Shown: positions 1 to 64,000 of the stretch, in pieces
Numbering within the stretch: position 1 is the stretch's first letter
How the letters are laid out: each line of letters begins with the position of its first letter
Source: Modicisalibacter tunisiensis
Lineage (GTDB): Bacteria; Pseudomonadota; Gammaproteobacteria; Pseudomonadales; Halomonadaceae
DNA: 64,000 bases
Assembly: GCF_020148005.1 (NCBI RefSeq)
Contig: NZ_JAGXFD010000001.1
Coordinates: forward strand, 1,074,729 to 1,138,728
Direction of reading: 5' to 3'
Notes under the pieces: model-generated
Told to the model about the DNA's origin: nothing
The model's database searches: none
The model's input: only the letters and a program-made list of their open reading frames with translations
Translations under genes and position numbers: made by a program

Positions 1-227
1 TTGAGCGCTTCCTGAAGCTGATAGCCGCAGTCGCAGCGCATCGAGAACAGGGCGTCCCCGGTCAGGCATTCCGAGTGCACGCGGCCCAGCACGGGCTCGC
101 CGGCCGCCACATCGCCGAGCGTCAGGGCGACGTGATCCTTGCCGGTAGCCTCGTCCTCGAAGCCGTGCATGGTAAAGGTGGCCCAGGGGGTGGGGAGCCT
201 GGAGGCGGCGATGAAGCGAATCGTCAC
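1..227 (-). CDS. ribA: GTP cyclohydrolase II, N-terminal part (cut by window edge)
   Basis: RibA opens the imidazole ring of GTP to give the diaminopyrimidine precursor of riboflavin, with release of formate and pyrophosphate, in the cytosol. The first 75 codons are present; the rest lies off the left edge. The visible part holds the motif [13 protein letters not shown] and zinc-ligand cysteines at residues 54, 65 and 67 (C-x10-C-x-C), the same numbers as in the E. coli enzyme. The start is a GTG at 227; no in-frame ATG gives a family-like N-terminus. It is divergent from hemE, with 172 bp between them. Identity is confident; the start codon less so. Confidence 0.88.
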
Positions 228-364
228 GGTAACCCTCGACTGCGGACCGGCGGGGCACCAGCGCCCGGCCGATGAAGACGCTCATGATAGCAGGATCGCC
301 GGGCGAGCTCATCCGGTGCGGTGGGGCACAGGGCCGCATGGCTCGCCCCGCGGCGCGCATCCGT

Positions 365-370
365 TACAAT
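365..370 (+). promoter_or_regulatory. Possible -10 box of the hemE promoter
   Basis: TACAAT lies 30 bases before the hemE start in the otherwise GC-rich ribA-hemE gap. No good -35 box is visible 17 bases upstream, so this is a weak call. Confidence 0.3.
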
Positions 371-399
371 GAGCCAAATCCGCCAGCAGCGAGAGCCCC

Positions 400-1467
400 A
401 TGGAACTCAAGAACGATCGCCTATTGCGCGCCCTGGCCCGCCAGCCGGTGGACCGCACCCCGGTGTGGATGATGCGTCAGGCCGGGCGCTACCTGCCCGA
501 ATATCGCCGGGTGCGCGGCGAGGCGGGCAGCTTCATGGACCTGTGCCGGGATACCGCGCGGGCCTGCGAGGTGACGCTGCAGCCGCTCGAGCGCTACCCG
601 CTGGATGCCGCGATCCTGTTCTCCGACATCCTGACCATCCCCGACGCCATGGGGCTGGGTCTGTATTTCGAGACCGGCGAGGGGCCCAAGTTCAGAAAGC
701 CGGTGCGCAGCCAGGCCGAGGTCGAGGCGCTGCGCCTGCCCGACGCCGAGCGCGACCTGGACTACGTCATGAACGCGGTGAGCACGATCCGCCGCGAGCT
801 CAACGGCCGGGTACCGCTGATCGGCTTCTCGGGCAGCCCCTGGACGCTCGCCACCTACATGGTCGAGGGCGGCTCGAGCAAGGACTTCCGCCACGTCAAG
901 GGCATGCTCTACGGCAACCCGGAAGCCATGCACCAGCTGCTCGACCTGCTGGCCCACGCCGTGACCGACTACCTCAACGCCCAGATCCGGGCCGGTGCCC
1001 AGGTGGTGCAGATCTTCGACACCTGGGGCGGCGCCCTGTCGACTCCGGCCTATCTGGAGTTCTCGCTGCGCTACATGGAGCAGATCGTCGCCGGGCTGAT
1101 TCGCGAGCACGACGGGCGGCGCGTGCCGGTGATCCTGTTCACCAAGAACGGCGGCCAGTGGCTCGAGCACATCGCCGCCACCGGCGCCGACGCTCTGGGG
1201 CTCGACTGGACCACCGAGCTGGCCGACGCCCGCGCCCGGGTCGGCCACCGGGTCGCCCTGCAGGGCAATCTCGACCCCAGCGTGCTGTTCGCCCGGCCGG
1301 CGGCGATCCGCGCCGAGGTGGCGCGCATCCTCGACAGCTACGGCCTCGGTGCCGGGCATGTCTTCAACCTGGGGCACGGCATCAGCCAGCACACCGACCC
1401 GCAGCGGGTCAGCGACTTCCTCGAGGCACTCCACGAGCTGAGCCCCGCCTATCATCCGCAGGACTGA
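400..1467 (+). CDS. hemE: Uroporphyrinogen decarboxylase
   Basis: HemE removes the four acetate carboxyl groups of uroporphyrinogen III to give coproporphyrinogen III in haem synthesis; it is a cytosolic, cofactor-free enzyme. The 355-residue length matches the family (354 in E. coli). The signature [13 protein letters not shown] is at residues 24-36 and the catalytic aspartate region LFSDIL is around residue 76. The C-terminal [10 protein letters not shown] motif is also present. The ATG at 400 is preceded by a purine-rich stretch (gcagcgagag). A VanZ-like gene starts 4 bases after the stop, so the two are probably cotranscribed. Confidence 0.97.
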
Positions 1468-1471
1468 CGGC

Positions 1472-1825
1472 GTGGCGAGGCGCACCGTCTGGGGGCTGGC
1501 CGCGCTGAGCGTCGCCGTGGCCATCGCCTGGGGCAGCCTGGTCCCGGCCGATGCGCTGCCCCCGGACCTGCCGTGGGACAAGCTCAACCACCTGGCGGCC
1601 TACGCCGGGCTGGCCGGGGCGCTGGGCCTGGCCGGCCGGCGATTGCCGGTCGCCGGCACTGCCGCCGTCCTCTATGGCGTGCTCATCGAACTGGCCCAGC
1701 TCGGCGTGCCCGGCCGGGCCGGCGGCGACCCGCTGGATATCCTCGCCAACACCCTGGGTGTGCTGCTCGCCTGTGGCGGCTTGCTGGCCTGGCGTCGGCG
1801 GCCCGTGTCCCGAGGCCGGTCCTGA
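1472..1825 (+). CDS. VanZ-like family small membrane protein
   Basis: This 117-residue protein has three to four hydrophobic segments and the VanZ-family pattern: WDKLNHLAAYAGLA (residues 29-42), a GVLIELAQ segment near residue 70, and GGDPLDILANTLGVLL near residue 85. VanZ itself gives teicoplanin resistance in Gram-positives, but most proteobacterial members have no known role. It starts with GTG 4 bases after hemE, which suggests translation in the hemE operon. Family assignment is good; function is unknown. Confidence 0.75.
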   Translation: MARRTVWGLAALSVAVAIAWGSLVPADALPPDLPWDKLNHLAAYAGLAGALGLAGRRLPVAGTAAVLYGVLIELAQLGVPGRAGGDPLDILANTLGVLLACGGLLAWRRRPVSRGRS

Positions 1826-1841
1826 GATCGTTCCTCACCCC

Positions 1842-2771
1842 TCACCCCTGCAGCAGATACAGGCACAGCGACAGCGTGAGCAGCGAACCGAGCGTCGTCA
1901 GCAGGATGGTGCGCGAGACCACCGCGGCCTCGCGCTGGTAGAACTCCGCCAGCATGAACGGCCCCGTGCCGGTGGGCAGGGCGCTCATCAGCAGCGCCGA
2001 CTGCGCCCAGAGCGGCGGCAGGGCGAAGACGTGGTAGGCCAGCACCCAGGTGATCAGCGGGTGGGCGACCAGCTTGAGGCCGACCAGCCCCAGGGTGCCC
2101 TGGGCCGTGCCGGGCTGGCGGCGGGCCAGGAACAGCCCCAGCGAGACCAGCGCAGCGGGGGTGGTGGCGTCGCCGAGCAGACGCAGGAAGGTGTCGGCGG
2201 CGTGGGGCAGCGACAGGCCACCGATCGCCCACAGGGCGCCGAGGATCGGCGAGACCACCAGCGGGTTGCGGGCCAGCGCCCTGCCCACCTTGAGGCCGGC
2301 GCGGGCCGCGGAGCGTTCGCTCTGCAGCCCCACCTCGATGCACACCACAGCCAGGCCGAACAGCACGCAGGCCACGAACAGCGTGGCGATCAGCGCCGGC
2401 TCCAGGCCGGGGTCGCCCAGCACCAGCAGGCTCAGCGGGATGCCCACGTAACCGGTGTTGGCGTAGGCGGCGCCCAGGGCGTCGATGCTGGCATCCACCA
2501 GATGGCGTGTCGCGCGCCGCCGGTAGACGAGGGTCAGGGCGAAGATGGCCAGTGTGCCGATGGCGACCACGGCGATGAACTCGGGGTGCCAGACCTCCGC
2601 CCAGGTCGCCGTGGCCGTGGCGCGAAACAGCAGTGCCGGCAGGCACAGCCAGACGACGAAGCGGTTGAGCTCCGAGGCGGCGGTCTCGCCCAGCCGTTCG
2701 GTGCGGCGGCACACGTAGCCCACCAGGATCAGCCCGAAGATGGGCAGGATGACATTGACGACCGACGACAT
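1842..2771 (-). CDS. AEC family (auxin efflux carrier-like) transporter
   Basis: The 309-residue protein has about ten hydrophobic segments, an N-terminal run VNVILPIFGLILVGYVCRR and the conserved AYANTGYVGIPLSLLV segment near residue 135, both typical of the AEC/malonate-type permease family. Bacterial members move small organic anions or amino acids across the inner membrane; the substrate cannot be read from the sequence. It is convergent with the hemE-VanZ pair (16 bases between stops). The upstream gap to the next gene (2772-2943) holds no further gene that I can support. Confidence 0.82.
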   Translation of the reverse strand: MSSVVNVILPIFGLILVGYVCRRTERLGETAASELNRFVVWLCLPALLFRATATATWAEVWHPEFIAVVAIGTLAIFALTLVYRRRATRHLVDASIDALGAAYANTGYVGIPLSLLVLGDPGLEPALIATLFVACVLFGLAVVCIEVGLQSERSAARAGLKVGRALARNPLVVSPILGALWAIGGLSLPHAADTFLRLLGDATTPAALVSLGLFLARRQPGTAQGTLGLVGLKLVAHPLITWVLAYHVFALPPLWAQSALLMSALPTGTGPFMLAEFYQREAAVVSRTILLTTLGSLLTLSLCLYLLQG

Positions 2772-2943
2772 TGGCGCAGCTTCCCCATCGTGTTGCGTGG
2801 CGCCACCCTGGCGGGCAGGGCGGCGCCGCCCGACGGGGCCGGTGCGGCGCGAGGTGTTCCGTCGGCTGGCAGAAAGCTTTCTAGCCTAAGGGGGTTTGCT
2901 CACGTCGTCCATGTCGGCGGGGAGAAGCGCCGCTGCGAGCGTC

Positions 2944-3396
2944 TCAGCCTCCGGCCGCCCTGGGCGAGTCATCGTCGGCGCCGTGCAGGCGTGTTTTGAG
3001 CGAGGGCTCGCGGCGGGTGACGCGGGGCTCGCCCACCGCCTCGGCCGGGGCGACCGGCGAGACGGCGTTGACCCAGCGCTGCTCGGGGTCGTGAACCGCC
3101 GGGCGGCGGTCGATCGCCCGGGTCATCACCGCACCGGGGCCGTGCGGGTCGCTCAGGCGGTGCGGCAGCATCAGCAGTTCGGCGAGCAGGCGCACACCGA
3201 CGCTGGCCAGCAGCCAGAGGCTGACGGCCATCACCCAGCTCGGCCAGCCCGCCACCCAGCCGTCCCGGCTCAGGGCCGGGGCGTGGAGCGCCAGCCAGCC
3301 CAGCGCGGTGACGAGCAGGGCCAGCTGGGCCGTGACATGACAGAGCACCAGGGTGCGTCGCGGCAGGGGGCGGCGCAGCAGCAGGAAGTCGCGCAT
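2944..3396 (-). CDS. Small two-helix membrane protein, possibly DUF4282-like
   Basis: The start is taken at the ATG at 3396 (MRDFLLLRRPLPRR) because a GGAGAG Shine-Dalgarno lies just upstream; a longer open frame reaches 3531 but its extra residues look like non-coding sequence. The 150-residue product has two hydrophobic segments (about 18-36 and 48-66), followed by ASVGVRLLAELLMLPHRL, which resembles the G-x-R-x-x-x-E-x-x-x-x-x-x-R-L signature of DUF4282 membrane proteins. The C-terminal half is hydrophilic and probably disordered. No function is known. Confidence 0.55.
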   Translation of the reverse strand: MRDFLLLRRPLPRRTLVLCHVTAQLALLVTALGWLALHAPALSRDGWVAGWPSWVMAVSLWLLASVGVRLLAELLMLPHRLSDPHGPGAVMTRAIDRRPAVHDPEQRWVNAVSPVAPAEAVGEPRVTRREPSLKTRLHGADDDSPRAAGG

Positions 3397-3547
3397 CGTG
3401 GATCTCTCTCCTTGGTCATCGCGTCTTGCAGGGCGCCCCGGGGCGCCGGGACGGGCGACGCGGTCGCGGTCCGGCAGTCCCTGCCGGTTAGTTGATACTA
3501 ACACCGCGGCCGTGTCGGCGCGAAATCCCACGATGGGCGACGACGAT

Positions 3548-4122
3548 TCACTCCCGGTGCGGCGATTCCTCCTGTTCCTGCGGGTCGCGTCCGCTGCCGG
3601 CGCGCCGGGGCGGCAGGTCGGCGCCCTCCTCGGGGTCGGGACGCGAGCCCTCCGCGGGGCCCGGCGACGAATCCGCCGCCGCCTGCAGCTCGCCGGTGAA
3701 GGCCTTGAGCCCCTCCAGCAGCGGACTCAGCGAGTGCCACAGCGCCTCGTCGTGGAGCAGGTCCTTGACGCCCAGCACGCCGGGCGCCGGATAGGCCTCG
3801 CGGGCTTCCTCGCGGGAGGCGGCGCTGATGCCCCGGGCGGCGGCGTCGAGCCAGCGCTGCAGGTCCTCCGGCGGCACCCGGCCGAGGGTGCGCAGCAGCA
3901 CGAAGAGGTTGGCGCCGCCACGCACGCCGCCCTCGCTTTCGAGTTCCCCCGCGATCAGCCGCGAGGTTTCCGGCAGCGACTCGAGGGCGTCGTTGAGCAG
4001 GCGGAAGATCTGGCGGCGGTGCAGGTTGTCGATCAGCCGCGCGAGTTCGTCGTGGGCGTCGGGCGCCGTCTTGCCGCCGAGGGCGCCGGCGGGGACGCGG
4101 TCGGACTTGATTGCCTGGGCCA

Positions 4123-4123
<1 letters not shown>
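3548..4123 (-). CDS. DUF1641 protein, formate dehydrogenase partner (YrhD-like)
   Basis: This 191-residue protein starts inside the stop codon of the formate dehydrogenase gene (TGATG, one shared base at 4123), so the two are translationally coupled. Residues 25-135 are a helical DUF1641 region with LARLIDNLHRRQIFRLLNDA and a helix starting GVKDLLHDEALWHSLSPLLEGLKAF. The last 45 residues are acidic, proline-rich and low in complexity. DUF1641 genes regularly sit beside molybdenum formate dehydrogenases of the Bacillus YrhE type. The pairing suggests an accessory or bridging subunit; the actual role is not known. Confidence 0.8.
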
Positions 4124-7101
<2,978 letters not shown>

Positions 7102-7241
7102 GGTGGTTGCTCCCTTCCAGAGAGACACGGTCGGGCCGGACGTCGGTATCCGGTCGCGTATCGGTATCGGAATCCATTCAGCCTTTCAGTAAAGAGGCTC
7201 GCGGGCGGGCTCGCCATAGGGGAAAACCCCGGGTCGAGCGA

Positions 7242-7389
7242 CTAGGCTTTGTCTGAAAACTGGCTGCGCTCGATCATGCTGCGTTAAAAATCAGCTCAAA
7301 ATACTCATTTACACCTCGTAAACTCCGCTTTTTCGCTGATTTTTGCCTTGCCTGATCGTCGCTCGCCGACTTTTCGGACAAACCCTAGG
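7242..7389. repeat. MITE-like 148-bp imperfect palindrome
   Basis: The ends are inverted repeats: CTAGGCTTTGTCTGAAAA on the left, and CTAGGGTTTGTCCGAAAA read from the right. The arms share AAAAATCAGC in inverted copies, and the centre is the small palindrome TTTACACCTCGTAAA. The element is AT-richer than its surroundings and has no coding capacity. It sits between the formate dehydrogenase start and the response regulator, and fills most of the 346-bp gap. Size, terminal repeats and dyad symmetry suggest a non-autonomous mobile element or a very large hairpin; no target duplication is obvious. Confidence 0.65.
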
Positions 7390-7447
7390 CTGAACGGACG
7401 CCGACTGTGTCGGCGTCGTGCCATGGACGGGACACCGAGGAACTGCC

Positions 7448-8068
7448 ATGCCAATCACCCCCACGGTTCACCTCGTCGAGAGCGGCCTGGCGCCGCTGGC
7501 GCTGCCCGAGGCGTGGGCGCGTCGGCTGCCCTGGCCGCTGCGGCGCCATGCCAGCGGCCGCGACTTCCTGAACGCCTGGCACCCCGGAGCGGACGAGGCC
7601 GCCTGCCTGGTCTGCGAGCTGCGCCTGCCCACCATGACCGGCCTCGAGCTGCAGCGCCGCCTGGCGGCGCGGGACGCCGAGACACCGCCGATACTGCTGC
7701 TGGCCGGGCGCGACGATGCCGTGCTCGGGCTCGAGGCGATGCGCGCCGGCGCGGCGGATGTGCTGCTGCGGCCCGTCGATGGCGAGCGGCTTCGCGAGCG
7801 GGTCTGCCGGGCGGTGCAGCATCACCTGGCGCGGCGTCGTTCGCGGCATTGCCGGCGCGTCATGCGTGAACGCCTGGCGCGCCTGACCGCCCGCGAGCAC
7901 GAGGTGCTCGAGCATGTCGTCGACGGCGCCACCAGCAAGGCGATCGCCGCGAGGCTCGGCATCAGCCCCAAGACGGTCGAGCTGCATCGCGCGCACATCA
8001 TGACCAAGTTCGAGGTGGGCTCGCTGGCGGCCCTGGTGCGCGGCTGGATGCTCTGCGAGGCGCCGTGA
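7448..8068 (+). CDS. FixJ/NarL-type response regulator with degenerate receiver domain
   Basis: The 206-residue protein has an N-terminal CheY-like domain (about 5-120) and a C-terminal LuxR-type helix-turn-helix (about 145-200, LTAREHEVLEHVVDGATSKA then ARLGISPKTVELHRAHIM). The receiver fold is recognisable (CELRLPTMTGLELQRRL), but the phosphoacceptor Asp is Glu57, the switch Thr/Ser is Ala86, the conserved Lys is Arg108 and the acidic pair is Glu11-Ser12. It therefore probably does not use normal phosphotransfer. No histidine kinase is nearby. ATG 7448 is chosen for its GAGGA Shine-Dalgarno; an upstream ATG at 7418 lacks one. Confidence 0.85.
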   Translation: MPITPTVHLVESGLAPLALPEAWARRLPWPLRRHASGRDFLNAWHPGADEAACLVCELRLPTMTGLELQRRLAARDAETPPILLLAGRDDAVLGLEAMRAGAADVLLRPVDGERLRERVCRAVQHHLARRRSRHCRRVMRERLARLTAREHEVLEHVVDGATSKAIAARLGISPKTVELHRAHIMTKFEVGSLAALVRGWMLCEAP

Positions 8069-8242
8069 AGGGCCATCGCGGCCGGCAGCGCGCGTCGACG
8101 TTGCTTGGCGTATCGCTATCGCCCATCCTGAAGGGGAAGGCCGCCCGGGAGGGGCGGTGTGCCCGTTCAGTCGCCGTCCCCTATGTCGGGGCGGCGTGCC
8201 ATCGACGCTGAGCCAGCGGTTATCACGGAACAAGGAGACTCC

Positions 8243-8671
8243 ATGAGCACCACCTACATCATCGCCACCGACGCGGCCCGCGCCCGGGTCTTCGCCCACG
8301 CCGCCGGCGTGATGCGCGAAGTCGAGGATCTGGTCCATCCCGAGAGTCGCGAGCACATCGGCGACCTGCGCACCGGCGGCAAGGGCGACGCCGGCGGCGG
8401 CGCCCACCTGCGTCAGACCGGCAACGCCGACGCCACCCTGGAAAAGCACGCCATGTTCTTCGCCAAGGAAGTGGCCCATTACCTCAAGCAGGCCCGCTCA
8501 CAGGGCAAGGCGGACCACTTCGTGATCATCGCCGAGCCGCGCTTCCTCGGTCAGCTGCGCGACAAGCTCGACGACGCGACACGCAAGCTGGTGGTCAAGG
8601 AGCTCGACAAGGACCTGTCCAAGGCGACCAAGGAGCAGATCGCCGAGACGCTGGGCAAGCCCTACGCCTGA
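8243..8671 (+). CDS. Host attachment protein family (plant/host-attachment-like)
   Basis: The 142-residue protein matches the family annotated as protein required for attachment to host cells: N-terminal TYIIATDAARARVFAH, a central Gly-rich GGKGDAGGGAHLR segment, then FAKEVAHYLKQARSQGKADH and LVVKELDKDLSKAT near the C-terminus. The fold resembles a release-factor eRF1-like nuclease-type domain, and in free-living bacteria the name is misleading; it is often stress-associated. It has no signal peptide, so it is cytosolic. An AAGGAG Shine-Dalgarno precedes ATG 8243. It stands alone, with a strong hairpin 24 bases after its stop. Confidence 0.8.
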   Translation: MSTTYIIATDAARARVFAHAAGVMREVEDLVHPESREHIGDLRTGGKGDAGGGAHLRQTGNADATLEKHAMFFAKEVAHYLKQARSQGKADHFVIIAEPRFLGQLRDKLDDATRKLVVKELDKDLSKATKEQIAETLGKPYA

Positions 8672-8694
8672 CGCGGGCCGTCTTCCAGCCTTCT

Positions 8695-8720
8695 CGTCGC
8701 CGGCCCGAGGGCCGGCGACG
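8695..8720 (+). terminator. Hairpin terminator after the host attachment gene
   Basis: The arms CGTCGCCGGCCC and GGGCCGGCGACG pair perfectly around a two-base loop, followed by tcgtttg, a short T-containing tail. Confidence 0.6.
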
Positions 8721-8753
8721 TCGTTTGTGGGCATGTGATGCGCAGTTCTCGGC

Positions 8754-8780
8754 TCAAGTTGCAGGGGTGTCCGCCGATAG
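8754..8780 (+). promoter_or_regulatory. Sigma-28 (FliA) promoter of the first chemoreceptor
   Basis: TCAAGTTG, 11 bases, then GCCGATAG: this fits the flagellar sigma-28 consensus TAAAGTTT-N11-GCCGATAA at 13 of 16 positions with exact spacing. It lies 73 bp before the MCP start. Confidence 0.75.
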
Positions 8781-8852
8781 TCGTGAAGGGTCCATGTGGC
8801 CCGAGCGATAACGAGAATGACCCTGACACTTCCGGCTTGAACGAGACCCCTG

Positions 8853-10727
8853 ATGACCTCCCTGAAACGACGACTGCAGGTGGCCTGTGTCGCCATCATC
8901 GCCGTCGCCATGCTGGCGGCAGGCGCGGTGAGTTACTTCACCATCCGCGCCCACTACGCAACGACCCTCGACGACAACCTGGCCACCCTGGTCGACGGCA
9001 ACCGTGACACCATCGAGACCTGGATCGACGATCGCCGTGCCATGATCGAAGCCGCCCGCAAGGCGGTGACTGACGACGCCATGAAGCCGGCGCTGGTCCA
9101 GCTGGCCGAGGCCGGCGGCTTCGAGATGACCTACGTGGGAACCCCGGAGGGACGCTTCGTCTCTTCCAACGGCTGGCAGCCGCCGGCGAAGTACGACCAC
9201 CGCGAGCGCGGCTGGTACAAGGCGGCCAAGGCCGCCGGTCACACCATCGTCTCCAAGCCTTACATCGACGCCAGCAGCGGCAAGCCGGTGGTGACTTTCG
9301 CCACCCCGGTCGAGCGCGACGGCAAGCTGTGGGGCGTGATCGGCGGCGACGTGATGATCGACAAGATCGCCGACACCGTCGCGGCGATCCAGCCGACCCC
9401 CGACAGCTTCGCCTTCCTGAGTACCGGCGATACCCTGATCGCCCACCCCGACAGCTCACTGACGCTCAAGCCGCTCTCCACGTTGAGCCAGTCGCTCGAC
9501 GGCGCGCTGCTGGATCGGCTGGCCGCGGGGGACGGATGGCAGGCGGTGAACATCGACGGCCGCACCAAGCGGCTGGCGGTGACGCCGATCGCCGGTACCG
9601 ACTGGCGACTGGGTGTCGCCCTCGACGAGACCCAGGCCACGGCCGGGCTGCAGGCCGTGCTGAATACCCTGCTGATCACGCTGGTCATCGCCACCGTGGC
9701 GGCCGCCATACTGCTGGGGCTGTGGCTCAAGCGTGCCCTGGCCGGGCTGGAGCGGGTGCGTGACGCCCTCGAGAATATCGCTTCCGGCAGCGGCGATCTG
9801 ACCCGGCGCCTGCCGGTTCAGGGGCGCGACGAGGTGGCGCGCATCGCCGACGGCTTCAACCATTTCGTCGACAAGCTCGAGCATGTGCTGATCGATGTGC
9901 GCGACAGCAGCGACTCGGTGAGCACCGCCTCCGCCGAGATCGCCCACGGTAGCCAGGATCTCTCGGCTCGCACCGAGTCGGCGGCGTCGAGCATCCAGGA
10001 GTCCTCGGCGTCGATGGAGCAGCTCGCCGGGACCGTCGAGCACACCGCCGACTCGGCGCGTCAGGCGGATCAGCTGGCCGCCTCGGCGGCGGACGTCGCC
10101 TCGCGGGGCGGCGAGGCGATGAGCGAGGTGGTGCAGACCATGGACGACATCGAGGCCTCGTCGCGGCAGATCGCCGAGATCGTCACGCTGATGGACGGCA
10201 TCGCCTTCCAGACCAACCTGCTGGCGCTCAACGCCTCGGTGGAGGCGGCCCGGGCCGGTGAGCAGGGCCGCGGTTTCGCGGTGGTGGCCGGCGAGGTTCG
10301 CCAGCTGGCCAGCCGCAGCGCCGATGCCTCGCGCCAGATCAAGGAACTGGTCGATACCTCTGCCGCCAAGACGCGCAGCGGCACCGAGCGGGTTCGGGCC
10401 GCGGGCGCGACCATGGACGAGATCGTCGACAGCGTGAAGCGGGTCACCGACGTGCTGGGCGAGATCAATGCCGCGACCCGCGAGCAGAGTCAGGGCATCG
10501 GCCAGGTCAATCAGGCGGTGGCCGACCTGGATCAGGCCACTCAGCAGAATGCGGCGATGGTCGAGCAGACCGCCACCGCGGCTGCCGAGCTCCAGGCCCA
10601 GGCGCGGCGGCTGGCCGCGGTCGTGGGCGGCTTCACGCTGAGCACCCGATCCCGCGAGGCGCTGCCAGGCGTCGGATCCACGGCGTCCTCGTCACCGGCG
10701 CCGCGGGCACTGACCGAGACGGTCTGA
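8853..10727 (+). CDS. Methyl-accepting chemotaxis protein, dCache amino-acid receptor
   Basis: The 624-residue chemoreceptor has TM1 (about 9-31), a periplasmic dCache_1 domain (about 33-270), TM2 (about 272-292), HAMP (about 293-345) and a cytoplasmic signalling domain with the kinase-contact tip around residues 450-485 ([20 protein letters not shown]). The sensor carries the amino-acid motif in full: Tyr114, Arg119, Trp121, Tyr122, Asp139 and Asp166, with the same spacing as in Pseudomonas PctA. It therefore probably senses amino acids and signals through CheW-CheA. No NWETF-like tail is present. Expression is probably under FliA from the promoter at 8754-8780. Confidence 0.93.
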
Positions 10728-10769
10728 GGGGACAGCGGGCGGGTCGCGCCGGCGGCCCGCCCCACGCCG

Positions 10770-11267
10770 TCAGCCAAGCAACTGCGGGTTGGCCTGCCAG
10801 ACATGCCAGGTCAGCGCCGTGGCCAGCGAAACCCAGGCCAGGTAGGGCAGCAGCAGCGCCCCTGCCGGTCGACTCACCCGCCAGAAGGCGACCAGCGTCG
10901 CCGCGATCAGCCCCCACAGGGCGAGCGTGCCGACGAAGGCGGCGGCACCCAGGTGCCAGACGAAGAACAGCCAGCTCCACAAGGCATTGATTGCCAGCTG
11001 GATCAGAAATAGCATCAGTGCGCCTCGAGCATTGCGAAACCCCGCACGACGCCAGACCAGCCACGCGGCGATGGCCATCAGTGCATAGAGTGTCGTCCAC
11101 ACCGGGCCGAAGGCGGCGGCTGGTGGTGCCCAGGTCGGTTGCGCGAGGCGGGCGTAGAAGGTGGCGGCATTCACCGAGGCCACCGCGCCGATGCCGGCGG
11201 CGACGAAGCACACCACGAACCAGCCAAGGAGCCCGACGCCCTGACGGCGCCGTGAAAGTATGGGCAT
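10770..11267 (-). CDS. tspO: TspO/MBR family protein
   Basis: This is a five-helix membrane protein of 165 residues, the usual TspO length. The tryptophan-rich core is clear: QPTWAPPAAAFGPVWTTLY (about 43-61), INALWSWLFFVWHLG (about 93-107) and a last helix with ALTWHVWQANPQLLG. Family members bind tetrapyrroles and other hydrophobic ligands and are linked to oxidative and salt stress; the physiological ligand here is unknown. It is convergent with the first chemoreceptor; the 42-bp gap between the stops is a GC-rich inverted repeat without a T-run. Confidence 0.92.
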   Translation of the reverse strand: MPILSRRRQGVGLLGWFVVCFVAAGIGAVASVNAATFYARLAQPTWAPPAAAFGPVWTTLYALMAIAAWLVWRRAGFRNARGALMLFLIQLAINALWSWLFFVWHLGAAAFVGTLALWGLIAATLVAFWRVSRPAGALLLPYLAWVSLATALTWHVWQANPQLLG

Positions 11268-11313
11268 GAAACCTCCGTGTCCAAGGTTAAAGAGTAATTA
11301 GTATAATAATTGT

Positions 11314-11340
11314 TAAAGATTTTGGTTGTCCTGCCGATTC
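11314..11340 (+). promoter_or_regulatory. Sigma-28 (FliA) promoter of the second chemoreceptor
   Basis: TAAAGATT, 11 bases, then GCCGATTC: 14 of 16 positions agree with the sigma-28 consensus at exact spacing. It lies in an AT-rich stretch 73 bp before the MCP start, the same distance as at the first receptor. Confidence 0.8.
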
Positions 11341-11412
11341 TCTCCCCCGTGTATCCGTATCCCATTCAATCGGCTCGTGCATCCGCGAGGGGTGACGAGG
11401 GAGAACAGACTC

Positions 11413-13104
11413 ATGCGCAACATATCGGTGAAGCAAGGACTCTTCACGGCTTTCGGCCTGATGGCACTGATGGTCGCGTTGATCGGCGGGCTCGGCTATT
11501 ACGCCCATGACGTCAGCAGTCGCGGCCTGAACGAGCTGGCCGAGATCAACGTCGAACAGGTCAACACGCTCAATCGCACCCAGGTCAACCTGGCCCAGGG
11601 GCAGACACGGCTGGTCAAGTTCGAGAACTTCCAGCAGCGCGGCATGGAGGATCAGGCGCAGGCCTGGCTCGAGAAGGCACAGCGTTCCTTCGACCAGGCA
11701 ACGGCCCGCTTCGCCCAGTTCGAGCAGGTGGACCTGCCGCCGAATAGTGAGCGACGGCCCTATGTGAAGGCGATCACCGACGCTTACCATCAGGCGATCA
11801 GCCAGCCCTTCCTCAGGGCGCTCGAGAACGGTGACGCCCAGGCGCTGCTCGCCAACGACGATGCCTTCCTCGCAAGCTACGGCCGCTTTGCGGATGCCGT
11901 CGATGCCTTCGTGCACTACGCCGAGAAGCGCGGCGATACCCTGATCGCCGAGGATGCGAGCTTCGCGGGCCTGGCCAACGGGCTGGGGCTGGCGCTGATG
12001 GGGCTGGCGGTCGTGCTGTTCGCGGCGGTCATGCTGGCCGCCAAGCGCTGGCTGCTGGAACCCCTGGACGCGGCGATCGCCCACTGTGAGCGCATCGCCG
12101 AGGGCGATCTGACTGCTGACATCCGTACGCGGCGCGACAACGAGATCGGTCAGCTCTACACGGCGATGGCGGCCATGCAGGCCGGGCTCAAGCAGTTGGT
12201 CGGCACGCTCAAGGCCAGCAGCGATACCGTGGCCACCGGCGCCGCGGAGATCGCCGCGGGCAGCGAGGACCTGTCGTCGCGTACCGAGCAGCAGGCCTCG
12301 GCACTGCAGGAGACCGCCTCGAGCATGGAGCAGATCGCCTCGACGGTGCGCCAGAACACCGAGACTGCCGAGCAGGCCAACAACCTGTCGAGCACGGCCG
12401 CCGACCAGGCCGAGAGCGGTGCCGGCGAGGTCGAGCAGACCGTGGCCCTGATGCAGGAGATCGAGTCGAGTTCGAAGCAGATCGGCGAGATCATCGAGGT
12501 CATCGACTCAATCGCCTTCCAGACCAACATCCTGGCGCTCAATGCCTCGGTCGAGGCGGCCCGCGCCGGCGAGCACGGCCGTGGCTTCGCCGTGGTGGCC
12601 AGCGAGGTGCGGACCCTGGCGACCCGCACCGCCGAGTCGTCGCGGGAGATTCGCGGCATGATCGAGCAGATCTCGCGGACGATCACCTCCGGCTCCGCCC
12701 AGGCCGGTCGCAGCGGGGAGAAGATCCACGAGGTGGTGGCCTCGATTCGCCGGGTCGCCGAGCTGATCGACGAACTGGCGATGTCCGCCCGCGAGCAGAA
12801 GGCCGGGGTCGAGCAGGTCGGCGCGGCGGTCACCCAGATGGACTCGGTGACCCAGCAGAACGCCTCGCTGGTGGAGGAGACCAGTGCCGCGGCCGGCTCG
12901 CTGCGTGGCGAGTCGCAGCGCCTGGCGGAGATGATCGCTCGCTTCCGCCTGGAGGGCGGCGCGGCGCCGGCCCGGGCCTTGCCGAGTGCGGCCGCCGATG
13001 AGACCCGCCGGGCGACACCGGTGAGCCAGGACGCCCCGACTCCCCGGCGCCGTCAGACGGTAGCGGACACCGGCAGTGACGAGCCGGAGTGGACCGAGTT
13101 CTAG
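11413..13104 (+). CDS. Methyl-accepting chemotaxis protein, Tar/Tsr type with CheR tether
   Basis: The start at 11413 (MRNISVKQGLF) is chosen over an upstream in-frame ATG at 11326, which lies between the two promoter boxes. The 563-residue protein has TM1 (about 8-30), a helical periplasmic sensor (about 31-187), TM2 (about 188-210), HAMP and a signalling domain with its tip at about 369-402 ([20 protein letters not shown]). The last five residues, EWTEF, fit the xWxxF pentapeptide that recruits CheR and CheB in E. coli Tar and Tsr (NWETF). The ligand cannot be predicted. It is convergent with the GGDEF-EAL gene, 4 bases apart. Confidence 0.93.
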   Translation: MRNISVKQGLFTAFGLMALMVALIGGLGYYAHDVSSRGLNELAEINVEQVNTLNRTQVNLAQGQTRLVKFENFQQRGMEDQAQAWLEKAQRSFDQATARFAQFEQVDLPPNSERRPYVKAITDAYHQAISQPFLRALENGDAQALLANDDAFLASYGRFADAVDAFVHYAEKRGDTLIAEDASFAGLANGLGLALMGLAVVLFAAVMLAAKRWLLEPLDAAIAHCERIAEGDLTADIRTRRDNEIGQLYTAMAAMQAGLKQLVGTLKASSDTVATGAAEIAAGSEDLSSRTEQQASALQETASSMEQIASTVRQNTETAEQANNLSSTAADQAESGAGEVEQTVALMQEIESSSKQIGEIIEVIDSIAFQTNILALNASVEAARAGEHGRGFAVVASEVRTLATRTAESSREIRGMIEQISRTITSGSAQAGRSGEKIHEVVASIRRVAELIDELAMSAREQKAGVEQVGAAVTQMDSVTQQNASLVEETSAAAGSLRGESQRLAEMIARFRLEGGAAPARALPSAAADETRRATPVSQDAPTPRRRQTVADTGSDEPEWTEF

Positions 13105-13108
13105 GGCT

Positions 13109-15634
13109 CTAGCGATCGCTGGCGTCGTCCGCCGTCATGCGTCGCGGCGCCAGCCAGGTGTCGGCGAAGGTGGCGGCGGGGGATGGCCGCCCCATCAAAA
13201 AGCCCTGGATCAGGTCGATTTGGTAGGGCTTTAGCCGCTCGAGCTGCTCGGCGGTTTCCACGCCCTCGGCGACCACCGTCAGGCCCAGCTCGCTGGCCAG
13301 CCCCGTCACCGCGCCGAGGATGGCGCGGCTGCTGCGGGTGCCGTCGTTGAGGCGGCGGATGAAGGTGCGGTCGACCTTGAGCTCGTTGAACGGCAGGTCC
13401 TGCAGGTAGCTGAGCGACGAGTAGCCGGTGCCGAAGTCGTCGATGGCGGTGAAGCAGCCCAGCGACTGCAGGCCCCGGAGTATGGCGGCCGCTGCCTGCG
13501 ACTGGTCGAGCAGGCAGCTTTCGGTCAGCTCGAAGCCTACCAGTCTGGCAGGCAGGTCGTGATGGGCGAGGCGCTGGCCGACCCACTCGGCCAGCCCGCT
13601 CTGCCAGAACTGGCGGGGCGAGAGGTTGATCGCCACCGGAACCGGGTCGAGCCCCGCCTGGTGCCAGGCGCGCAGCTGGCCCATGATGACGTCGATGAGC
13701 TGCTCGCCCAGGGGCAGGATCAGCCCCGAGCTCTCGGCCAGCGGAATGAAGTCGCCGGGCGAGATCATCCCCAGGGTCGGATGCTGCCAGCGCACCAGCG
13801 CCTCGGCCCCGCGGATCTGACCGCTGTCGCGGTCGAACAGGGGCTGGTAGTGGACCACCAGGCCGTCACCGGTCTCGGCGGTGTTGCGCAGTGCGGTTTC
13901 CAGGGCCAGCCGCTGGCTGTCCTGGGCATGCATGTCGGCGCGATACAGGCGGTAGGTGTTGCGGCCCTCCTGCTTGGCACGGTACATCGCCGCGTCGGCA
14001 TGGTGCACCAGGGACTCGGCATCGTCGCCGTCGGTGGGGTAGAGGCTGATGCCCACGCTGCAGCCGATGCGGAACTGGCGACCGCCGAGCGTGAAGGGCG
14101 AACTGATGGTGTCGATCAGCCGTCGTGCCACCCGTGCGGCCTCCGCGGGCGAGCGGACCTCGGGCAGCAGGGCGATGAACTCGTCGCCGCCCAGCCGCGC
14201 CAGGCTGTCATCCTCGCGCAGCTCTGCCGACAGACGCCGGGCGACCTGTACCAGCAGCTCGTCGCCCAGGGCATGGCCGAGGCTGTCGTTGACCTGCTTG
14301 AAGTGATCGATGTCGATGAAGACCACCGCCAGGGGCTGGTCCTGGCGGTGGGCGTGGCGGATCGCCAGGGAGAGCCGGTCCTCCAGCAGGCGCCGGTTGG
14401 GGAGCTGGGTCAGGGCGTCGTAGTAGGCCAGCCGGCGCACGCGTTCCTCGTTCTCGCGCAGGTGGGTGATGTCGTTGAACAGTGCCGCGAAGTTGGTGAT
14501 CTCGCCCTGCTCGTCGCGCATCGCGGTGATGGTCAGCAGCTCCAGATAGAGCTGGCCGCTCTTGCGCCGGTTCCAGATCTCGCCTCGCCAGAAGCCCCGG
14601 CTCTGCAGGGCCTCCCACATCTGCCGATAGAATGCGGCGTCGTGGCGCCCCGAGGAGAGCATGGCCGGGGTGCGACCGACCGCCTCCTCGAGGGTGTAGC
14701 CGGTCATGTGGGTGAAGGCCGGGTTGACGAACTCGATGCGGGTCCGGGCGTCGGTGATGATGATGCCCTCCAGCGACGAGTCGATGACCCGTTCGGCCAG
14801 CTGCAGGTGCTTGCGCGACTGGGCCAGGGCATGATCGCGCTGTTCCAGGGCCTGGCGCAGGTCATCGAGATAGAGCTGCTCGGCGCCGGCCAGCATGTCC
14901 TCGAAGCCCAGCAGGCCGATCACGGCCCCGGCCTCGTCGAGCACCGCGAGATGACGCACGTGATGGTCGATCAGCAGGTCGCGGGCATGGATCAGCACGT
15001 CGTCGCGACGCACCGTCAGCAATGGCTGGCTGGCCAGCTCGCCGACGGGAGTGGCACCGGGGTGGTGGGCGATGAAACGCACCAGGTCGCGCTCGGTGAG
15101 AATGCCCAGATCCGTGCCGCAGCGCACGATCACCGCGTCACTTGCCTGGCGGCGCATGGTCTCGGCAGTCTCGTCGAGCGAGGCGTCGTGGGCCACCACC
15201 TGCGTGACGGGGCGCATTGCCGCGCTCACGTCACGCAGCTTCAGATAGGGCTCGATGCCCTGGCGCAGCACCACGTCGGTCCGCGAGACGATGCCCAGCG
15301 GCTTGTCGGCCGCATCGACGATCAGCGCGTGGTGATGATCGTCGTTCTTGAAGCGTACCGCCGCCTCGCCGATCGGCGTGTCGGGCGAGAGGGTGACCAG
15401 CGACGGGTTCATCACCGCGGCGATGGGGCGGGTCAGGGAGACGGGATCGGCGAAGTCGACCCGCAGGCTGTCGTGCTCGGTCCAGATGCCGACCACCCGC
15501 TCGCCCTCGACCACCAGCATCGAGCTGCAGCGGCGCTCGGCCATGCGCGCGGCCGCCGTGTGCAGGGGCGTGGCCGGGGAACAGGTAAGCAGGCCGGTCT
15601 GCATGATGTGCTCGATGGGCAGGTTGTGCGGCAT
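13109..15634 (-). CDS. CBS-PAS-GGDEF-EAL cyclic-di-GMP signalling protein
   Basis: The 841-residue soluble protein has four CBS motifs (about 5-250), a short coiled region, a PAS domain (about 285-395, VIDSSLEGIIITDARTRIEF), a GGDEF diguanylate cyclase domain (about 400-565) and an EAL phosphodiesterase domain (about 575-825). The active sites look intact: GGDEF at 482-486 with an RxxD inhibitory site at 473-476, EALVRW at 611-616 and DDFGTGYSSLSYL further on. It may therefore make or break cyclic di-GMP in response to a nucleotide bound by CBS and a signal at PAS. Which activity dominates cannot be told from sequence. Confidence 0.93.
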   Translation of the reverse strand: MPHNLPIEHIMQTGLLTCSPATPLHTAAARMAERRCSSMLVVEGERVVGIWTEHDSLRVDFADPVSLTRPIAAVMNPSLVTLSPDTPIGEAAVRFKNDDHHHALIVDAADKPLGIVSRTDVVLRQGIEPYLKLRDVSAAMRPVTQVVAHDASLDETAETMRRQASDAVIVRCGTDLGILTERDLVRFIAHHPGATPVGELASQPLLTVRRDDVLIHARDLLIDHHVRHLAVLDEAGAVIGLLGFEDMLAGAEQLYLDDLRQALEQRDHALAQSRKHLQLAERVIDSSLEGIIITDARTRIEFVNPAFTHMTGYTLEEAVGRTPAMLSSGRHDAAFYRQMWEALQSRGFWRGEIWNRRKSGQLYLELLTITAMRDEQGEITNFAALFNDITHLRENEERVRRLAYYDALTQLPNRRLLEDRLSLAIRHAHRQDQPLAVVFIDIDHFKQVNDSLGHALGDELLVQVARRLSAELREDDSLARLGGDEFIALLPEVRSPAEAARVARRLIDTISSPFTLGGRQFRIGCSVGISLYPTDGDDAESLVHHADAAMYRAKQEGRNTYRLYRADMHAQDSQRLALETALRNTAETGDGLVVHYQPLFDRDSGQIRGAEALVRWQHPTLGMISPGDFIPLAESSGLILPLGEQLIDVIMGQLRAWHQAGLDPVPVAINLSPRQFWQSGLAEWVGQRLAHHDLPARLVGFELTESCLLDQSQAAAAILRGLQSLGCFTAIDDFGTGYSSLSYLQDLPFNELKVDRTFIRRLNDGTRSSRAILGAVTGLASELGLTVVAEGVETAEQLERLKPYQIDLIQGFLMGRPSPAATFADTWLAPRRMTADDASDR

Positions 15635-15795
15635 GGCGGACTCTTGCGGACGTTAAGGTTACGGGACGGTGTCCAGCATATCCGAGTGCCATGCCAAGGC
15701 AAGCCTGTCTCTGCAAGTCATTGATTTTTTCGTGGCTTCAAGGAACGGTGTCAGTTTTGTTGCGATTTATTCGGCGGCCGGCTTGACGAGCCCCT

Positions 15796-15817
15796 CTGAT
15801 AGGTAGCAAGCTATCAG
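15796..15817. promoter_or_regulatory. Inverted repeat upstream of the small secreted protein
   Basis: CTGATAG, 8 bases, CTATCAG is a perfect 7-bp dyad 50 bases before the start at 15868. It could be an operator or a 5' UTR hairpin; a TTGACG lies just upstream at 15784 but has no matching -10. Confidence 0.35.
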
Positions 15818-15867
15818 TCTGGTTGCGGCGAAACGCCGCACCCTGCACACCACCGAAGGAGGGTGTC

Positions 15868-16041
15868 ATGAAGGTACTCAATCGCCTTTTCTCCATGCTG
15901 GCCGCCGTGGTCGTCTCCGCCATGCTGCCGTTCACCGTCGTCACCGAAAGCGAGGCGAACGCGTTTCAGGATGTCCACGGCACGTCCGGCGTGACCACCA
16001 GCATCGCCGGCAAGGAAAGCGACGGCGGCGAGGCCCGCTGA
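15868..16041 (+). CDS. Small hypothetical exported or membrane protein (57 aa)
   Basis: An ATG at 15868 follows a strong GGAGG and opens a 57-codon frame. Residues 1-28 look like a signal peptide or membrane anchor (MKVLNRLFSMLAAVVVSAML), followed by a short polar tail rich in Gly, Ser, Glu and Asp. I do not recognise a family. The good Shine-Dalgarno, the clear N-terminal signal and the dyad upstream argue that it is real. It is convergent with the cyclotransferase gene (15 bases). Confidence 0.6.
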   Translation: MKVLNRLFSMLAAVVVSAMLPFTVVTESEANAFQDVHGTSGVTTSIAGKESDGGEAR

Positions 16042-16056
16042 ATCCCGACCTGATCC

Positions 16057-16650
16057 TCAGGCCCCGTCGGCCCGCCCCGGCCGGTCACGCAGCAGGGCGA
16101 GCAGTTCGCGCTCCAGCGTGAAGACGTGGGGGTCGTCGACACCCAGCTCGCGCAGTGCCTCGGCCAGCTTCAGGAGATAGTCCCGGTTGGCGCCGCTGGG
16201 TCCGTGCGACGCGGCGATCCGCCGCGCGATCTCGGACTCGGGCGCCGGGCCGGCAAAGGCCGCGTTGTCCTCGCCGGCGATATACACCACGCCGGTGTCC
16301 TGCCCGCCATCCGCGAACGTCAATTCCGTGATCACGCGCAGATAGCCATTCTTCTCGCGCACGTCCAGCGGCGCGAACACGTCCGGCGTGATGCGGTAGG
16401 CCATGCCGTGGCAGACGGCGCCTGCCTCGGCGACCAGGGTCGCCACCCGACCCGGCGCCTCGGGCGTGCCGCGATGATCGTGCGATGCCTGCCAGAAGCG
16501 TCGCGTCCAGCCGCGAATCGACGCCGGGCGCCGCTCCCGGTAGGGAAACCCCGCCTTCCAGATCAACGACCCGTAGCCGAACAGCCACACCGAGTCGTGC
16601 TGGTCGAAGTGGGTCATGCGGCGATTGAGCGCGGTGGTGTCGAGGGTCAT
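16057..16650 (-). CDS. ChaC-type gamma-glutamylcyclotransferase
   Basis: ChaC-like enzymes cleave gamma-glutamyl peptides, chiefly glutathione, giving 5-oxoproline, in the cytosol. The 197-residue protein has the substrate-loop signature WLFGYGSLIWKAGFPY (about 22-37), a GWTRRFWQ segment and the catalytic glutamate in DVREKNGYLRV (Glu at about residue 107). The start at 16650 (MTLDTT) is preferred; a longer frame reaches 16725. It overlaps no neighbour and is divergent from the EamA gene. Family assignment is firm; the exact peptide substrate is inferred. Confidence 0.85.
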   Translation of the reverse strand: MTLDTTALNRRMTHFDQHDSVWLFGYGSLIWKAGFPYRERRPASIRGWTRRFWQASHDHRGTPEAPGRVATLVAEAGAVCHGMAYRITPDVFAPLDVREKNGYLRVITELTFADGGQDTGVVYIAGEDNAAFAGPAPESEIARRIAASHGPSGANRDYLLKLAEALRELGVDDPHVFTLERELLALLRDRPGRADGA

Positions 16651-16834
16651 CGGCCTGGCATCTCCGGTGGTTCGAGGGATAGGACGGGGTGTCGTTTTAC
16701 CAACTCCTGGCAGCGCTTGCACCATCGCGGTGCGTAGCCCGTTCGGCTATGCTCGAAGGCCGGCCGAACGGCCGGTCCGTTTCCTGTCGATGGCCGCGAC
16801 GCACTCGCGGCCATCGCTCGTCGTGGAGGTCGAG

Positions 16835-17713
16835 ATGTCATCGTCGCTGCTGGGTATCCTGATCATGTGTGCCGGCGTCTTGTGTCTGGCGCTGGGCGAC
16901 GCGGTGTCCAAGTGGCTGGGCGGTACCTACGACCCGATTCAGATCATCTTCTTCCGCACCCTGGTCTCGTTGCCGCTGATCGCCCTGCTGGCCCGCTGGC
17001 GCGGCGGCTGGGCGGCCCTCAGGACGCGCCGGCCGGGCGTGCACCTGCTGCGCGGGCTGATCTTCACCGGCACCATGTTCTGCTTCGTCACCGGGCTGAC
17101 CCTGCTGCCGCTGGCCGAGACCACGGCGATCGCCTTCGCCGCGCCGCTGTTCGTGACCCTGCTGTCGGGGCCGCTGCTCAATGAGCGCGTCGCGGCGGTG
17201 CCGTTCGCCGCCTCGCTGGTGGGCTTCGCCGGCGTGCTGATCGTGGTGCGTCCCGGCGCGGCCGGCTTCCAGTGGGGCGCGCTGATCGTCATCGGGGCAG
17301 CGGTCTGCTATGCGCTGATGATGATCACCGCGCGGCGCTACGGCGGCAAGGAACGGCTGTGGGCCATGGTCTTCTACGCCACCCTGGTGCCGCTGGTGGT
17401 CAGCGCCCTGCTGCTGCCCGGCGTGTGGCGCACCCCCCAGGGCCTGCATTGGCTGGGATTCGTCGGCTCGGGGGTGCTGGGCATGGGCGCGGTGTCGTTC
17501 ATCACCCTGGCGTTTCGCTATGCCCCGGCCGCGCTGGCCGCGCCCTTCGACTACACGGCGATGGTCTGGGCGGTGCTGCTGGGCTGGTGGCTGTGGGGCG
17601 AGGTGCCGGACGTGTGGGTGTTCGTCGGCGCCGGGGTGATCATCGCCAGCGGCCTGGCGATCGCCCTTCACGAGCGGCGGGTGGCGGTCAAGGCCCGGCC
17701 CAGCAGTACCTGA
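16835..17713 (+). CDS. EamA/DMT superfamily transporter (RhaT/RarD-like)
   Basis: The 292-residue protein has ten hydrophobic segments in two EamA halves, with the typical FFRTLVSLPLIALL, FVTGLTLLPLAETTAIAFA and YAPAALAAPFDYTAMVWA segments. Members export or import small metabolites over the inner membrane; the substrate is unknown. ATG 16835 is chosen because GGAGG lies 5 bases upstream and the protein then begins at the first helix; a longer open frame goes back to 16616 but overlaps the divergent cyclotransferase gene. Confidence 0.85.
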   Translation: MSSSLLGILIMCAGVLCLALGDAVSKWLGGTYDPIQIIFFRTLVSLPLIALLARWRGGWAALRTRRPGVHLLRGLIFTGTMFCFVTGLTLLPLAETTAIAFAAPLFVTLLSGPLLNERVAAVPFAASLVGFAGVLIVVRPGAAGFQWGALIVIGAAVCYALMMITARRYGGKERLWAMVFYATLVPLVVSALLLPGVWRTPQGLHWLGFVGSGVLGMGAVSFITLAFRYAPAALAAPFDYTAMVWAVLLGWWLWGEVPDVWVFVGAGVIIASGLAIALHERRVAVKARPSST

Positions 17714-17822
17714 TGGATAGATGTCAGGAGAATAAAAAGATAAGCAACGATTCCTTAAAAGCATGAAGGATGGGCGCTAGGCTGGAGGCAGTTTTCCCGC
17801 TTCCCAAGGACAGGAAGGTGTC

Positions 17823-19619
17823 ATGTCCCGCACGGCGCTCGATGCCACCAACAGCCCGCTGACCGATGCCCAGGCCGCCGACGCCAATCGGCTGATCCAG
17901 GCCCTGTCGGGCGATCAGCGGACCTGGCTGAGCGGCTACCTCGCCGGGCTGCAGGCGGCCCCCGGCGAGGGTGCCGCGCCCCGCGAGCACGCCGCCGAGC
18001 CTCACACCCTGACCATCCTCTACGGGTCCGAGACCGGCAATGCCGAGGGCGTCGCCGAACGGCTCGGCGAGGCGGCACTGGCCCGCGAGCTGCCGGCGCG
18101 GGTGGTCGACATGGCCGACTACAAGCCCCGCGAGCTGCGCGATGAACACCTGCTGCTGGTAGTCACCGCCACCCACGGCGAGGGCGATCCGCCCGACCCG
18201 GCGCTGGACTTCCACGAGTTTCTGCACGGCCGCAAGGCCCCCCGGCTCGAGGGCACGCGCTTCGCGGTGCTGGCGCTGGGCGATTCCAGCTACGAGCACT
18301 TCTGCCAGACCGGACGCGATATCGATGCCCGTCTCGAGGCGCTGGGCGGCGAGCGGCTGCTCGAGCGCGTCGACTGCGACGTCGATTTCGAGGAGGCCGC
18401 CGAGGCCTGGCGCCGGAACGTGCTCGACGCCGCCGCGGCACACGTCATCGAGGCGCCTGCCGCGGCCGTCGCCGCCCCGGCCCAGCCCGCGGTCACCTAT
18501 GATCGCCAGACCCCCTTCCACGCCGAGGTACTGGAGAACCAGATCCTCAACGGCCGTGGCTCGGAGAAGGCCACCCACCACATCGAGCTGTCGCTGGAAG
18601 GTTCGGGGCTCGACTACCAGCCCGGTGACATCCTCTGCCTGATGCCGCGCAATCGCGAGGCGGTGGCCGGCGAGCTGCTCGAGGCGCTGCGCCTCGACCC
18701 CGACCAGACCGTGGCCAGTCACAGCGGCGAGCGGACCCTGGCCCAGGCGCTGCGCGACGACTACGAGATCACCACCCTGACCCCGGCGTTCATCGAGGCC
18801 TACGCCGAGCTCGCCGAGGCCGAGGCGCTCAAGGCGCTGCTTGCCGAGGGCAAGCGCGGCGAGCTGATGGACTACCTGCATGGTCGGCATATCATCGACG
18901 TGCTCGAGGAACACCCCCTCGAGGGCGGTGTCGACGCCGAGACGCTGCTGGGCATGATGCGCCGCCTCCAGCCGCGCGAGTACTCGATCGCCTCGAGTCA
19001 CCTTGCCAACCCCGGCGAGGTCCACGTCACCGTCGCCGCGGTGCGCTACGAGAGCCTCGGCCGCGCGCGCCACGGCGTGGCCTCGACCTTCCTCGCCGAG
19101 CAGGCCGAGCCCGGCGAGACGGTGCCGGTCTACCTGCGCCGCAACAAGCACTTCCGGCTGCCCGACGACCCCGACACGGCGACCGTGATGATCGGTCCGG
19201 GTACCGGGGTGGCGCCGTTTCGCGCCTTTCTCCAGGAGCGCGAGGTGGCCGGCGCCGGCGGTGCCAACTGGTTGTTCTTCGGCAATCCGCACTTTCGCAC
19301 CGACTTTCTCTACCAGACCGAATGGCAGCGCTGGCTCAAGGAGGGCGTGCTCGACCGCATGGATGTGGCCTTTTCCCGCGACGGCGCGCAGAAGATTTAC
19401 GTCCAGGATCGCCTGCGCGAGCGCGGCGCCGAGCTCTTCCGCTGGATCGAGGCCGGCGCCCATCTCTATGTCTGCGGCGACGCCGAACGCATGGCACCGG
19501 ACGTGCACGCCGCGCTGGTCGAGATCGTCGCCGAGCACGGCGGGCGAAGCCCCGAGGAGGCCAGCGAGTATCTCAAACAATTACAACGCGACAAGCGCTA
19601 TCAACGAGACGTCTACTAA
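17823..19619 (+). CDS. cysJ: NADPH sulfite reductase flavoprotein alpha subunit
   Basis: CysJ passes electrons from NADPH through FAD and FMN to CysI for reduction of sulfite to sulfide in cysteine synthesis. The 598-residue length matches E. coli CysJ (599). Domains in order: N-terminal linker, FMN flavodoxin domain (about 62-200, TILYGSETGNAEGVAERLGE), FAD domain with RxYS motif (REYSIASS near residue 386) and NADPH domain with IGPGTGVAPFRAFLQ (about 457-471) ending DKRYQRDVY. It is followed 49 bases later by cysI. An AAGGACAGGAAGG stretch supplies the ribosome site. Confidence 0.97.
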   Translation: MSRTALDATNSPLTDAQAADANRLIQALSGDQRTWLSGYLAGLQAAPGEGAAPREHAAEPHTLTILYGSETGNAEGVAERLGEAALARELPARVVDMADYKPRELRDEHLLLVVTATHGEGDPPDPALDFHEFLHGRKAPRLEGTRFAVLALGDSSYEHFCQTGRDIDARLEALGGERLLERVDCDVDFEEAAEAWRRNVLDAAAAHVIEAPAAAVAAPAQPAVTYDRQTPFHAEVLENQILNGRGSEKATHHIELSLEGSGLDYQPGDILCLMPRNREAVAGELLEALRLDPDQTVASHSGERTLAQALRDDYEITTLTPAFIEAYAELAEAEALKALLAEGKRGELMDYLHGRHIIDVLEEHPLEGGVDAETLLGMMRRLQPREYSIASSHLANPGEVHVTVAAVRYESLGRARHGVASTFLAEQAEPGETVPVYLRRNKHFRLPDDPDTATVMIGPGTGVAPFRAFLQEREVAGAGGANWLFFGNPHFRTDFLYQTEWQRWLKEGVLDRMDVAFSRDGAQKIYVQDRLRERGAELFRWIEAGAHLYVCGDAERMAPDVHAALVEIVAEHGGRSPEEASEYLKQLQRDKRYQRDVY

Positions 19620-19668
19620 GGGAGCCCGGCCCCGAAGACCGTGGCTCCCGCCCTGAAAGGAGAGTCGC

Positions 19669-21387
19669 ATGGCGGACTCAAGGACCCGCGACATCACCGC
19701 GCCGCTGGAGGACAAGCACCCCAACGAGCGGCTCAAGATGGGCAGCCGCTACCTGCGCGGCACCATCGAGGCGAGCCTGGCCGACCCGATCACCGGGGCG
19801 CTGGCCGCCGATGACACCCAGCTGACCAAGTTCCACGGCTTCTACCAGCAGGACGACCGCGACCTGCGCGACGAGCGCCGCCACCAGAAGCTCGAGCCGG
19901 CCTATCAGATGATGATCCGCCTGCGCCTGCCGGGCGGCACCTGCACGCCCGCGCAATGGCTGGCGCTCGACGACCTGGCGCGGCGCTACGGCGACGGCGG
20001 CCTGCGTCTGACCACCCGCCAGACCTTCCAGTACCACGGCGTGCTCAAGCGCGACATCAAGGCCGCCCTGCAGGGCATCGACGCCGCGCTGCTGGACACC
20101 CTGGCCGCCTGCGGCGACGTCAACCGCACGGTGATGGCGGCGGTCAATCCGCACCAGTCGCGCGTCCACGCCGCGGTGCAGCGCTGCGCCCGCGAGGTCA
20201 GCGATCATCTGGCACCGCGCACCCACGCCTACCGCGAGATCTGGCTCGACGGCGAGCGGGTCGACCCCGACGCCGACGAGGAGCCGCTCTACGGGCCCAC
20301 CTACCTGCCGCGCAAGTTCAAGATCGGCTTCGCCGTGCCGCCGGTCAACGACATCGACGTCTACAGCCAGGACATCGGCCTGATCGCCGCCGTCGAGGAG
20401 GGTGAGCTGGCCGGCTTCACGGTGTGCGTCGGCGGCGGGCTGGGGCGCACCGAGAACGAGCCGGCGACCTTCCCGCGGCTCGCCGATCCGATCGGCTTCT
20501 GCCGCCCCGAGCAGGTGAACGCGCTCGCCGAGACCATCGTCGCGATCCAGCGCGACCACGGCGACCGGGTCGATCGCAAGCACGCGCGGATGAAGTACAC
20601 CATCGACGACCGCGGCGTCGACTGGTTCCGCGAGGAACTCGAGCGCCGGCTGGGCTGGTCCCTCGAGCCCGCCCGCGAGGTGCAGTTCGCGCACAACGGT
20701 GACCGCTACGGCTGGGTCGAGGGTGACGACGGCCGCTGGCACTACACGCTGTTCATCGAGAACGGGCGCATCCGCGACTGGGAGGATTATCCGCTGATGA
20801 GCGGGCTGCGGGCGATCGCCGAGGTCCACGACGGCGAGTTCCAGCTCACCCCCAACCAGAACCTGACCCTCGCCGCCATCGCCCCGGACGCGCGCGACGC
20901 GATCCAGCGGCTGATCACCGACTACGGTCTGGAGCGGGCCGAGCGCATGGGCCGGCTGCGGCGCAACGCCATGGCCTGCGTGGCGCTGCCCACCTGCGGG
21001 CTGGCGATGGCCGAGAGCGAGCGCTACCTGCCGTCACTGATCGACGCGCTCGAACGCCGCGCCGCCGACGCCGGCATCGGCGACACGCCGATCGTGGTGC
21101 GCATGACCGGCTGCCCCAACGGCTGCGCGCGGCCCTACCTGGCCGAGATCGGCTTCACCGGCCGCGGCCCGGGCAAGTACAACCTGTATCTCGGCGGCGG
21201 CTTCCACGGCCAGCGGCTCAACAAGCTCTACCGCGCCAACATCGGCGAGGCCGAGATCCTCGAGATTCTCGATGGCCTTTTCCGCCACTATGCCGCCGAG
21301 CGCCAGGCGGGCGAGGCGTTCGGCGACTTCACCATCCGTGCGGGGTACGTCGCGGCGGTGACCGCCGGGCGGCACTTCCACGACTAG
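19669..21387 (+). CDS. cysI: NADPH sulfite reductase hemoprotein beta subunit
   Basis: CysI reduces sulfite to sulfide with six electrons supplied by CysJ, using sirohaem and a 4Fe-4S cluster. The 572-residue protein is full length (570 in E. coli). The cluster ligands are Cys437, Cys443, Cys482 and Cys486, spaced 6, 39 and 4 apart exactly as in E. coli, in [15 protein letters not shown] and [11 protein letters not shown]. An AAAGGAGAG Shine-Dalgarno precedes the ATG. A cysH gene is not adjacent. The 343-bp gap after the stop has only two copies of an intergenic palindromic repeat. Confidence 0.97.
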
Positions 21388-21474
21388 CTGTGTAAACCCA
21401 CCGGGTTGTTCACGGAAAGGGCCAACCGGCTAACCGGAGGGGGCATTCAGGCTGGTCGGCCCGCCGGAGTCTCC

Positions 21475-21545
21475 TGTGGGAGGGGGTTCATCCCCGACAG
21501 CGGTGGCCCGGTGGCGGATTCATCGCGACTGCAGTCGCTCCCACA
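21475..21545. repeat. Intergenic palindromic repeat (REP/BIME-like), copy 1
   Basis: Two head-to-head half-units, TGTGGGAGGGGGTTCATCCC and (from the other side) TGTGGGAGCGACTGCAGTCG, flank a GC-rich centre. The same composite recurs at 21584, 35124, 39439 and 44089-44380. Confidence 0.75.
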
Positions 21546-21583
21546 ACGACGGTGGCCATGCTGACCGGCCTGATTGAGGGTCT

Positions 21584-21653
21584 TGTGGGAGGGGATTCAT
21601 CCTCGACAGCGGCGGCCCGGTGGCGGGTTCATCGCGACTGAAGTCGCTCCCAC
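21584..21653. repeat. Intergenic palindromic repeat (REP/BIME-like), copy 2
   Basis: The same composite as the copy at 21475, in the same orientation and about 109 bp further on, forming a direct pair in the cysI/DsrE-like gap. Confidence 0.75.
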
Positions 21654-21730
21654 GGCCAGGCTTCGCATGAACAGCAGGCCGAGAGATCACAACTGGCCAT
21701 GCCACCACCGGCGGGCGCGGTCAGAGGGTG

Positions 21731-22033
21731 TCAGGCGCGAATGTAGGCCCAGCCGTCGGCCTGGCGCTCGGCCAGGAAGACCACCGCGGCCTCGACCTCC
21801 TCGTGACCGGCGGTGTTGTCGAGCCCCTGGGCGGTCAGCGTGTTGCGGCACAGGCGCAGCCAGCGATCGGTGACCGGGTCCGGCTCGGCCAGGGCGGCGG
21901 GAACCGCGGCGCCGTTGGCGACGATCAGCACCTGGGCGTCGTCGCGCGCCTTGACCAGGTTGCGGGCGTTGCGCCGGGCGCGGGCCAGGCCGTCGGCGGT
22001 GGGGGCATGGAGCAGGACGCGAAGCGTACTCAT
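21731..22033 (-). CDS. DsrE-like small sulfur-relay-type protein
   Basis: The 100-residue protein begins MSTLRVLLHAPTADGLARAR and has a DsrE-type alternating strand/helix pattern with VLIVANGAAV (about 35-44) and LRLCRNTLTAQGL (about 60-72), matching the conserved Cys-x-N-T/A-L region of the DsrE/DsrF family. Some of these proteins carry persulfide on that cysteine. It overlaps the ABC ATPase gene by 4 bases (ATGA), so it is the last gene of the sulfonate-type transporter operon. A role in handling sulfur from imported organosulfur compounds is inferred, not shown. Confidence 0.65.
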   Translation of the reverse strand: MSTLRVLLHAPTADGLARARRNARNLVKARDDAQVLIVANGAAVPAALAEPDPVTDRWLRLCRNTLTAQGLDNTAGHEEVEAAVVFLAERQADGWAYIRA

Positions 22034-22830
22034 GACGGGGTCTCCTCGTGGGTGACGGCAACGCCGATATGGCGCTCCAGGCGCTGCACGTGGTCTCGGA
22101 AGCCGGCCTGGGCGCGACGCTGGTCGAGCGGCAGGTCGATGGTGACGATGTCGCGGACCCCGGCCGGGGTGTGCTCGTCGGGTCGGGCCAGGACCACGAC
22201 GCGGTCGGCGAGCAGCACGGCTTCCTCGATGTCGTGGGTGACGAAGACGATCGCCGCGTCGCTGCGCCGGCGCAGCTCGGCGAGCTCGCCCTGCAGGCGC
22301 TGGCGGGTCAGGGCGTCGAGGGCCGAGAACGGCTCGTCCATGAACAGCACCCGCGGCTTCACCGCCAGCGCGCGGGCGATGCCCACGCGCTGCTGCTGGC
22401 CGCCGGAAAGGGTGCGCGGCCAGCGCTCGGCCAGCGGCGCCAGGCCGACCAGTTCCAGCGGCGCCATGGCCCGGGCGCGGCGTTCGGCCCGCGACAGGCC
22501 GAGCCCCTCGAGGCCCAGTTCGACGTTGGCGCGCACCCGCCGCCAGGGGAACAGCCGCGGCGCCTGGAAGACCATCGACCAGGCGCGGCTCGCCGGCTCG
22601 CCGGCGGCGGAGAGGTGCACCTCGCCGTGCTGCGGCGTGAGCAGGCCGGCCAGGGCGCGCAGCAGGGTCGACTTGCCGACGCCCGAGGCGCCGACCACGG
22701 CGACGAACTCGCGCGGGGCCACGTCCAGGTCGACGCCGTCGAGCACCACGTCGCCGGCGAAGCCCAGGCGCACGCCGCGCGCCGAGAGCACCGCGTCGGC
22801 GGCGGGGCTCGGGGATGTCAGTTCTGCCAC
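22030..22830 (-). CDS. ABC transporter ATPase, sulfonate/taurine/nitrate type
   Basis: The 266-residue ATPase has Walker A GASGVGKST (about 51-59), a Q-loop in FQAPRLFPWRR, signature [15 protein letters not shown] and Walker B VLFMDEPFSALD, the set seen in SsuB/TauB ATPases. The start is a GTG at 22830 with GGAGGG upstream; it overlaps the permease gene by 13 bases. It energises import across the inner membrane with the permease and binding protein next to it. The operon order is binding protein, permease, ATPase, DsrE-like. The substrate is not certain; an alkanesulfonate or taurine is the likely class. Confidence 0.88.
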   Translation of the reverse strand: MAELTSPSPAADAVLSARGVRLGFAGDVVLDGVDLDVAPREFVAVVGASGVGKSTLLRALAGLLTPQHGEVHLSAAGEPASRAWSMVFQAPRLFPWRRVRANVELGLEGLGLSRAERRARAMAPLELVGLAPLAERWPRTLSGGQQQRVGIARALAVKPRVLFMDEPFSALDALTRQRLQGELAELRRRSDAAIVFVTHDIEEAVLLADRVVVLARPDEHTPAGVRDIVTIDLPLDQRRAQAGFRDHVQRLERHIGVAVTHEETPS

Positions 22831-23579
22831 CGCAGGGCCCTCCGCTGGATGCTCATGAACAGGAAATCGAACAGCGCATAGAGCGCGGCGATGGTCAGCA
22901 TGTAGACCACCACCACGTCGGTGGCGAGCAGCCCCGAGGCCTCCATCATGCGCTGGCCGATGCCGGGGATGCCGAACAGCTCGGCGGCGACCACCGTCAT
23001 CCAGCCCTGGCCGAGCCCGGCGCGCAGCCCGCCGAGGATGCCCGGTGCTGCCGCCGGCAGGCTGATCTTGGCCAGCCGCGCGGTGAAGCGGCCCTGGCCG
23101 AAGGCCTGGGCGACCTCGTAGTAGCCGTCGTCGACGGCACGCACCGCACTGTAGCTGGTGAAGTAATTGATCCAGAACACGCCGATGCTGATGATGAACG
23201 CCGCGGCGGTCTCGGTGACGCCGAACCAGATGATCGCGAAGGGGATCCAGGCCAGCGGCGGGATCGGGCGCAGCAGCCGCGCCAGCCAGCTCTGGGCGGC
23301 GTCGAAGGTGGGCACCAGCGCCGCGGCGACCCCCACCGCGATGCCCAGTACCGAGCCGATCGCCAGCCCCACGCTGTAGTGCGACAGGCTCGCCAGCACC
23401 ACCTCGAGCCAGATGCCGTCGTGGATCTCGGCCCACAGCACGGCGGGGATCGACGACGGCAGCGGGACCAGGTTGCCCGGCAGCCAGCCCAGCCGCAGGG
23501 CGAGTTCCCACAGCGCTACCAGGCCGACGAGGCTGGCGGCGCTGATCAGGGTGCGTCGGTGGCGCGCCAGGCGCTTCAT
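22818..23579 (-). CDS. ABC transporter permease, SsuC/TauC type
   Basis: The 253-residue inner-membrane protein has six hydrophobic segments and the BPD-type EAA loop (EVAQAFGQGRFTARLAKISL then PAAAPGILGGLRAGLGQGW). The LRPIPPLAWIPFAIIWFG segment is typical of the nitrate/sulfonate/taurine permease group. Its start overlaps the end of the binding-protein gene by 4 bases, and its end overlaps the ATPase gene, so the three are tightly coupled. It forms the membrane channel of the importer. Confidence 0.88.
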   Translation of the reverse strand: MKRLARHRRTLISAASLVGLVALWELALRLGWLPGNLVPLPSSIPAVLWAEIHDGIWLEVVLASLSHYSVGLAIGSVLGIAVGVAAALVPTFDAAQSWLARLLRPIPPLAWIPFAIIWFGVTETAAAFIISIGVFWINYFTSYSAVRAVDDGYYEVAQAFGQGRFTARLAKISLPAAAPGILGGLRAGLGQGWMTVVAAELFGIPGIGQRMMEASGLLATDVVVVYMLTIAALYALFDFLFMSIQRRALRWQN

Positions 23580-24613
23580 GGCGTCTCGCTCTCCCCGGCC
23601 CCGGCCGTCACGGCGTCATAGATCGAGGTGTCGAACAGGGCGTCGACGTCCACCGGCTTCTTCAGGGTGCCGATATGCTTCTGGAAGTCGGCCATGGTGC
23701 GGGTGGCGTCGATGATGGCGTGCGGGTCGGCCAGGTAGTTGGACGACGGCGAGGCCAGCGCGGTCTTGACGGTGTCCTCGCTGATCAGCCGCTTGCCGAC
23801 GAAGTCGCGCACATAGGGCGCGGCCTGGTCGGGATGTTCCTGGAGCATTTGGGTGGCGCGCACGTGCAGGGCGACCAGCTTCCTGATGGCCTCGGGATGT
23901 TCCTTCATCGCCGCTTCACGCACCGCCAGTACCGCGCCGGGCTGGTTGGGCAGCATGTCGCTGCCGCGGGCGACGACCTTGGCATCGGGGTCGCGGCCCT
24001 GGACGACGCTCAAGATCGGCTCGAGGGTCGAGGCGGCATCCACCGCGCCGGCGAGCAGCGACTGCTGGACCCGCGAGGCGCCCATGGTGACGATGTCGAC
24101 CGCGTCGGGATCGACGCCGACCTGTTCCTGCAGCCAGTAGCGCAGCACGGTGTAGGGCACCGAGCCGCTGGGGAAGGTGGCGATCTTGGGCTTGCGGTCG
24201 TGCTCCTCGGTGAAGCGGGCGATGGCGGTCGCCGCGTCGTTGCCGTCGAAGGCGTCGGCGAAGTCGCCGCGGGCGATCAGGCCGATCTGCTCCTGGATGC
24301 TGGACGCCACCACCTTGAGCGGCACGCCGTTGGCACGCGCGACCATCGCCGGACCGATGCCGAAATTCATCACGTCGAGCTTGCCCGAGGCCAGCGCCTG
24401 GACCATCGCCGGGCCGCTGGAGAAGCGCGTCAGCTTGAGGTCGAGCCCGGCCTCGTCGGTCCAGCCGGCGCCCTCCATCACGAACAGCTGGGCCACCGGC
24501 AGGATCGGCATGTAGCCGACCTCGAGGGTGGTCCTGTCATCCTGGGCGAGGGCGGCACTCGGCAGCAGGGCGGTCAGCGCGAGCGCGCCGACCCACTGGA
24601 ACAGTCGTCGCAT
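23576..24613 (-). CDS. ABC transporter substrate-binding protein, SsuA/TauA-like
   Basis: The 345-residue periplasmic protein has a signal peptide (about 1-23, cleavage after ALA in SAALAQDD) and an NMT1/SsuA-like fold: GYMPILPVAQLFVMEG (about 33-48), SGPAMVQALASGKLDVMNFG (about 66-85) and PKIATFPSGSVPYTVLRYWL. The family binds sulfonates, taurine or nitrate; the ligand cannot be read from the sequence. It is the first gene of the operon. A perfect GGAATA-N4-TATTCC dyad lies about 90 bp upstream. It is a leading candidate for organosulfur import because of the DsrE-like gene in the operon. Confidence 0.85.
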   Translation of the reverse strand: MRRLFQWVGALALTALLPSAALAQDDRTTLEVGYMPILPVAQLFVMEGAGWTDEAGLDLKLTRFSSGPAMVQALASGKLDVMNFGIGPAMVARANGVPLKVVASSIQEQIGLIARGDFADAFDGNDAATAIARFTEEHDRKPKIATFPSGSVPYTVLRYWLQEQVGVDPDAVDIVTMGASRVQQSLLAGAVDAASTLEPILSVVQGRDPDAKVVARGSDMLPNQPGAVLAVREAAMKEHPEAIRKLVALHVRATQMLQEHPDQAAPYVRDFVGKRLISEDTVKTALASPSSNYLADPHAIIDATRTMADFQKHIGTLKKPVDVDALFDTSIYDAVTAGAGESETP

Positions 24614-24646
24614 GGGGATCTCCGGGCGGTTGTTGTCAGGCCCGAA

Positions 24647-24710
24647 ACTATAGCGACTCGCCGCCCGCGAAGAAATTTCTGCCTCTATGATCTTGGAATA
24701 ACCATATTCC
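24647..24710 (-). promoter_or_regulatory. Promoter and CysB/LysR-like operator of the sulfonate-type ABC operon
   Basis: On the minus strand, GGAATATGGTTATTCC (24695-24710) is a perfect 6-4-6 dyad, and TATAGT at 24652-24647 is a good -10 box. The dyad centre is about 62 bp upstream of the predicted start, the position usual for LysR-type activators such as CysB or Cbl. A second palindrome, AGAAATTTCT, lies at 24671-24680, between them. Which regulator binds is inferred. Confidence 0.5.
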
Positions 24711-24750
24711 CCGTTGTTGCGGCGAGGCCGGGGAGCGCCGTCGTGGCCGC

Positions 24751-26640
24751 TCAGCCGCCGTCGCTTTCACTGTCGCTGTCGCTGTCGTCGGGCCCGGGGG
24801 CGGGCGTTTGCGCCGCGTCCGGCTTCCCGCTCGCCAGGGCCTCGATACGATCGCGATACTGGCGGTAGGCATCGCTGTCGCTCGCGGTCCCGTTCAGGTT
24901 GTGAAACAGGTCGGTCAGGCGGGTGAAGGTCGCGCGGATGGCCGCCTTGTCGGCGAAGGGGCCGCGCATCGCCACCACGTGGTCGAGCAGCTCGAGCATC
25001 GCCTTCTGGCGCGCCAGCGGCGTCGAGACGTCGACCGGGTCGAAGGCGTCCTGCTGCAGGTAGACGCGATCGACCAGCGTCGCCTGCTGCTGGGTCAGGA
25101 AGTCCGCGTCGCTGATGCCCTCCTCGCCGGTGACCTGCATCATGCGCTGGATGTCGTCGCCGTCGCGCAGCAGCTGCTGCAGGCGCTCGACGCGGTGCCG
25201 CCAGTCGCCGCCCATCTCGCGGCGGAACCAGGGGTCGAGCTGATCCCGGTAGCGCGACCAGGAGATCAGCGGGTCGACCGCCGGGTAGAAGCGTCGGTAG
25301 GCGCGGTCGTAGCTCAGTCCCAGGAAGGTCTTGACGGTGTTCAGGGTGCCCTGGGTGACCGGCTCCTCGAAGTTGCCCCCGGCCGGCGAGACGGTGCCGA
25401 TCAGCGTCAGGCTGCCGGTGTCGCCGGCCGGCGTCCGGACCACCCCGGCGCGCTCATAGAGCTGGCGGATCGATGACTCCAGGTAGGCCGGAAAGGCCTC
25501 TTCGCCGGGAATCTCCTCGAGCCGCCCGGAGGTCTCGCGCATCGCCTGCGCCCAGCGCGAGGTGGAGTCGGCGATCAGCAGCACGTCGTAGCCCATCTGG
25601 CGGTAGTACTCGCCGAGGGTGATGCCGGTGTGGATCGACGCCTCGCGGGCGGCCACCGGCATCGAGGAGGTGTTGCAGATGATGATCGTGCGGTCCATCA
25701 GGGTGCCGCCGGTGCGCGGATCGGCGAGCTGGGGGAACTCGTTGATCGTCTCGACCACCTCGCCGGCCCGCTCGCCGCAGGCGACGACGATCACGATGTC
25801 GACGTCGGAGTAGCGCGAGATCAGGTTCTGCAGCACCGTCTTGCCGGCGCCGAACGGCCCGGGGATGCAGGCGGTGCCGCCCTTGGCGATCGGGAAGAAG
25901 GTGTCGATCAGGCGCAGGCTGGTGGTCAGCGGGGTGTCCGGATAGGTGCGCTGCGTGCGGCCGCCGGCCTGCAGGGTCGCGGTCAGCGGCCGGCGCACCG
26001 GCCAGCGCTGGGCCAGCGTCACCGGGTGCTCCCGCCCGTTCTCGTCGCGCAGCCGGGCGATCACCGCGTCGAGATTGACGCTGCCGGCCTGGACCCAGGA
26101 CACCGTGAAGCGGCCTGCCCAGCCGAAGGGCACGAAGATGCGGTGGGCGAAGCGCCCTTCCTGGACGCTGCCCAGCCCATCGCCGGCGACCACCCGGTCG
26201 CCGCTGCGCACCGTCGCCTCGAACGACCAGCGCTGCTGGCGGTCCAGCGCCGGCACGTCGAGACCGCGCTGCAGGAAGCGCCCGCCGATCGCCTCGAGCC
26301 GCGGCAGCGGGTTCTGCAGGCCGTCGTAGACCTGCCCGAGCAGCCCCGGGCCGAGCGTCACCGCCAGCTGCTCGCCGCTCTGGATCACCGGGTCGCCGAT
26401 GCCGACCCCGGCGGTGTCCTCGTAGACCTGGGCGTCGGCGTCGGCACCGCGCACCCGCAGCACCTCGGCCTCGAGATGGGTGCGCTCCATGCCCGGGTCG
26501 GGCGGCAGGCACAGGTGCACCACCTCGTTCTTGATCCAGCGGCCGGCCTCGGGGTCGTCGAGCCGCAGGGTGACCACGTCGTCGTTGATGGCGATCACGT
26601 GGGCGGTGGCGTCCGGGGTGTCGGGGGTGGTGGCGGTCAT
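24751..26640 (-). CDS. ntpA: V-type ATPase catalytic subunit A
   Basis: Subunit A is the nucleotide-hydrolysing subunit of the soluble V1 head. The 629-residue protein has the N-terminal barrel, the A-specific non-homologous insert (about 145-220) and the P-loop GPFGAGKT at 261-268, with [11 protein letters not shown] and [15 protein letters not shown] further on. The C-terminal tail is a short acidic Asp-Ser repeat, which is unusual. The start overlaps the previous gene by 4 bases (ATGA at 26640). It is the last gene of the operon, whereas in spirochaetes and chlamydiae it precedes B. Family is certain; ion is discussed under subunit K. Confidence 0.96.
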
Positions 26641-27323
26641 GAGTCGGCCTCGAGGGATGCGTCCAGATCGGGGATGGCGTCGAGCAGCGCCCGGAAGCGT
26701 TCGGCGGCCTGCTGCGCGTCGCGCTGGCAGCCGCGCTCGACCAGCGACCAGCGCAGCAGGTAGTGGACCACCGCCGCGAGCCCGTAGGGCGGCTCGGGGC
26801 GCCGGCGGTCGAGATACTGCCAGGCCAGCTCGAGCAGCGCCTGCTCGGTCGCCGCGGCGTCGCCGGCCTGGATCAGCGGCGCCAGGGTCTCCAGCCAGGG
26901 ATGGTGGCGGGCCAGGGCGAAGGTCGGGTGCGTCCAGTGCTCGCGCAGCGCGCGCCCCACTCGCGGCGCCTCGCCGAGCACGCCGGGATCGGCCTGGCCG
27001 TCGCGGCGGGCGCGCAGGGCGGCGGTCAGCACCTTCACGCTCAGCCACCAGTGCAGCCACTCGCGCAGCGGCGGCGAGTCGAGCTCGGCGAGCAGCCGGG
27101 CGGCGTCGCGCAGCAGCGCGTCGGCGTCCGGCGGCGGATCGGCATGCGGCGGCCGGACCAGCGCCTCGATGCGCGCGACCCGGGCCCGGTCGTCGGACGC
27201 CAGCATGTCCAGGCGCTGCTCGAGGTGCACCCGCGAGATCGGCGGGCGCTCCCAGTGGAAGGGGCGGCGCAGCGCCGGCAGGGCGCACAGCAGAGTGACG
27301 TAGCGGTAGGCGTCGGCGGCCAC
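26637..27323 (-). CDS. V-type ATPase operon protein X (DUF2764-like, possible stalk subunit)
   Basis: The 228-residue helical protein has no catalytic motif. It begins ADAYRYVTLLCALPALRRPF and has conserved-looking ERPPISRVHLEQRLDML (about 25-41) and LREWLHWWLSVKVLTAALRA (about 85-104). It sits between subunit E and A, the place taken by DUF2764 genes in chlamydial and spirochaete-type V-ATPase operons, so it may be the counterpart of the C/d-type connector. That role is inferred from position and helical make-up; sequence similarity alone does not settle it. Confidence 0.6.
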   Translation of the reverse strand: MAADAYRYVTLLCALPALRRPFHWERPPISRVHLEQRLDMLASDDRARVARIEALVRPPHADPPPDADALLRDAARLLAELDSPPLREWLHWWLSVKVLTAALRARRDGQADPGVLGEAPRVGRALREHWTHPTFALARHHPWLETLAPLIQAGDAAATEQALLELAWQYLDRRRPEPPYGLAAVVHYLLRWSLVERGCQRDAQQAAERFRALLDAIPDLDASLEADS

Positions 27324-27336
27324 GGCAGGCTCCCGG

Positions 27337-28011
27337 TCAGGCGATCACGCCCTCGAGCAGCGCCCGGAAGCGCGGCTGGAGGTGGCGCAGCAGCAGCCCG
27401 GCGATCGCCCGGTCGCTGAGATCGACATGGATGCGGCCGTCGTCGAGCACGAAGCGTACCCCGGCCTCGACGGTGTCGTCGCCCTTGAGGACGATGCCGC
27501 GCTCGAGCATCTCGCGGGCGACCCGGGCGAGCAGCGCCGGCAGCGCGCCCTCGTGCAGGGCCTCGGGGTTCTCGCGCAGCTCGTCGATGCCCACCACCCG
27601 CGAGGGCAGCAGCGCCTCGCCCCGGGCGTCCTCGGGCAGCGGCGCGCGGCGTGCCGCCTCCTGGATCAGCCGGGCGAGCAGCGCCGGGTCGTCGAGGGTG
27701 TCGTGGACCAGCGTCTCCAGCTCGCCGGCGAACTGCTGGCTGAAGGTGTCGCGGGCGGTCAGGCACAGGTCGCGATAGGCCAGGGTCAAGGCCTGGCGGC
27801 CGGCCTCGCGCAGCCGCGCGGCCTCTTCTTCGGCCTCGCGGGTCAGCCGCGCGGCCTCCTCGCGGGCCTGGTCGACCAGCCAGGCGGCGCGCTGCTCGGC
27901 CTCCTCGACCAGCTTGGTGGCTTCCTGCCGGCCTGCCTCGACGCCCTGCTCGCGCAGGGTGTCGAGCAGGGCCTGGATGCCGTGGCTGTCGGGCTGTGAC
28001 GGTGTGCTCAT
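27337..28011 (-). CDS. ntpE: V-type ATPase subunit E (peripheral stalk)
   Basis: The 224-residue protein has a long charged coiled coil at about 15-75 (GRQEATKLVEEAEQRAAWLV and following) and a globular C-terminal half ending LLLRHLQPRFRALLEGVIA, the layout of V/A-ATPase subunit E, which forms the outer stalk that holds the head still. The partner stalk subunit G/H is not found in the cluster. It starts 10 bases after the stop of subunit K. Confidence 0.85.
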   Translation of the reverse strand: MSTPSQPDSHGIQALLDTLREQGVEAGRQEATKLVEEAEQRAAWLVDQAREEAARLTREAEEEAARLREAGRQALTLAYRDLCLTARDTFSQQFAGELETLVHDTLDDPALLARLIQEAARRAPLPEDARGEALLPSRVVGIDELRENPEALHEGALPALLARVAREMLERGIVLKGDDTVEAGVRFVLDDGRIHVDLSDRAIAGLLLRHLQPRFRALLEGVIA

Positions 28012-28021
28012 GTCGCGCTCC

Positions 28022-28468
28022 TCACTGCGGCAGGGCGCCGCTCAGCACCAGGGCGAAGACGAAGGTGAATACCGCGAAGCCCTCGACGATCGCCGCCGGG
28101 GCCAGCGACAGGCCGAACACCTCGGGCTTGTTCTTGACGGTGTCGATGGCGCTGACCAGCGAGCGCCCCTGGTAGACGCCGTTGAACAGCAGCGCCACGC
28201 CCGACAGCACCCCGATCGCCGCCAGGCCCGGGGCGTTGGTCAGGGTCACGCCGCGATTGAGCGAGAACATGATGACGATGCCCAGGATCGCCTGGGTCGA
28301 GGGCATCGCCGCCAGGCCGATGTACTTGCCGTAGCCGCTCTCGACGTCGAGCATCGCCCCCGCCGCCGCCTGGCCTGCCAGGGTGCAGCCGATCGAGCTG
28401 CCGATGGTGCCCAGCGCCACCGGGGCATAGATGCCGAGCCAGCCGAGCACCAGTATCACTTGATCCAC
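28022..28468 (-). CDS. ntpK: V-type ATPase membrane rotor subunit K (c-type proteolipid)
   Basis: The 148-residue proteolipid has two hairpins (four helices), the eukaryote-like duplicated form. The start is a GTG at 28468 with GGAGG seven bases upstream. The second hairpin carries the ion-binding Glu129 (APAAIVEGFAVFTF); the first carries Gln59 instead. Thr58, Gln59, Gln100 and Glu129 line up with Thr64, Gln65, Gln110 and Glu139, the sodium ligands of Enterococcus hirae NtpK. The fifth ligand there is a main-chain oxygen of Leu61, here Met55. A sodium-pumping enzyme is therefore predicted. The ring would carry one charge per four helices. Confidence 0.93.
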   Translation of the reverse strand: MDQVILVLGWLGIYAPVALGTIGSSIGCTLAGQAAAGAMLDVESGYGKYIGLAAMPSTQAILGIVIMFSLNRGVTLTNAPGLAAIGVLSGVALLFNGVYQGRSLVSAIDTVKNKPEVFGLSLAPAAIVEGFAVFTFVFALVLSGALPQ

Positions 28469-30255
28469 GTCGATTCCTCCTTGTTGGCGAATGCCTGATA
28501 GGGGCGCCCTTCGCCCTTGATGCCCCAGCGCAGGAACTCGATGAGATTCAGGCGCAGGCCGTGGACGACCCCGCCCATCAGTGCCAGCGCGAAGTTGAGG
28601 GCATGGCCGAGCAGCAGCACCACCAGGAACAGCAGCGGGCCGGCGCCGGCCGCGGCGTGGCCCGCGTCGACGGCGAGCTGATTGAAGGTGACCGCCAGCG
28701 AGGCGCTCGACAGCCCCAGGGCGAACAGGCGCATGTAGCTGAGCGCGTTGCCGAAGGCCTGCGACAGCCCGCCCAGCGAGATCAGGCCGCCGACCAGGCG
28801 CTGGGCGGCGTGGCGCCAGCCGTCGAACGGCGTCGCCCGCGAGAACAGCAGCACCAGCAGGGCGCCGCCGGCCATCAGTGCCAGCCAGGGCAGTCGCGGC
28901 GTCGGCAGCGCGCCCTGGGTGACCCGCCACAGGGCGAAGCCGCCGCCCAGCAGCAGGATCCAGCCGAGGTTGCCCAGTGCCAGCCGCCGCGGCCGGGCGT
29001 ACCAGGCGGCCAGCGCGTTGGCGGCGATCAGGTGCAGCACGCCGATGGCGATCGACAGCGTCATCATGGCGCCGAAGTCGTCGATCGACAGCCACTGCAG
29101 GGCGGCGAGCGGCGTGCCCGGCGGCGGGGCGAGGCCGAAGTAGCTGCCCAGCAGGATGCCGTAGAGCAGCGCGCCGCCGCTCATCGCCAGGCCCATGCTG
29201 CCCAGGCGGCGGCCGATGACGCTGCGCTTCCAGCGCCGCCGGGCCAGCCATACCAGGGCGCCGAAGGCCAGTGCGTAGCCGGCGTCGGCGAGGATGATGG
29301 CGAAGAACAGCACGAACGACACGTAGACCATCGCCGAGGGGTCGGCGCTGCGATAGCCGGGCAGCTGGAAGAACTTCACCGCCTCCTCGCCGCCGGCCAG
29401 CCACTCGGGGTTGTCGAGCAGCACCGGCGGTTCCTCGTCGGGGCGCGGCGGGCGTTCGTGCAGCGCCACATCGCCGTCGCGGCACAGCGTCTTCAGCGTC
29501 GCCATCGCGCGGCGCGGCACCCAGGCGTCGAGCACGAACAGCTGTGCGTCGTCGTCGCCCTCGCGCATCACCCGGCCCAGCGCGGCGTCGTCGGCGGCGC
29601 GGGCCAGCCGGTCGGCGAGGCTGGCGATCCAGCGGGTCAGCACGTAGCGCTCGGCATCGAGTTCCTCGAGCTCGCCGTGGGCGGCCTGCTCGAGGGCGCG
29701 GATATCGGTCAGCGAGCGGCCGCCGGTGTGCGAGCGGGCGAACGGCACCTGCTCGGGCGTCGGCTCGTCGGCGGCGATCACCGCCAGGTAGAGGTTGCGG
29801 TGGTCGCGGTTGACGATCGCCCAGGGCAGTTCGATGGCATCGATCGCCTCGCGGCGGCCGAGCGGTACCAGGTAGAGCCACAGGCGGCGGCCGCCGAGCT
29901 CCTCGAGCGGCGGGAAGCGGAATTCGCCCCAGGGGGCCAGGGCGCGGCGATGGCGGCGCAGCAGCGTCAGGCGGTCGACGACATCCTCGCGGCGGCGGCG
30001 GTTGGTGTGAATGGTCTCGAGCAGCGCCGCCAGCTCGGGCATCTCGCCGGGTCGCTGCAGGCGGCGGCGCAGCGGGCTGTCGAGCAGGTAGTCGAGGGCC
30101 GCGCGCAGCTCGAGGTGCTCGCGACGGTCCTCCTCGACCGCCGCGCCGCGCATGATCACGTGGGCGACGCCCAGCGCCTGCAGGCGACGCAGGATCTCGC
30201 GCTTGCGCTCGGCCAGGCCGATCAGGGTCACCCGCTGCATGGGGGCGATGCTCAT
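28456..30255 (-). CDS. ntpI: V-type ATPase membrane subunit I (a-type)
   Basis: Subunit I carries the half-channels that move ions against the K ring. The 599-residue protein has a soluble N-terminal half (to about 325) and about seven to eight membrane segments after it, starting at MVYVSFVLFFAIILADAGYA. The conserved arginine region is in NALSYMRLFALGLSSASLAV (about 520-539). It overlaps the D gene by 4 bases and the K gene by 13 bases. The length is somewhat short of the 650-residue archaeal type but similar to bacterial forms. Confidence 0.93.
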   Translation of the reverse strand: MSIAPMQRVTLIGLAERKREILRRLQALGVAHVIMRGAAVEEDRREHLELRAALDYLLDSPLRRRLQRPGEMPELAALLETIHTNRRRREDVVDRLTLLRRHRRALAPWGEFRFPPLEELGGRRLWLYLVPLGRREAIDAIELPWAIVNRDHRNLYLAVIAADEPTPEQVPFARSHTGGRSLTDIRALEQAAHGELEELDAERYVLTRWIASLADRLARAADDAALGRVMREGDDDAQLFVLDAWVPRRAMATLKTLCRDGDVALHERPPRPDEEPPVLLDNPEWLAGGEEAVKFFQLPGYRSADPSAMVYVSFVLFFAIILADAGYALAFGALVWLARRRWKRSVIGRRLGSMGLAMSGGALLYGILLGSYFGLAPPPGTPLAALQWLSIDDFGAMMTLSIAIGVLHLIAANALAAWYARPRRLALGNLGWILLLGGGFALWRVTQGALPTPRLPWLALMAGGALLVLLFSRATPFDGWRHAAQRLVGGLISLGGLSQAFGNALSYMRLFALGLSSASLAVTFNQLAVDAGHAAAGAGPLLFLVVLLLGHALNFALALMGGVVHGLRLNLIEFLRWGIKGEGRPYQAFANKEESTWIK

Positions 30256-30866
30256 CGCATGGCCCCCCGCCCGCCGGCGGCGAGCTTGCGCTTGGCCAGC
30301 TTGGCGCGGACCACCGCGGCACGCTCCTGGTCGGCCAGATACAGCTCGATGCGCGCGATGGCCTTCTCGAGGCGCGGGATCATCACCTTGGCGAACAGGT
30401 TGACACGCTGGGTGACGGTGCGCACGGCCTCGTCGAGGCGGGCTAGCCGGCGGGTCTCGATGCGCGTCTCGACCTCGAGGCGCAGGCGGGTCTCGAGGCG
30501 CTCGACCAGGGTATCGATCCAGTGCGGCTGGGCCAGCCGGTCGTAGGGCGTGCGCTCCAGGGTCAGCTCGGCCAGCGTCGGCAGGCTCACGCCGACGCGG
30601 TTCTCGCGGCCCAGGCGCAGCGTGGCCACGCGCACCAGGCCCTCCAGCGGTACGTCGGTATCGGCGAGCATCGGCAGCTCGCGGCCCACCGTGGCCTGCT
30701 GGCGCTTGGCGCGTTCGCGCAGGGTCGCCAGGCGCTCGGCGCTCTGCTGGCGCTGGATCAGCAGGGTGCGCTGCTTCATCTCCAGCGCCGGCAGGTAGCG
30801 GCGATAGAGCGTGCGCTGGCGCTCAAGACGACTCAGGGAGCTCTTGTTGAGGGCGGGTGTCTGCAT
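30252..30866 (-). CDS. ntpD: V-type ATPase central shaft subunit D
   Basis: The 204-residue protein has the two long antiparallel helices of subunit D: N-terminal ALNKSSLSRLERQRTLYRRY with KQRTLLIQRQQSAERLATL and C-terminal VTQRVNLFAKVMIPRLEKAI then ARIELYLADQERAAVVRAKL. It turns inside the A3B3 head. It starts inside the 3' end of the B gene, an overlap of 44 bases. The C-terminus is basic. Confidence 0.93.
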   Translation of the reverse strand: MQTPALNKSSLSRLERQRTLYRRYLPALEMKQRTLLIQRQQSAERLATLRERAKRQQATVGRELPMLADTDVPLEGLVRVATLRLGRENRVGVSLPTLAELTLERTPYDRLAQPHWIDTLVERLETRLRLEVETRIETRRLARLDEAVRTVTQRVNLFAKVMIPRLEKAIARIELYLADQERAAVVRAKLAKRKLAAGGRGAMR

Positions 30867-32199
30867 GCTCGGGCCAGTAGGTTTCCTTGAGGGACTGCTT
30901 GATCACCACCTCGTCGGGCGTGAAGCACTCGGCGAGCAGCGTCCAGCAGGCATCCAGTGCCGCCTCCAGCGGCTGGCGCACGTCGAGGCGCATGAAGCGC
31001 TCGCGGAAGGCGGCGGCGAAGCGCATCAGGCGGCGGTCGCGATCCGACAGATCGAAGGCCATCGCCTGCTTCTGCTCGGCCTCCGTGCCCTCGGCGTAGT
31101 AGCGGATCATGGTGTTCATCAGCGCGCCATGGTCCTCGCGGGTCTGCTTGCCGATCACGTGCTGCTTGAGCCGCGAGAGCGAGCCGAACGGGTCGAGCAT
31201 GCCGTCGTGGAGGTAGAACTGCCCCTCGGTGATGTAGCCGGTGTTGTCGGGGACCGGGTGGGTGACGTCGTTGCCCGGCATGGTGGTCACCGAGAGGATG
31301 GTCACCGAGCCGGCGCCGCGGAAGTCGCAGGCCTTCTCGTAGCGGCGCGCCAGCTGCGAGTAGAGATCGCCCATGTAGCCGCGGTTGGAGGGGATGTGTT
31401 CCATGGCGATGCCGATCTCCTTCAGGGCATCGGCGAAGGCGGTCATGTCGGTCATCAGCACCAGCACCCGCTTGCCCTCCTCGACCGCCAGGTGCTCGGC
31501 CACCGCCAGCGCCAGGTCGGGGATCAGGGTGCGCTCGACCACCGGGTCGGAGGCCAGGTTGGCGAACATCACGGTGCGCGACAGCACGCCGGCATCCTCG
31601 AAGGCCTGCCGGAAGGTGTGGAAGTCGTCGAAGATCAGCCCCAGCCCGGCGAACACCACCACGTCGGCGTCGGCCTGGATGCCGATGCGCGCCAGCAGGG
31701 CGTTGTAGGGCTCGCCGGGCACCGAGAAGATGGGGATCTTCTGGCTCTCCACCAGGCAGTTGAAGACGTCGATCATGGGGATGTCGGTGCGGATCATGCG
31801 CGAGGCGAGGATCCGCGACATGGGATTGACGGTGGGCCCGGCGATGGCGATGCGGCGATCGTCGGCCAGCCTCGGGCCGCCGTCGATCGGACGGCCGGCA
31901 CCGTCGAAGACCCGGCCGTAGATGTTCTCGGAGTAGATGGCGCGCAGCATCTCGCCGAGAAAGCGGATGCCGGCGCGGCTGGACAGGCCCTTTGTGCCGG
32001 CGAACACCTGCAGCGAGGCACTGTCGTGGGCCAGACGCACCACCTGGGCCAGCGAGAAGGGGCGGCCGTCCTGCTCGATCAGCGCCAGCTCGCGGTTGCG
32101 CGGCATCAGCCCCATGCGCCGGGCGGCGGCCACGTCGATCTCGACGATGTCGCCGACGATCGCGGTGATGCCCTGAAACGAGGTGACGGTTTCCGCCAT
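30823..32199 (-). CDS. ntpB: V-type ATPase regulatory subunit B
   Basis: The 458-residue protein matches the non-catalytic B subunit: no P-loop, but FLGEMLRAIYSENIYGRVFD (about 82-101), RMIRTDIPMIDVFNCLVESQ and the conserved IPSNRGYMGDLYSQLARRYE (about 256-275). The ATG at 32199 has GGAGG six bases upstream; longer frames reach 32265 but lack one. It is the first gene of the operon (B-D-I-K-E-X-A). An exact FNR/Anr-type palindrome lies 244 bp before the start. The last 15 codons overlap the D gene. Confidence 0.96.
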   Translation of the reverse strand: MAETVTSFQGITAIVGDIVEIDVAAARRMGLMPRNRELALIEQDGRPFSLAQVVRLAHDSASLQVFAGTKGLSSRAGIRFLGEMLRAIYSENIYGRVFDGAGRPIDGGPRLADDRRIAIAGPTVNPMSRILASRMIRTDIPMIDVFNCLVESQKIPIFSVPGEPYNALLARIGIQADADVVVFAGLGLIFDDFHTFRQAFEDAGVLSRTVMFANLASDPVVERTLIPDLALAVAEHLAVEEGKRVLVLMTDMTAFADALKEIGIAMEHIPSNRGYMGDLYSQLARRYEKACDFRGAGSVTILSVTTMPGNDVTHPVPDNTGYITEGQFYLHDGMLDPFGSLSRLKQHVIGKQTREDHGALMNTMIRYYAEGTEAEQKQAMAFDLSDRDRRLMRFAAAFRERFMRLDVRQPLEAALDACWTLLAECFTPDEVVIKQSLKETYWPEHADTRPQQELPESS

Positions 32200-32442
32200 G
32201 CGACGCCTCCTTCGGCGGCTCGGGCCGCCCCGGTTGACGAGGGTGGGCCGCGGCGCGCCCGGCACCGTCGTGGACCCGGGTCCAGCATACTGCGCTGCAG
32301 CGTAATCCCCAATCGTCGCGGATTCGCCGTCGCGAGCGGAAGGGGTTCATTTATCCGTCTGATTTTTCAGGGTTGCTTGCCGTGATTCAGGTGGGCGGCA
32401 AGGATTCGCTGCTGTCACTCAGCCCCATAAAACGCGCGAGTC

Positions 32443-32456
32443 TTGATATGGATCAA
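32443..32456. promoter_or_regulatory. FNR/Anr-type box upstream of the V-ATPase operon
   Basis: TTGAT-ATGG-ATCAA is an exact match to the FNR/Anr consensus. It lies in the 343-bp gap between the peroxiredoxin stop (32543) and ntpB (32199), and the only gene pointing away from it is ntpB. No well-placed -10 box for a class II site (centre at -41.5) was found; TTTTAT, 10 bases downstream on the minus strand, would put the site near -29. The rest of the gap shows nothing gene-like. Confidence 0.6.
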
Positions 32457-32542
32457 GCGTGGCAGGGCGGCGGGTCGAGGAAAGCGCTCAGGGGGAGCGG
32501 CGGGAGCAACGAGGTCCCGGCCGAGCGGCCGGGACCGAGGGA

Positions 32543-33175
32543 TCACTTGTCGAGCTTGACCATGCGCAGGTAGGGCTTCTTCTCGTCCCAGCCCTGCGGG
32601 AAGCGCTGCTTGGCCTCCTCGTTGGACAGCGCCGGCACGATGATGCAGTCGTCGCCCTTGTTCCAGTTGACCGGCGTGGCGACCTTCTCGTTGTCGGTGA
32701 GCTGCAGGCTGTCGAGCACCCGCAGGATCTCCGCGAAGTTGCGGCCGGTGCTGGCCGGGTAGGTGATGGTCAGGCGGACCTTCTTGTCGGGGTCGATGAT
32801 GAACACGCTACGCACCGTCAGGGTGTCGTTGGCGTTGGGGTGGATCATGTCGTAGAGGTCGCTGACCTTGCGGTCGGCGTCGGCGAGCAGCGGGAAGTTC
32901 AGGGCGTGGCCCTGGGTCTCCTGGATGTCGCCGGCCCACGCCTTGTGGTCCTCGAGCGGATCCACCGACAGGCCGATGGCCTTGGCGTTGCGCTTCTCGA
33001 ATTCCGGCTTGAGTCGCGACACCTCGCCCAGCTCGGTGGTGCAGACCGGGGTGAAGTCCTTGGGATGCGAGAAGAGGATGACCCAGTTGTCGCCGGCCCA
33101 CTCATGGAAATGGATGGTGCCTTCGGTACTTTCCTGGGTGAAATCCGGAGCGGTATCACCGAGATGCAGTGCCAT
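32543..33175 (-). CDS. 1-Cys peroxiredoxin (Prx6 class)
   Basis: The 210-residue cytosolic enzyme reduces hydrogen peroxide and organic peroxides. The peroxidatic Cys45 lies in HPKDFTPVCTTELGE (residues 37-51). No other cysteine fits a resolving residue except one in the C-terminal domain region (DDCIIVPAL), and the long C-terminal extension (PVNWNKGDDCIIVPALSNEE) is typical of the Prx6 class. ATG 33175 has GGAGG six bases upstream; a longer open frame to 33268 does not. It stands alone. Confidence 0.93.
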   Translation of the reverse strand: MALHLGDTAPDFTQESTEGTIHFHEWAGDNWVILFSHPKDFTPVCTTELGEVSRLKPEFEKRNAKAIGLSVDPLEDHKAWAGDIQETQGHALNFPLLADADRKVSDLYDMIHPNANDTLTVRSVFIIDPDKKVRLTITYPASTGRNFAEILRVLDSLQLTDNEKVATPVNWNKGDDCIIVPALSNEEAKQRFPQGWDEKKPYLRMVKLDK

Positions 33176-33298
33176 GTCGAACCTCCTTGGTTGGGAGCGA
33201 TGAGAAACATCGTGACTCGCTACTATGACATCGGGGGCGTGGCCGGGGGAAACAACCCCTCGGACCAAGAAAAGCGCCGCAAGACATAAGTCTCGGCG

Positions 33299-33847
33299 TC
33301 AGGGCGCCGGCCCCGCCGCACCGAGAAAGCGCGTCTGCCAGTAGTCGAGCGTCAGCGCCGTGGTGGTCACCTCGCGGCCGCGGCCCGGCGCATGGATCAT
33401 CCGACCGTCGCCCAGATAGATGCCGACGTGGGTGGCGCGCGCCCCCGAGCCGAAGAATAGCAGGTCGCCGGGGCGGACGACGTCACGGGCCGGCAGCGCC
33501 TCGAACTGCTGCTCGGCGGTGCGCGGCACCTGCAGGCCGGCGGCGCGATAGGTCATCTGCACCAGCCCCGAGCAGTCCACGCCCCGCCGCGAGGCGCCGC
33601 CCAGGACATAGGGCGTGCCCAGCGCCTGGCGGGCATTGGCGAGGATCATCGCCCGTTCGATGGATAACGGCGCCGCCTGTCCGCCGTCGAGGTCGGTCGT
33701 CTGCAGCCGCGGCCCGGCGCATCCGGCGAGGCTGAGCACGGCCAGCAGCAGGATGAGCTGCATGATCGTGACCAGGGGCCGAGGTGGCAGCACGCGGCAT
33801 AGCGGGCGGATGGCGAGGCGCGTGGGCAGGAGGGCGCGATACGGCAT
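33299..33847 (-). CDS. NlpC/P60 family peptidoglycan hydrolase, probable lipoprotein
   Basis: The 182-residue protein has a hydrophobic segment and a lipobox (LLLAVLSLAGC, about residues 33-43), then an NlpC/P60 domain with the catalytic Cys in GVDCSGLVQM (about residue 88), His in THVGIYLGDG and a second His in MIHAPGRG. Such enzymes cut peptide bonds in murein stems and act in the periplasm. The start is uncertain: ATG 33847 has GGAG 8 bases upstream but gives a long basic N-terminus, while ATG 33763 would start at the hydrophobic segment itself. Confidence 0.82.
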   Translation of the reverse strand: MPYRALLPTRLAIRPLCRVLPPRPLVTIMQLILLLAVLSLAGCAGPRLQTTDLDGGQAAPLSIERAMILANARQALGTPYVLGGASRRGVDCSGLVQMTYRAAGLQVPRTAEQQFEALPARDVVRPGDLLFFGSGARATHVGIYLGDGRMIHAPGRGREVTTTALTLDYWQTRFLGAAGPAP

Positions 33848-33910
33848 GCGGCGGACTCCGACGGGCTTTTTCGAGGGCTTGCTCAAGGGCTTTTCGAATA
33901 AGCCTAGCCG

Positions 33911-33950
33911 GGGGAGCGACTTCAGTCGCGATGAATCCGCCCCCGGGCCG
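33911..33950. repeat. Solitary half of the REP-like repeat
   Basis: GGGGAGCGACTTCAGTCGCG then atgaatccgcccccgggcc matches one half-unit of the intergenic repeat; the opposing half is missing. Confidence 0.55.
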
Positions 33951-34010
33951 GCCAGGATTACCACCCTCCGATCAGCCGGGGCGGGGGCTGGAAGCCAGCC
34001 GATAAGTATG

Positions 34011-34019
34011 TGTTATAGT
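34011..34019 (+). promoter_or_regulatory. Extended -10 promoter of the betaine-binding protein gene
   Basis: TGTTATAGT combines a TGn extension with TATAGT, 39 bases before the start codon; no good -35 is visible. Confidence 0.4.
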
Positions 34020-34058
34020 CACCCCCTTAAAGAATAATGATGCGTTGAGGAGACAAGC

Positions 34059-35021
34059 ATGAAGCTGCAAAACTCGGGTACTCACTGGCTTTGCGCCGTC
34101 CTGATGACCGGCACGCTCGGCGCCAGCAGTCTGGCATTCGCCCAGGCGGACGACCCCGTGACCTTCGCCGTGCCGCCCTGGCCGGGGGTGACCGTCAAGA
34201 CGGCACTGGCCACGCAGCTGCTCGATACGCTGGGCTACTCCACCAAGCAGCAGCAGCTGGGTGCCACCATCACCTACCAGGCGATGAACCAGAACGAGGT
34301 CGACGTCTTTCTCGCCGGCTGGCTGCCCGCCCAGCAGAGCATGTACGACGCGGCGATGAAGAAGCAGACCCTCGTCGACCTGGGCAACAACGTCGACGGC
34401 GCGCGGATCGGCTTTGCGGTGCCCACCTATGTCTACGAGGCCGGGGTGACCTCCGCCGAGGACCTGAACAAGCCGGAGAACGCCGAGCGCTTCGGGCGTA
34501 CCGTGTACTCCATCGAGGCCGGCACCGGGATGAGCGACCAGCTCAACGCGGGCGCCGACAAGAACCTCTACGGGCTGGGCGACTGGAAGCTGTCCGAGAC
34601 CTCCACGCCGGGCATGCTGGGGGCCGCCAAGGCGGCCATGAACGAGCACCAGTGGATCGTCTTCGCCGGCTGGACGCCGCACTGGATGAACATCGAGTAC
34701 GACATCGCCTATCTGGACGACCCCAAGGATCTGTGGGGGCCGGACGGTGGGCGCAGTGACGTCAGGACCCTGGTGACCAAGGCGTTTGCCGACGCCAACC
34801 CCAACGTCACCCGGCTGCTCGATCAGCTGACGTTCACCGCCGACGACCAGAGCGCGATGATCCGCGGCTACGGCTACGAGGAAAAGCCCGCCGACAAGGT
34901 CGCCGTCGCGTGGATGCAGGCGCACCCGGCCAAGGTCAAGGGCTTCCTGGAGGGCGTGACCACCGCCGCCGGCCAGCCGGCCTGGCCGGCGGTCAAGGCG
35001 GCCTTCGACCTGGACGCCTGA
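34059..35021 (+). CDS. Glycine betaine/choline-type ABC substrate-binding protein
   Basis: The 320-residue periplasmic protein has a signal peptide (1 to about 28, cleavage in LAFAQADD) and an OpuAC/ProX-type fold: VTFAVPPWPGVTVKTALATQ, NEVDVFLAGWLPAQQSMYD (about 88-106), and WIVFAGWTPHWMNIEYDIAY (about 205-224), with the tryptophans expected of an aromatic cage for quaternary amines. No permease or ATPase gene is adjacent, so it is an orphan that must work with a transporter elsewhere. Osmoprotectant uptake fits a halophile. An extended -10 box and GAGGAG precede it, and a clean terminator follows. Confidence 0.85.
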   Translation: MKLQNSGTHWLCAVLMTGTLGASSLAFAQADDPVTFAVPPWPGVTVKTALATQLLDTLGYSTKQQQLGATITYQAMNQNEVDVFLAGWLPAQQSMYDAAMKKQTLVDLGNNVDGARIGFAVPTYVYEAGVTSAEDLNKPENAERFGRTVYSIEAGTGMSDQLNAGADKNLYGLGDWKLSETSTPGMLGAAKAAMNEHQWIVFAGWTPHWMNIEYDIAYLDDPKDLWGPDGGRSDVRTLVTKAFADANPNVTRLLDQLTFTADDQSAMIRGYGYEEKPADKVAVAWMQAHPAKVKGFLEGVTTAAGQPAWPAVKAAFDLDA

Positions 35022-35047
35022 TCTCGCACGCGTCGCGCCGGACACGA

Positions 35048-35072
35048 CGAGGCCGCCCATCGGGCGGCCTCG
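35048..35072 (+). terminator. Rho-independent terminator of the betaine-binding protein gene
   Basis: CGAGGCCGCCC and GGGCGGCCTCG pair around a 3-base loop (ATC), followed by ttcgttg. It lies 26 bases after the stop. Confidence 0.7.
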
Positions 35073-35123
35073 TTCGTTGCGGGGGCTGTGATCCCTCGGC
35101 AGGGGGCATCCGGAGCCTGCCCA

Positions 35124-35265
35124 TGGGAGCGGCTTCAGTCGCGATGAACCCGCCACCGGGCCGCCGCCGTCGGGGATGAATCCCCTCCCACAAGAAGCCT
35201 CATTGTGAAGGACTGTCTATCCGGAACCTGTCCGCGGAGCGACTCCAGTCGCGATGTACCCGCTT
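35124..35265. repeat. REP-like composite plus a degenerate half-unit
   Basis: A full composite (35124-35192) reads TGGGAGCGGCTTCAGTCGCG on one side and ends ATCCCCTCCCACA; a further degenerate half (GGAGCGACTCCAGTCGCGAT) lies near 35235. Together with the terminator they fill most of the 324-bp gap 35022-35345. Confidence 0.7.
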
Positions 35266-35345
35266 GCGCACCCTCCTTCCGGGCCCGCACTGTCGGCGCA
35301 CATCCTCTCGTTGCGGGGGACGGTGTCCGCAGCGGGCCGAGGGAC

Positions 35346-36290
35346 TCAGATGCTGATCAGGCTCTCCCACCACCGCCGTACCGTGGCCAGCCAGGGCGGC
35401 GTACTGGCGCGCTGCCGGCGGTCCTCGCCGAGGTAGATGGTGGCGGTAAGCCCCGCCGAGAGCTTGGTGCCCGGCGGCACGTCGTCCAGGGCGATGCGCA
35501 CCGGGATGCGCTGCGACAGGCGGACCCAGTCGAAGGAGGCGTTGACCGCCGCCAGGCCGCTGCCCTGGTTGGCCAGGCTGTTGTCGGTGATGCCGCGGGC
35601 GTAGCTGGTCACGTGGCCCCAGACCGGCGCCCGGCTGGAGAGCAGCTGGACGCGCGCCGTGTCGCCGATGTGGATGTCATCGAGCTTGGTTTCCTCGAAG
35701 TAGCCCTGGGCGTAGAAGCTGTGGGCGTCGACCAGGGTCAGGGCATCGGCACCGACATTGACGTACTGGCCCGGGCGCAGCTGCAGGTTGGTCACGTAGC
35801 CGTCGACCGGGGCGCGCACGGTGGCACGCTCGAGGTCGAGGCGTGCCTTGCGCACCTTGACCTGGGCCTCGGCCACCGCGGCCTGGGCGGAGGCCAGGGT
35901 GAAGCGGGCGTTGTCCCGGTCCTCCTGCGAGGCGAACTGCTTGAGCCGCTGGCGGCGGCTGTTGGCGGCGCGGGCCTCGTCGCGCCGCTTCTCGAGCCGC
36001 TGGAGGTTGGCCTGGGCCGCGTCCAGCGCCAGCCGGTAGCGCCGGGTATCGATGGTGAACAGCACGTCGCCGGCGTCGACCCGCTGGTTGTCGTGGACCT
36101 CGAGGTCGTCGACCAGGCCGGCGACGTCGGTGCCCAGGTGGACGACGTCGGCGCGGATGCGCCCGTCCCGGGTCCAGGGGTCGTGCATGTAGTGGTCCCA
36201 GATCCGGGTCACGGCGGCCAGCGCCGCCAGCACCACGGCGACGGTCAGCAGCAGGCGCAGGCTCTTGCGGAGTCGTGGATCGAGTGTCAT
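35346..36290 (-). CDS. HlyD/AaeA-like membrane fusion protein
   Basis: The 314-residue protein has one N-terminal membrane anchor (about 11-27), a biotinyl-lipoyl-like domain (GTDVAGLVDDLEVHDNQRVD, about 53-72), a helical hairpin (about 85-150) and a barrel domain (RATVRAPVDGYVTNLQLRPG). The layout and size match AaeA of the p-hydroxybenzoate efflux system (310 residues). It links the inner-membrane FUSC pump to the periplasm. It is the last gene of a three-gene operon with the DUF1656 and FUSC genes. Aromatic acid export is inferred by homology of the operon. Confidence 0.88.
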   Translation of the reverse strand: MTLDPRLRKSLRLLLTVAVVLAALAAVTRIWDHYMHDPWTRDGRIRADVVHLGTDVAGLVDDLEVHDNQRVDAGDVLFTIDTRRYRLALDAAQANLQRLEKRRDEARAANSRRQRLKQFASQEDRDNARFTLASAQAAVAEAQVKVRKARLDLERATVRAPVDGYVTNLQLRPGQYVNVGADALTLVDAHSFYAQGYFEETKLDDIHIGDTARVQLLSSRAPVWGHVTSYARGITDNSLANQGSGLAAVNASFDWVRLSQRIPVRIALDDVPPGTKLSAGLTATIYLGEDRRQRASTPPWLATVRRWWESLISI

Positions 36291-36293
36291 GGG

Positions 36294-36524
36294 TCAGCCT
36301 CGCGTTGCGGGGTCGCCGATGGGCAGCGCCCCCGACAGGGACAGTACCGCCCACAGCAGCAGGATATAGAGGGCGACATCCAGCAGCAGCGGATGCCAGA
36401 ACCAGTGATAGAGACGCAACCGCGTCAGCAGGCGCTTGACCAGCAGGTAGAGCGCCAGGGCCAGCAGCACCGGCAGCGCCAGCGGCGGGACCAGGAAGCC
36501 CAGCAGCGACCATTCAGCGAGCAT
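36294..36524 (-). CDS. DUF1656 small membrane protein (AaeX-like)
   Basis: The 76-residue protein has two membrane segments (about 7-29 and 46-65) and the DUF1656 features: LAEWSLLGFLVPPLALPV and YHWFWHPLLLDVALYILLLW, with the conserved W-H-P-x-L element. AaeX-like genes sit between the pump and fusion-protein genes of AaeAB systems, as here. It overlaps the FUSC gene by 11 bases and is 3 bases from the fusion-protein gene. Its exact role is unknown. Confidence 0.85.
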   Translation of the reverse strand: MLAEWSLLGFLVPPLALPVLLALALYLLVKRLLTRLRLYHWFWHPLLLDVALYILLLWAVLSLSGALPIGDPATRG

Positions 36525-38595
36525 GGGGAAGGTCTCCCGGGGCGGCGCGGTCGGCGGCAGCCGGCGCGTCGGCCGTCTCGAGACGCGCGCCCGGTGCGCT
36601 GCGCATCAGGTGCGCCAGCATGCCCATCTCGCCGATGACCGCCAGCGGCAGCCGCGTCTGGTGATAGAGGCGCGCCACCCACTGCTCGGCCTGCTCGGCC
36701 TGGCGACGCCAGAAGGCGTCGTCGTGGCGGTTGCGGGCGGCGGCCTGGCGGCCGATGTGTTCCAGCCAGGTCTCGATCTCGGCGCGAAACGGCGCGAGGT
36801 CGTCGCGCATCCGGCGCAGCCGCCAGCTGCACATCGCCAGGGCGTGCAGGTCGAGGGCCTCGCGCAGGCGCTCCTCGCTGCCGCCCAGCGCCACCAGGCG
36901 GCCGAGGCGATCGTAGAGGCGGCTCTCCAGCCAGGGCCGCTCGGGCAGCGCCGACACCGGGTTGCGCGTCAGTCGCCACAGGCCGCGCCAGAACGCCGCC
37001 ATCAGGGTGTCGATGCGCTCCGCCGGCGACGGCTGACGGAACAGCGAGTAGGTGAGCATGGCGGCGAGCGTGCCGATCACCGCGGCCAGGCCGCCGTTGA
37101 TGTAGGTCTGCGGCGTATAGCTGTAGGTGGTGTGCAGGTTGAGCAGGGTCATCATGGTGACCGCCCCCGACAGCCCCATCCCCGCCCAGCGCGGGTAGGG
37201 CGTGAGCAGGGTGCCGATGGCGATCGGCACGGCCAGGGCCAGGGCCAGCAGGAAGAAGCCGTTGATCAGGGGCAGCACCAGGAACAGCAGCACGCCGCCC
37301 AGCAGGACCGCCGAGATCGTGCCCCACAGGAACTGCCAGACCACCGCCGTGGGATTGGGGGCCTTGGCGAACAGCATGCTGAACACGCCGAGCAGCATCT
37401 GCGCCAGGTAGCCGGAGTGCCAGCCGCTGTGGATCCAGAACTGGCCGAGCAGCTCGAAGGCGACGAACACCCGCAGGGCGTTGTAGCGGGCCACACCGTG
37501 CTCGTTGTCGGTGGTGCGTGCCCGCGGCTGGCGCGGCAGGGCGTCGACCCGCGGGTGCTGCGGATCCTCCAGGGCATGGTGCAGGTGGCGGCCGTGACGC
37601 AGCAGGGTCAGCACCTCGCCGAGGCGCTGGCGCACCAGCGTCGCCCGCACGCGGGTGCGCGGCGAGACGCGCTCGTCGCCCCAGTCGAGCTCGGGGAGCG
37701 CGGCCGCCGGCGCGTCATCGCCACCGGGGTGGCGCTGGAGCTCCCGGAGCAGGGGCCGGGCATCGTCGTGCAGCCGCGCCAGCCAGCGCGGGCCATCGGG
37801 GCAGGCGCGCAGGTAGGCGCAGGCCTCCTCGAGCTCGCGCAGGCCGGTGAGCAGGGCCAGGGCGTCGCTGGCGAAGCGGTCCAGTGCCGGCACCACATGA
37901 CGCCAGCGGCGGGCCTCCAGGCGGGCCAGCCCGCGCAGCGACTCGAAGCGCTGATAGTGGCCGTGCAGGGCCTTGAAGCGAGCATCCAGGGTGCCCTGCG
38001 GCGTGCCGTCGAGCACGGCCAGCGCCTCGCCGGCGGCATCGGCGATCAGCCGCGAGAGCACGCCGGGCAGGCCGTGGCTGCCGAAGCGCGGGGCGATGAG
38101 GATATGCATCAGCAGCCCGCAGCCGATGCCCAGCGAGGTCTCGGTGAAGCGGGCCAGCGCCGTCGTCCAGACCCCCTCGACGCCGGTGCCGATCGCCGTC
38201 AGCGAGACCAGGGTGGCGGTGTAGCCGCTGAGCATCACCACATAGGAGAGGTAGGCGTCCTGCTCGAGGATCACCAGATACATGCACAGCGCCAGCCAGG
38301 CGCCGCCGAACAGCAGGTAGAGCATCGGCTGCTGGGCGCACAGCACGATCAGCACCAGCCCGGCGATGGCGCCGAACAGGGTGCCGAACAGCCGGGCGAT
38401 GCTGCGCCCGATGATGATGCCGATCGGCGGGGTGCCGCCGGTGAACATCACCGGCTGCAGGGTGACGATCATCACCGCCAGCACCGCCCAGGCGGGCTGC
38501 GACAGGTTCAGGCGCATCGACAGGAACAGCGCCAGCCAGGCGGCCAGCACGGTACGCAGCACCAGCAGCCAGTGGTCGAGGGGGATTCGTGACAT
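36514..38595 (-). CDS. FUSC family aromatic acid exporter (AaeB-like)
   Basis: The 693-residue inner-membrane protein has two sets of about five to six hydrophobic segments (about 10-165 and 375-510) separated by a soluble region, the FUSC/AaeB layout (655 residues in E. coli). The N-terminal LNLSQPAWAVLAVMIVTLQP is a family hallmark. The start is taken at ATG 38595 (MSRIPLDHW); an in-frame ATG at 38667 lies within the operator. A perfect TTAGCATGCTAA palindrome is 66 bp upstream. Confidence 0.88.
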   Translation of the reverse strand: MSRIPLDHWLLVLRTVLAAWLALFLSMRLNLSQPAWAVLAVMIVTLQPVMFTGGTPPIGIIIGRSIARLFGTLFGAIAGLVLIVLCAQQPMLYLLFGGAWLALCMYLVILEQDAYLSYVVMLSGYTATLVSLTAIGTGVEGVWTTALARFTETSLGIGCGLLMHILIAPRFGSHGLPGVLSRLIADAAGEALAVLDGTPQGTLDARFKALHGHYQRFESLRGLARLEARRWRHVVPALDRFASDALALLTGLRELEEACAYLRACPDGPRWLARLHDDARPLLRELQRHPGGDDAPAAALPELDWGDERVSPRTRVRATLVRQRLGEVLTLLRHGRHLHHALEDPQHPRVDALPRQPRARTTDNEHGVARYNALRVFVAFELLGQFWIHSGWHSGYLAQMLLGVFSMLFAKAPNPTAVVWQFLWGTISAVLLGGVLLFLVLPLINGFFLLALALAVPIAIGTLLTPYPRWAGMGLSGAVTMMTLLNLHTTYSYTPQTYINGGLAAVIGTLAAMLTYSLFRQPSPAERIDTLMAAFWRGLWRLTRNPVSALPERPWLESRLYDRLGRLVALGGSEERLREALDLHALAMCSWRLRRMRDDLAPFRAEIETWLEHIGRQAAARNRHDDAFWRRQAEQAEQWVARLYHQTRLPLAVIGEMGMLAHLMRSAPGARLETADAPAAADRAAPGDLPHAR

Positions 38596-38660
38596 AGCGG
38601 TCGGTCCGCCGGACCGGCGGACGGGTGTCCGGCAAGAGAGTGAAAGTACAAGGCTTAATG

Positions 38661-38672
38661 TTAGCATGCTAA
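38661..38672. promoter_or_regulatory. SlyA/MarR-like operator of the AaeXAB-like operon
   Basis: TTAGCATGCTAA is a perfect 12-bp palindrome and differs by one base from the SlyA consensus TTAGCAAGCTAA. It is AT-rich in a GC-rich setting and lies 66 bp before the FUSC gene. No MarR or LysR gene is adjacent, so the regulator would act in trans. Confidence 0.5.
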
Positions 38673-38771
38673 TGCTATAGCCGAATCACTCTCTCGTCCA
38701 CCTCGCGGCGACCTCGTCACCTCGCGGCGACCCTCGGGAAAGCGGAAAAGCGGGGGGAGAGGGCAGGAGGC

Positions 38772-38793
38772 GCGCCCGGCGACGGCCGGGCGC
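38772..38793 (-). terminator. GC-rich hairpin after glyoxalase I
   Basis: GCGCCCGGC and GCCGGGCGC pair around a 4-base loop just after the gloA stop; there is no T-run, so it may be only a weak terminator. Confidence 0.3.
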
Positions 38794-38799
38794 GGCGGG

Positions 38800-39336
38800 T
38801 CAGGCGCCGACGTTGCCCATCAGCGCCGGCTCGAGGATCTCGATCCAGTAGCCGTCCGGGTCCTTGACGAAGGCGACGTTCTTCATCTTGCCCTGTTCCG
38901 GGCGCTTGACGAACTCGACGCCGTTCTCGTCGAGCCACTGCACGGCGCTGCCGAGGTCGGGGACCGAGAAGCAGATGTGGCCGAAGCCCTGGGGCTCGCT
39001 GTTGCCGTCGTGGTAGGCGAAGTCGGCCTGGTCCTCGGTGCCCCAGTTGTGGGTCAGCTCCAGCAGGCCGCGCTGGTTGAAGGTCCAGATGGTGCGGTCG
39101 CAGGTCTGCTCGGGGACCTCGTCCTCCTCCTCGAGGCGTGCCAGGAAGTAGAGGGTGAACTGCATCTCCTCGAAGTCCAGCTTGCGCAGCACGCGCATGC
39201 CGAAGACCCGGCTGTAGAAGGCCAGCGAGCGCCGGGGATCCTTGACCCGCAGCATGCTGTGATTGAGCGTGAAGCCGGCGGTTTCCGGCGGCACATGGGT
39301 CTCGACGCCGGGATGTTCTTCGGTGAACAGGGTCAT
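38800..39336 (-). CDS. gloA: Lactoylglutathione lyase (glyoxalase I)
   Basis: GloA isomerises the hemithioacetal of methylglyoxal and glutathione to S-lactoylglutathione in the cytosol. The 178-residue length and the segments FTLNHSMLRVKDPRRSLAFY (about 22-41), LLELTHNWGTEDQADFAYHD and GFGHICFSVPD match the longer, zinc-type enzyme of Pseudomonas putida and eukaryotes rather than the 135-residue nickel type of E. coli. Metal ligands are expected at His26, the Glu of LLELTHN, the His of GFGHI and Glu168 (WIEILEP). AAGGAG precedes the start. It stands alone. Confidence 0.93.
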   Translation of the reverse strand: MTLFTEEHPGVETHVPPETAGFTLNHSMLRVKDPRRSLAFYSRVFGMRVLRKLDFEEMQFTLYFLARLEEEDEVPEQTCDRTIWTFNQRGLLELTHNWGTEDQADFAYHDGNSEPQGFGHICFSVPDLGSAVQWLDENGVEFVKRPEQGKMKNVAFVKDPDGYWIEILEPALMGNVGA

Positions 39337-39438
39337 GGAAGCTCCTTGCTTGAGAATCGAGGGGCGCTGGGTCGCCGGCGCCCCGGGGCCTGTCGTCTAG
39401 CTGTGATCTTTCGGCAGGTTGTTCATCCGGAGTCTGGC

Positions 39439-39509
39439 TGTGGGAGCGACTTCAGTCGCGATGAACTCGCCACCGGGCCGCCGCTGTCGAGGATGAATCC
39501 TCTCCCACA
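39439..39509. repeat. REP-like composite repeat near the AttH-like gene
   Basis: The same composite of two opposed half-units (TGTGGGAGCGACTTCAGTCG to CTCTCCCACA). It is the only feature seen in the 338-bp gap 39337-39674. Confidence 0.75.
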
Positions 39510-39674
39510 AGCACCCTCCAGGGCCCGCACTGTCGGGCCCCCCGCCTGCAGGCTCTTCCGGAAGGCCGACAGCCTGGATTACCGCCCCAATCAGCAGGGT
39601 GGGGGCCCGTGAGCAACCTGGCAGGTTTACACACCTAGCCTGCCACGCCGCCCCGGTGCCGCCAAGCGCGGGGC

Positions 39675-40823
39675 TCAGTAGCCGGTCATCTCCAGGTAGC
39701 CGACGCCCCGGGGCGTGCCGTCCTGCGTGTCCGTGACGCGCACCATGCCTTCCCAGTAGGCGAAGGTGGTGGCCATCCACTGGTCGGGATGCACCGCCGC
39801 GACGCGCACATCGAGTGCCTGCGCGGGCACCTGCACGCGCCAGGCGGTGGGCAGCTCACGACCGGCGACCGTCTGGCGTGTCAGCGGCGTCAGGCGCAGG
39901 GCGTCGCCGTCGAGCGGCGTGACGGTGCCGTCGGCGGCGATCCAGCTCCCCGAGAGGTAGTCGCCGCCCGAGCGGCCGGCACCGCGCAGGCGAAACGCCA
40001 TCAACTTGGCCCCGCCGGCGAGATGCAGCGAGAACCAGTCCCAGCCCGACTGCCCCGGCCCCAGCAGCTGGCTGCTCCATTCGCGGTCCAGCCAGGCGCG
40101 GCCGCTCACCGCGTGCTCTTCGCCATCCACCGTCAGCGTGCCGGCGATCCGGTAGAACGGCTGGCTGTAGTAGATCGAGCCCTGGCCGTCGGCGGACTTG
40201 CGGCTGAAGCCGTGGTCGCCGTGGATGACCCGCGGGCCGTGTGCCGCGAGCGTCAGGCGATAGGCGAAGCCGTCGCCGGCGGCGCGCACGGTGAGAGCGT
40301 CGAGACCGCTGTCCGTGCCGTCGGGGGCGGCGAGTCGCCAGTCGTCCAGCCAGGCGGCGAAGGGCGCGGCGCGCACCCCCGCCGGCCCCGGGCCCTCGGC
40401 CGGGGTCATGTCGCGGGCGAAGCGCTCGGCGGCGCGGTGCCCGTCGGGCGTGGAGACCGCGGCATGGGCCATCCACAGCTGGCGGCTCGTCCAGGGCGAG
40501 TCGGGGGCCGCCTCGGTCGCGCCGGGCGGCGCCAGGGCCTGGCGGAACAGCGTCCACTGGATGCCGAACGGCCGGCCCGCGGCGTCCTCGAGGTTGGCGG
40601 TCAGGTACCACCACTCGATGCGGTAGTCGGGGTGCGCGCCGTGGTCGGCGGGAAAGACGAGCCGGTCGCCGGGGCGGGCCTCGGCGTAGCCCTCGGCGGC
40701 GCTGCCCAGGCCGGCGTAGCCGCGGGCCGTGTCCTGTTCCGGCGTCGAGTGCCAGCCCCGCCAGAGGCCGACGGCCAGCAGGGCGACCAGCACCCCGGCC
40801 AGCAGCGTCTTGAGGTGTTTCAT
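39675..40823 (-). CDS. AttH/CrtC-like lipocalin-type protein of the ABC operon
   Basis: The 382-residue protein has an N-terminal membrane anchor or signal (about 1-22, LKTLLAGVLVALLAVGLW) and an AttH domain: FPADHGAHPDYRIEWWYLTA (about 57-76), FGIQWTLFRQAL and GRAWLDREWSSQLLGPGQSG. Such proteins belong to the carotenoid hydratase-like lipocalin group and occur with FtsX-type ABC transporters (attEFGH in Agrobacterium). It overlaps the permease gene by 4 bases. A role in lipid or envelope trafficking is plausible but unproven. Confidence 0.82.
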   Translation of the reverse strand: MKHLKTLLAGVLVALLAVGLWRGWHSTPEQDTARGYAGLGSAAEGYAEARPGDRLVFPADHGAHPDYRIEWWYLTANLEDAAGRPFGIQWTLFRQALAPPGATEAAPDSPWTSRQLWMAHAAVSTPDGHRAAERFARDMTPAEGPGPAGVRAAPFAAWLDDWRLAAPDGTDSGLDALTVRAAGDGFAYRLTLAAHGPRVIHGDHGFSRKSADGQGSIYYSQPFYRIAGTLTVDGEEHAVSGRAWLDREWSSQLLGPGQSGWDWFSLHLAGGAKLMAFRLRGAGRSGGDYLSGSWIAADGTVTPLDGDALRLTPLTRQTVAGRELPTAWRVQVPAQALDVRVAAVHPDQWMATTFAYWEGMVRVTDTQDGTPRGVGYLEMTGY

Positions 40824-43330
40824 GTCGCGGCGAACTCCTGAAGCAGCTGGCGGGGCGGCATCCGCCACAGGCGCCAGGCGGGCAGCAGCGCGGCCAGGCC
40901 GGCGACCAGCACCGCCAGCCCCAGGGTGACGAGCAGCTGCAGCGGAAAGAGGTGCAGCGGCAGCCGCCAGCCGAAGGCCGCGACGTTGATCACCGCCACC
41001 AGCGCCCAGGCCAGGGCGAGGCCCAGGGGCAGCGCCAGCAAGGCCGTGCCCAGCGCGGTACCGGTGAGCTGCAGGCACTGCACGCCGACCAGCCGCCGGC
41101 GCGACACGCCCAGCGCCCAGAGCGGCGCCAGCTGGGCGCGACGGGTCCCGGCCTGGGCCAGCAGGGTGGTCAGCAGGGCCAGGGCGGCCACGCCGAGGGT
41201 CAGGGCGTCGAGGGCGCGGGTGATGGCGAAGGTGCGTTCGAAGACCCGGGTCGCGTCCGCCTTCAGCGCCTGCTGGTCGATCGCGGATTCGGCCGTGGCA
41301 GGGCCGAAGCGGGCGGCGAGCCGTGTGACGAGGGCGTCGAGCCGCTGGCGACGTGACCCGGGCGCGTCGCGCAGCACCACGCCGAGGCTGCCGGGGGGCG
41401 CGGCGAACACGCGGGTCAGCCGTGCCACGGGCATGACCACCTCGGGGCGGGGGTTGCCGTAGTCGGGATAGATCGCGGCGATGCTCAGCCGGTGGCGGCG
41501 GCCGTCGGCACCGCGCAGCGTGAGGGTGTCGCCGGGGCGGCGGCGATAGCGGTTGGCCAGCTGCTCGTTGACGAACACCTCGCCCGCCGCCAGCGCCTGC
41601 CAGGCCGCGTCACGCTCTGCCGCGGGCAGACGCAGCGGCCAGTGCGCGCGCAGCACCGCCGCGGGGCGGATGCCGAACAGTGCCACCGGGGCCGCCGACT
41701 GCGCCGCGGCGTCGAGCAGCGTGGCCTCGGCATGGCGCGCCGGCAGCAGCGTGGCGACCTCCGGCTGGTCGGCGAGCCAGGCCTGCAGCGCGTCGTGGCG
41801 CTCGGCCTCGGGGTGGAGGTAGAGATCGGCGAGCAGGCGCTGGTCGAGCCAGTCGAGGAAGGTCAGGCGAAAGCCGCCGACCATGCTGCTCACCCCCAGG
41901 TTGGTGGCCAGCGCCAGCAGCAGGGCCATCATCGGCAGCTGCAGGCGCGGCAGCTGCAGCTGCAGGTCGGCCAGCGCCCAGGCCCAGAGTGCCCGGCGCC
42001 GACCGAGCCGGGCCGCGAGCCGCCAGCTACCGGCCAGCCAGGCGGGCAGCCACAGGGTCACGCCGAGCAGCGCCGCGGTGACCATCACGAAGCCGGCGAC
42101 CAGCTGCCGGTCGCCGGTCAGCCACAGCCAGCCGCCGAGCCCCGCGGCCAGCATGATCAGGGCGCCGCCGGCCCAGGCCTGCCGGCGCAGCAGGCCGCCC
42201 AGCCGGGCCCGCCAGGCCTGGGCATGGCCCAGTGCCAGCACGTCGAGCCGCGCGACCCGCCACAGCAGGCCCGCGCCGGCGCTGGCCAGCCCACCGAGGA
42301 TGATGGCCACGCCGCCCAGCCAGAAGTGCCAGGGCAGCGCCAGGCGGGTGCCGACGTGGCTGTCGTAGAGCGACGCCAGGCTGGCGGCGACATCCGGCAG
42401 CAGCAGCCGGGCCAGCAGCACGCCGCCGAGGATGCCCAGCCCGGCGCCGACCAGACCCAGGGTCAGCAGTTCCAGACCGAGGGCGACGACCAGGGTGCGG
42501 CCCGGCACGCCCAGGGCGCGCAGCGTGCGCAGCAGGCCCAGACGCTGTTCCAGCGCCAGCCCCAGGGCGGCATGCACGATGAACAGGCCGACCACCAGCG
42601 CCAGCAGCCCCATGGCGGTCAGATTGAGGTGAAAGCTGTCGGCGAGCTGGCCCGGCGAGGCCAGCTGGCGGGCCGGGATGCGCATCAGGGCGTCGGGCAG
42701 CTCGGCGGGAGCCTCGGGGGCGATCACCAGCCGGGTGGGGCCCGCCAGCCCCAGCAGCCGCTGGGCGACGCCGATGTCGGTGACCAGGGTGGCGGGCGGC
42801 AGGCCGGGGTCCACTTCCACCGGCGGCAGGCGCGGGTCGCGCCGGGCGGCGTCGGCCACGTCGGGGGCGGCGCGCAGGCGGTGCGGCGGCAGCAGCCAGT
42901 CGCGCAGCGAGGCGGCATCGCCGGTGCGGCGGGCCAGCGGCGAGGTCCCGGGCAGGGTCAGCGGGTCGATGCCCAGCAGGCGAAGCGGCGCTTCCCCGGC
43001 GGCGCTGCCTGCCAGGGTCAGCTCGCCCGCTACCAGCGGCGAGACCGCCATGCCGTCGCGGCGCAGGGCCGCATAGGTGGCCGGTGACAGCGGCGTGCCG
43101 TCACGGCGCTCGATGCGGTCGAGCCGGGTCTCGAACAGGGCCTCGGCCCGGGCGTAGCTGTCGCGGGCGGTGGCGTTGATGGCCTGCACGCTGCTCCACA
43201 GCGCGCCGGCCACCCACAGCCCCAGCAGCAGCATGGCCAGCTGGCCGGGATGGCGGCGGTAGTGGGACAGCAGGGTGGCCAGCGTCACGCCCACCACGCC
43301 GGCACGCCGGGCCGGACGGCGCCCGCTCAT
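40820..43330 (-). CDS. FtsX-like ABC transporter permease (AttF/AttG-like fusion)
   Basis: The 836-residue inner-membrane protein has an N-terminal helix, a large periplasmic region (about 55-250), an FtsX-type three-helix core (about 250-370), two or more middle helices (about 385-460), a second periplasmic part (about 470-690) and three C-terminal helices. The duplicated layout matches MacB/LolCE-type mechanotransmission permeases. In the Agrobacterium operon the permease role is split into AttF and AttG; here one protein carries both. It overlaps the ATPase gene by 4 bases. Confidence 0.87.
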   Translation of the reverse strand: MSGRRPARRAGVVGVTLATLLSHYRRHPGQLAMLLLGLWVAGALWSSVQAINATARDSYARAEALFETRLDRIERRDGTPLSPATYAALRRDGMAVSPLVAGELTLAGSAAGEAPLRLLGIDPLTLPGTSPLARRTGDAASLRDWLLPPHRLRAAPDVADAARRDPRLPPVEVDPGLPPATLVTDIGVAQRLLGLAGPTRLVIAPEAPAELPDALMRIPARQLASPGQLADSFHLNLTAMGLLALVVGLFIVHAALGLALEQRLGLLRTLRALGVPGRTLVVALGLELLTLGLVGAGLGILGGVLLARLLLPDVAASLASLYDSHVGTRLALPWHFWLGGVAIILGGLASAGAGLLWRVARLDVLALGHAQAWRARLGGLLRRQAWAGGALIMLAAGLGGWLWLTGDRQLVAGFVMVTAALLGVTLWLPAWLAGSWRLAARLGRRRALWAWALADLQLQLPRLQLPMMALLLALATNLGVSSMVGGFRLTFLDWLDQRLLADLYLHPEAERHDALQAWLADQPEVATLLPARHAEATLLDAAAQSAAPVALFGIRPAAVLRAHWPLRLPAAERDAAWQALAAGEVFVNEQLANRYRRRPGDTLTLRGADGRRHRLSIAAIYPDYGNPRPEVVMPVARLTRVFAAPPGSLGVVLRDAPGSRRQRLDALVTRLAARFGPATAESAIDQQALKADATRVFERTFAITRALDALTLGVAALALLTTLLAQAGTRRAQLAPLWALGVSRRRLVGVQCLQLTGTALGTALLALPLGLALAWALVAVINVAAFGWRLPLHLFPLQLLVTLGLAVLVAGLAALLPAWRLWRMPPRQLLQEFAAT

Positions 43331-43992
43331 GGCTCGCCCGGCTCCAGGCGGCCGTAATGCAGGCGCAGGCAGCGGTCCAGCGGGGCGGCGACCCGCGCGC
43401 TGTGGGTGACCATCAGCAGCGCGCAGCGGCTCTCGTGAATCAGCTCGTGCAGCAGCGCGAGCACCCGGTCCGCGGCGGCTTCATCCAGGTTGCCGGTGGG
43501 TTCGTCGGCGAGCAGCAGGTCGGGGCGCGGCGCCAGCGCCCGGCCGATTGCCAGACGCTGCTGCTGGCCGCCGGAGAGCTGCTCGGGGTAGCGCTGCTCG
43601 AGCCCGGTCAGGCCCAGGCGCTCGAGCAGGTGGTCGGTCCAGTCGGGGTCCTCGCGATCGGCGAGACGGGCCTGCAGGGTCAGGTTGTCGATCACCGCCA
43701 GGCTGGGCACCAGGTGGAACTGCTGGAACACCAGCCCCAGGTGGCGACGGCGCAGGTCGGCGCGGGCGGGTTCGTCGAGCGCCGACAGCGCCCGCTCGTG
43801 GAAGTGGATCTCGCCGCGGTCGGGCACGTCGAGCCCCGCGGCCAGGTGCAACAGCGTCGACTTGCCGCTGCCCGACTCGCCCATCAGCGCCAGGCTTTCG
43901 CCGGGGGCCAGATGCAGGTCGATGCCGTCGAGGACGAACAGCGGCCCCTGGGGCGTCGGGTAGCTCTTGGCCACGTCGGTCAGTTGCAGCAT
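43327..43992 (-). CDS. LolD/MacB-type ABC transporter ATPase (AttE-like)
   Basis: The 221-residue ATPase has Walker [10 protein letters not shown] (about 38-46), signature [15 protein letters not shown] and Walker [14 protein letters not shown], the LolD/MacB-type pattern. It is the first gene of the three-gene ATPase-permease-AttH operon and powers conformational work of the permease rather than classic import. Its start is 97 bp from the tandem repeat block. GGCACGCCC-type promoter elements are not obvious. Confidence 0.88.
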
Positions 43993-44088
43993 CGCCGGGC
44001 TCTCTTGCGGGCATGTCCGAGCATATTAGCAAAGCCCGGGGAAAACACTCGCTCACCGTTGGTCTTAGAGGGGCTCCCAAGCCTCCAC

Positions 44089-44380
44089 GTGGGAGCGACT
44101 TCAGTCGCGATGCACCCGCCACCGAGCCGCCGCTGTCGGGGATGAATCCCCTCCCACAAGAGGCAGCGTTGTGAAAGGTCGTTCATCCGGGGCCTGGCCG
44201 TGGGAGCGACTTCAGTCGCGATGAACCCGCCACCGAGCCGCCGCTGGCGGGGATGAATCCCCTCCCGCAAGAGGCAGCGTTGTGAACGGTCGTTCATCCG
44301 GAAGCTGGCCGTGGGAGCGACTTCAGTCGCGATGCACCCGCCACCGAGCCGCCGCTGGCGGGGATGAATCCCCTCCCGCA
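44089..44380. repeat. Three tandem copies of the REP-like composite (111-bp period)
   Basis: Composites start at 44089, 44200 and 44311, exactly 111 bp apart, each joined by the same linker (gaggcagcgttgtgaa then cgttcatccgg). The half-units are GTGGGAGCGACTTCAGTCGC and GGGGATGAATCCCCTCCC. Copies differ by only a few bases, so the array is recent. It fills the 412-bp gap 43993-44404 between the ABC ATPase and znuA. Confidence 0.85.
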
Positions 44381-44404
44381 AGAGGCAGCGTTGTGAAGGG
44401 CCCC

Positions 44405-45367
44405 CTATTTCGCCCCGGCGAGGCCGTCATGCATGGTCTTGGCGTTGTGGCGCATCATGCCCTCGTAGGTGGCGGCCTCGCCCTCGGCGGCCAGGGCGCC
44501 GGAATAGAGGGTGCCGGCCACGGGGATGCCGGTTTCCTCGGCGAGCTGGCGGATCAGCGCGGGGCTGGTGATGTTCTCGTAGAACAGCGCCGGGATGCGG
44601 TTGTGCTTGAGGAAGTCGATCAGACTGGCCATGTCGGCGGCGGCGGGCTCGGCGGCGGTGTTGAGCCCCACCGGGGAGAGAAAGCGCACGCCGTAGGCAT
44701 CGGCGAAGTAGTCGAAGGCGTCGTGGCCGCTGACCACCACCCGCCTTGAGGCGGGAATGGCGTCGATCAGCCGGTGGATCTCGGCGTCCAGGCTGTCGAG
44801 GCGCGTCAGGTAGTCGTCGGCGCGACGGCGATAGGCGTCGGCGTGAGCCGGGTCGGCCGCGATCAGGCCGTCGCGGATGTTGGCCACGTACTGCTCGGCG
44901 CGGCCGACATCCAGCCAGGCGTGAGGGTCCAGGTCGCCGTGGTCATGGGTGGCGTGCTCGGCGTGCTCGGCGTGGTCGTCATGGCCGTCGCCCTCGGCGC
45001 CGTCCTCGCCGTGGTCGGCGCCGGTGAAGTGCAGTGGATCGATGCCGTCGGTGGCGACGACCTTGACGCCCCGGTAGCCGCTGGCGTCGAGCAGCCGGTT
45101 CATCCAGCCTTCCAGCTGCAGGCCGTTGAAGATCACCAGGTCGGCCCCGGCGATGCGGCGCACGTCCACCGGGCTGGGCGTATAGACGTGGCTGTCGCTG
45201 TCGGGGCCGACCAGGCTGGTCACCTCGACGTGCTCGCCGCCCACCTGCTCGGCCATGTCGGCCAGCACGCTGAAGCTGGCGACCACGTCGAGCGGTTCGG
45301 CGGCCTGGCTGGCGGTGGTGACGCCGGAAAGGCCGACGATCAGGCCGGCCAGCAGTGCATGACGCAT
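44405..45367 (-). CDS. znuA: Zinc ABC transporter substrate-binding protein
   Basis: The 320-residue periplasmic protein has a signal peptide (about 1-23, cleavage after SQA) and a His/Asp-rich loop (DDHAEHAEHATHDHGD, about 132-147), the usual mark of ZnuA zinc collectors. Metal ligand regions include DSHVYTPSP (about 57), DPHAWLDVG and SGHDAFDYFA. ATG 45367 has AAGGAG 8 bases upstream. It is in the same direction as znuCB but parted from them by an oppositely oriented gene, so it needs its own promoter; no Zur box was seen within 100 bp of its start. Confidence 0.93.
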   Translation of the reverse strand: MRHALLAGLIVGLSGVTTASQAAEPLDVVASFSVLADMAEQVGGEHVEVTSLVGPDSDSHVYTPSPVDVRRIAGADLVIFNGLQLEGWMNRLLDASGYRGVKVVATDGIDPLHFTGADHGEDGAEGDGHDDHAEHAEHATHDHGDLDPHAWLDVGRAEQYVANIRDGLIAADPAHADAYRRRADDYLTRLDSLDAEIHRLIDAIPASRRVVVSGHDAFDYFADAYGVRFLSPVGLNTAAEPAAADMASLIDFLKHNRIPALFYENITSPALIRQLAEETGIPVAGTLYSGALAAEGEAATYEGMMRHNAKTMHDGLAGAK

Positions 45368-45468
45368 GAGATTGTCTCCTTCGTGAGGGCTGCCGCCGGC
45401 ATCGTCGGCTACGGGATGGGCGGCAGGTTTGCTACGATGGCGAGCGCCCACCGCAAGGACGTCTCGCC

Positions 45469-46290
45469 GTGCCGCATCTGTTCACCAACCGCCCCAAGCG
45501 CTCCGCCCTCAACCGCGACCGGCCCGAATGGCGTGCCGACTTTCGCTGGGAGACCGTGAACGCGATGCTCTACAAGCTGGGCGGGCTGCTGTTCATCGTC
45601 GGCAGTGTCTTCTTCTTTCCGCGCTTCCATCCCTACGAGGACGTCGGCGCCTGGGTCTTCTTCATCGGCTCGCTGCTCTACCTGGTGGTGACCGGCCACG
45701 ACATGCTCGAGGTGCGCAAGTTCTGGCAGGGCAGTCGTCATCACGCCATGGGCAAGCGGCTCGAGATGATCGCCGCCTCCAGCTATCTCGGCGGCACCCT
45801 GCTGTTCACCGCCGGCAGCCTGTTCTTCCTCAGCTGGTGGGGCTGGCTCATCGCCGGCGCCTGGTGCTTCGTCATCGGCTCGGCGCTGTTCGTGCTCGGC
45901 GCCTGCGTCAACGTGCTGCAGGTGGTCCAGGCACCGTCGCTGCTGTCGCTGCAGATGACCAACCTCACCGCGGTCACCTTCGTCGTCGGCTCGGTGCTGT
46001 TCGTGGTCGCGTCCATTCCCTACCTGTGGACCTTCGACACCCACCACGACGCGCAGCGGCTGTTCACCTTCTTCGCCTGGCAGTACCTGGTCGGCAGCGT
46101 GCTGTTCTTCCTCGGCGGCGTGTTCAACTACTACCGGGCCTGCCTGATCATGCGCCGCCGTCGCGACGGCGAGGCCCGCCACGCCAGCGACGATGCGCTG
46201 CTCATCGCCTACCTGCACGGCGAGATCAGCGCGGCCGAGTTCCGCGCCGCCTGGCGTGCCGAGTCGCTGCCCGCCCGCGGCATGCCCTGA
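45469..46290 (+). CDS. YrhK-domain-like membrane protein, three tandem repeats
   Basis: The 273-residue protein has three related two-helix modules of about 60 residues (YKLGGLLFIVGSVFFFP, YLGGTLLFTAGSLFFLSWWG and FVVGSVLFVVASIPYLW with a final YLVGSVLFFLGGVFNYYRA). They resemble the YrhK family. The C-terminus (ALLIAYLHGEISAAEFRAAW) looks like a SHOCT-type tail. The function is unknown. It lies between znuB and znuA on the opposite strand and is convergent with znuB (4 bases). A TG-C-TACGAT extended -10 is seen at 45431-45439. Confidence 0.7.
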   Translation: MPHLFTNRPKRSALNRDRPEWRADFRWETVNAMLYKLGGLLFIVGSVFFFPRFHPYEDVGAWVFFIGSLLYLVVTGHDMLEVRKFWQGSRHHAMGKRLEMIAASSYLGGTLLFTAGSLFFLSWWGWLIAGAWCFVIGSALFVLGACVNVLQVVQAPSLLSLQMTNLTAVTFVVGSVLFVVASIPYLWTFDTHHDAQRLFTFFAWQYLVGSVLFFLGGVFNYYRACLIMRRRRDGEARHASDDALLIAYLHGEISAAEFRAAWRAESLPARGMP

Positions 46291-46294
46291 GCGG

Positions 46295-47191
46295 TCAGGC
46301 GCTCTCGTCGGCCGTGTCCAGCGGTGTCGCGCGCCGGCGCACGCGGGCCAGCAGGCTGTGGTAGCGGCCCAGCAGGGTCGACAGCAGATACACCCCGCCG
46401 GCCAGCAGGATGATGCTCGGCCCCGAGGGCAGGCCCAGGTGATACGACAGCAGCAGCCCGCCGGTGCTGGCGAACAGCGCGATCACCACGGCGACGGCCA
46501 TCAGCCCTTCCAGGCGCTTCGACCAGAAGCGCGCAGCGGTGGCCGGCAGCATCATCAGCCCCACCGCCATCAGCGTGCCCAGGGTCTGGAAGCCGGCGGT
46601 CAGGTTGAGCACCACCAGCCCCAGGAACAGCCCCTGGATGAGGCCGCTGTGCACGCCCTGGCCGCGCAGGAACAGCGGGTCCAGGCACTCCACCACCAGC
46701 GCGCGGAAGGCCATCGCCATGACCAGCACGGTCACGCTGGCGACCCCGGCGATCAGCCACAGCGCCGTGGTGTTCACGGCCAGGATCGAGCCGAACAGCA
46801 CATGGGTCAGGTCGACGCTGCTGCCGCCCAGCGACACCAGCATCACCCCGGCGGCCAGCGAGATCAGGTAGAAGCTGGCCATCGCCGCGTCCTCGCGATG
46901 GCCGGTGAGCTGCGACACGCTGCCCGCCAGCCCCGCCACCAGCAGCCCGGACAGGATGCCGCCGAGGCTCATCGCCGGCAGCGAGAAGCCGGCGAGCAGA
47001 AAGCCCAGCGCCACGCCCGGCAGGATGGCGTGCGCCATGGCGTCGCCGAGCAGGCTCATGCCGCGCAGCATCAGGAACACCCCCAGCGGCGGGGCGGCCA
47101 GCGACAGGGCCAGGCCGGCGACCAGCGCCCGCTTCATGAAGCCGTAGTCGGTCAGCGGGGAGACGAGCAGGGCCTGAAGGGTATCGATCAT
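46295..47191 (-). CDS. znuB: Zinc ABC transporter permease
   Basis: The 298-residue inner-membrane protein has eight to nine helices and the ABC-3 family pattern: GVFLMLRGMSLLGDAMAHAI (about 37-56), LTHVLFGSILAV and TLGTLMAVGLMMLPATAARF (about 208-227). It overlaps znuC by 4 bases (ATGA). It imports zinc or possibly manganese with ZnuA and ZnuC; the Zur box upstream of the operon favours zinc. Confidence 0.92.
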   Translation of the reverse strand: MIDTLQALLVSPLTDYGFMKRALVAGLALSLAAPPLGVFLMLRGMSLLGDAMAHAILPGVALGFLLAGFSLPAMSLGGILSGLLVAGLAGSVSQLTGHREDAAMASFYLISLAAGVMLVSLGGSSVDLTHVLFGSILAVNTTALWLIAGVASVTVLVMAMAFRALVVECLDPLFLRGQGVHSGLIQGLFLGLVVLNLTAGFQTLGTLMAVGLMMLPATAARFWSKRLEGLMAVAVVIALFASTGGLLLSYHLGLPSGPSIILLAGGVYLLSTLLGRYHSLLARVRRRATPLDTADESA

Positions 47192-47910
47192 CGCGTTGCT
47201 CCGCGGGCGAGGTGCAGGGGCAGGGGCGCGGGGGCGGCCGCCATGCCGCCGGATTGCAGCAGCTCCTGCGGGTCGTGCCAGTGGCCGCGGCCCTCGGCCA
47301 GCAGCAGCACGCGATCGGCCAGCGCGGCGAGCTGGTCGCGGTCGTGGAGGACCACCACGATGGTGGTGCCGGCCCGGGCCATGTCGCGCAGCACCCCGGT
47401 AAGCACGGTGACGGTGTCGGCATCGACATTGGCGAAGGGCTCGTCGAGCAGCAGCAGCTCGGCCTCCTGCATCAGGGTGCGCCCCAGCAGGGCACGCTGG
47501 CGCTGCCCGCCGGAAAGCTCGCCCAGCGGCCGGTGGGCGAGCTGCGAGATGCCCAGGCGCTGCATGATCTCGCGGGCCTGGCGGTACTGGTCCGGCCGGT
47601 AGCCCCGGAGCGCGCCGCGGGTCGGCCAGCTGCCGGTCATCACCAGCTCCTCGACGCTCATCGGAAAGCTCAGGTCCAGCGCCAGCTGCTGGGGCAGCCA
47701 GGCGCGGCGTTCGCGGGGAATCGTGCACTCGATGCGACCGGCGATGGGCGGCAGCACGCCCATGATCGCCTGGATCAGCGTGCTCTTGCCCGCCCCGTTG
47801 GCGCCGATCAGCGCGGTGATGGCGGCGTCCGGGAAGGCCCCCGCGAGATGCTCGATCACCGTGCGCCCGCCCTGGGCCAGCGCCAGGTCGTGGAGTGCCA
47901 GCCGCGCCAT
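47188..47910 (-). CDS. znuC: Zinc ABC transporter ATPase
   Basis: The 240-residue ATPase has Walker A GANGAGKST (about 37-45), signature LSGGQRQRALLGRTL and Walker B LLLLDEPFANVD. The length and sequence fit the ZnuC/MntB group. The start at 47910 shares one base with the stop of the upstream 48-codon His-rich ORF (TGATG), so translation is coupled. The Zur-box-led operon is the small ORF, znuC and znuB. Confidence 0.92.
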   Translation of the reverse strand: MARLALHDLALAQGGRTVIEHLAGAFPDAAITALIGANGAGKSTLIQAIMGVLPPIAGRIECTIPRERRAWLPQQLALDLSFPMSVEELVMTGSWPTRGALRGYRPDQYRQAREIMQRLGISQLAHRPLGELSGGQRQRALLGRTLMQEAELLLLDEPFANVDADTVTVLTGVLRDMARAGTTIVVVLHDRDQLAALADRVLLLAEGRGHWHDPQELLQSGGMAAAPAPLPLHLARGATR

Positions 47911-48056
47911 CAGCCCAGCAGCCCCCCGGCCCAGGCCGCCGCCAGCCACAGCACCGCCAGCGGCACCAGGGCCATCAGCAGCCGGCGGCGGGCCGACAGC
48001 GACATCAGCGAGAAGTGACAGGGCCCGTCGGGGCGGTGGCGGTGTCGATGCGGCAT
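47910..48056 (-). CDS. Small His-rich membrane protein leading the zinc operon (48 aa)
   Basis: An ATG at 48056 opens a 48-codon frame whose product begins MPHRHRHRPDGPCHFS, with five His and one Cys in the first 15 residues, then a single membrane helix (LLMALVPLAVLWLAAAWAGG). Its stop overlaps the znuC start by one base. It lies 33 bases after the Zur box and so is first in the operon. The product could bind zinc at one face of the inner membrane. I do not know a named family; the case rests on coupling, position and composition. Confidence 0.6.
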   Translation of the reverse strand: MPHRHRHRPDGPCHFSLMSLSARRRLLMALVPLAVLWLAAAWAGGLLG

Positions 48057-48088
48057 GGCGGGGCTCGATCTCGGGAAAACGGCAAAAA

Positions 48089-48101
48089 GTTATAACATAA
48101 C
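48089..48101. promoter_or_regulatory. Zur box of the zinc uptake operon
   Basis: GTTATAACATAAC matches the Zur core GTTATA-N-TATAAC at 11 of 12 positions, within a wider AT-rich palindrome. It lies 33 bases before the His-rich ORF, well placed to cover its promoter. Confidence 0.75.
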
Positions 48102-48143
48102 AAAACAGCGTGGCCAATCGTCCGCGACGGGTCGCCCCCGGGA

Positions 48144-48833
48144 TCAGTAGCGAATCTGCACCCCCACCCGGTCGGGCGCGAGCGTCCAGGCGTACTGGTA
48201 CTCGAGATTCACGCCACCCAGCGTCAAGCGGGCCGGCTGAAAGCGGTTGAGCGCCACCCCGGCCTGGCCCGGCTGGGTTCTCAGCTGGATCTCGCCGACC
48301 AGCATGCCGGTGGCGAAGCTGACCGCGCCGTCGCGCGGGCGGTCGTCGCCGACGCCGATCGCCAGTCCGCCCAGGGTATTGATGACCAGTGAACTCAGCC
48401 GTGCCCGCCAGGCCCGGCGCCGGCGCTCCTCGGCGGCGGTGGCGCGCATCAGCGCGCGGGCCTCGGCCAGGTGGGCCGCGTCGCGGTGTTCGGCCAGGGT
48501 CTGCAGGCGCCGGTAGGCGGCCGGGTGGGGCTGCGCCTCGGTGATCACCCCGGCCAGCGCCAGCGCCGACTTGATGCCGCCCACCCGAGCGTCGAAGCGG
48601 TCATCGGCACCGTCGGCCTCGCTGGCCTGGTAGGCGTTGTCGGCCAGGCTGGCGGCGTAGATCCCGCCCCAGCCGTAGCGCCACAGCGTGGCCTGCTGCG
48701 CCCCGCCCTCGAGGGCGTCGAGATAGGCATTCCATTCGGCGTCGGCCGGGGCCGGCTGGGCCAGCGCCGGGATGGCGATGAGTCCCAGTGCCCCGAGCGC
48801 GACGACTCGGGCGAAACGGGCAAGGCGAGACAT
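48144..48833 (-). CDS. Hypothetical exported protein
   Basis: The 229-residue protein has a clear signal peptide (about 1-25, ALGLIAIPALAQP). The mature part is helical in the first two thirds (GIYAASLADNAYQASEADGA, then a run of Ala-Arg-rich helices) and strand-rich at the C-terminus (ARLTLGGVNLEYQYAWTLAP), ending in an aromatic residue (VGVQIRY), which could suit an outer-membrane-associated protein. I do not recognise the family. GGGAG precedes ATG 48833. The Fur box at 48961 is 128 bp upstream and might also act on it. Confidence 0.65.
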   Translation of the reverse strand: MSRLARFARVVALGALGLIAIPALAQPAPADAEWNAYLDALEGGAQQATLWRYGWGGIYAASLADNAYQASEADGADDRFDARVGGIKSALALAGVITEAQPHPAAYRRLQTLAEHRDAAHLAEARALMRATAAEERRRRAWRARLSSLVINTLGGLAIGVGDDRPRDGAVSFATGMLVGEIQLRTQPGQAGVALNRFQPARLTLGGVNLEYQYAWTLAPDRVGVQIRY

Positions 48834-48960
48834 GGGGGCTCCCTGTCAGCGTGGATCCGGAGCGCGGCGGGCGTCCCGCCGGCAAGCCTCTGGAGTATAG
48901 GGGATCGCGGGCCGGTACCGGTGTTGACAGGCGATGGTGCGGCGCCTAGATTCTATCATA

Positions 48961-48979
48961 GTTAATGAGAATCATTATC
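48961..48979. promoter_or_regulatory. Fur box
   Basis: The 19-bp site GTTAATGAGAATCATTATC agrees with the Fur consensus at 17 of 19 positions. It lies 26 bases before the 89-residue ORF at 49006 and 128 bases before the divergent secreted-protein gene. Confidence 0.8.
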
Positions 48980-49005
48980 AATTGTAGAAGCCGGCGGAGA
49001 ACCCC

Positions 49006-49275
49006 ATGTCCTATCGCATCCACAGCACCCTGCACGGTGCCAACCCCTGCCTGGAAATCCTCGACGCCAGCTCCGGCAGCGTGCGGCTGGCCTGGGAGTA
49101 TCCGCGACGGCCTGCCGGTGGCGAGGTCGCCGATCCGGACCTGCTGGCCCTGGCGCGCGAGCGCGCCGTGCATCGGCTGTTCTGCCGACTGTTCCTGCTG
49201 ACCACCGAGCAGTATCTCAAGGGCGAGCTCGACGACCGGCTGCCGGTCGGCGAGACGCCCCCGGTGAACGCTTGA
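49006..49275 (+). CDS. Fur-box-preceded small protein of unknown function (89 aa)
   Basis: The 89-residue soluble protein begins SYRIHSTLHGANPCLEILDA, has two cysteines (Cys15 and one in RLFCRLFLLTTEQYL), and a helical second half. No known motif is seen and I do not recognise it. A Fur box directly upstream suggests that it is induced in iron shortage. It is convergent with phaC (9 bases). A ribosome site (GGCGGAG) is 6 bases before the ATG. Confidence 0.7.
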   Translation: MSYRIHSTLHGANPCLEILDASSGSVRLAWEYPRRPAGGEVADPDLLALARERAVHRLFCRLFLLTTEQYLKGELDDRLPVGETPPVNA

Positions 49276-49284
49276 CCGCATGGC

Positions 49285-51180
49285 TCAGCGCTCGAGCACG
49301 TAGTCTCCCGGGGCCTCGCCCAGCGGCGGATAGCCCGCGTCCGGCTTGCCCAGCGGCGGCGGTGTGACCCGGGCGCCGGAGTGCTGGTGCAGCCAGGCCT
49401 GCCATTCCGGCCACCACGAGCCGGATCGCTCGGCGACCTGCTCGCGCCAGGTCTCGGCGCTGACCCGAGTGGCCGTGGCCGGCTTGTCGGCGACCTGGTA
49501 GACCCGGTGGTGATGGCCGGGTTCGCTCACCACCCCGGCGTTATGGCCGCCGCTGGTGAGCAGGAAGGTGACGTCGCCGCCGAGGTAGGACTGGTTGCGA
49601 TAGACCGAGCGCCACGGCGAGATGTGATCCTTGCGGGTGGCGACGACGAAGCCGGGGACGCGGATGTCGCCGAGCAGCACCGGCTGGCCGTCGGCGCGAT
49701 AGCGCCCGCGGGAGAGCGCGTTGTCGAGGTAGAGCCGGCGCAGGTATTGGGAGTGCATGCGATAGGGCATGCGGGTGCCGTCGGTGCTCCACGCCATCAG
49801 GTCGAAGGTCGGCTGGCGCTCGCCCATCAGGTACTCGCGCACCAGCCGCGACCAGATCAGGTCGTCGGACTGCAGCAGCTGGAAGGCGCCCTTCATCTGC
49901 CAGTCCTCCAGGTAGCCCTGCTCGCGCATGGTGTCCTCGAGGAAGTGCACCTGGCTGTCGTCGATGAACAGCTCCAGCTCCCCGGCCTCGGCGAAGTCGG
50001 TGAGGCTGGCGAGCAGGGTCAGGCTGGCCAGGCGCTCGTCGCCGTCGCGGGCCATCGCCGCCGCGGCGATCGACAGCAGGGTGCCGCCCAGGCAGTAGCC
50101 GACGGCATGGACCTTCCGCGAGGGCACGATGGCGTTGACGGCGTCGAGCGCCGCCATCACCCCGAGCCGGCGATAGTCCTCGAGGCCCAGGTCACGCTCC
50201 GCCTCGCCGGGGTTCTTCCACGACACCATGAACACCGTGTGACCCTGGTCGACCAGCCAGCGCACCAGCGAGTTCTCGGGCGACAGGTCGAGGATGTAGT
50301 ACTTCATGATCCAGGCCGGCACGATCAGCAGCGGCTCGGCGTGGACCCGTTCGGTGGTCGGCCGGTACTGGATCAGTTCGATCAGCCGGTTGCGGTAGAC
50401 CACCTGGCCGGGCGTGACCGCCACCGCCTCGCCGGGAGTGTAGCGCTCGGCGCCGACCGGCGGGCGATGCGCGGCGAAGCGCGAGGCGTCCTCCCAGGCG
50501 TGCCGGGCGCCCTCCACCAGATTGCGCCCGCCCCGTTCGGCGGTGCGCGACAGTACCGCGGGGTTGGTCAGCGGGGTATTGGCAGGCGAGAACAGGTCCA
50601 GCACCTGGCGGGTGATGAAGTTGGCCACCGCCTCGTGATGCGGCGTCACCCCCGGCACCCCGGACATGGCATCGTCCCACCATTGCTCGGTCAGCAGGAA
50701 GCCCTGATGCAGCAGATTGAAGGGCCAGTGCTGCCACTCCGGCTCGTCGAAGCGGTCGTCGCGCTCTGCCGGTTCGATGCAGTGCTCGCAGTCGCTCGTG
50801 CCCCAGGCCCGGGATGCGTAGTCGGTCAGCCGTGCCGCGCCGCGCTGGGTCGCGAGGGCCAGCTGGGCCTGCTTGCCCGGCGACAGCAGCAGGTGGGTCC
50901 ACCAGTCGCCGTAGGCCTGCAGGATCGACGCCGGCGAGAGGCCGGCGGTCAGCCGGGCGATGGCGGCGTGGGTCTGCCGGTTCCAGGCCGTGAACGGATC
51001 GTCGGTGGATGCCGGCTCATGCGCTGCATCGGCCGCGTCGGCGTCGCCGGTGGCGGACGCGGATGCCGGTTCGTCGACGGCATCGGCGGTGGGGGCGAGC
51101 GGCCGTCGCCCGTAGTCCGGCGCGGGCTGTGCCCCGTCCCTGGCTGTCTGGGCTGACGTGGTCGAATCGTTCGTCGCCAT
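49285..51180 (-). CDS. phaC: Class I poly(3-hydroxyalkanoate) synthase
   Basis: PhaC joins 3-hydroxyacyl-CoA into PHA polyester on granules. The 631-residue protein has an N-terminal Ala/Asp-rich extension (1 to about 60), the PhaC N-terminal domain, and the alpha/beta hydrolase core with the lipase-like box GYCLGG (catalytic Cys near residue 370), Asp in VATRKDHISPW and His in LTSGGHNAGVV. ATG 51180 has GGGAG 6 bases upstream; a longer frame to 51330 lacks one. No phaA, phaB or phasin gene is next to it in the window. Confidence 0.95.
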   Translation of the reverse strand: MATNDSTTSAQTARDGAQPAPDYGRRPLAPTADAVDEPASASATGDADAADAAHEPASTDDPFTAWNRQTHAAIARLTAGLSPASILQAYGDWWTHLLLSPGKQAQLALATQRGAARLTDYASRAWGTSDCEHCIEPAERDDRFDEPEWQHWPFNLLHQGFLLTEQWWDDAMSGVPGVTPHHEAVANFITRQVLDLFSPANTPLTNPAVLSRTAERGGRNLVEGARHAWEDASRFAAHRPPVGAERYTPGEAVAVTPGQVVYRNRLIELIQYRPTTERVHAEPLLIVPAWIMKYYILDLSPENSLVRWLVDQGHTVFMVSWKNPGEAERDLGLEDYRRLGVMAALDAVNAIVPSRKVHAVGYCLGGTLLSIAAAAMARDGDERLASLTLLASLTDFAEAGELELFIDDSQVHFLEDTMREQGYLEDWQMKGAFQLLQSDDLIWSRLVREYLMGERQPTFDLMAWSTDGTRMPYRMHSQYLRRLYLDNALSRGRYRADGQPVLLGDIRVPGFVVATRKDHISPWRSVYRNQSYLGGDVTFLLTSGGHNAGVVSEPGHHHRVYQVADKPATATRVSAETWREQVAERSGSWWPEWQAWLHQHSGARVTPPPLGKPDAGYPPLGEAPGDYVLER

Positions 51181-51735
51181 GGCGGTCTCCCTGTCGCGTG
51201 CACGGGCCGCAGAACCCGGCGGTGGGCGGCTCGGGCGCCGATGGCGCCGTGCCGGCCTTCGCCTCGCCGGTCCCGCGGCCACGCGTCGTGAATGAACCTC
51301 CCTTGATTGCCTTGCTGACGCACCTTTCAACCATAGTGGCTATGACGCGCGAGTGCAGGGAGAGGTTCGCCGGGGCCGGTCATGTTCAGGGGGGCGGGAA
51401 AGGAGATACTTGGACGATATCCCGCACCGCTGCGCCGAAACTTGGCGGAAGAGGCGTTTTTGACATCGTTAAGAATCATGAAATTGACGATATGCTTCTT
51501 TCTTATTATTGGGGCGAGAGCCCTGGGTTTCGGCACCAATGTCTCGGGAATTCAATAACCCATCGGCTGACTTGGGGGCTCGTCATCGATTTCTGACAGG
51601 GGATGTAAGCCCGGGATTACAGGTAGATCATCGAGATCAAGGCAGCCTGAAAAGTTGACTGATTATTTGCCCTACTTCTGGAATGAGAACAGTGGTTCTG
51701 CTTTATTGGGTTAATCTTAATTCGGATTAGCCCAT
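51181..51735. other. 555-bp gap between phaC and cas3; no gene supported
   Basis: The part near phaC (51181-51340) is GC-rich and should hold its promoter. The part from about 51460 is markedly AT-richer and leads to cas3. No convincing ORF was seen on either strand. An inverted repeat sits just before the cas3 start and is listed separately. Confidence 0.5.
51709..51732. promoter_or_regulatory. Inverted repeat at the cas3 ribosome site
   Basis: GGTTAATC, 8 bases, GATTAGCC forms a dyad with 7 of 8 pairs, ending 3 bases before the cas3 ATG. It covers the only Shine-Dalgarno-like bases (GGA) there. It could be an operator or an RNA hairpin that limits Cas3 translation. Confidence 0.4.
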
Positions 51736-54423
51736 ATGTATTACTATCTGTACTGGGGCAAGGCCCGGCCTGACGGCGCAGGTGCGCAGTGCCACCTTCT
51801 GCCCTATCACAGTCTGGACGTGGCCGCCGTCGGGTGGTACCTGCTCGCCCCCGAGCGTCCCTTGACCCAGCGGCTGGCGGCCCGGCTCGATATGCCGCCC
51901 GAGGCGCTGCGGCGTTTCTTCGTCTTCCTGCTGGGCCTTCACGACCTCGGCAAGTTCGCTCGCGCCTTCCAGGGACTGGCCCGGCCCGAAGGTGTCGAGT
52001 TGGTACCACCGATCGAGCGACTGGTCTATACCGAACGGCATGACCGGCTGGGTGCCCTGCTGTGGCAGACGTGCTGGATCGAGTGGTGGCAGGACGGCAC
52101 TCTGGGAGGGGCTGGAGAGTTGCCACCGCGACACGAGCGTCGCCAGTTGGGTGAAACCCTGCGTGCCTTGCTGGCGCCGATGTTCGGCCATCATGGCCTG
52201 CCGGTGGAGGCTGGCCGGCTGGATCTTTCCCGGTTCTTTGGCAGCGGTGATATTGCCGATGATGTTCAGGCGGCACGACAGTTTGTTGCCGACTGGGCCG
52301 CCCTGATCGGGTTCAATTGGCCGGTCGACAAGCTGGTTGCTCCCCAGTGGCGGGAAGCCTTTCTGTCGGTGAGCTGGACGATTGCCGGCTGGGCCACCTT
52401 GAGCGACTGGCTGGGCTCCAACCGAGATCATTTCACCTACTGCCAGAATCCGATGCCGCTGGCCAAATACTGGCCCATGGCACTCGAGCGGGCCGAACGA
52501 GCGCTGGCCGAGACGGGATTTGCTCACCCTCCCGAGCCGATACCCTACGCCGGACTGGCCAGCTGGTTCGGCGGCCGGTCGGTCACACCGACTCCCCTGC
52601 AGCGGGAGGCCGAGACCCTGGTTCTCGGCGATGGTCCGCAGCTCTTCGTCCTCGAGGACGTGACCGGTGCCGGCAAGACCGAGGCAGCCTGTATCCTCGC
52701 CCAGCGTCTGCTGGCAGCGGGCCACGGCGAAGGGCTCTATTTCGCATTGCCGACCATGGCAACCTCCAACGCCATGTACGAGCGTCTCGGCCATCTGCAT
52801 TGGCATTTCTACGCCGAGGCGTCGCATCCCTCCTGCGTGCTGGCACATGGTGCCCGCGAGCTCAACGATACCTTCATGCAGGCCATCGCCGCCGAGCAGC
52901 CGGGAGATCGTGATTACGCCGCCGACGACATGACGGCCACCACGCGCTGCAACCGCTGGCTGGCCGATTCCCGCAAGAAGTCGCTGCTGGCCGATGTGGG
53001 CGTCGGCACCATCGATCAGGCACTGATGGGGCTGCTGCCGTTTCGGCACCAGTCGCTGCGCCTCTATGGCCTGGCCCGCAAGGTGCTGATCGTCGACGAG
53101 GTGCACGCCTACGACCACTACATGCAGACCCTGCTCAACCAGCTGCTGGCCCATCATGCGCGTCAGGGCGGCAGCGCCATCCTGCTGACGGCCACCATGC
53201 CGCGTGCCATGCGCGAGGCGCTGGCCGCGGCATGGCGTGAAGGGTTGGGGCAGGCACCGGCCTCGCTGCAGAACGATGCATTCCCGCTGTTGACCCAGGT
53301 TGGCGACGGTCTGGAGCGCGAGACCCCGCTGGCCACGCGCCCGGAAGTATCGCGTGAGGTCGGCATCGACTGGCTGGCATCCGAAGAACAGGCGCTCGAT
53401 GCCGTGATGGCGGCCGTCGAGGTGGGCGAGTGTGTCGCCTGGGTGCGCAATACCGTAGACGACGCTATTCGTGCCTACGAGCAACTCCGCCAACGCCATC
53501 CCGCCCCCGAGCGCTGCCTGCTGTTTCACAGTCGCTTCGCCATGCTCGACCGCCAACGTATCGAGTCGGATGTCATCGAGCGGCTGGGGAAGGCCTCCAC
53601 CCCCGACCAGCGTCATGGCCAAGTCCTTGTAAGTACTCAGGTCTTCCAGGAATCCCTCGACTGTGACGTGGACTTCATGATCAGCGACCTGGCGCCTATC
53701 GACCTGCTGATTCAGCGTGCTGGACGCCTGCAGCGCCATGTGCGCGGCCCGCGTCGCGCACCGCTGCTGTCCGTGCTGGCGCCCGAATGGAGCGATGAAC
53801 CGGATGGCCAGTGGCTGAAGCGTTCTCTGCCGGGCACTCAGGCGGTCTATCGCGACACCTCCCTGCTCTGGCTGACTCAGCGCGTGCTGCGCGAACTGGG
53901 CGCGATCCGCATGCCCGACGAGGCGCGGTCGCTGATCGAGGGCGTTTACGGCCCGGTTACTGACCTGGTGCCGGATGGCCTGCAGGAGGCGCGGTGGGAG
54001 CAGCGCGGCATGCAGGGCGTGGCCGTCTCGATGGCCAACTTCAACGCCCTGTCGCTTGAGCAGGGCTATCTTCGCCAGCCGGAAGTCGACCAGTGGCAGG
54101 AGGAGCTGGAGATCGGTACCCGGTTGGTCGACGAACCGTCGCTCAACGTCGTGCTGCTCAAGCGTTCGACCGATGGCGAACTGGCGCTGTGGGCCGAGGA
54201 CGAGCGCCACGCCGCCATGCTCAGTCAGGTCAAGCTACGCCAGAGCCAGGCGGAGAAGCTGGCGGACCTGCCGGCCGGGGACCAACTCCAGTGGGAAGCG
54301 CTTCAGGAACGCGACAAGGCGCTGCGTTTCACGCGGCCCTGGCTGGTCGAGGCCGATACCGGCTGCGGCTATGACGCCCGGTGGGGAGTGAGGTTTTCGA
54401 GGGACGGTGAAAATCCCCGCTGA
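51736..54423 (+). CDS. cas3: CRISPR-associated nuclease/helicase Cas3 (type I-E)
   Basis: Cas3 is recruited by target-bound Cascade and degrades the DNA. The 895-residue protein has an N-terminal HD nuclease domain (YHSLDVA near residue 25, LGLHDLGKFARAFQ around 66-79, GHHGLP around 152) and a DExH helicase: Walker A TGAGKTEAA near residue 313, DEVHAYD (about 455), LTATMPRAM and QRAGRLQRH (about 658). The size matches E. coli Cas3 (888). The last codons lie within a degenerate CRISPR repeat. An inverted repeat abuts the start codon. It is separated from cse1 by 327 bp. Confidence 0.96.
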   Translation: MYYYLYWGKARPDGAGAQCHLLPYHSLDVAAVGWYLLAPERPLTQRLAARLDMPPEALRRFFVFLLGLHDLGKFARAFQGLARPEGVELVPPIERLVYTERHDRLGALLWQTCWIEWWQDGTLGGAGELPPRHERRQLGETLRALLAPMFGHHGLPVEAGRLDLSRFFGSGDIADDVQAARQFVADWAALIGFNWPVDKLVAPQWREAFLSVSWTIAGWATLSDWLGSNRDHFTYCQNPMPLAKYWPMALERAERALAETGFAHPPEPIPYAGLASWFGGRSVTPTPLQREAETLVLGDGPQLFVLEDVTGAGKTEAACILAQRLLAAGHGEGLYFALPTMATSNAMYERLGHLHWHFYAEASHPSCVLAHGARELNDTFMQAIAAEQPGDRDYAADDMTATTRCNRWLADSRKKSLLADVGVGTIDQALMGLLPFRHQSLRLYGLARKVLIVDEVHAYDHYMQTLLNQLLAHHARQGGSAILLTATMPRAMREALAAAWREGLGQAPASLQNDAFPLLTQVGDGLERETPLATRPEVSREVGIDWLASEEQALDAVMAAVEVGECVAWVRNTVDDAIRAYEQLRQRHPAPERCLLFHSRFAMLDRQRIESDVIERLGKASTPDQRHGQVLVSTQVFQESLDCDVDFMISDLAPIDLLIQRAGRLQRHVRGPRRAPLLSVLAPEWSDEPDGQWLKRSLPGTQAVYRDTSLLWLTQRVLRELGAIRMPDEARSLIEGVYGPVTDLVPDGLQEARWEQRGMQGVAVSMANFNALSLEQGYLRQPEVDQWQEELEIGTRLVDEPSLNVVLLKRSTDGELALWAEDERHAAMLSQVKLRQSQAEKLADLPAGDQLQWEALQERDKALRFTRPWLVEADTGCGYDARWGVRFSRDGENPR

Positions 54424-54500
54424 TGCGGGGAACGAAGTAACGCATGAGTCTGGCGTATGAGCCAATACCGGCTTATCCCCACGTGGGTAGGGAGCGGAAC
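54405..54500 (-). ncRNA. Predicted crRNA-like regulatory RNA (CreR/CreA-type mini-array)
   Basis: Seen: on the minus strand, two degenerate repeats in inverted orientation to the main array bracket a 33-nt segment (54436-54468). The first (54469-54497) keeps 20 of 28 bases and a 6-bp stem through pair-preserving changes, and ends in ATAAGCCG (main array ATAACCCG). The second (54405-54435) keeps CCCCGC-4 nt-GCGGGG but has a spoiled handle. Known: Cas6e needs the stem, and Cascade needs the upstream handle; crRNA-like RNAs that guide Cas autorepression (CreR, CreA) show such asymmetric decay. Inferred: a mature RNA of about 62 nt, 8-nt handle plus guide plus stem-loop. It overlaps the cas3 stop in antisense. 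No strong minus-strand promoter was found. Confidence 0.75.
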
Positions 54501-54511
54501 AGATCATCTCA

Positions 54512-54556
54512 TTGCCTTGGGCTGGATGTCTAAATATATGTTTGAGCTAATACCTT
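54512..54556 (+). promoter_or_regulatory. Predicted Cascade-operon promoter overlapped by the crRNA-like RNA target
   Basis: Promoter: TTGCCT (54512-54517), 17 bases, TATATG (54535-54540). Target: on the minus strand AAG (54556-54554) is followed by GTATTAGCTCAAAC, against guide GTATTGGCTCATAC. Positions 1-5, 7-11 and 13-14 match; only 6 and 12 differ, the positions flipped out in I-E R-loops. Positions beyond 14 do not match, so binding without Cas3 cutting is expected. The 32-bp protospacer (54522-54553) covers the -10 and predicted start site. Confidence 0.7.
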
Positions 54557-54619
54557 ATTGATTGATGCTGAGCCTGAAGCTACCCTTTGGCTGCCATTTG
54601 CTGATGAGGAGGTGCGTTC

Positions 54620-54751
54620 GTGCGGGGCTGGCTTGAGGAAGCGTTATGGAAGATTGCCGAATGGGACTGGGTGAGTATCGCCGTGAAGGCTGTCTGTTTC
54701 TCTATCCCGCGAGTGATTCTTGGCCTCATCAAAAGAGGGGGAAAGAGGTAA
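54620..54751 (+). CDS. 43-aa tryptophan-rich peptide coupled to cse1
   Basis: A GTG at 54620 is preceded 7 bases upstream by a near-perfect Shine-Dalgarno (GAGGAGG) and opens 43 codons whose stop TAA shares one base with the cse1 ATG (TAATG). The peptide begins MRGWLEEALWKIAEWDWVS, then has a hydrophobic stretch (IAVKAVCFSIPRVILGLI) and a basic end (KRGGKR). It uses AGA, AGG and TTA, rare codons in this genome. It would be the first gene of the Cascade transcript, under the predicted crRNA-like control. It could be a leader peptide, a small membrane-active toxin or a small Cas accessory. I do not recognise a family. Confidence 0.5.
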   Translation: MRGWLEEALWKIAEWDWVSIAVKAVCFSIPRVILGLIKRGGKR

Positions 54752-56409
54752 TGAACCTGCTCAATGACCCTTGGCTGCCTTTCCGTACCAGGGACGGTGC
54801 CATCGACTACCGGCCGCCCAGCGCGGTGGCTGATCCCGAGATCGTCGATCTCGCCCTGCCGCGGGCCGATTTCCAGGGTGCCGCCTACCAGTTCCTGATC
54901 GGCCTGCTGCAGACCGCGCTGCCGCCGCAGGATCACGGCGACTGGCTGGACCGCTTTCTCGAGCCTCCCAGCGTCGCCGATCTAGAGGCCGCCTTCGCGC
55001 CTTTCAGCGATGCCTTCGAGCTGGACGGTGACGGGCCGCGCTTCATGCAGGATCTCGATCCGCTCGAAGGCACTGACTCAAGCTCCGTGAGTGGGTTGTT
55101 GATCGACTCTCCAGCAACCCACTTTGTGAAACCAGGTACGGTAGATGCCCTTTGCGGGAAATGCTCAGCATTGGCTTTATTCAATATCCAGGCCAATGCC
55201 CCATCCGGGGGGCGTGGTCATCGGGTGGGGTTGAGGGGTGGTGGGCCTTTAACCACGCTGGTTATGCCTGATCACCCCGAGGAAAAGCTATGGGTTAGGC
55301 TGTGGATGAATGTGACAGTCAGCCAAAAAATAATCCGGCCTGGCCAGGCTTGGAAAAAGCCAAGTTCTGACAATGCTGACCTGTTTTTTTGGATGGGACC
55401 CACCCGGGTCAGTGAGAATAAGGGCTCGGAAATTTTCCCCGAGAATACGCATCCGTTACATCCCTTCTGGTCCATGCCGAGACGCTTCCGACTGATCTTT
55501 GAAGCGGAAGGCCGCTATTGCGACATATGTGGGGAAATGGAAAGCCGCACCGTGCGTCGGATCAAGTCTAAAAACTATGGGGCTAACTATGACGGGCCCT
55601 GGCTTCACCCGCTGACGCCCTACCGGCGCGACCCCAAGAAACCCAACGAACCGCCGTTGTCCATCAAGGGGCAGCCCGACGGCCTGGGCTATCAGCACTG
55701 GTCGAATCTGGTGCTGCACGATGCCGACGGCAGCGGCGCGCTGCCTGCATTGGTGGTGCAGGACTATGTATCCGAAAAGGTGCGGATTGTTGACGAGGAG
55801 CGTCGTTTCGGGGAGGAAATCGCCGCGCTACCCAAGCATGTGCGGCTTTGGGTCTTCGGTTATGACCTGGAGAAAATGAAGCCGCGCGGCTGGTACAACG
55901 TCGAGATGCCGCTGGTCGCGGTGCCTCCCGCCCAGCAGGAGCGGCTGCGCGCCTGGGTTCAGCAGCTCACCGACCTGGCTCGGCAGGTCGCCTGGAGGGT
56001 ACGCACCCAGGTCAAGAATGCCTGGTTCGATCGGCCTTCCGAAGCCAAGGGCGATATGAGCCATATCGATCTCGCGTTCTATGACGCGACTCAAGGTGCC
56101 TTCTTTCATGCCCTGCGGAACTTCCAGGAAATCTTGTCAGCCGCTGACGATGCCTCGGACCTGCCTTCCGAGGTGGCCGAGCGATGGTATCTCACGCTCA
56201 AGCGCGAGGGCATGGCGCTATTCGAGGAGCAGGCCCTGAGCGGCGCCCTGGAAGCGGCAGACCTGAAGCGCGCAACCGCGGCGCGACGCCAGCTGCAAGG
56301 CTTCCTGGCCGGGCGCAGCAAGGACAGCAAGGTCATTCGTCAATTTGCCGAGATAGGTGGATTTTCATTAACCGCCGAGCCGGCAGCTACCGAGGAGACC
56401 GTGTCGTGA
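54751..56409 (+). CDS. casA: Cascade large subunit Cse1/Cas8e
   Basis: Cas8e recognises the PAM and recruits Cas3. The 552-residue protein begins MNLLNDPWLPFRTRDGAIDY, as the family does, and has FNIQANAPSGGRGHRVGLRG then GGPLTTLV (about 150-175), the loop region linked to PAM and target contact. It is about 50 residues longer than E. coli CasA. A CDICGEME element near residue 264 may bind a metal. The start is the ATG at 54751 with GAGG upstream; a longer frame to 54646 adds an unrelated N-terminus and would overlap the 43-aa ORF. Confidence 0.95.
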   Translation: MNLLNDPWLPFRTRDGAIDYRPPSAVADPEIVDLALPRADFQGAAYQFLIGLLQTALPPQDHGDWLDRFLEPPSVADLEAAFAPFSDAFELDGDGPRFMQDLDPLEGTDSSSVSGLLIDSPATHFVKPGTVDALCGKCSALALFNIQANAPSGGRGHRVGLRGGGPLTTLVMPDHPEEKLWVRLWMNVTVSQKIIRPGQAWKKPSSDNADLFFWMGPTRVSENKGSEIFPENTHPLHPFWSMPRRFRLIFEAEGRYCDICGEMESRTVRRIKSKNYGANYDGPWLHPLTPYRRDPKKPNEPPLSIKGQPDGLGYQHWSNLVLHDADGSGALPALVVQDYVSEKVRIVDEERRFGEEIAALPKHVRLWVFGYDLEKMKPRGWYNVEMPLVAVPPAQQERLRAWVQQLTDLARQVAWRVRTQVKNAWFDRPSEAKGDMSHIDLAFYDATQGAFFHALRNFQEILSAADDASDLPSEVAERWYLTLKREGMALFEEQALSGALEAADLKRATAARRQLQGFLAGRSKDSKVIRQFAEIGGFSLTAEPAATEETVS

Positions 56410-57062
56410 GTGAAATGCAACTCGCACCCACAGCAGAGGCACCGCCGCGCGTGCCCGAGTGGCTGCATGCCATCGAGCGCAGGGAGGCTGATGTTCTACG
56501 GCGTTGGTGGCAGCGGCTGACGCTGCCGGCAGAAACGCTGAAAACCCATACCGATGCGCCGCCCTGGCCCAAGGGCCTACGGGCGACGCTGCGTCGCTGC
56601 GACACCATCGAAGCGGCGATGCTGACGGAGGCGTTTCGCCATCTATGGCAGCAGTTGCCGGATGAGGGGGGTGAGCCCGAGTGGCGGCGCAATCAGCGGC
56701 TTCAGGCCTGGTCCTGTATCGCCCTGGTGGTGGCAGAACTTCGCGAGGATGCGCCCAGAATGCCCTTGGGAGCCGCTCTCGGCCAACAGAAGCGCGAGAC
56801 TGGCAAGCCGTTCATGAGCGAACTGCGCTTTCAGCAGCTGATGACCTCGCGCACTCCGGAGGAGCTGGTGCAGCGTCTGCGCCGGGCCTTGGCGCTGATC
56901 GACAAGCGTGGCGTCAGCGCCGTCCACCTGGCCGACAACATCGCGCTGTGGTGGCGTGAATATCAGGGCGATGTCGCACCCAAGCCTACCAGGCGTCTGG
57001 GCTTTATCTGGGCCAACGACTACTTCGGCGCCACGACCGCCTATCGACAAGACAACCAGTGA
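56406..57062 (+). CDS. casB: Cascade small subunit Cse2
   Basis: Two copies of Cse2 run along the Cascade belly and stabilise the R-loop. The 218-residue helical protein starts at GTG 56406, overlapping the cse1 stop by 4 bases (GTGA); an in-frame ATG follows at 56415. Typical features are LRRWWQRLTLPAE (about 30-42), LRRCDTIEAAMLTEAFRHLW (about 60-79) and DNIALWWREYQGD near the C-terminus. It is somewhat longer than E. coli CasB (160) but similar to other family members. Confidence 0.9.
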   Translation: MSEMQLAPTAEAPPRVPEWLHAIERREADVLRRWWQRLTLPAETLKTHTDAPPWPKGLRATLRRCDTIEAAMLTEAFRHLWQQLPDEGGEPEWRRNQRLQAWSCIALVVAELREDAPRMPLGAALGQQKRETGKPFMSELRFQQLMTSRTPEELVQRLRRALALIDKRGVSAVHLADNIALWWREYQGDVAPKPTRRLGFIWANDYFGATTAYRQDNQ

Positions 57063-57091
57063 TTCGTCAACCACGTCAGGGAGCCAACCCC

Positions 57092-58165
57092 ATGAGCCAT
57101 TTCATCCAACTGCACCTGCTGACTGCCTACCCGCCGGCCAACCTCAATCGCGATGACCTGGGACGACCCAAGACTGCAATCATGGGCGGTGCCAAGCGCC
57201 TGCGTGTCTCGTCGCAGAGCTTGAAGCGGACCTGGCGGACATCGGCGCTGTTCGAGGAGGCCGTGGGCCAGCATCGTGGCATGCGCACCAAGCTGGTGGG
57301 CGTCCAGGCCGCCAAGCGCCTGCAGGAAAAAGACGTGAAAGAGAAGGATGCCCGCGCCTGGGCCACAGAGATCGCCAAGGTCTTCGGCGATGTGGCCAAG
57401 GGCGAGCTGGAAACCAGTCAGCTGGTCCATGTCGGCCCCGAGGAGCAGGCGGCGGTCGACGCCCTGGTCGAGACGCTGGCTGCGGAGAACCGCGCGCCGG
57501 AGAAGGAAGACCTGAATCTGCTGCGGCACAAGCCCTCGGCCGTGGATATCGCACTGTTCGGCCGCATGCTGGCGGCGTCGCCGGCCTTCAATGTCGAGGC
57601 TGCCTGTCAGGTCGCCCATGCCATTACCGTGCATGCCGCCGAGGTCGAGGACGACTATTTCACGGCGGTGGATGATCTGAACACCGGCGACGAGCATCGC
57701 GGGGCGGCGCATGTCGGCGAGGCCGGTTTCGGTGCGGGCCTGTTCTACAGCTACGTGTGCATCGACCGCCGGCAGCTGATCGAAAACCTGGGCGGCGAAG
57801 AGGAACTGGCCGACCGGGCCATCGCGGCCCTGGCCGAGGCCGCCGTGAAGACCTCGCCCAAGGGCAAGCAGAACAGCTTCGGTTCCCGGGCCCATGCCAG
57901 CTATGTGCTCGCCGAAAAGGGTGATCAGCAGCCGCGCTCGCTGGCGCCGGCTTTCCTGCGCCCCGTGGCCGGTCAGGATCAGGCGCTGGATGCCATCGGC
58001 CGGCTGGAGCGCCAGGCTCAGGCCTTCGATGATGCCTATGGGGCCGGCGCCGAGCAGCGTTTCGTCGTGGCGGCCGATCCCGACTATCGGGAACCGCAGC
58101 TGTCCGGTGGCGTGCTCAAGGGCAGTCTTGCCGAGCTGATTGACTTTCTCAATCGGGATCACTGA
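57092..58165 (+). CDS. cas7e: Cascade backbone subunit Cas7e (Cse4/CasC)
   Basis: Six Cas7e copies coat the crRNA guide; their thumbs flip out every sixth base, which is why guide positions 6, 12 and so on are not read. The 357-residue protein starts FIQLHLLTAYPPANLNRDDL and has MGGAKRLRVSSQSLKRTWRT (about 31-50) and HVGEAGFGAGLFYSYVCIDR (about 208-227), as in the family (363 in E. coli). ATG 57092 has AGGGAG 8 bases upstream; the longer frame from 57059 is not preferred. Confidence 0.95.
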   Translation: MSHFIQLHLLTAYPPANLNRDDLGRPKTAIMGGAKRLRVSSQSLKRTWRTSALFEEAVGQHRGMRTKLVGVQAAKRLQEKDVKEKDARAWATEIAKVFGDVAKGELETSQLVHVGPEEQAAVDALVETLAAENRAPEKEDLNLLRHKPSAVDIALFGRMLAASPAFNVEAACQVAHAITVHAAEVEDDYFTAVDDLNTGDEHRGAAHVGEAGFGAGLFYSYVCIDRRQLIENLGGEEELADRAIAALAEAAVKTSPKGKQNSFGSRAHASYVLAEKGDQQPRSLAPAFLRPVAGQDQALDAIGRLERQAQAFDDAYGAGAEQRFVVAADPDYREPQLSGGVLKGSLAELIDFLNRDH

Positions 58166-58175
58166 AGGAGTCGTC

Positions 58176-58931
58176 ATGACGGAGTATCTGGTCTTTCGAC
58201 TCTATGCGCCGCTCGCCAGTTGGGGCGAGGCGGCCGTGGGCGAGTCGCGCCCCACCGCCACCTATCCCGGACGCAGTGCCATTGTCGGATTGCTCGGCGC
58301 GGCGCTGGGCGTGCGCCGGGATGATGACGAGGGGCAGCGTCGGCTGCGCGATAGCATCGGCATCGCCATCAAGCAGCGCTCCCCCGGCATCCTGCTGCGC
58401 GATTACCACACCGTGCAGGTGCCGGCATCGCAGTCCAGGGTGACCTATCGCACTCGACGGGACGAGTTGAGCGCCCCGAAGAAAGTCATCAATACCATTC
58501 TTTCCAGCCGTGACTATCGCTGCGACGGGCTGTGGACCGTCGCCGTCTGGCTGACACCACAGGCCGAGTTGACGCTCGAGGCGTTGGAACAGGCGCTCAA
58601 GGCGCCGCACTTCCCGCTCTATCTGGGACGCAAGGCCTGTCCGCCGGGGGCACCGCTCGCACCGCGGCGCGAGGCGTTTTCTCGGCTACGCGATGCCTTG
58701 GATGTCGACTTTACGCCGCTGTGCGGGAGAAACGCCGAAGAGGAGCGCCGCGCGTTGCGGCTGCCGGATAACGCGCTCTATGCCTGGGAAGGCGATGCCA
58801 GGGACCTGGATGGCAATGGCCAGGGTGTGGAGTCCAGTGAGTCCTGGGATATGCCGCTCAATCGCCGCCGCTGGCAGTTCGGACCGCGTACCGAATATCG
58901 CCGCGTGGTCCGGGCACGGGAGGAGCACTGA
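58176..58931 (+). CDS. cas5e: Cascade subunit Cas5e
   Basis: Cas5e holds the 5' handle of the crRNA. The 251-residue RAMP protein begins EYLVFRLYAPLASWGEAAVG, has the ATYPGRSAIVGLLGAALGV segment (about 31-49) and YLGRKACPPGAPL (about 149-161), all characteristic of CasD. ATG 58176 follows GAAGGAG. The stop shares a base with the cas6e start (TGATG). It must accept the slightly altered handle ATAACCCG of this array. Confidence 0.93.
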   Translation: MTEYLVFRLYAPLASWGEAAVGESRPTATYPGRSAIVGLLGAALGVRRDDDEGQRRLRDSIGIAIKQRSPGILLRDYHTVQVPASQSRVTYRTRRDELSAPKKVINTILSSRDYRCDGLWTVAVWLTPQAELTLEALEQALKAPHFPLYLGRKACPPGAPLAPRREAFSRLRDALDVDFTPLCGRNAEEERRALRLPDNALYAWEGDARDLDGNGQGVESSESWDMPLNRRRWQFGPRTEYRRVVRAREEH

Positions 58932-59623
58932 TGTACCTTTCTCGAGTGCGAGTCGACCTCAACGGCCTGTCCCGAGGGGCCTTGTTCGACATCATGGATG
59001 GCAGGGCCTATGCCGCCCACCAATTGCTGTGGCGACTGTTCCCTGAATATCAGGGACCTCGGCCATTCCTGTTTCGTCAGGAAATGGAGGAATCCGAAGA
59101 CGGAGGCGCGCCGCGGGGGTTGCCGCTGTTCTATGTGCTCTCCGAGCGAGAGCCGGTGCCGATTGCCGGGCTGCTGGAGGCACAGTGCAAGCCGTTTTCC
59201 CCGGTGCTGGAACCCGGGGAGCGGCTTGCCTTTCGCCTGCGGGCGAATCCTACAGTGGCCAAGTCAGTATCAGGCAAGCGGGGACAGCGTGCCGACGTGC
59301 TGATGGCCGCCAAGTATCCCTTCGAGGCCGGCGGCCAGAGGAAAAGCCAGGCCTGTGTCGAGGCGATGGATGCGGCCGCTCGCGAGTGGCTGACAGAGCG
59401 TGCCGAGTCCTGGGGATTCCGTTTACCGATGTCGCCTGAAGTGGGGGCCTATCGTCAGCATGCGTTATCGAAGGACAAGGGCCGCCCCATCCGGTTTTCC
59501 AGCGTCGACTATGAAGGCCTGCTGGAGGTCACGGATTCCGGCCGGTTGATCGAGACTCTGGCGCAGGGTGTCGGACGAGCCAAGGCCTTTGGCTGTGGCC
59601 TGATGCTGTTGCGTCGTCCCTGA
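58931..59623 (+). CDS. cas6e: crRNA endonuclease Cas6e (Cse3/CasE)
   Basis: Cas6e cuts pre-crRNA at the 3' foot of each repeat hairpin and stays bound to it. The 230-residue double-ferredoxin protein has the candidate catalytic His31 (RAYAAHQLLWRLF), FRLRANPTVAKSV (about 101-113) and the C-terminal Gly-rich loop GVGRAKAFGCGLMLL (about 213-227). It starts at the ATG overlapping the cas5e stop. It should also cut the crRNA-like RNA at 54405-54500, whose stems are conserved. Confidence 0.93.
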   Translation: MYLSRVRVDLNGLSRGALFDIMDGRAYAAHQLLWRLFPEYQGPRPFLFRQEMEESEDGGAPRGLPLFYVLSEREPVPIAGLLEAQCKPFSPVLEPGERLAFRLRANPTVAKSVSGKRGQRADVLMAAKYPFEAGGQRKSQACVEAMDAAAREWLTERAESWGFRLPMSPEVGAYRQHALSKDKGRPIRFSSVDYEGLLEVTDSGRLIETLAQGVGRAKAFGCGLMLLRRP

Positions 59624-59647
59624 CCGATAGCGGACAAGGAGTGCAGG

Positions 59648-60866
<1,219 letters not shown>

Positions 60867-60972
60867 TTTTTAAGGCTCTTTAACAATGCAGTCTGGTCAA
60901 AAAGTGATCAAAATCGCTGGTGGAAACCCCGCTGGTGATTTTCTTCATTATAAACAAGTGGCTACAATTAGT
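60867..60972 (+). promoter_or_regulatory. CRISPR leader
   Basis: The 106-bp stretch between cas2 and the first repeat is AT-rich (for example tcattataaacaagtggctacaatt, quoted here only for its composition: CATTATAAAC and TACAATT) against a very GC-rich setting. TATAAA near 60950 and TACAAT near 60964 are candidate promoter elements. New spacers should be added at this end. No clear IHF site was identified. Confidence 0.7.
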
Positions 60973-63900
60973 CCGATCCCCGCAGGCGCGGGGATAACCC
61001 GTTCGTGTTCCACGCGTTGCTGCTGCTGTTCTCCCGATCCCCGCAGGCGCGGGGATAACCCGCTGAGCCTGGCGGGGCGGCTTCAGGACGAGTGCCCGAT
61101 CCCCGCAGGCGCGGGGATAACCCGGTCGCCCCGGTCTCGATGGCCAGCTGACGGCGCCCGATCCCCGCAGGCGCGGGGATAACCCGATCCACCGGCCGTG
61201 GGGCATCCAGGGCGGCGACCGATCCCCGCAGGCGCGGGGATAACCCGAACACGGCATGTGTCATGCCGTGGTCCGATGCCCGATCCCCGCAGGCGCGGGG
61301 ATAACCCGCACTGCCGCTGCTGCCGTGATCGTTACAGGCCCCGATCCCCGCAGGCGCGGGGATAACCCGGAATTGACCGATCAAGCCCACACTGCCGGTG
61401 TCCGATCCCCGCAGGCGCGGGGATAACCCGGACATCAGCGAGGCCTATCGTCGCGGCGACATCCGATCCCCGCAGGCGCGGGGATAACCCGTTCCTGTCC
61501 TCAATTACGCCTGCTGCACGTATCCGATCCCCGCAGGCGCGGGGATAACCCGCTCATCGCGCTCGGCGCGGGTCGCGTCGCGAACCGATCCCCGCAGGCG
61601 CGGGGATAACCCGGATCTGCCGCGGGGCGCCCAGGTCAACGTCATCCGATCCCCGCAGGCGCGGGGATAACCCGGGTGACCCAGGAACGTACCAGGACCC
61701 CGGTCACCGATCCCCGCAGGCGCGGGGATAACCCGGCTGGGCAGTTCTTCCAACTCCGTATTGGATCCCGATCCCCGCAGGCGCGGGGATAACCCGCAGG
61801 TGCTCGACGACATCGCGCAGCAGCAGCGCCGATCCCCGCAGGCGCGGGGATAACCCGGAGACCGCCACCATGATCAACCACTACCAGGACCCGATCCCCG
61901 CAGGCGCGGGGATAACCCGAACTACTGCTGCAGCCTACGAGAAAGATCGGTCCGATCCCCGCAGGCGCGGGGATAACCCGCGCATGAAGACCTCGGCGCC
62001 GCGCATGGAGAACCGATCCCCGCAGGCGCGGGGATAACCCGCCCGACGGCACATTCGTGTCGCGTTCCTGCGGCCGATCCCCGCAGGCGCGGGGATAACC
62101 CGATCAAGAAGTGCTTGCGGCTGGCGCAGTCGAGCCGATCCCCGCAGGCGCGGGGATAACCCGACCCGGCGCTTTGGCCGGGTCGTGGTGGATGCCCGAT
62201 CCCCGCAGGCGCGGGGATAACCCGTCCCAGACGATCTGCTCCCAGGTGGTCAGCGGCCGATCCCCGCAGGCGCGGGGATAACCCGATGCTGGCGACGTTG
62301 AAGCCGGCGCCGCGCGCCCGATCCCCGCAGGCGCGGGGATAACCCGGCCGTGTCGATGCAATTCCTGGTCTGCCTCGGCCGATCCCCGCAGGCGCGGGGA
62401 TAACCCGGTCGGCGCCTTCCCCGAGCTGACCACCAGGGCCCGATCCCCGCAGGCGCGGGGATAACCCGGGGCCATCGGCAAACATCCCGCGCGTATGCTC
62501 CCGATCCCCGCAGGCGCGGGGATAACCCGCACCGCCGCGGCGTCGAAATAGACCGACCGCCCCGATCCCCGCAGGCGCGGGGATAACCCGCATCCCGGCC
62601 GCTGGCTGGGCACCGGCAACCGCCGATCCCCGCAGGCGCGGGGATAACCCGCCCGCAAACCCCCTCGACTTGGCCATCGTGCCCCGATCCCCGCAGGCGC
62701 GGGGATAACCCCCGCGCGAGCTGGTGGCGGTGGTGCGCACGGTCCCGATCCCCGCAGGCGCGGGGATAACCCGGACGCCGCCTTGATCGACCTGCGCAAC
62801 CGCTACCGATCCCCGCAGGCGCGGGGATAACCCGCGACATGCAAGGCGCCCAATGACGTCGCTCAGCCGATCCCCGCAGGCGCGGGGATAACCCGACGAG
62901 CGGCATGCACCCCGAGGACCTGATCATCCGATCCCCGCAGGCGCGGGGATAACCCGCCGATCCCTGTCATGAGGGCGGAGACCACGACCCGATCCCCGCA
63001 GGCGCGGGGATAACCCGGCGTCGCGTCCCGGTTTCATCACCACCGCCCACCGATCCCCGCAGGCGCGGGGATAACCCGTTTCTTCACGGTGCCGAGGTGC
63101 TGGAGATCGACCGATCCCCGCAGGCGCGGGGATAACCCGCCCAGCGCCGAGCCCGCGAGTACGTCGACGAGCCGATCCCCGCAGGCGCGGGGATAACCCG
63201 CCCAGGTCCTCCAGGGGCGGCACCGGCGTGTACCGATCCCCGCAGGCGCGGGGATAACCCGGCCGAAAAGGACACGAAAACCGGCTCTCATTACCGATCC
63301 CCGCAGGCGCGGGGATAACCCGTTGACCCCGCGGCTGACCGGGGCGATGGTCCACCGATCCCCGCAGGCGCGGGGATAACCCGATCGTCCTCGCCGGCAG
63401 CGGCGACAACGCCAACCGATCCCCGCAGGCGCGGGGATAACCCGCGCCGACGTTCCTTGGCCTCCAGCCGGGCGAGCCGATCCCCGCAGGCGCGGGGATA
63501 ACCCGCGCACCCGCCGGCTGACGCTGATCGCCAACCGCCGATCCCCGCAGGCGCGGGGATAACCCCGCACGGGCAGCCTTGGCAGCATCCTTGATCGCCC
63601 GATCCCCGCAGGCGCGGGGATAACCCGTCCACATACCAGCGCGTCGCCAAGCACCGCGCCCGATCCCCGCAGGCGCGGGGATAACCCGCCGAGAGCGCCC
63701 GGGCGGCTGAAGCGAATGCCCCGATCCCCGCAGGCGCGGGGATAACCCGTCGTCGCGGATTTCCGGGAGCTTGGCGCCGACCCGATCCCCGCAGGCGCGG
63801 GGATAACCCGTCGACCAGGTCGAACCGGTTGGCCAGGTCGTCCCGATCCCCGCAGGCGCGGGGATAACCCGCGGATGATGTCATTGCCGTGTTCTGTCAG

Positions 63901-64000
63901 GAACCGATCCCCGCAGGCGCGGGGATAACCCGTGCCGGGCCTCGAGGCGACGATCCTGATGGAGCCGATCCCCGCAGGCGCGGGGATAACCCGGGGTTCG
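60973..64000 (+). CRISPR. Type I-E CRISPR array, at least 50 repeats, open at the right edge
   Basis: A 29-bp repeat recurs every 61 bp (three intervals are 62), from 60973 to the last repeat at 63965, giving 50 repeats and 49 full spacers of 32-33 nt. The repeat forms a CCCCGC/GCGGGG stem and ends in the handle ATAACCCG; the E. coli handle is ATAAACCG. Orientation is set by the handle and by the cas2-side leader, so the RNA is read on the plus strand. Two repeats (62684-62712 and 63538-63566) end in C instead of G. Spacers are all different by eye and mostly GC-rich. Confidence 0.98.

What the first reader, a model, noticed from the sequence alone, without database searches (positions are those of the whole stretch)
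54405..54556. A crRNA-like RNA between cas3 and cse1 that should guide Cascade to its own promoter
Seen: two degenerate CRISPR repeats in inverted orientation around a 33-nt segment. The guide begins GTATTGGCTCATAC; 53 bp beyond the mini-array a site reads GTATTAGCTCAAAC directly after AAG on the same strand. Mismatches in the first 14 bases fall only at 6 and 12. Known: Cascade I-E ignores every sixth base, E. coli I-E uses AAG, and partial seed pairing permits binding without interference; crRNA-like regulators (CreR, CreA) are described for several Cas types. Inferred: autorepression of the Cascade operon that senses free Cascade and would be relieved when Cascade is filled by crRNAs or blocked by an anti-CRISPR.
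Basis: partly seen in the sequence, partly recalled or inferred. Interest (0 to 1): 0.96.

Follow-up and report, generated by a model that had tools for sequence, protein, structure and literature searches.

The report
Cascade-guiding RNA that represses cas genes
Between two CRISPR genes this bacterium carries a tiny two-repeat mini-array whose guide matches a site at the presumed promoter of its own CRISPR operon, and dozens of related bacteria keep guide and target matched although the sequence itself changes, so it is very probably a self-control switch of a kind already known.

Summary
A minus-strand mini-array (two degenerate I-E repeats, 33-nt spacer) sits between cas3 and cas8e. Its guide matches an AAG-flanked site beside the presumed cas8e promoter at positions 1-5 and 7-11, a match found once in the 3.55-Mb genome.

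In 49 loci, largely from Gammaproteobacteria searches, guides differ widely yet match their own targets. Positions 6, 12 and 18 match only at chance; 13-17 match above chance. This is the footprint of Cascade, not of antisense RNA. Detection succeeded in 48 of 64 loci with a cas3-cas8e gap of 120 nt or more, against 0 of 77 with smaller gaps.

The kind is known: CreR autorepression is reported for type I-E (PMC13131331), and a CreTA-like module with a translated toxin ORF for the same slot in Citrobacter rodentium (PMC12055562).

Not seen in the papers I could read: spacers of two lengths only, about 20 and about 32 nt; a 43-codon ORF overlapping the cas8e start; an apparent copy in E. coli K-12. 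RNA, Cascade binding and repression remain untested.

The parts
54415..54476 (-). predicted mature crRNA-like RNA (62 nt): 5' handle ATAAGCCG, 33-nt guide, 3' hairpin
   Evidence: sequence; cut positions inferred from E. coli Cas6e chemistry (recalled); fold
54469..54497 (-). degenerate repeat R1, stem CCCTAC-CCAC-GTGGGG + handle ATAAGCCG
   Evidence: 21/29 identical to array repeat
54436..54468 (-). guide (spacer), 33 nt, GTATTGGCTCATACGCC...
54407..54435 (-). degenerate repeat R2, overlapping the 3' end and stop codon of cas3
   Evidence: 19/29 identical to array repeat
54522..54556 (-). target: PAM AAG (54556-54554) + protospacer; matched core 54553-54540 (1-5, 7-11, 13-14)
   Evidence: found once in the genome
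54503..54532 (-). promoter-like site TAGACA-18-GATGAT that could transcribe the mini-array; its -35 lies inside the target
   Evidence: 1 site found, shuffles 0.3; the weight-matrix scan preferred another site here (TCAATA-17-TATATT, -10 ending 64 nt before the guide)
54558..54586 (+). weak promoter-like site TTGATT-17-TACCCT starting 4 nt past the first base of the PAM; presumed promoter of small ORF + cas8e
   Evidence: matrix score 8.4; not reported by the consensus scan; inferred
54620..54751 (+). 43-codon ORF (GTG start, AGGAGG 54607-54612), WDW motif, basic tail; stop overlaps the cas8e ATG (TAATG)
51736..54423 (+). cas3 (Cas3e)
54751..56409 (+). cas8e (cse1), first Cascade gene, presumed regulated gene
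56184..59623 (+). cas11e (cse2), cas7e, cas5e, cas6e
59648..60866 (+). cas1, cas2
60972..63900 (+). canonical CRISPR array, repeat CCGATCCCCGCAGGCGCGGGGATAACCCG, period mostly 61 (end approximate)

Best explanation
A type I-E cas-regulating RNA of the CreR kind. The minus-strand mini-array is transcribed from its own promoter, cut by Cas6e and loaded into Cascade. That Cascade recognises AAG at 54556-54554 and forms a short R-loop through the seed. It blocks the promoter that drives a 43-codon ORF plus cas8e-cas11-cas7-cas5-cas6e, and probably also the -35 of the mini-array's own promoter. The match is too short (12 of the first 14) for Cas3 to be licensed. Cascade thus limits its own synthesis; the block should lift when crRNAs fill Cascade or an anti-CRISPR disables it. 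Shown: the anatomy, the covariation with hexad footprint, the single occurrence in the genome, and co-occurrence with the gap. Inferred: both promoters, transcription, processing, binding, repression, de-repression.
For: Repeat-only (target-blind) detection. Host family: 25 of 43 loci with a gap of 60 nt or more have the repeat pair, and 24 of 25 have an AAG/AAA target with at least 8 of 10 read positions; the 25th (L040) had R1 misplaced, and the same locus in its named record (L157) gives 9/10 with AAG. Order and class: 22 of 52 loci have a candidate, 18 of 22 with a target of 8 or more; of 18 distinct candidates with summed score 26 or more, 16 have 9 or more. Named genomes: 8 of 8 loci not already seen that have a repeat pair have 9 or more with AAG. 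Swap control: own gap 8 or more with AAG in 37 of 40 (the other 3 have AAA); other loci's gaps 39 of 1560, of which 33 are between guides of the same similarity group; between groups 6 of 1454, none above 8. Changes matched on both sides in like guides, e.g. window against L005 at 1, 4, 9 and 10. Position profile over 49 loci: positions 6, 12 and 18 at composition chance (11, 12, 13 against 10.8, 10.7, 14.2), 13-17 above it (43, 35, 31, 28, 24 against 16.7, 13.9, 13.8, 12.9, 13.0); none of these was used to select. Mini-array promoter -10 ends 29-43 nt before the guide in 32 of 49 (shuffled 7.0; range chosen); cas8e-side -10 starts 20-29 nt past the PAM in 14 of 47 (shuffled 2.3). In 12 loci cas8e starts 15-79 nt past the target and no ORF of 25 codons or more lies between, leaving cas8e as the next gene.
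Against: No RNA, ChIP or reporter data exist here for this genome. The window's own promoters are weak: the plus-strand site is not in the consensus scan, and for the minus strand the window is not among the 32 of 49 (its best matrix site ends 64 nt before the guide). Many I-E loci do without the element: 0 of 77 loci with a gap under 120 nt have it (the 14 family loci with gaps under 60 nt were scanned only, also none). Of 20 stretches upstream of cas3 (19 from relatives lacking it in the gap) 18 had no candidate, one held a true array and one a low-scoring candidate without target (strict criteria). Of 16 gap loci without it, 5 were rescued by a looser search, 7 carry DUF29 instead and 4 stay without. 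Read positions 8 and 9 match in only 44 and 40 of 49. The 49 loci include close relatives, and no tree was built.
Confidence: 0.85

Rival explanations
1. CreTA with a peptide toxin: the guide's selected job is to keep the small ORF 54620-54751 silent; loss or inhibition of Cascade releases a toxic peptide, making Cascade addictive or killing anti-CRISPR-infected cells. Repression of cas8e is a by-product of sharing the transcript.
For: In Citrobacter rodentium I-E the cas3/casA gap holds a crRNA-like element on the opposite strand, a target by the promoter and a 96-bp ORF that is toxic only when translated (PMC12055562, section 13). Here the ORF sits in the same slot. The WDW family hits 12 of 275 family genomes, and 8 of the 12 hits lie just upstream of cas8e, three of these with E above 0.001 (positions as). 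Other kinds of small ORF (FRRY..LDAxxYGxxAWPI; short membrane-type) occupy the slot in other loci.
Against: 12 mini-array loci have the target 15-79 nt from the cas8e ATG and no ORF of 25 codons or more between. The ORF overlaps the cas8e start, so the two should share a transcript. No toxicity was tested; no Pfam or NCBIfam match above cut-off.
Confidence: 0.3
2. Antisense RNA: the minus transcript pairs with the 5' UTR of the cas8e mRNA instead of guiding Cascade.
For: Guide and target are complementary once the plus strand is transcribed across the target (sequence).
Against: Free positions 6, 12 and 18 are not expected of RNA-RNA pairing; AAG/AAA stands beside the match in 46/3 of 49, though most scans required it. 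In 14 of 47 loci the best plus-strand promoter lies 20-29 nt past the PAM, so the target would not be transcribed. In L054 and L095 the target is on the other strand.
Confidence: 0.03
3. A decayed CRISPR array, its spacer a fossil with a chance seed match.
For: Repeats are degenerate (21/29 and 19/29).
Against: Changes matched on both sides in like guides; own gaps 37 of 40 against 6 of 1454 between groups; 0 of 20000 resamples.
Confidence: 0.02
4. A self-targeting or priming spacer that drives adaptation from the own locus.
For: Partial matches with a good PAM can prime in type I-E (recalled).
Against: Conserved placement and repeated re-matching of guide and target point to regulation; a primed self-target would be costly. 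Not tested.
Confidence: 0.03

Closest known systems
CreR (cas-regulating RNA; Liu et al. 2023, Cell Host Microbe; not held, nothing read)
   Same: crRNA-like RNA with partial match to the cas promoter; said to mediate autorepression in I-B, I-E and V-A (PMC13131331 passages) and to sense crRNA abundance and anti-CRISPRs (PMC12737573 passages)
   Different: Whether the original covers this lineage, spacer-length classes or the small ORF could not be checked. Function is not tested here.
CreTA-like module of Citrobacter rodentium type I-E (PMC12055562; passages, section 13 read)
   Same: same gap (cas3/casA), guide on the opposite strand, PAM-flanked target by the promoter, small translated ORF downstream
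   Different: PAM ATG there, AAG here; the ORF here overlaps the cas8e start; toxicity here unknown; its sequence was not fetched or compared
Haloarchaeal CreTA (I-B; PMC8501985 passages)
   Same: match at 1-5 and 7-11, with 6 and 12 shown to be irrelevant by mutation; degenerate repeats
   Different: I-B, TTC PAM, RNA toxin
crRNA-like elements of Shmakov et al. 2023 (NAR)
   Same: mini-arrays with partial match to cas promoters, cas8 among them (content recalled; paper not held; seen only as a reference)
   Different: could not be compared in detail

Membership tests
CreR | two degenerate repeats flanking one spacer, inside the cas locus | tested here: met
CreR | limited seed complementarity, with correct PAM, upstream of cas genes | tested here: met
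CreR | the matched site is the cas promoter | tested here: inconclusive
   promoter predicted only, weak in the window; position enriched across loci
CreR | guide and target coevolve (my own criterion) | tested here: met
CreR | Cas6-processed, Cascade-bound RNA | not testable with these tools
   needs small-RNA sequencing and pull-down
CreR | represses cas genes; relieved by crRNA abundance or anti-CRISPR | not testable with these tools
   needs reporter strains
CreTA | toxin gene under the CreA-targeted promoter | tested here: inconclusive
   a small ORF kept in some relatives is there; toxicity not tested
Racr (RNA anti-CRISPR) | solitary repeat unit in a viral or other mobile element (PMC10651486 passages) | tested here: not met
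   two repeats, in the cas locus itself

The most novel reading that the evidence does not exclude
One guide does two jobs: it holds down a single transcript that carries both an accessory small protein, probably a toxin or Cascade-loss alarm, and the Cascade genes. Loss of Cascade would raise both cas expression and the alarm, making CreR and CreTA one device. The slot is filled by unrelated small proteins. The guides come in two discrete sizes, about 20 and about 32 nt, so that a natural Cascade two Cas7 units short serves only for regulation. The same device, not described in the papers I could read, sits in E. coli K-12 between cas3 and casA.
Probability: 0.3. Interest if true: 0.86.

Novelty: new member of a known kind. 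Interest (0 to 1): 0.62.

Why it matters
It turns a single-genome guess into a testable, widely distributed I-E regulator with natural covariation as evidence, and shows Cascade's six-base register written into evolution at positions 6, 12 and 18. It points to a natural use of shortened crRNAs in type I-E and to a small-protein slot that may hold Cascade-controlled toxins. An apparent copy in E. coli K-12 would let the best-studied I-E system answer it quickly.

Tried and rejected
Rfam scan of the gap: five weak matches, none reaching its gathering score. Simple promoter scan: one minus-strand site, no plus-strand site. Mini-array moved upstream of cas3 in relatives without it: 20 stretches taken, 18 without a candidate, L129 a true array, L132 one low-scoring candidate without target. 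First R2 detector allowed only 26-39 nt spacing and missed the short-spacer class; replaced. Pfam and NCBIfam for eight small ORFs: two weak hits, none above cut-off; plasmid tblastn of one FRRY-type peptide: no match. Position 6 being mismatched on purpose: rejected, it matches at chance (11 of 49, expected 10.8). R1 stem as covariation evidence: own arms pair at 6 of 6 in 25 of 49, but swapped arms also pair at 4.08 of 6 on average and detection required pairing, so it is not used. Codon-position counts support coding for the FRRY family (third-position changes dominate) but are weak for the WDW family among close relatives.

Literature: searches. None of the listings or passages I saw described two spacer-length classes, the WDW ORF or an E. 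coli K-12 copy; the two key papers (Liu 2023, Shmakov 2023) are not held, so absence from print is not claimed.
Full report
What is there. The window is a type I-E cas locus: cas3 51736-54423, a gap, cas8e 54751-56409, cas11e, cas7e, cas5e, cas6e, cas1, cas2 and an array of period mostly 61. Cse1 is confirmed by Pfam. The host genome is 3.55 Mb in 8 contigs; many of its family-level relatives turned out to be identical, at a 120-base probe, to named Halomonas and related records. In the gap, on the minus strand, two degenerate repeats flank a 33-nt spacer; R2 overlaps the end of cas3. The target AAG-GTATTAGCTCAAAC lies 85 nt from the guide start on the same strand. It occurs once in the genome and was not produced by local composition in 20000 resamples.

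Is it maintained? Repeat-only detection was followed by a search for AAG/AAA sites in the same gap. In the family 24 of 25 mini-arrays had such a target with at least 8 of 10 read positions. In order and class 18 of 22 candidates had 8 or more, and 16 of 18 distinct high-scoring ones 9 or more; L068 and L080 did not. In named genomes it was 8 of 8 not already seen. One locus (L092) entered only through an earlier scan that required a target. Guides scored 8 or more with AAG in their own gap in 37 of 40 cases, the other three having AAA; in other loci's gaps in 39 of 1560, 33 of them within a group of similar guides; between groups 6 of 1454, none above 8. Grouping guides at 7 of 10 gives 20 groups among 40 loci; within groups most differences are matched on both sides, for example window against L005 at 1, 4, 9 and 10. 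Some sites fail, for example position 9 of L016, 8 of L041 and L042, 10 of L043.

The footprint. Over 49 loci, matches by position are 48, 48, 49, 49, 49 (1-5), 11 (6), 49, 44, 40, 48, 47 (7-11), 12 (12), 43, 35, 31, 28, 24 (13-17), 13 (18), then near chance. Positions 1-5 and 7-11 helped to select the loci; 6 and 12 onward did not. Chance from composition is 10.8 at 6, 10.7 at 12 and 14.2 at 18. PAM: AAG 46, AAA 3, a selection criterion in most scans. The 49 are not independent, since several are close relatives. The 1-5/7-11 rule with 6 and 12 free was shown by mutation for haloarchaeal CreA (PMC8501985, passages); here it is seen as natural variation in type I-E.

Spacer length. R1-to-R2 spacing falls into two classes: 19 (2), 20 (21), 21 (4), 22 (2) and 32 (16), 33 (4); none from 23 to 31. 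The gap of 12 is two six-base Cas7 units. Shortened guides give repression without cleavage in a type I-B system (PMC10551041, passages); I-E Cascade with spacers 6 or 12 nt shorter keeps reduced cleavage (PMC7296934, passages). The short class may be a further safeguard; this is inference. The window belongs to the long class.

Where it sits. Among 141 loci with cas3 located, gaps of at least 120 nt have the element in 48 of 64 and smaller gaps in 0 of 77 (the 14 shortest family gaps scanned, none). A looser search found a guide-target pair with 10/10 and AAG in five of the 16 others (L073, L079 on the plus strand, L189, L190, L199). Seven of the remainder carry a DUF29 gene in the gap (L020 by Pfam, E 1.3e-47; all seven by tblastn); five mini-array loci carry it as well (L018, L024, L031, L033, L038). 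Four remain without (L072, L080, L099, L100).

Promoters. The window is not among the 32: its best matrix site ends 64 nt before the guide, while the consensus scan found TAGACA-18-GATGAT nearer. On the plus strand the -10 begins 20-29 nt past the PAM in 14 of 47 (shuffled 2.3), which puts the -35 at the PAM; 8 have it 0-9 nt past (3.4), 8 lie 41-60 nt before (5.7, no real excess); the rest are scattered. The window fits the first class (TTGATT-17-TACCCT) with a weak score. The target also covers TAGACA, so the guide may limit itself.

The small ORF. Between target and cas8e lies a 43-codon ORF, 54620-54751, with AGGAGG and a TAATG overlap with cas8e. Its family (WDW motif) matched 12 of 275 family genomes; 8 hits, including the window, lie just upstream of cas8e; the other 4 do not and are marginal (positions compared). 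Two other types of small ORF fill the slot elsewhere. In C. rodentium I-E this slot holds a translated toxin repressed by Cascade. In 12 mini-array loci no ORF of 25 codons fits. I therefore read cas autorepression as the common function and the ORF as cargo, possibly toxic.

E. coli K-12. The cas3-casA gap of MG1655 holds, opposite to casA, a hairpin with the handle ATAAACCG, a guide TTATTGGTCTTATTATCG and an AAG site matching 9 of 10 read positions and, apart from 6 and 9, on to 16. The second repeat is degenerate and was judged by eye. The gap is AT-rich and other guide-like pairs reached 8 of 10 in the same scan, so the seed match alone is weak evidence; no swap or shuffle control was made. 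1126 of 5426 E. coli genomes have a similar gap, 1104 over at least 80%. In two variants the guide changes fall at 12 and 28 and the target change at 17, outside the seed. An antisense promoter in this gap is known (recalled).

Verdict. A genuine I-E guide of the CreR kind. The class is reported (PMC13131331 passage), so this is a new member; the length classes, the ORF slot and the E. coli copy are what a specialist may not expect.

Noticed in passing
L225 (E. coli K-12 MG1655) 2640-3053, cas3-casA gap: apparent mini-array with AAG-flanked 9/10 target, and a 39-codon ORF (VNVIIELITPYFFF...) whose stop overlaps the casA start
   Followed up: partly
window 54620-54751: 43-codon ORF with WDW motif, overlapping the cas8e start
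   Followed up: partly
L020 981-1502 (-); also L017, L025-L028, L032 and, beside mini-arrays, L018, L024, L031, L033, L038: DUF29 gene (Pfam E 1.3e-47) on the minus strand in the cas3-cas8e gap of 12 family loci, 7 of which lack the mini-array
   Followed up: partly
L018 (863-nt gap): two candidate AAG target sites, 99 and 126 nt from the guide, both 8/10
   Followed up: no
L053 and L034, 84- and 93-nt gaps: R2-like remnant without R1: perhaps deletion between guide and target copies (by eye)
   Followed up: no
L054, L095, L079: flipped arrangements: target on the other strand (L054, L095) or mini-array on the plus strand (L079)
   Followed up: no
L228 (E. coli strain 1506) 1651-2348: IS1 transposase annotated where casA would begin, between cas3 and casB
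   Followed up: no
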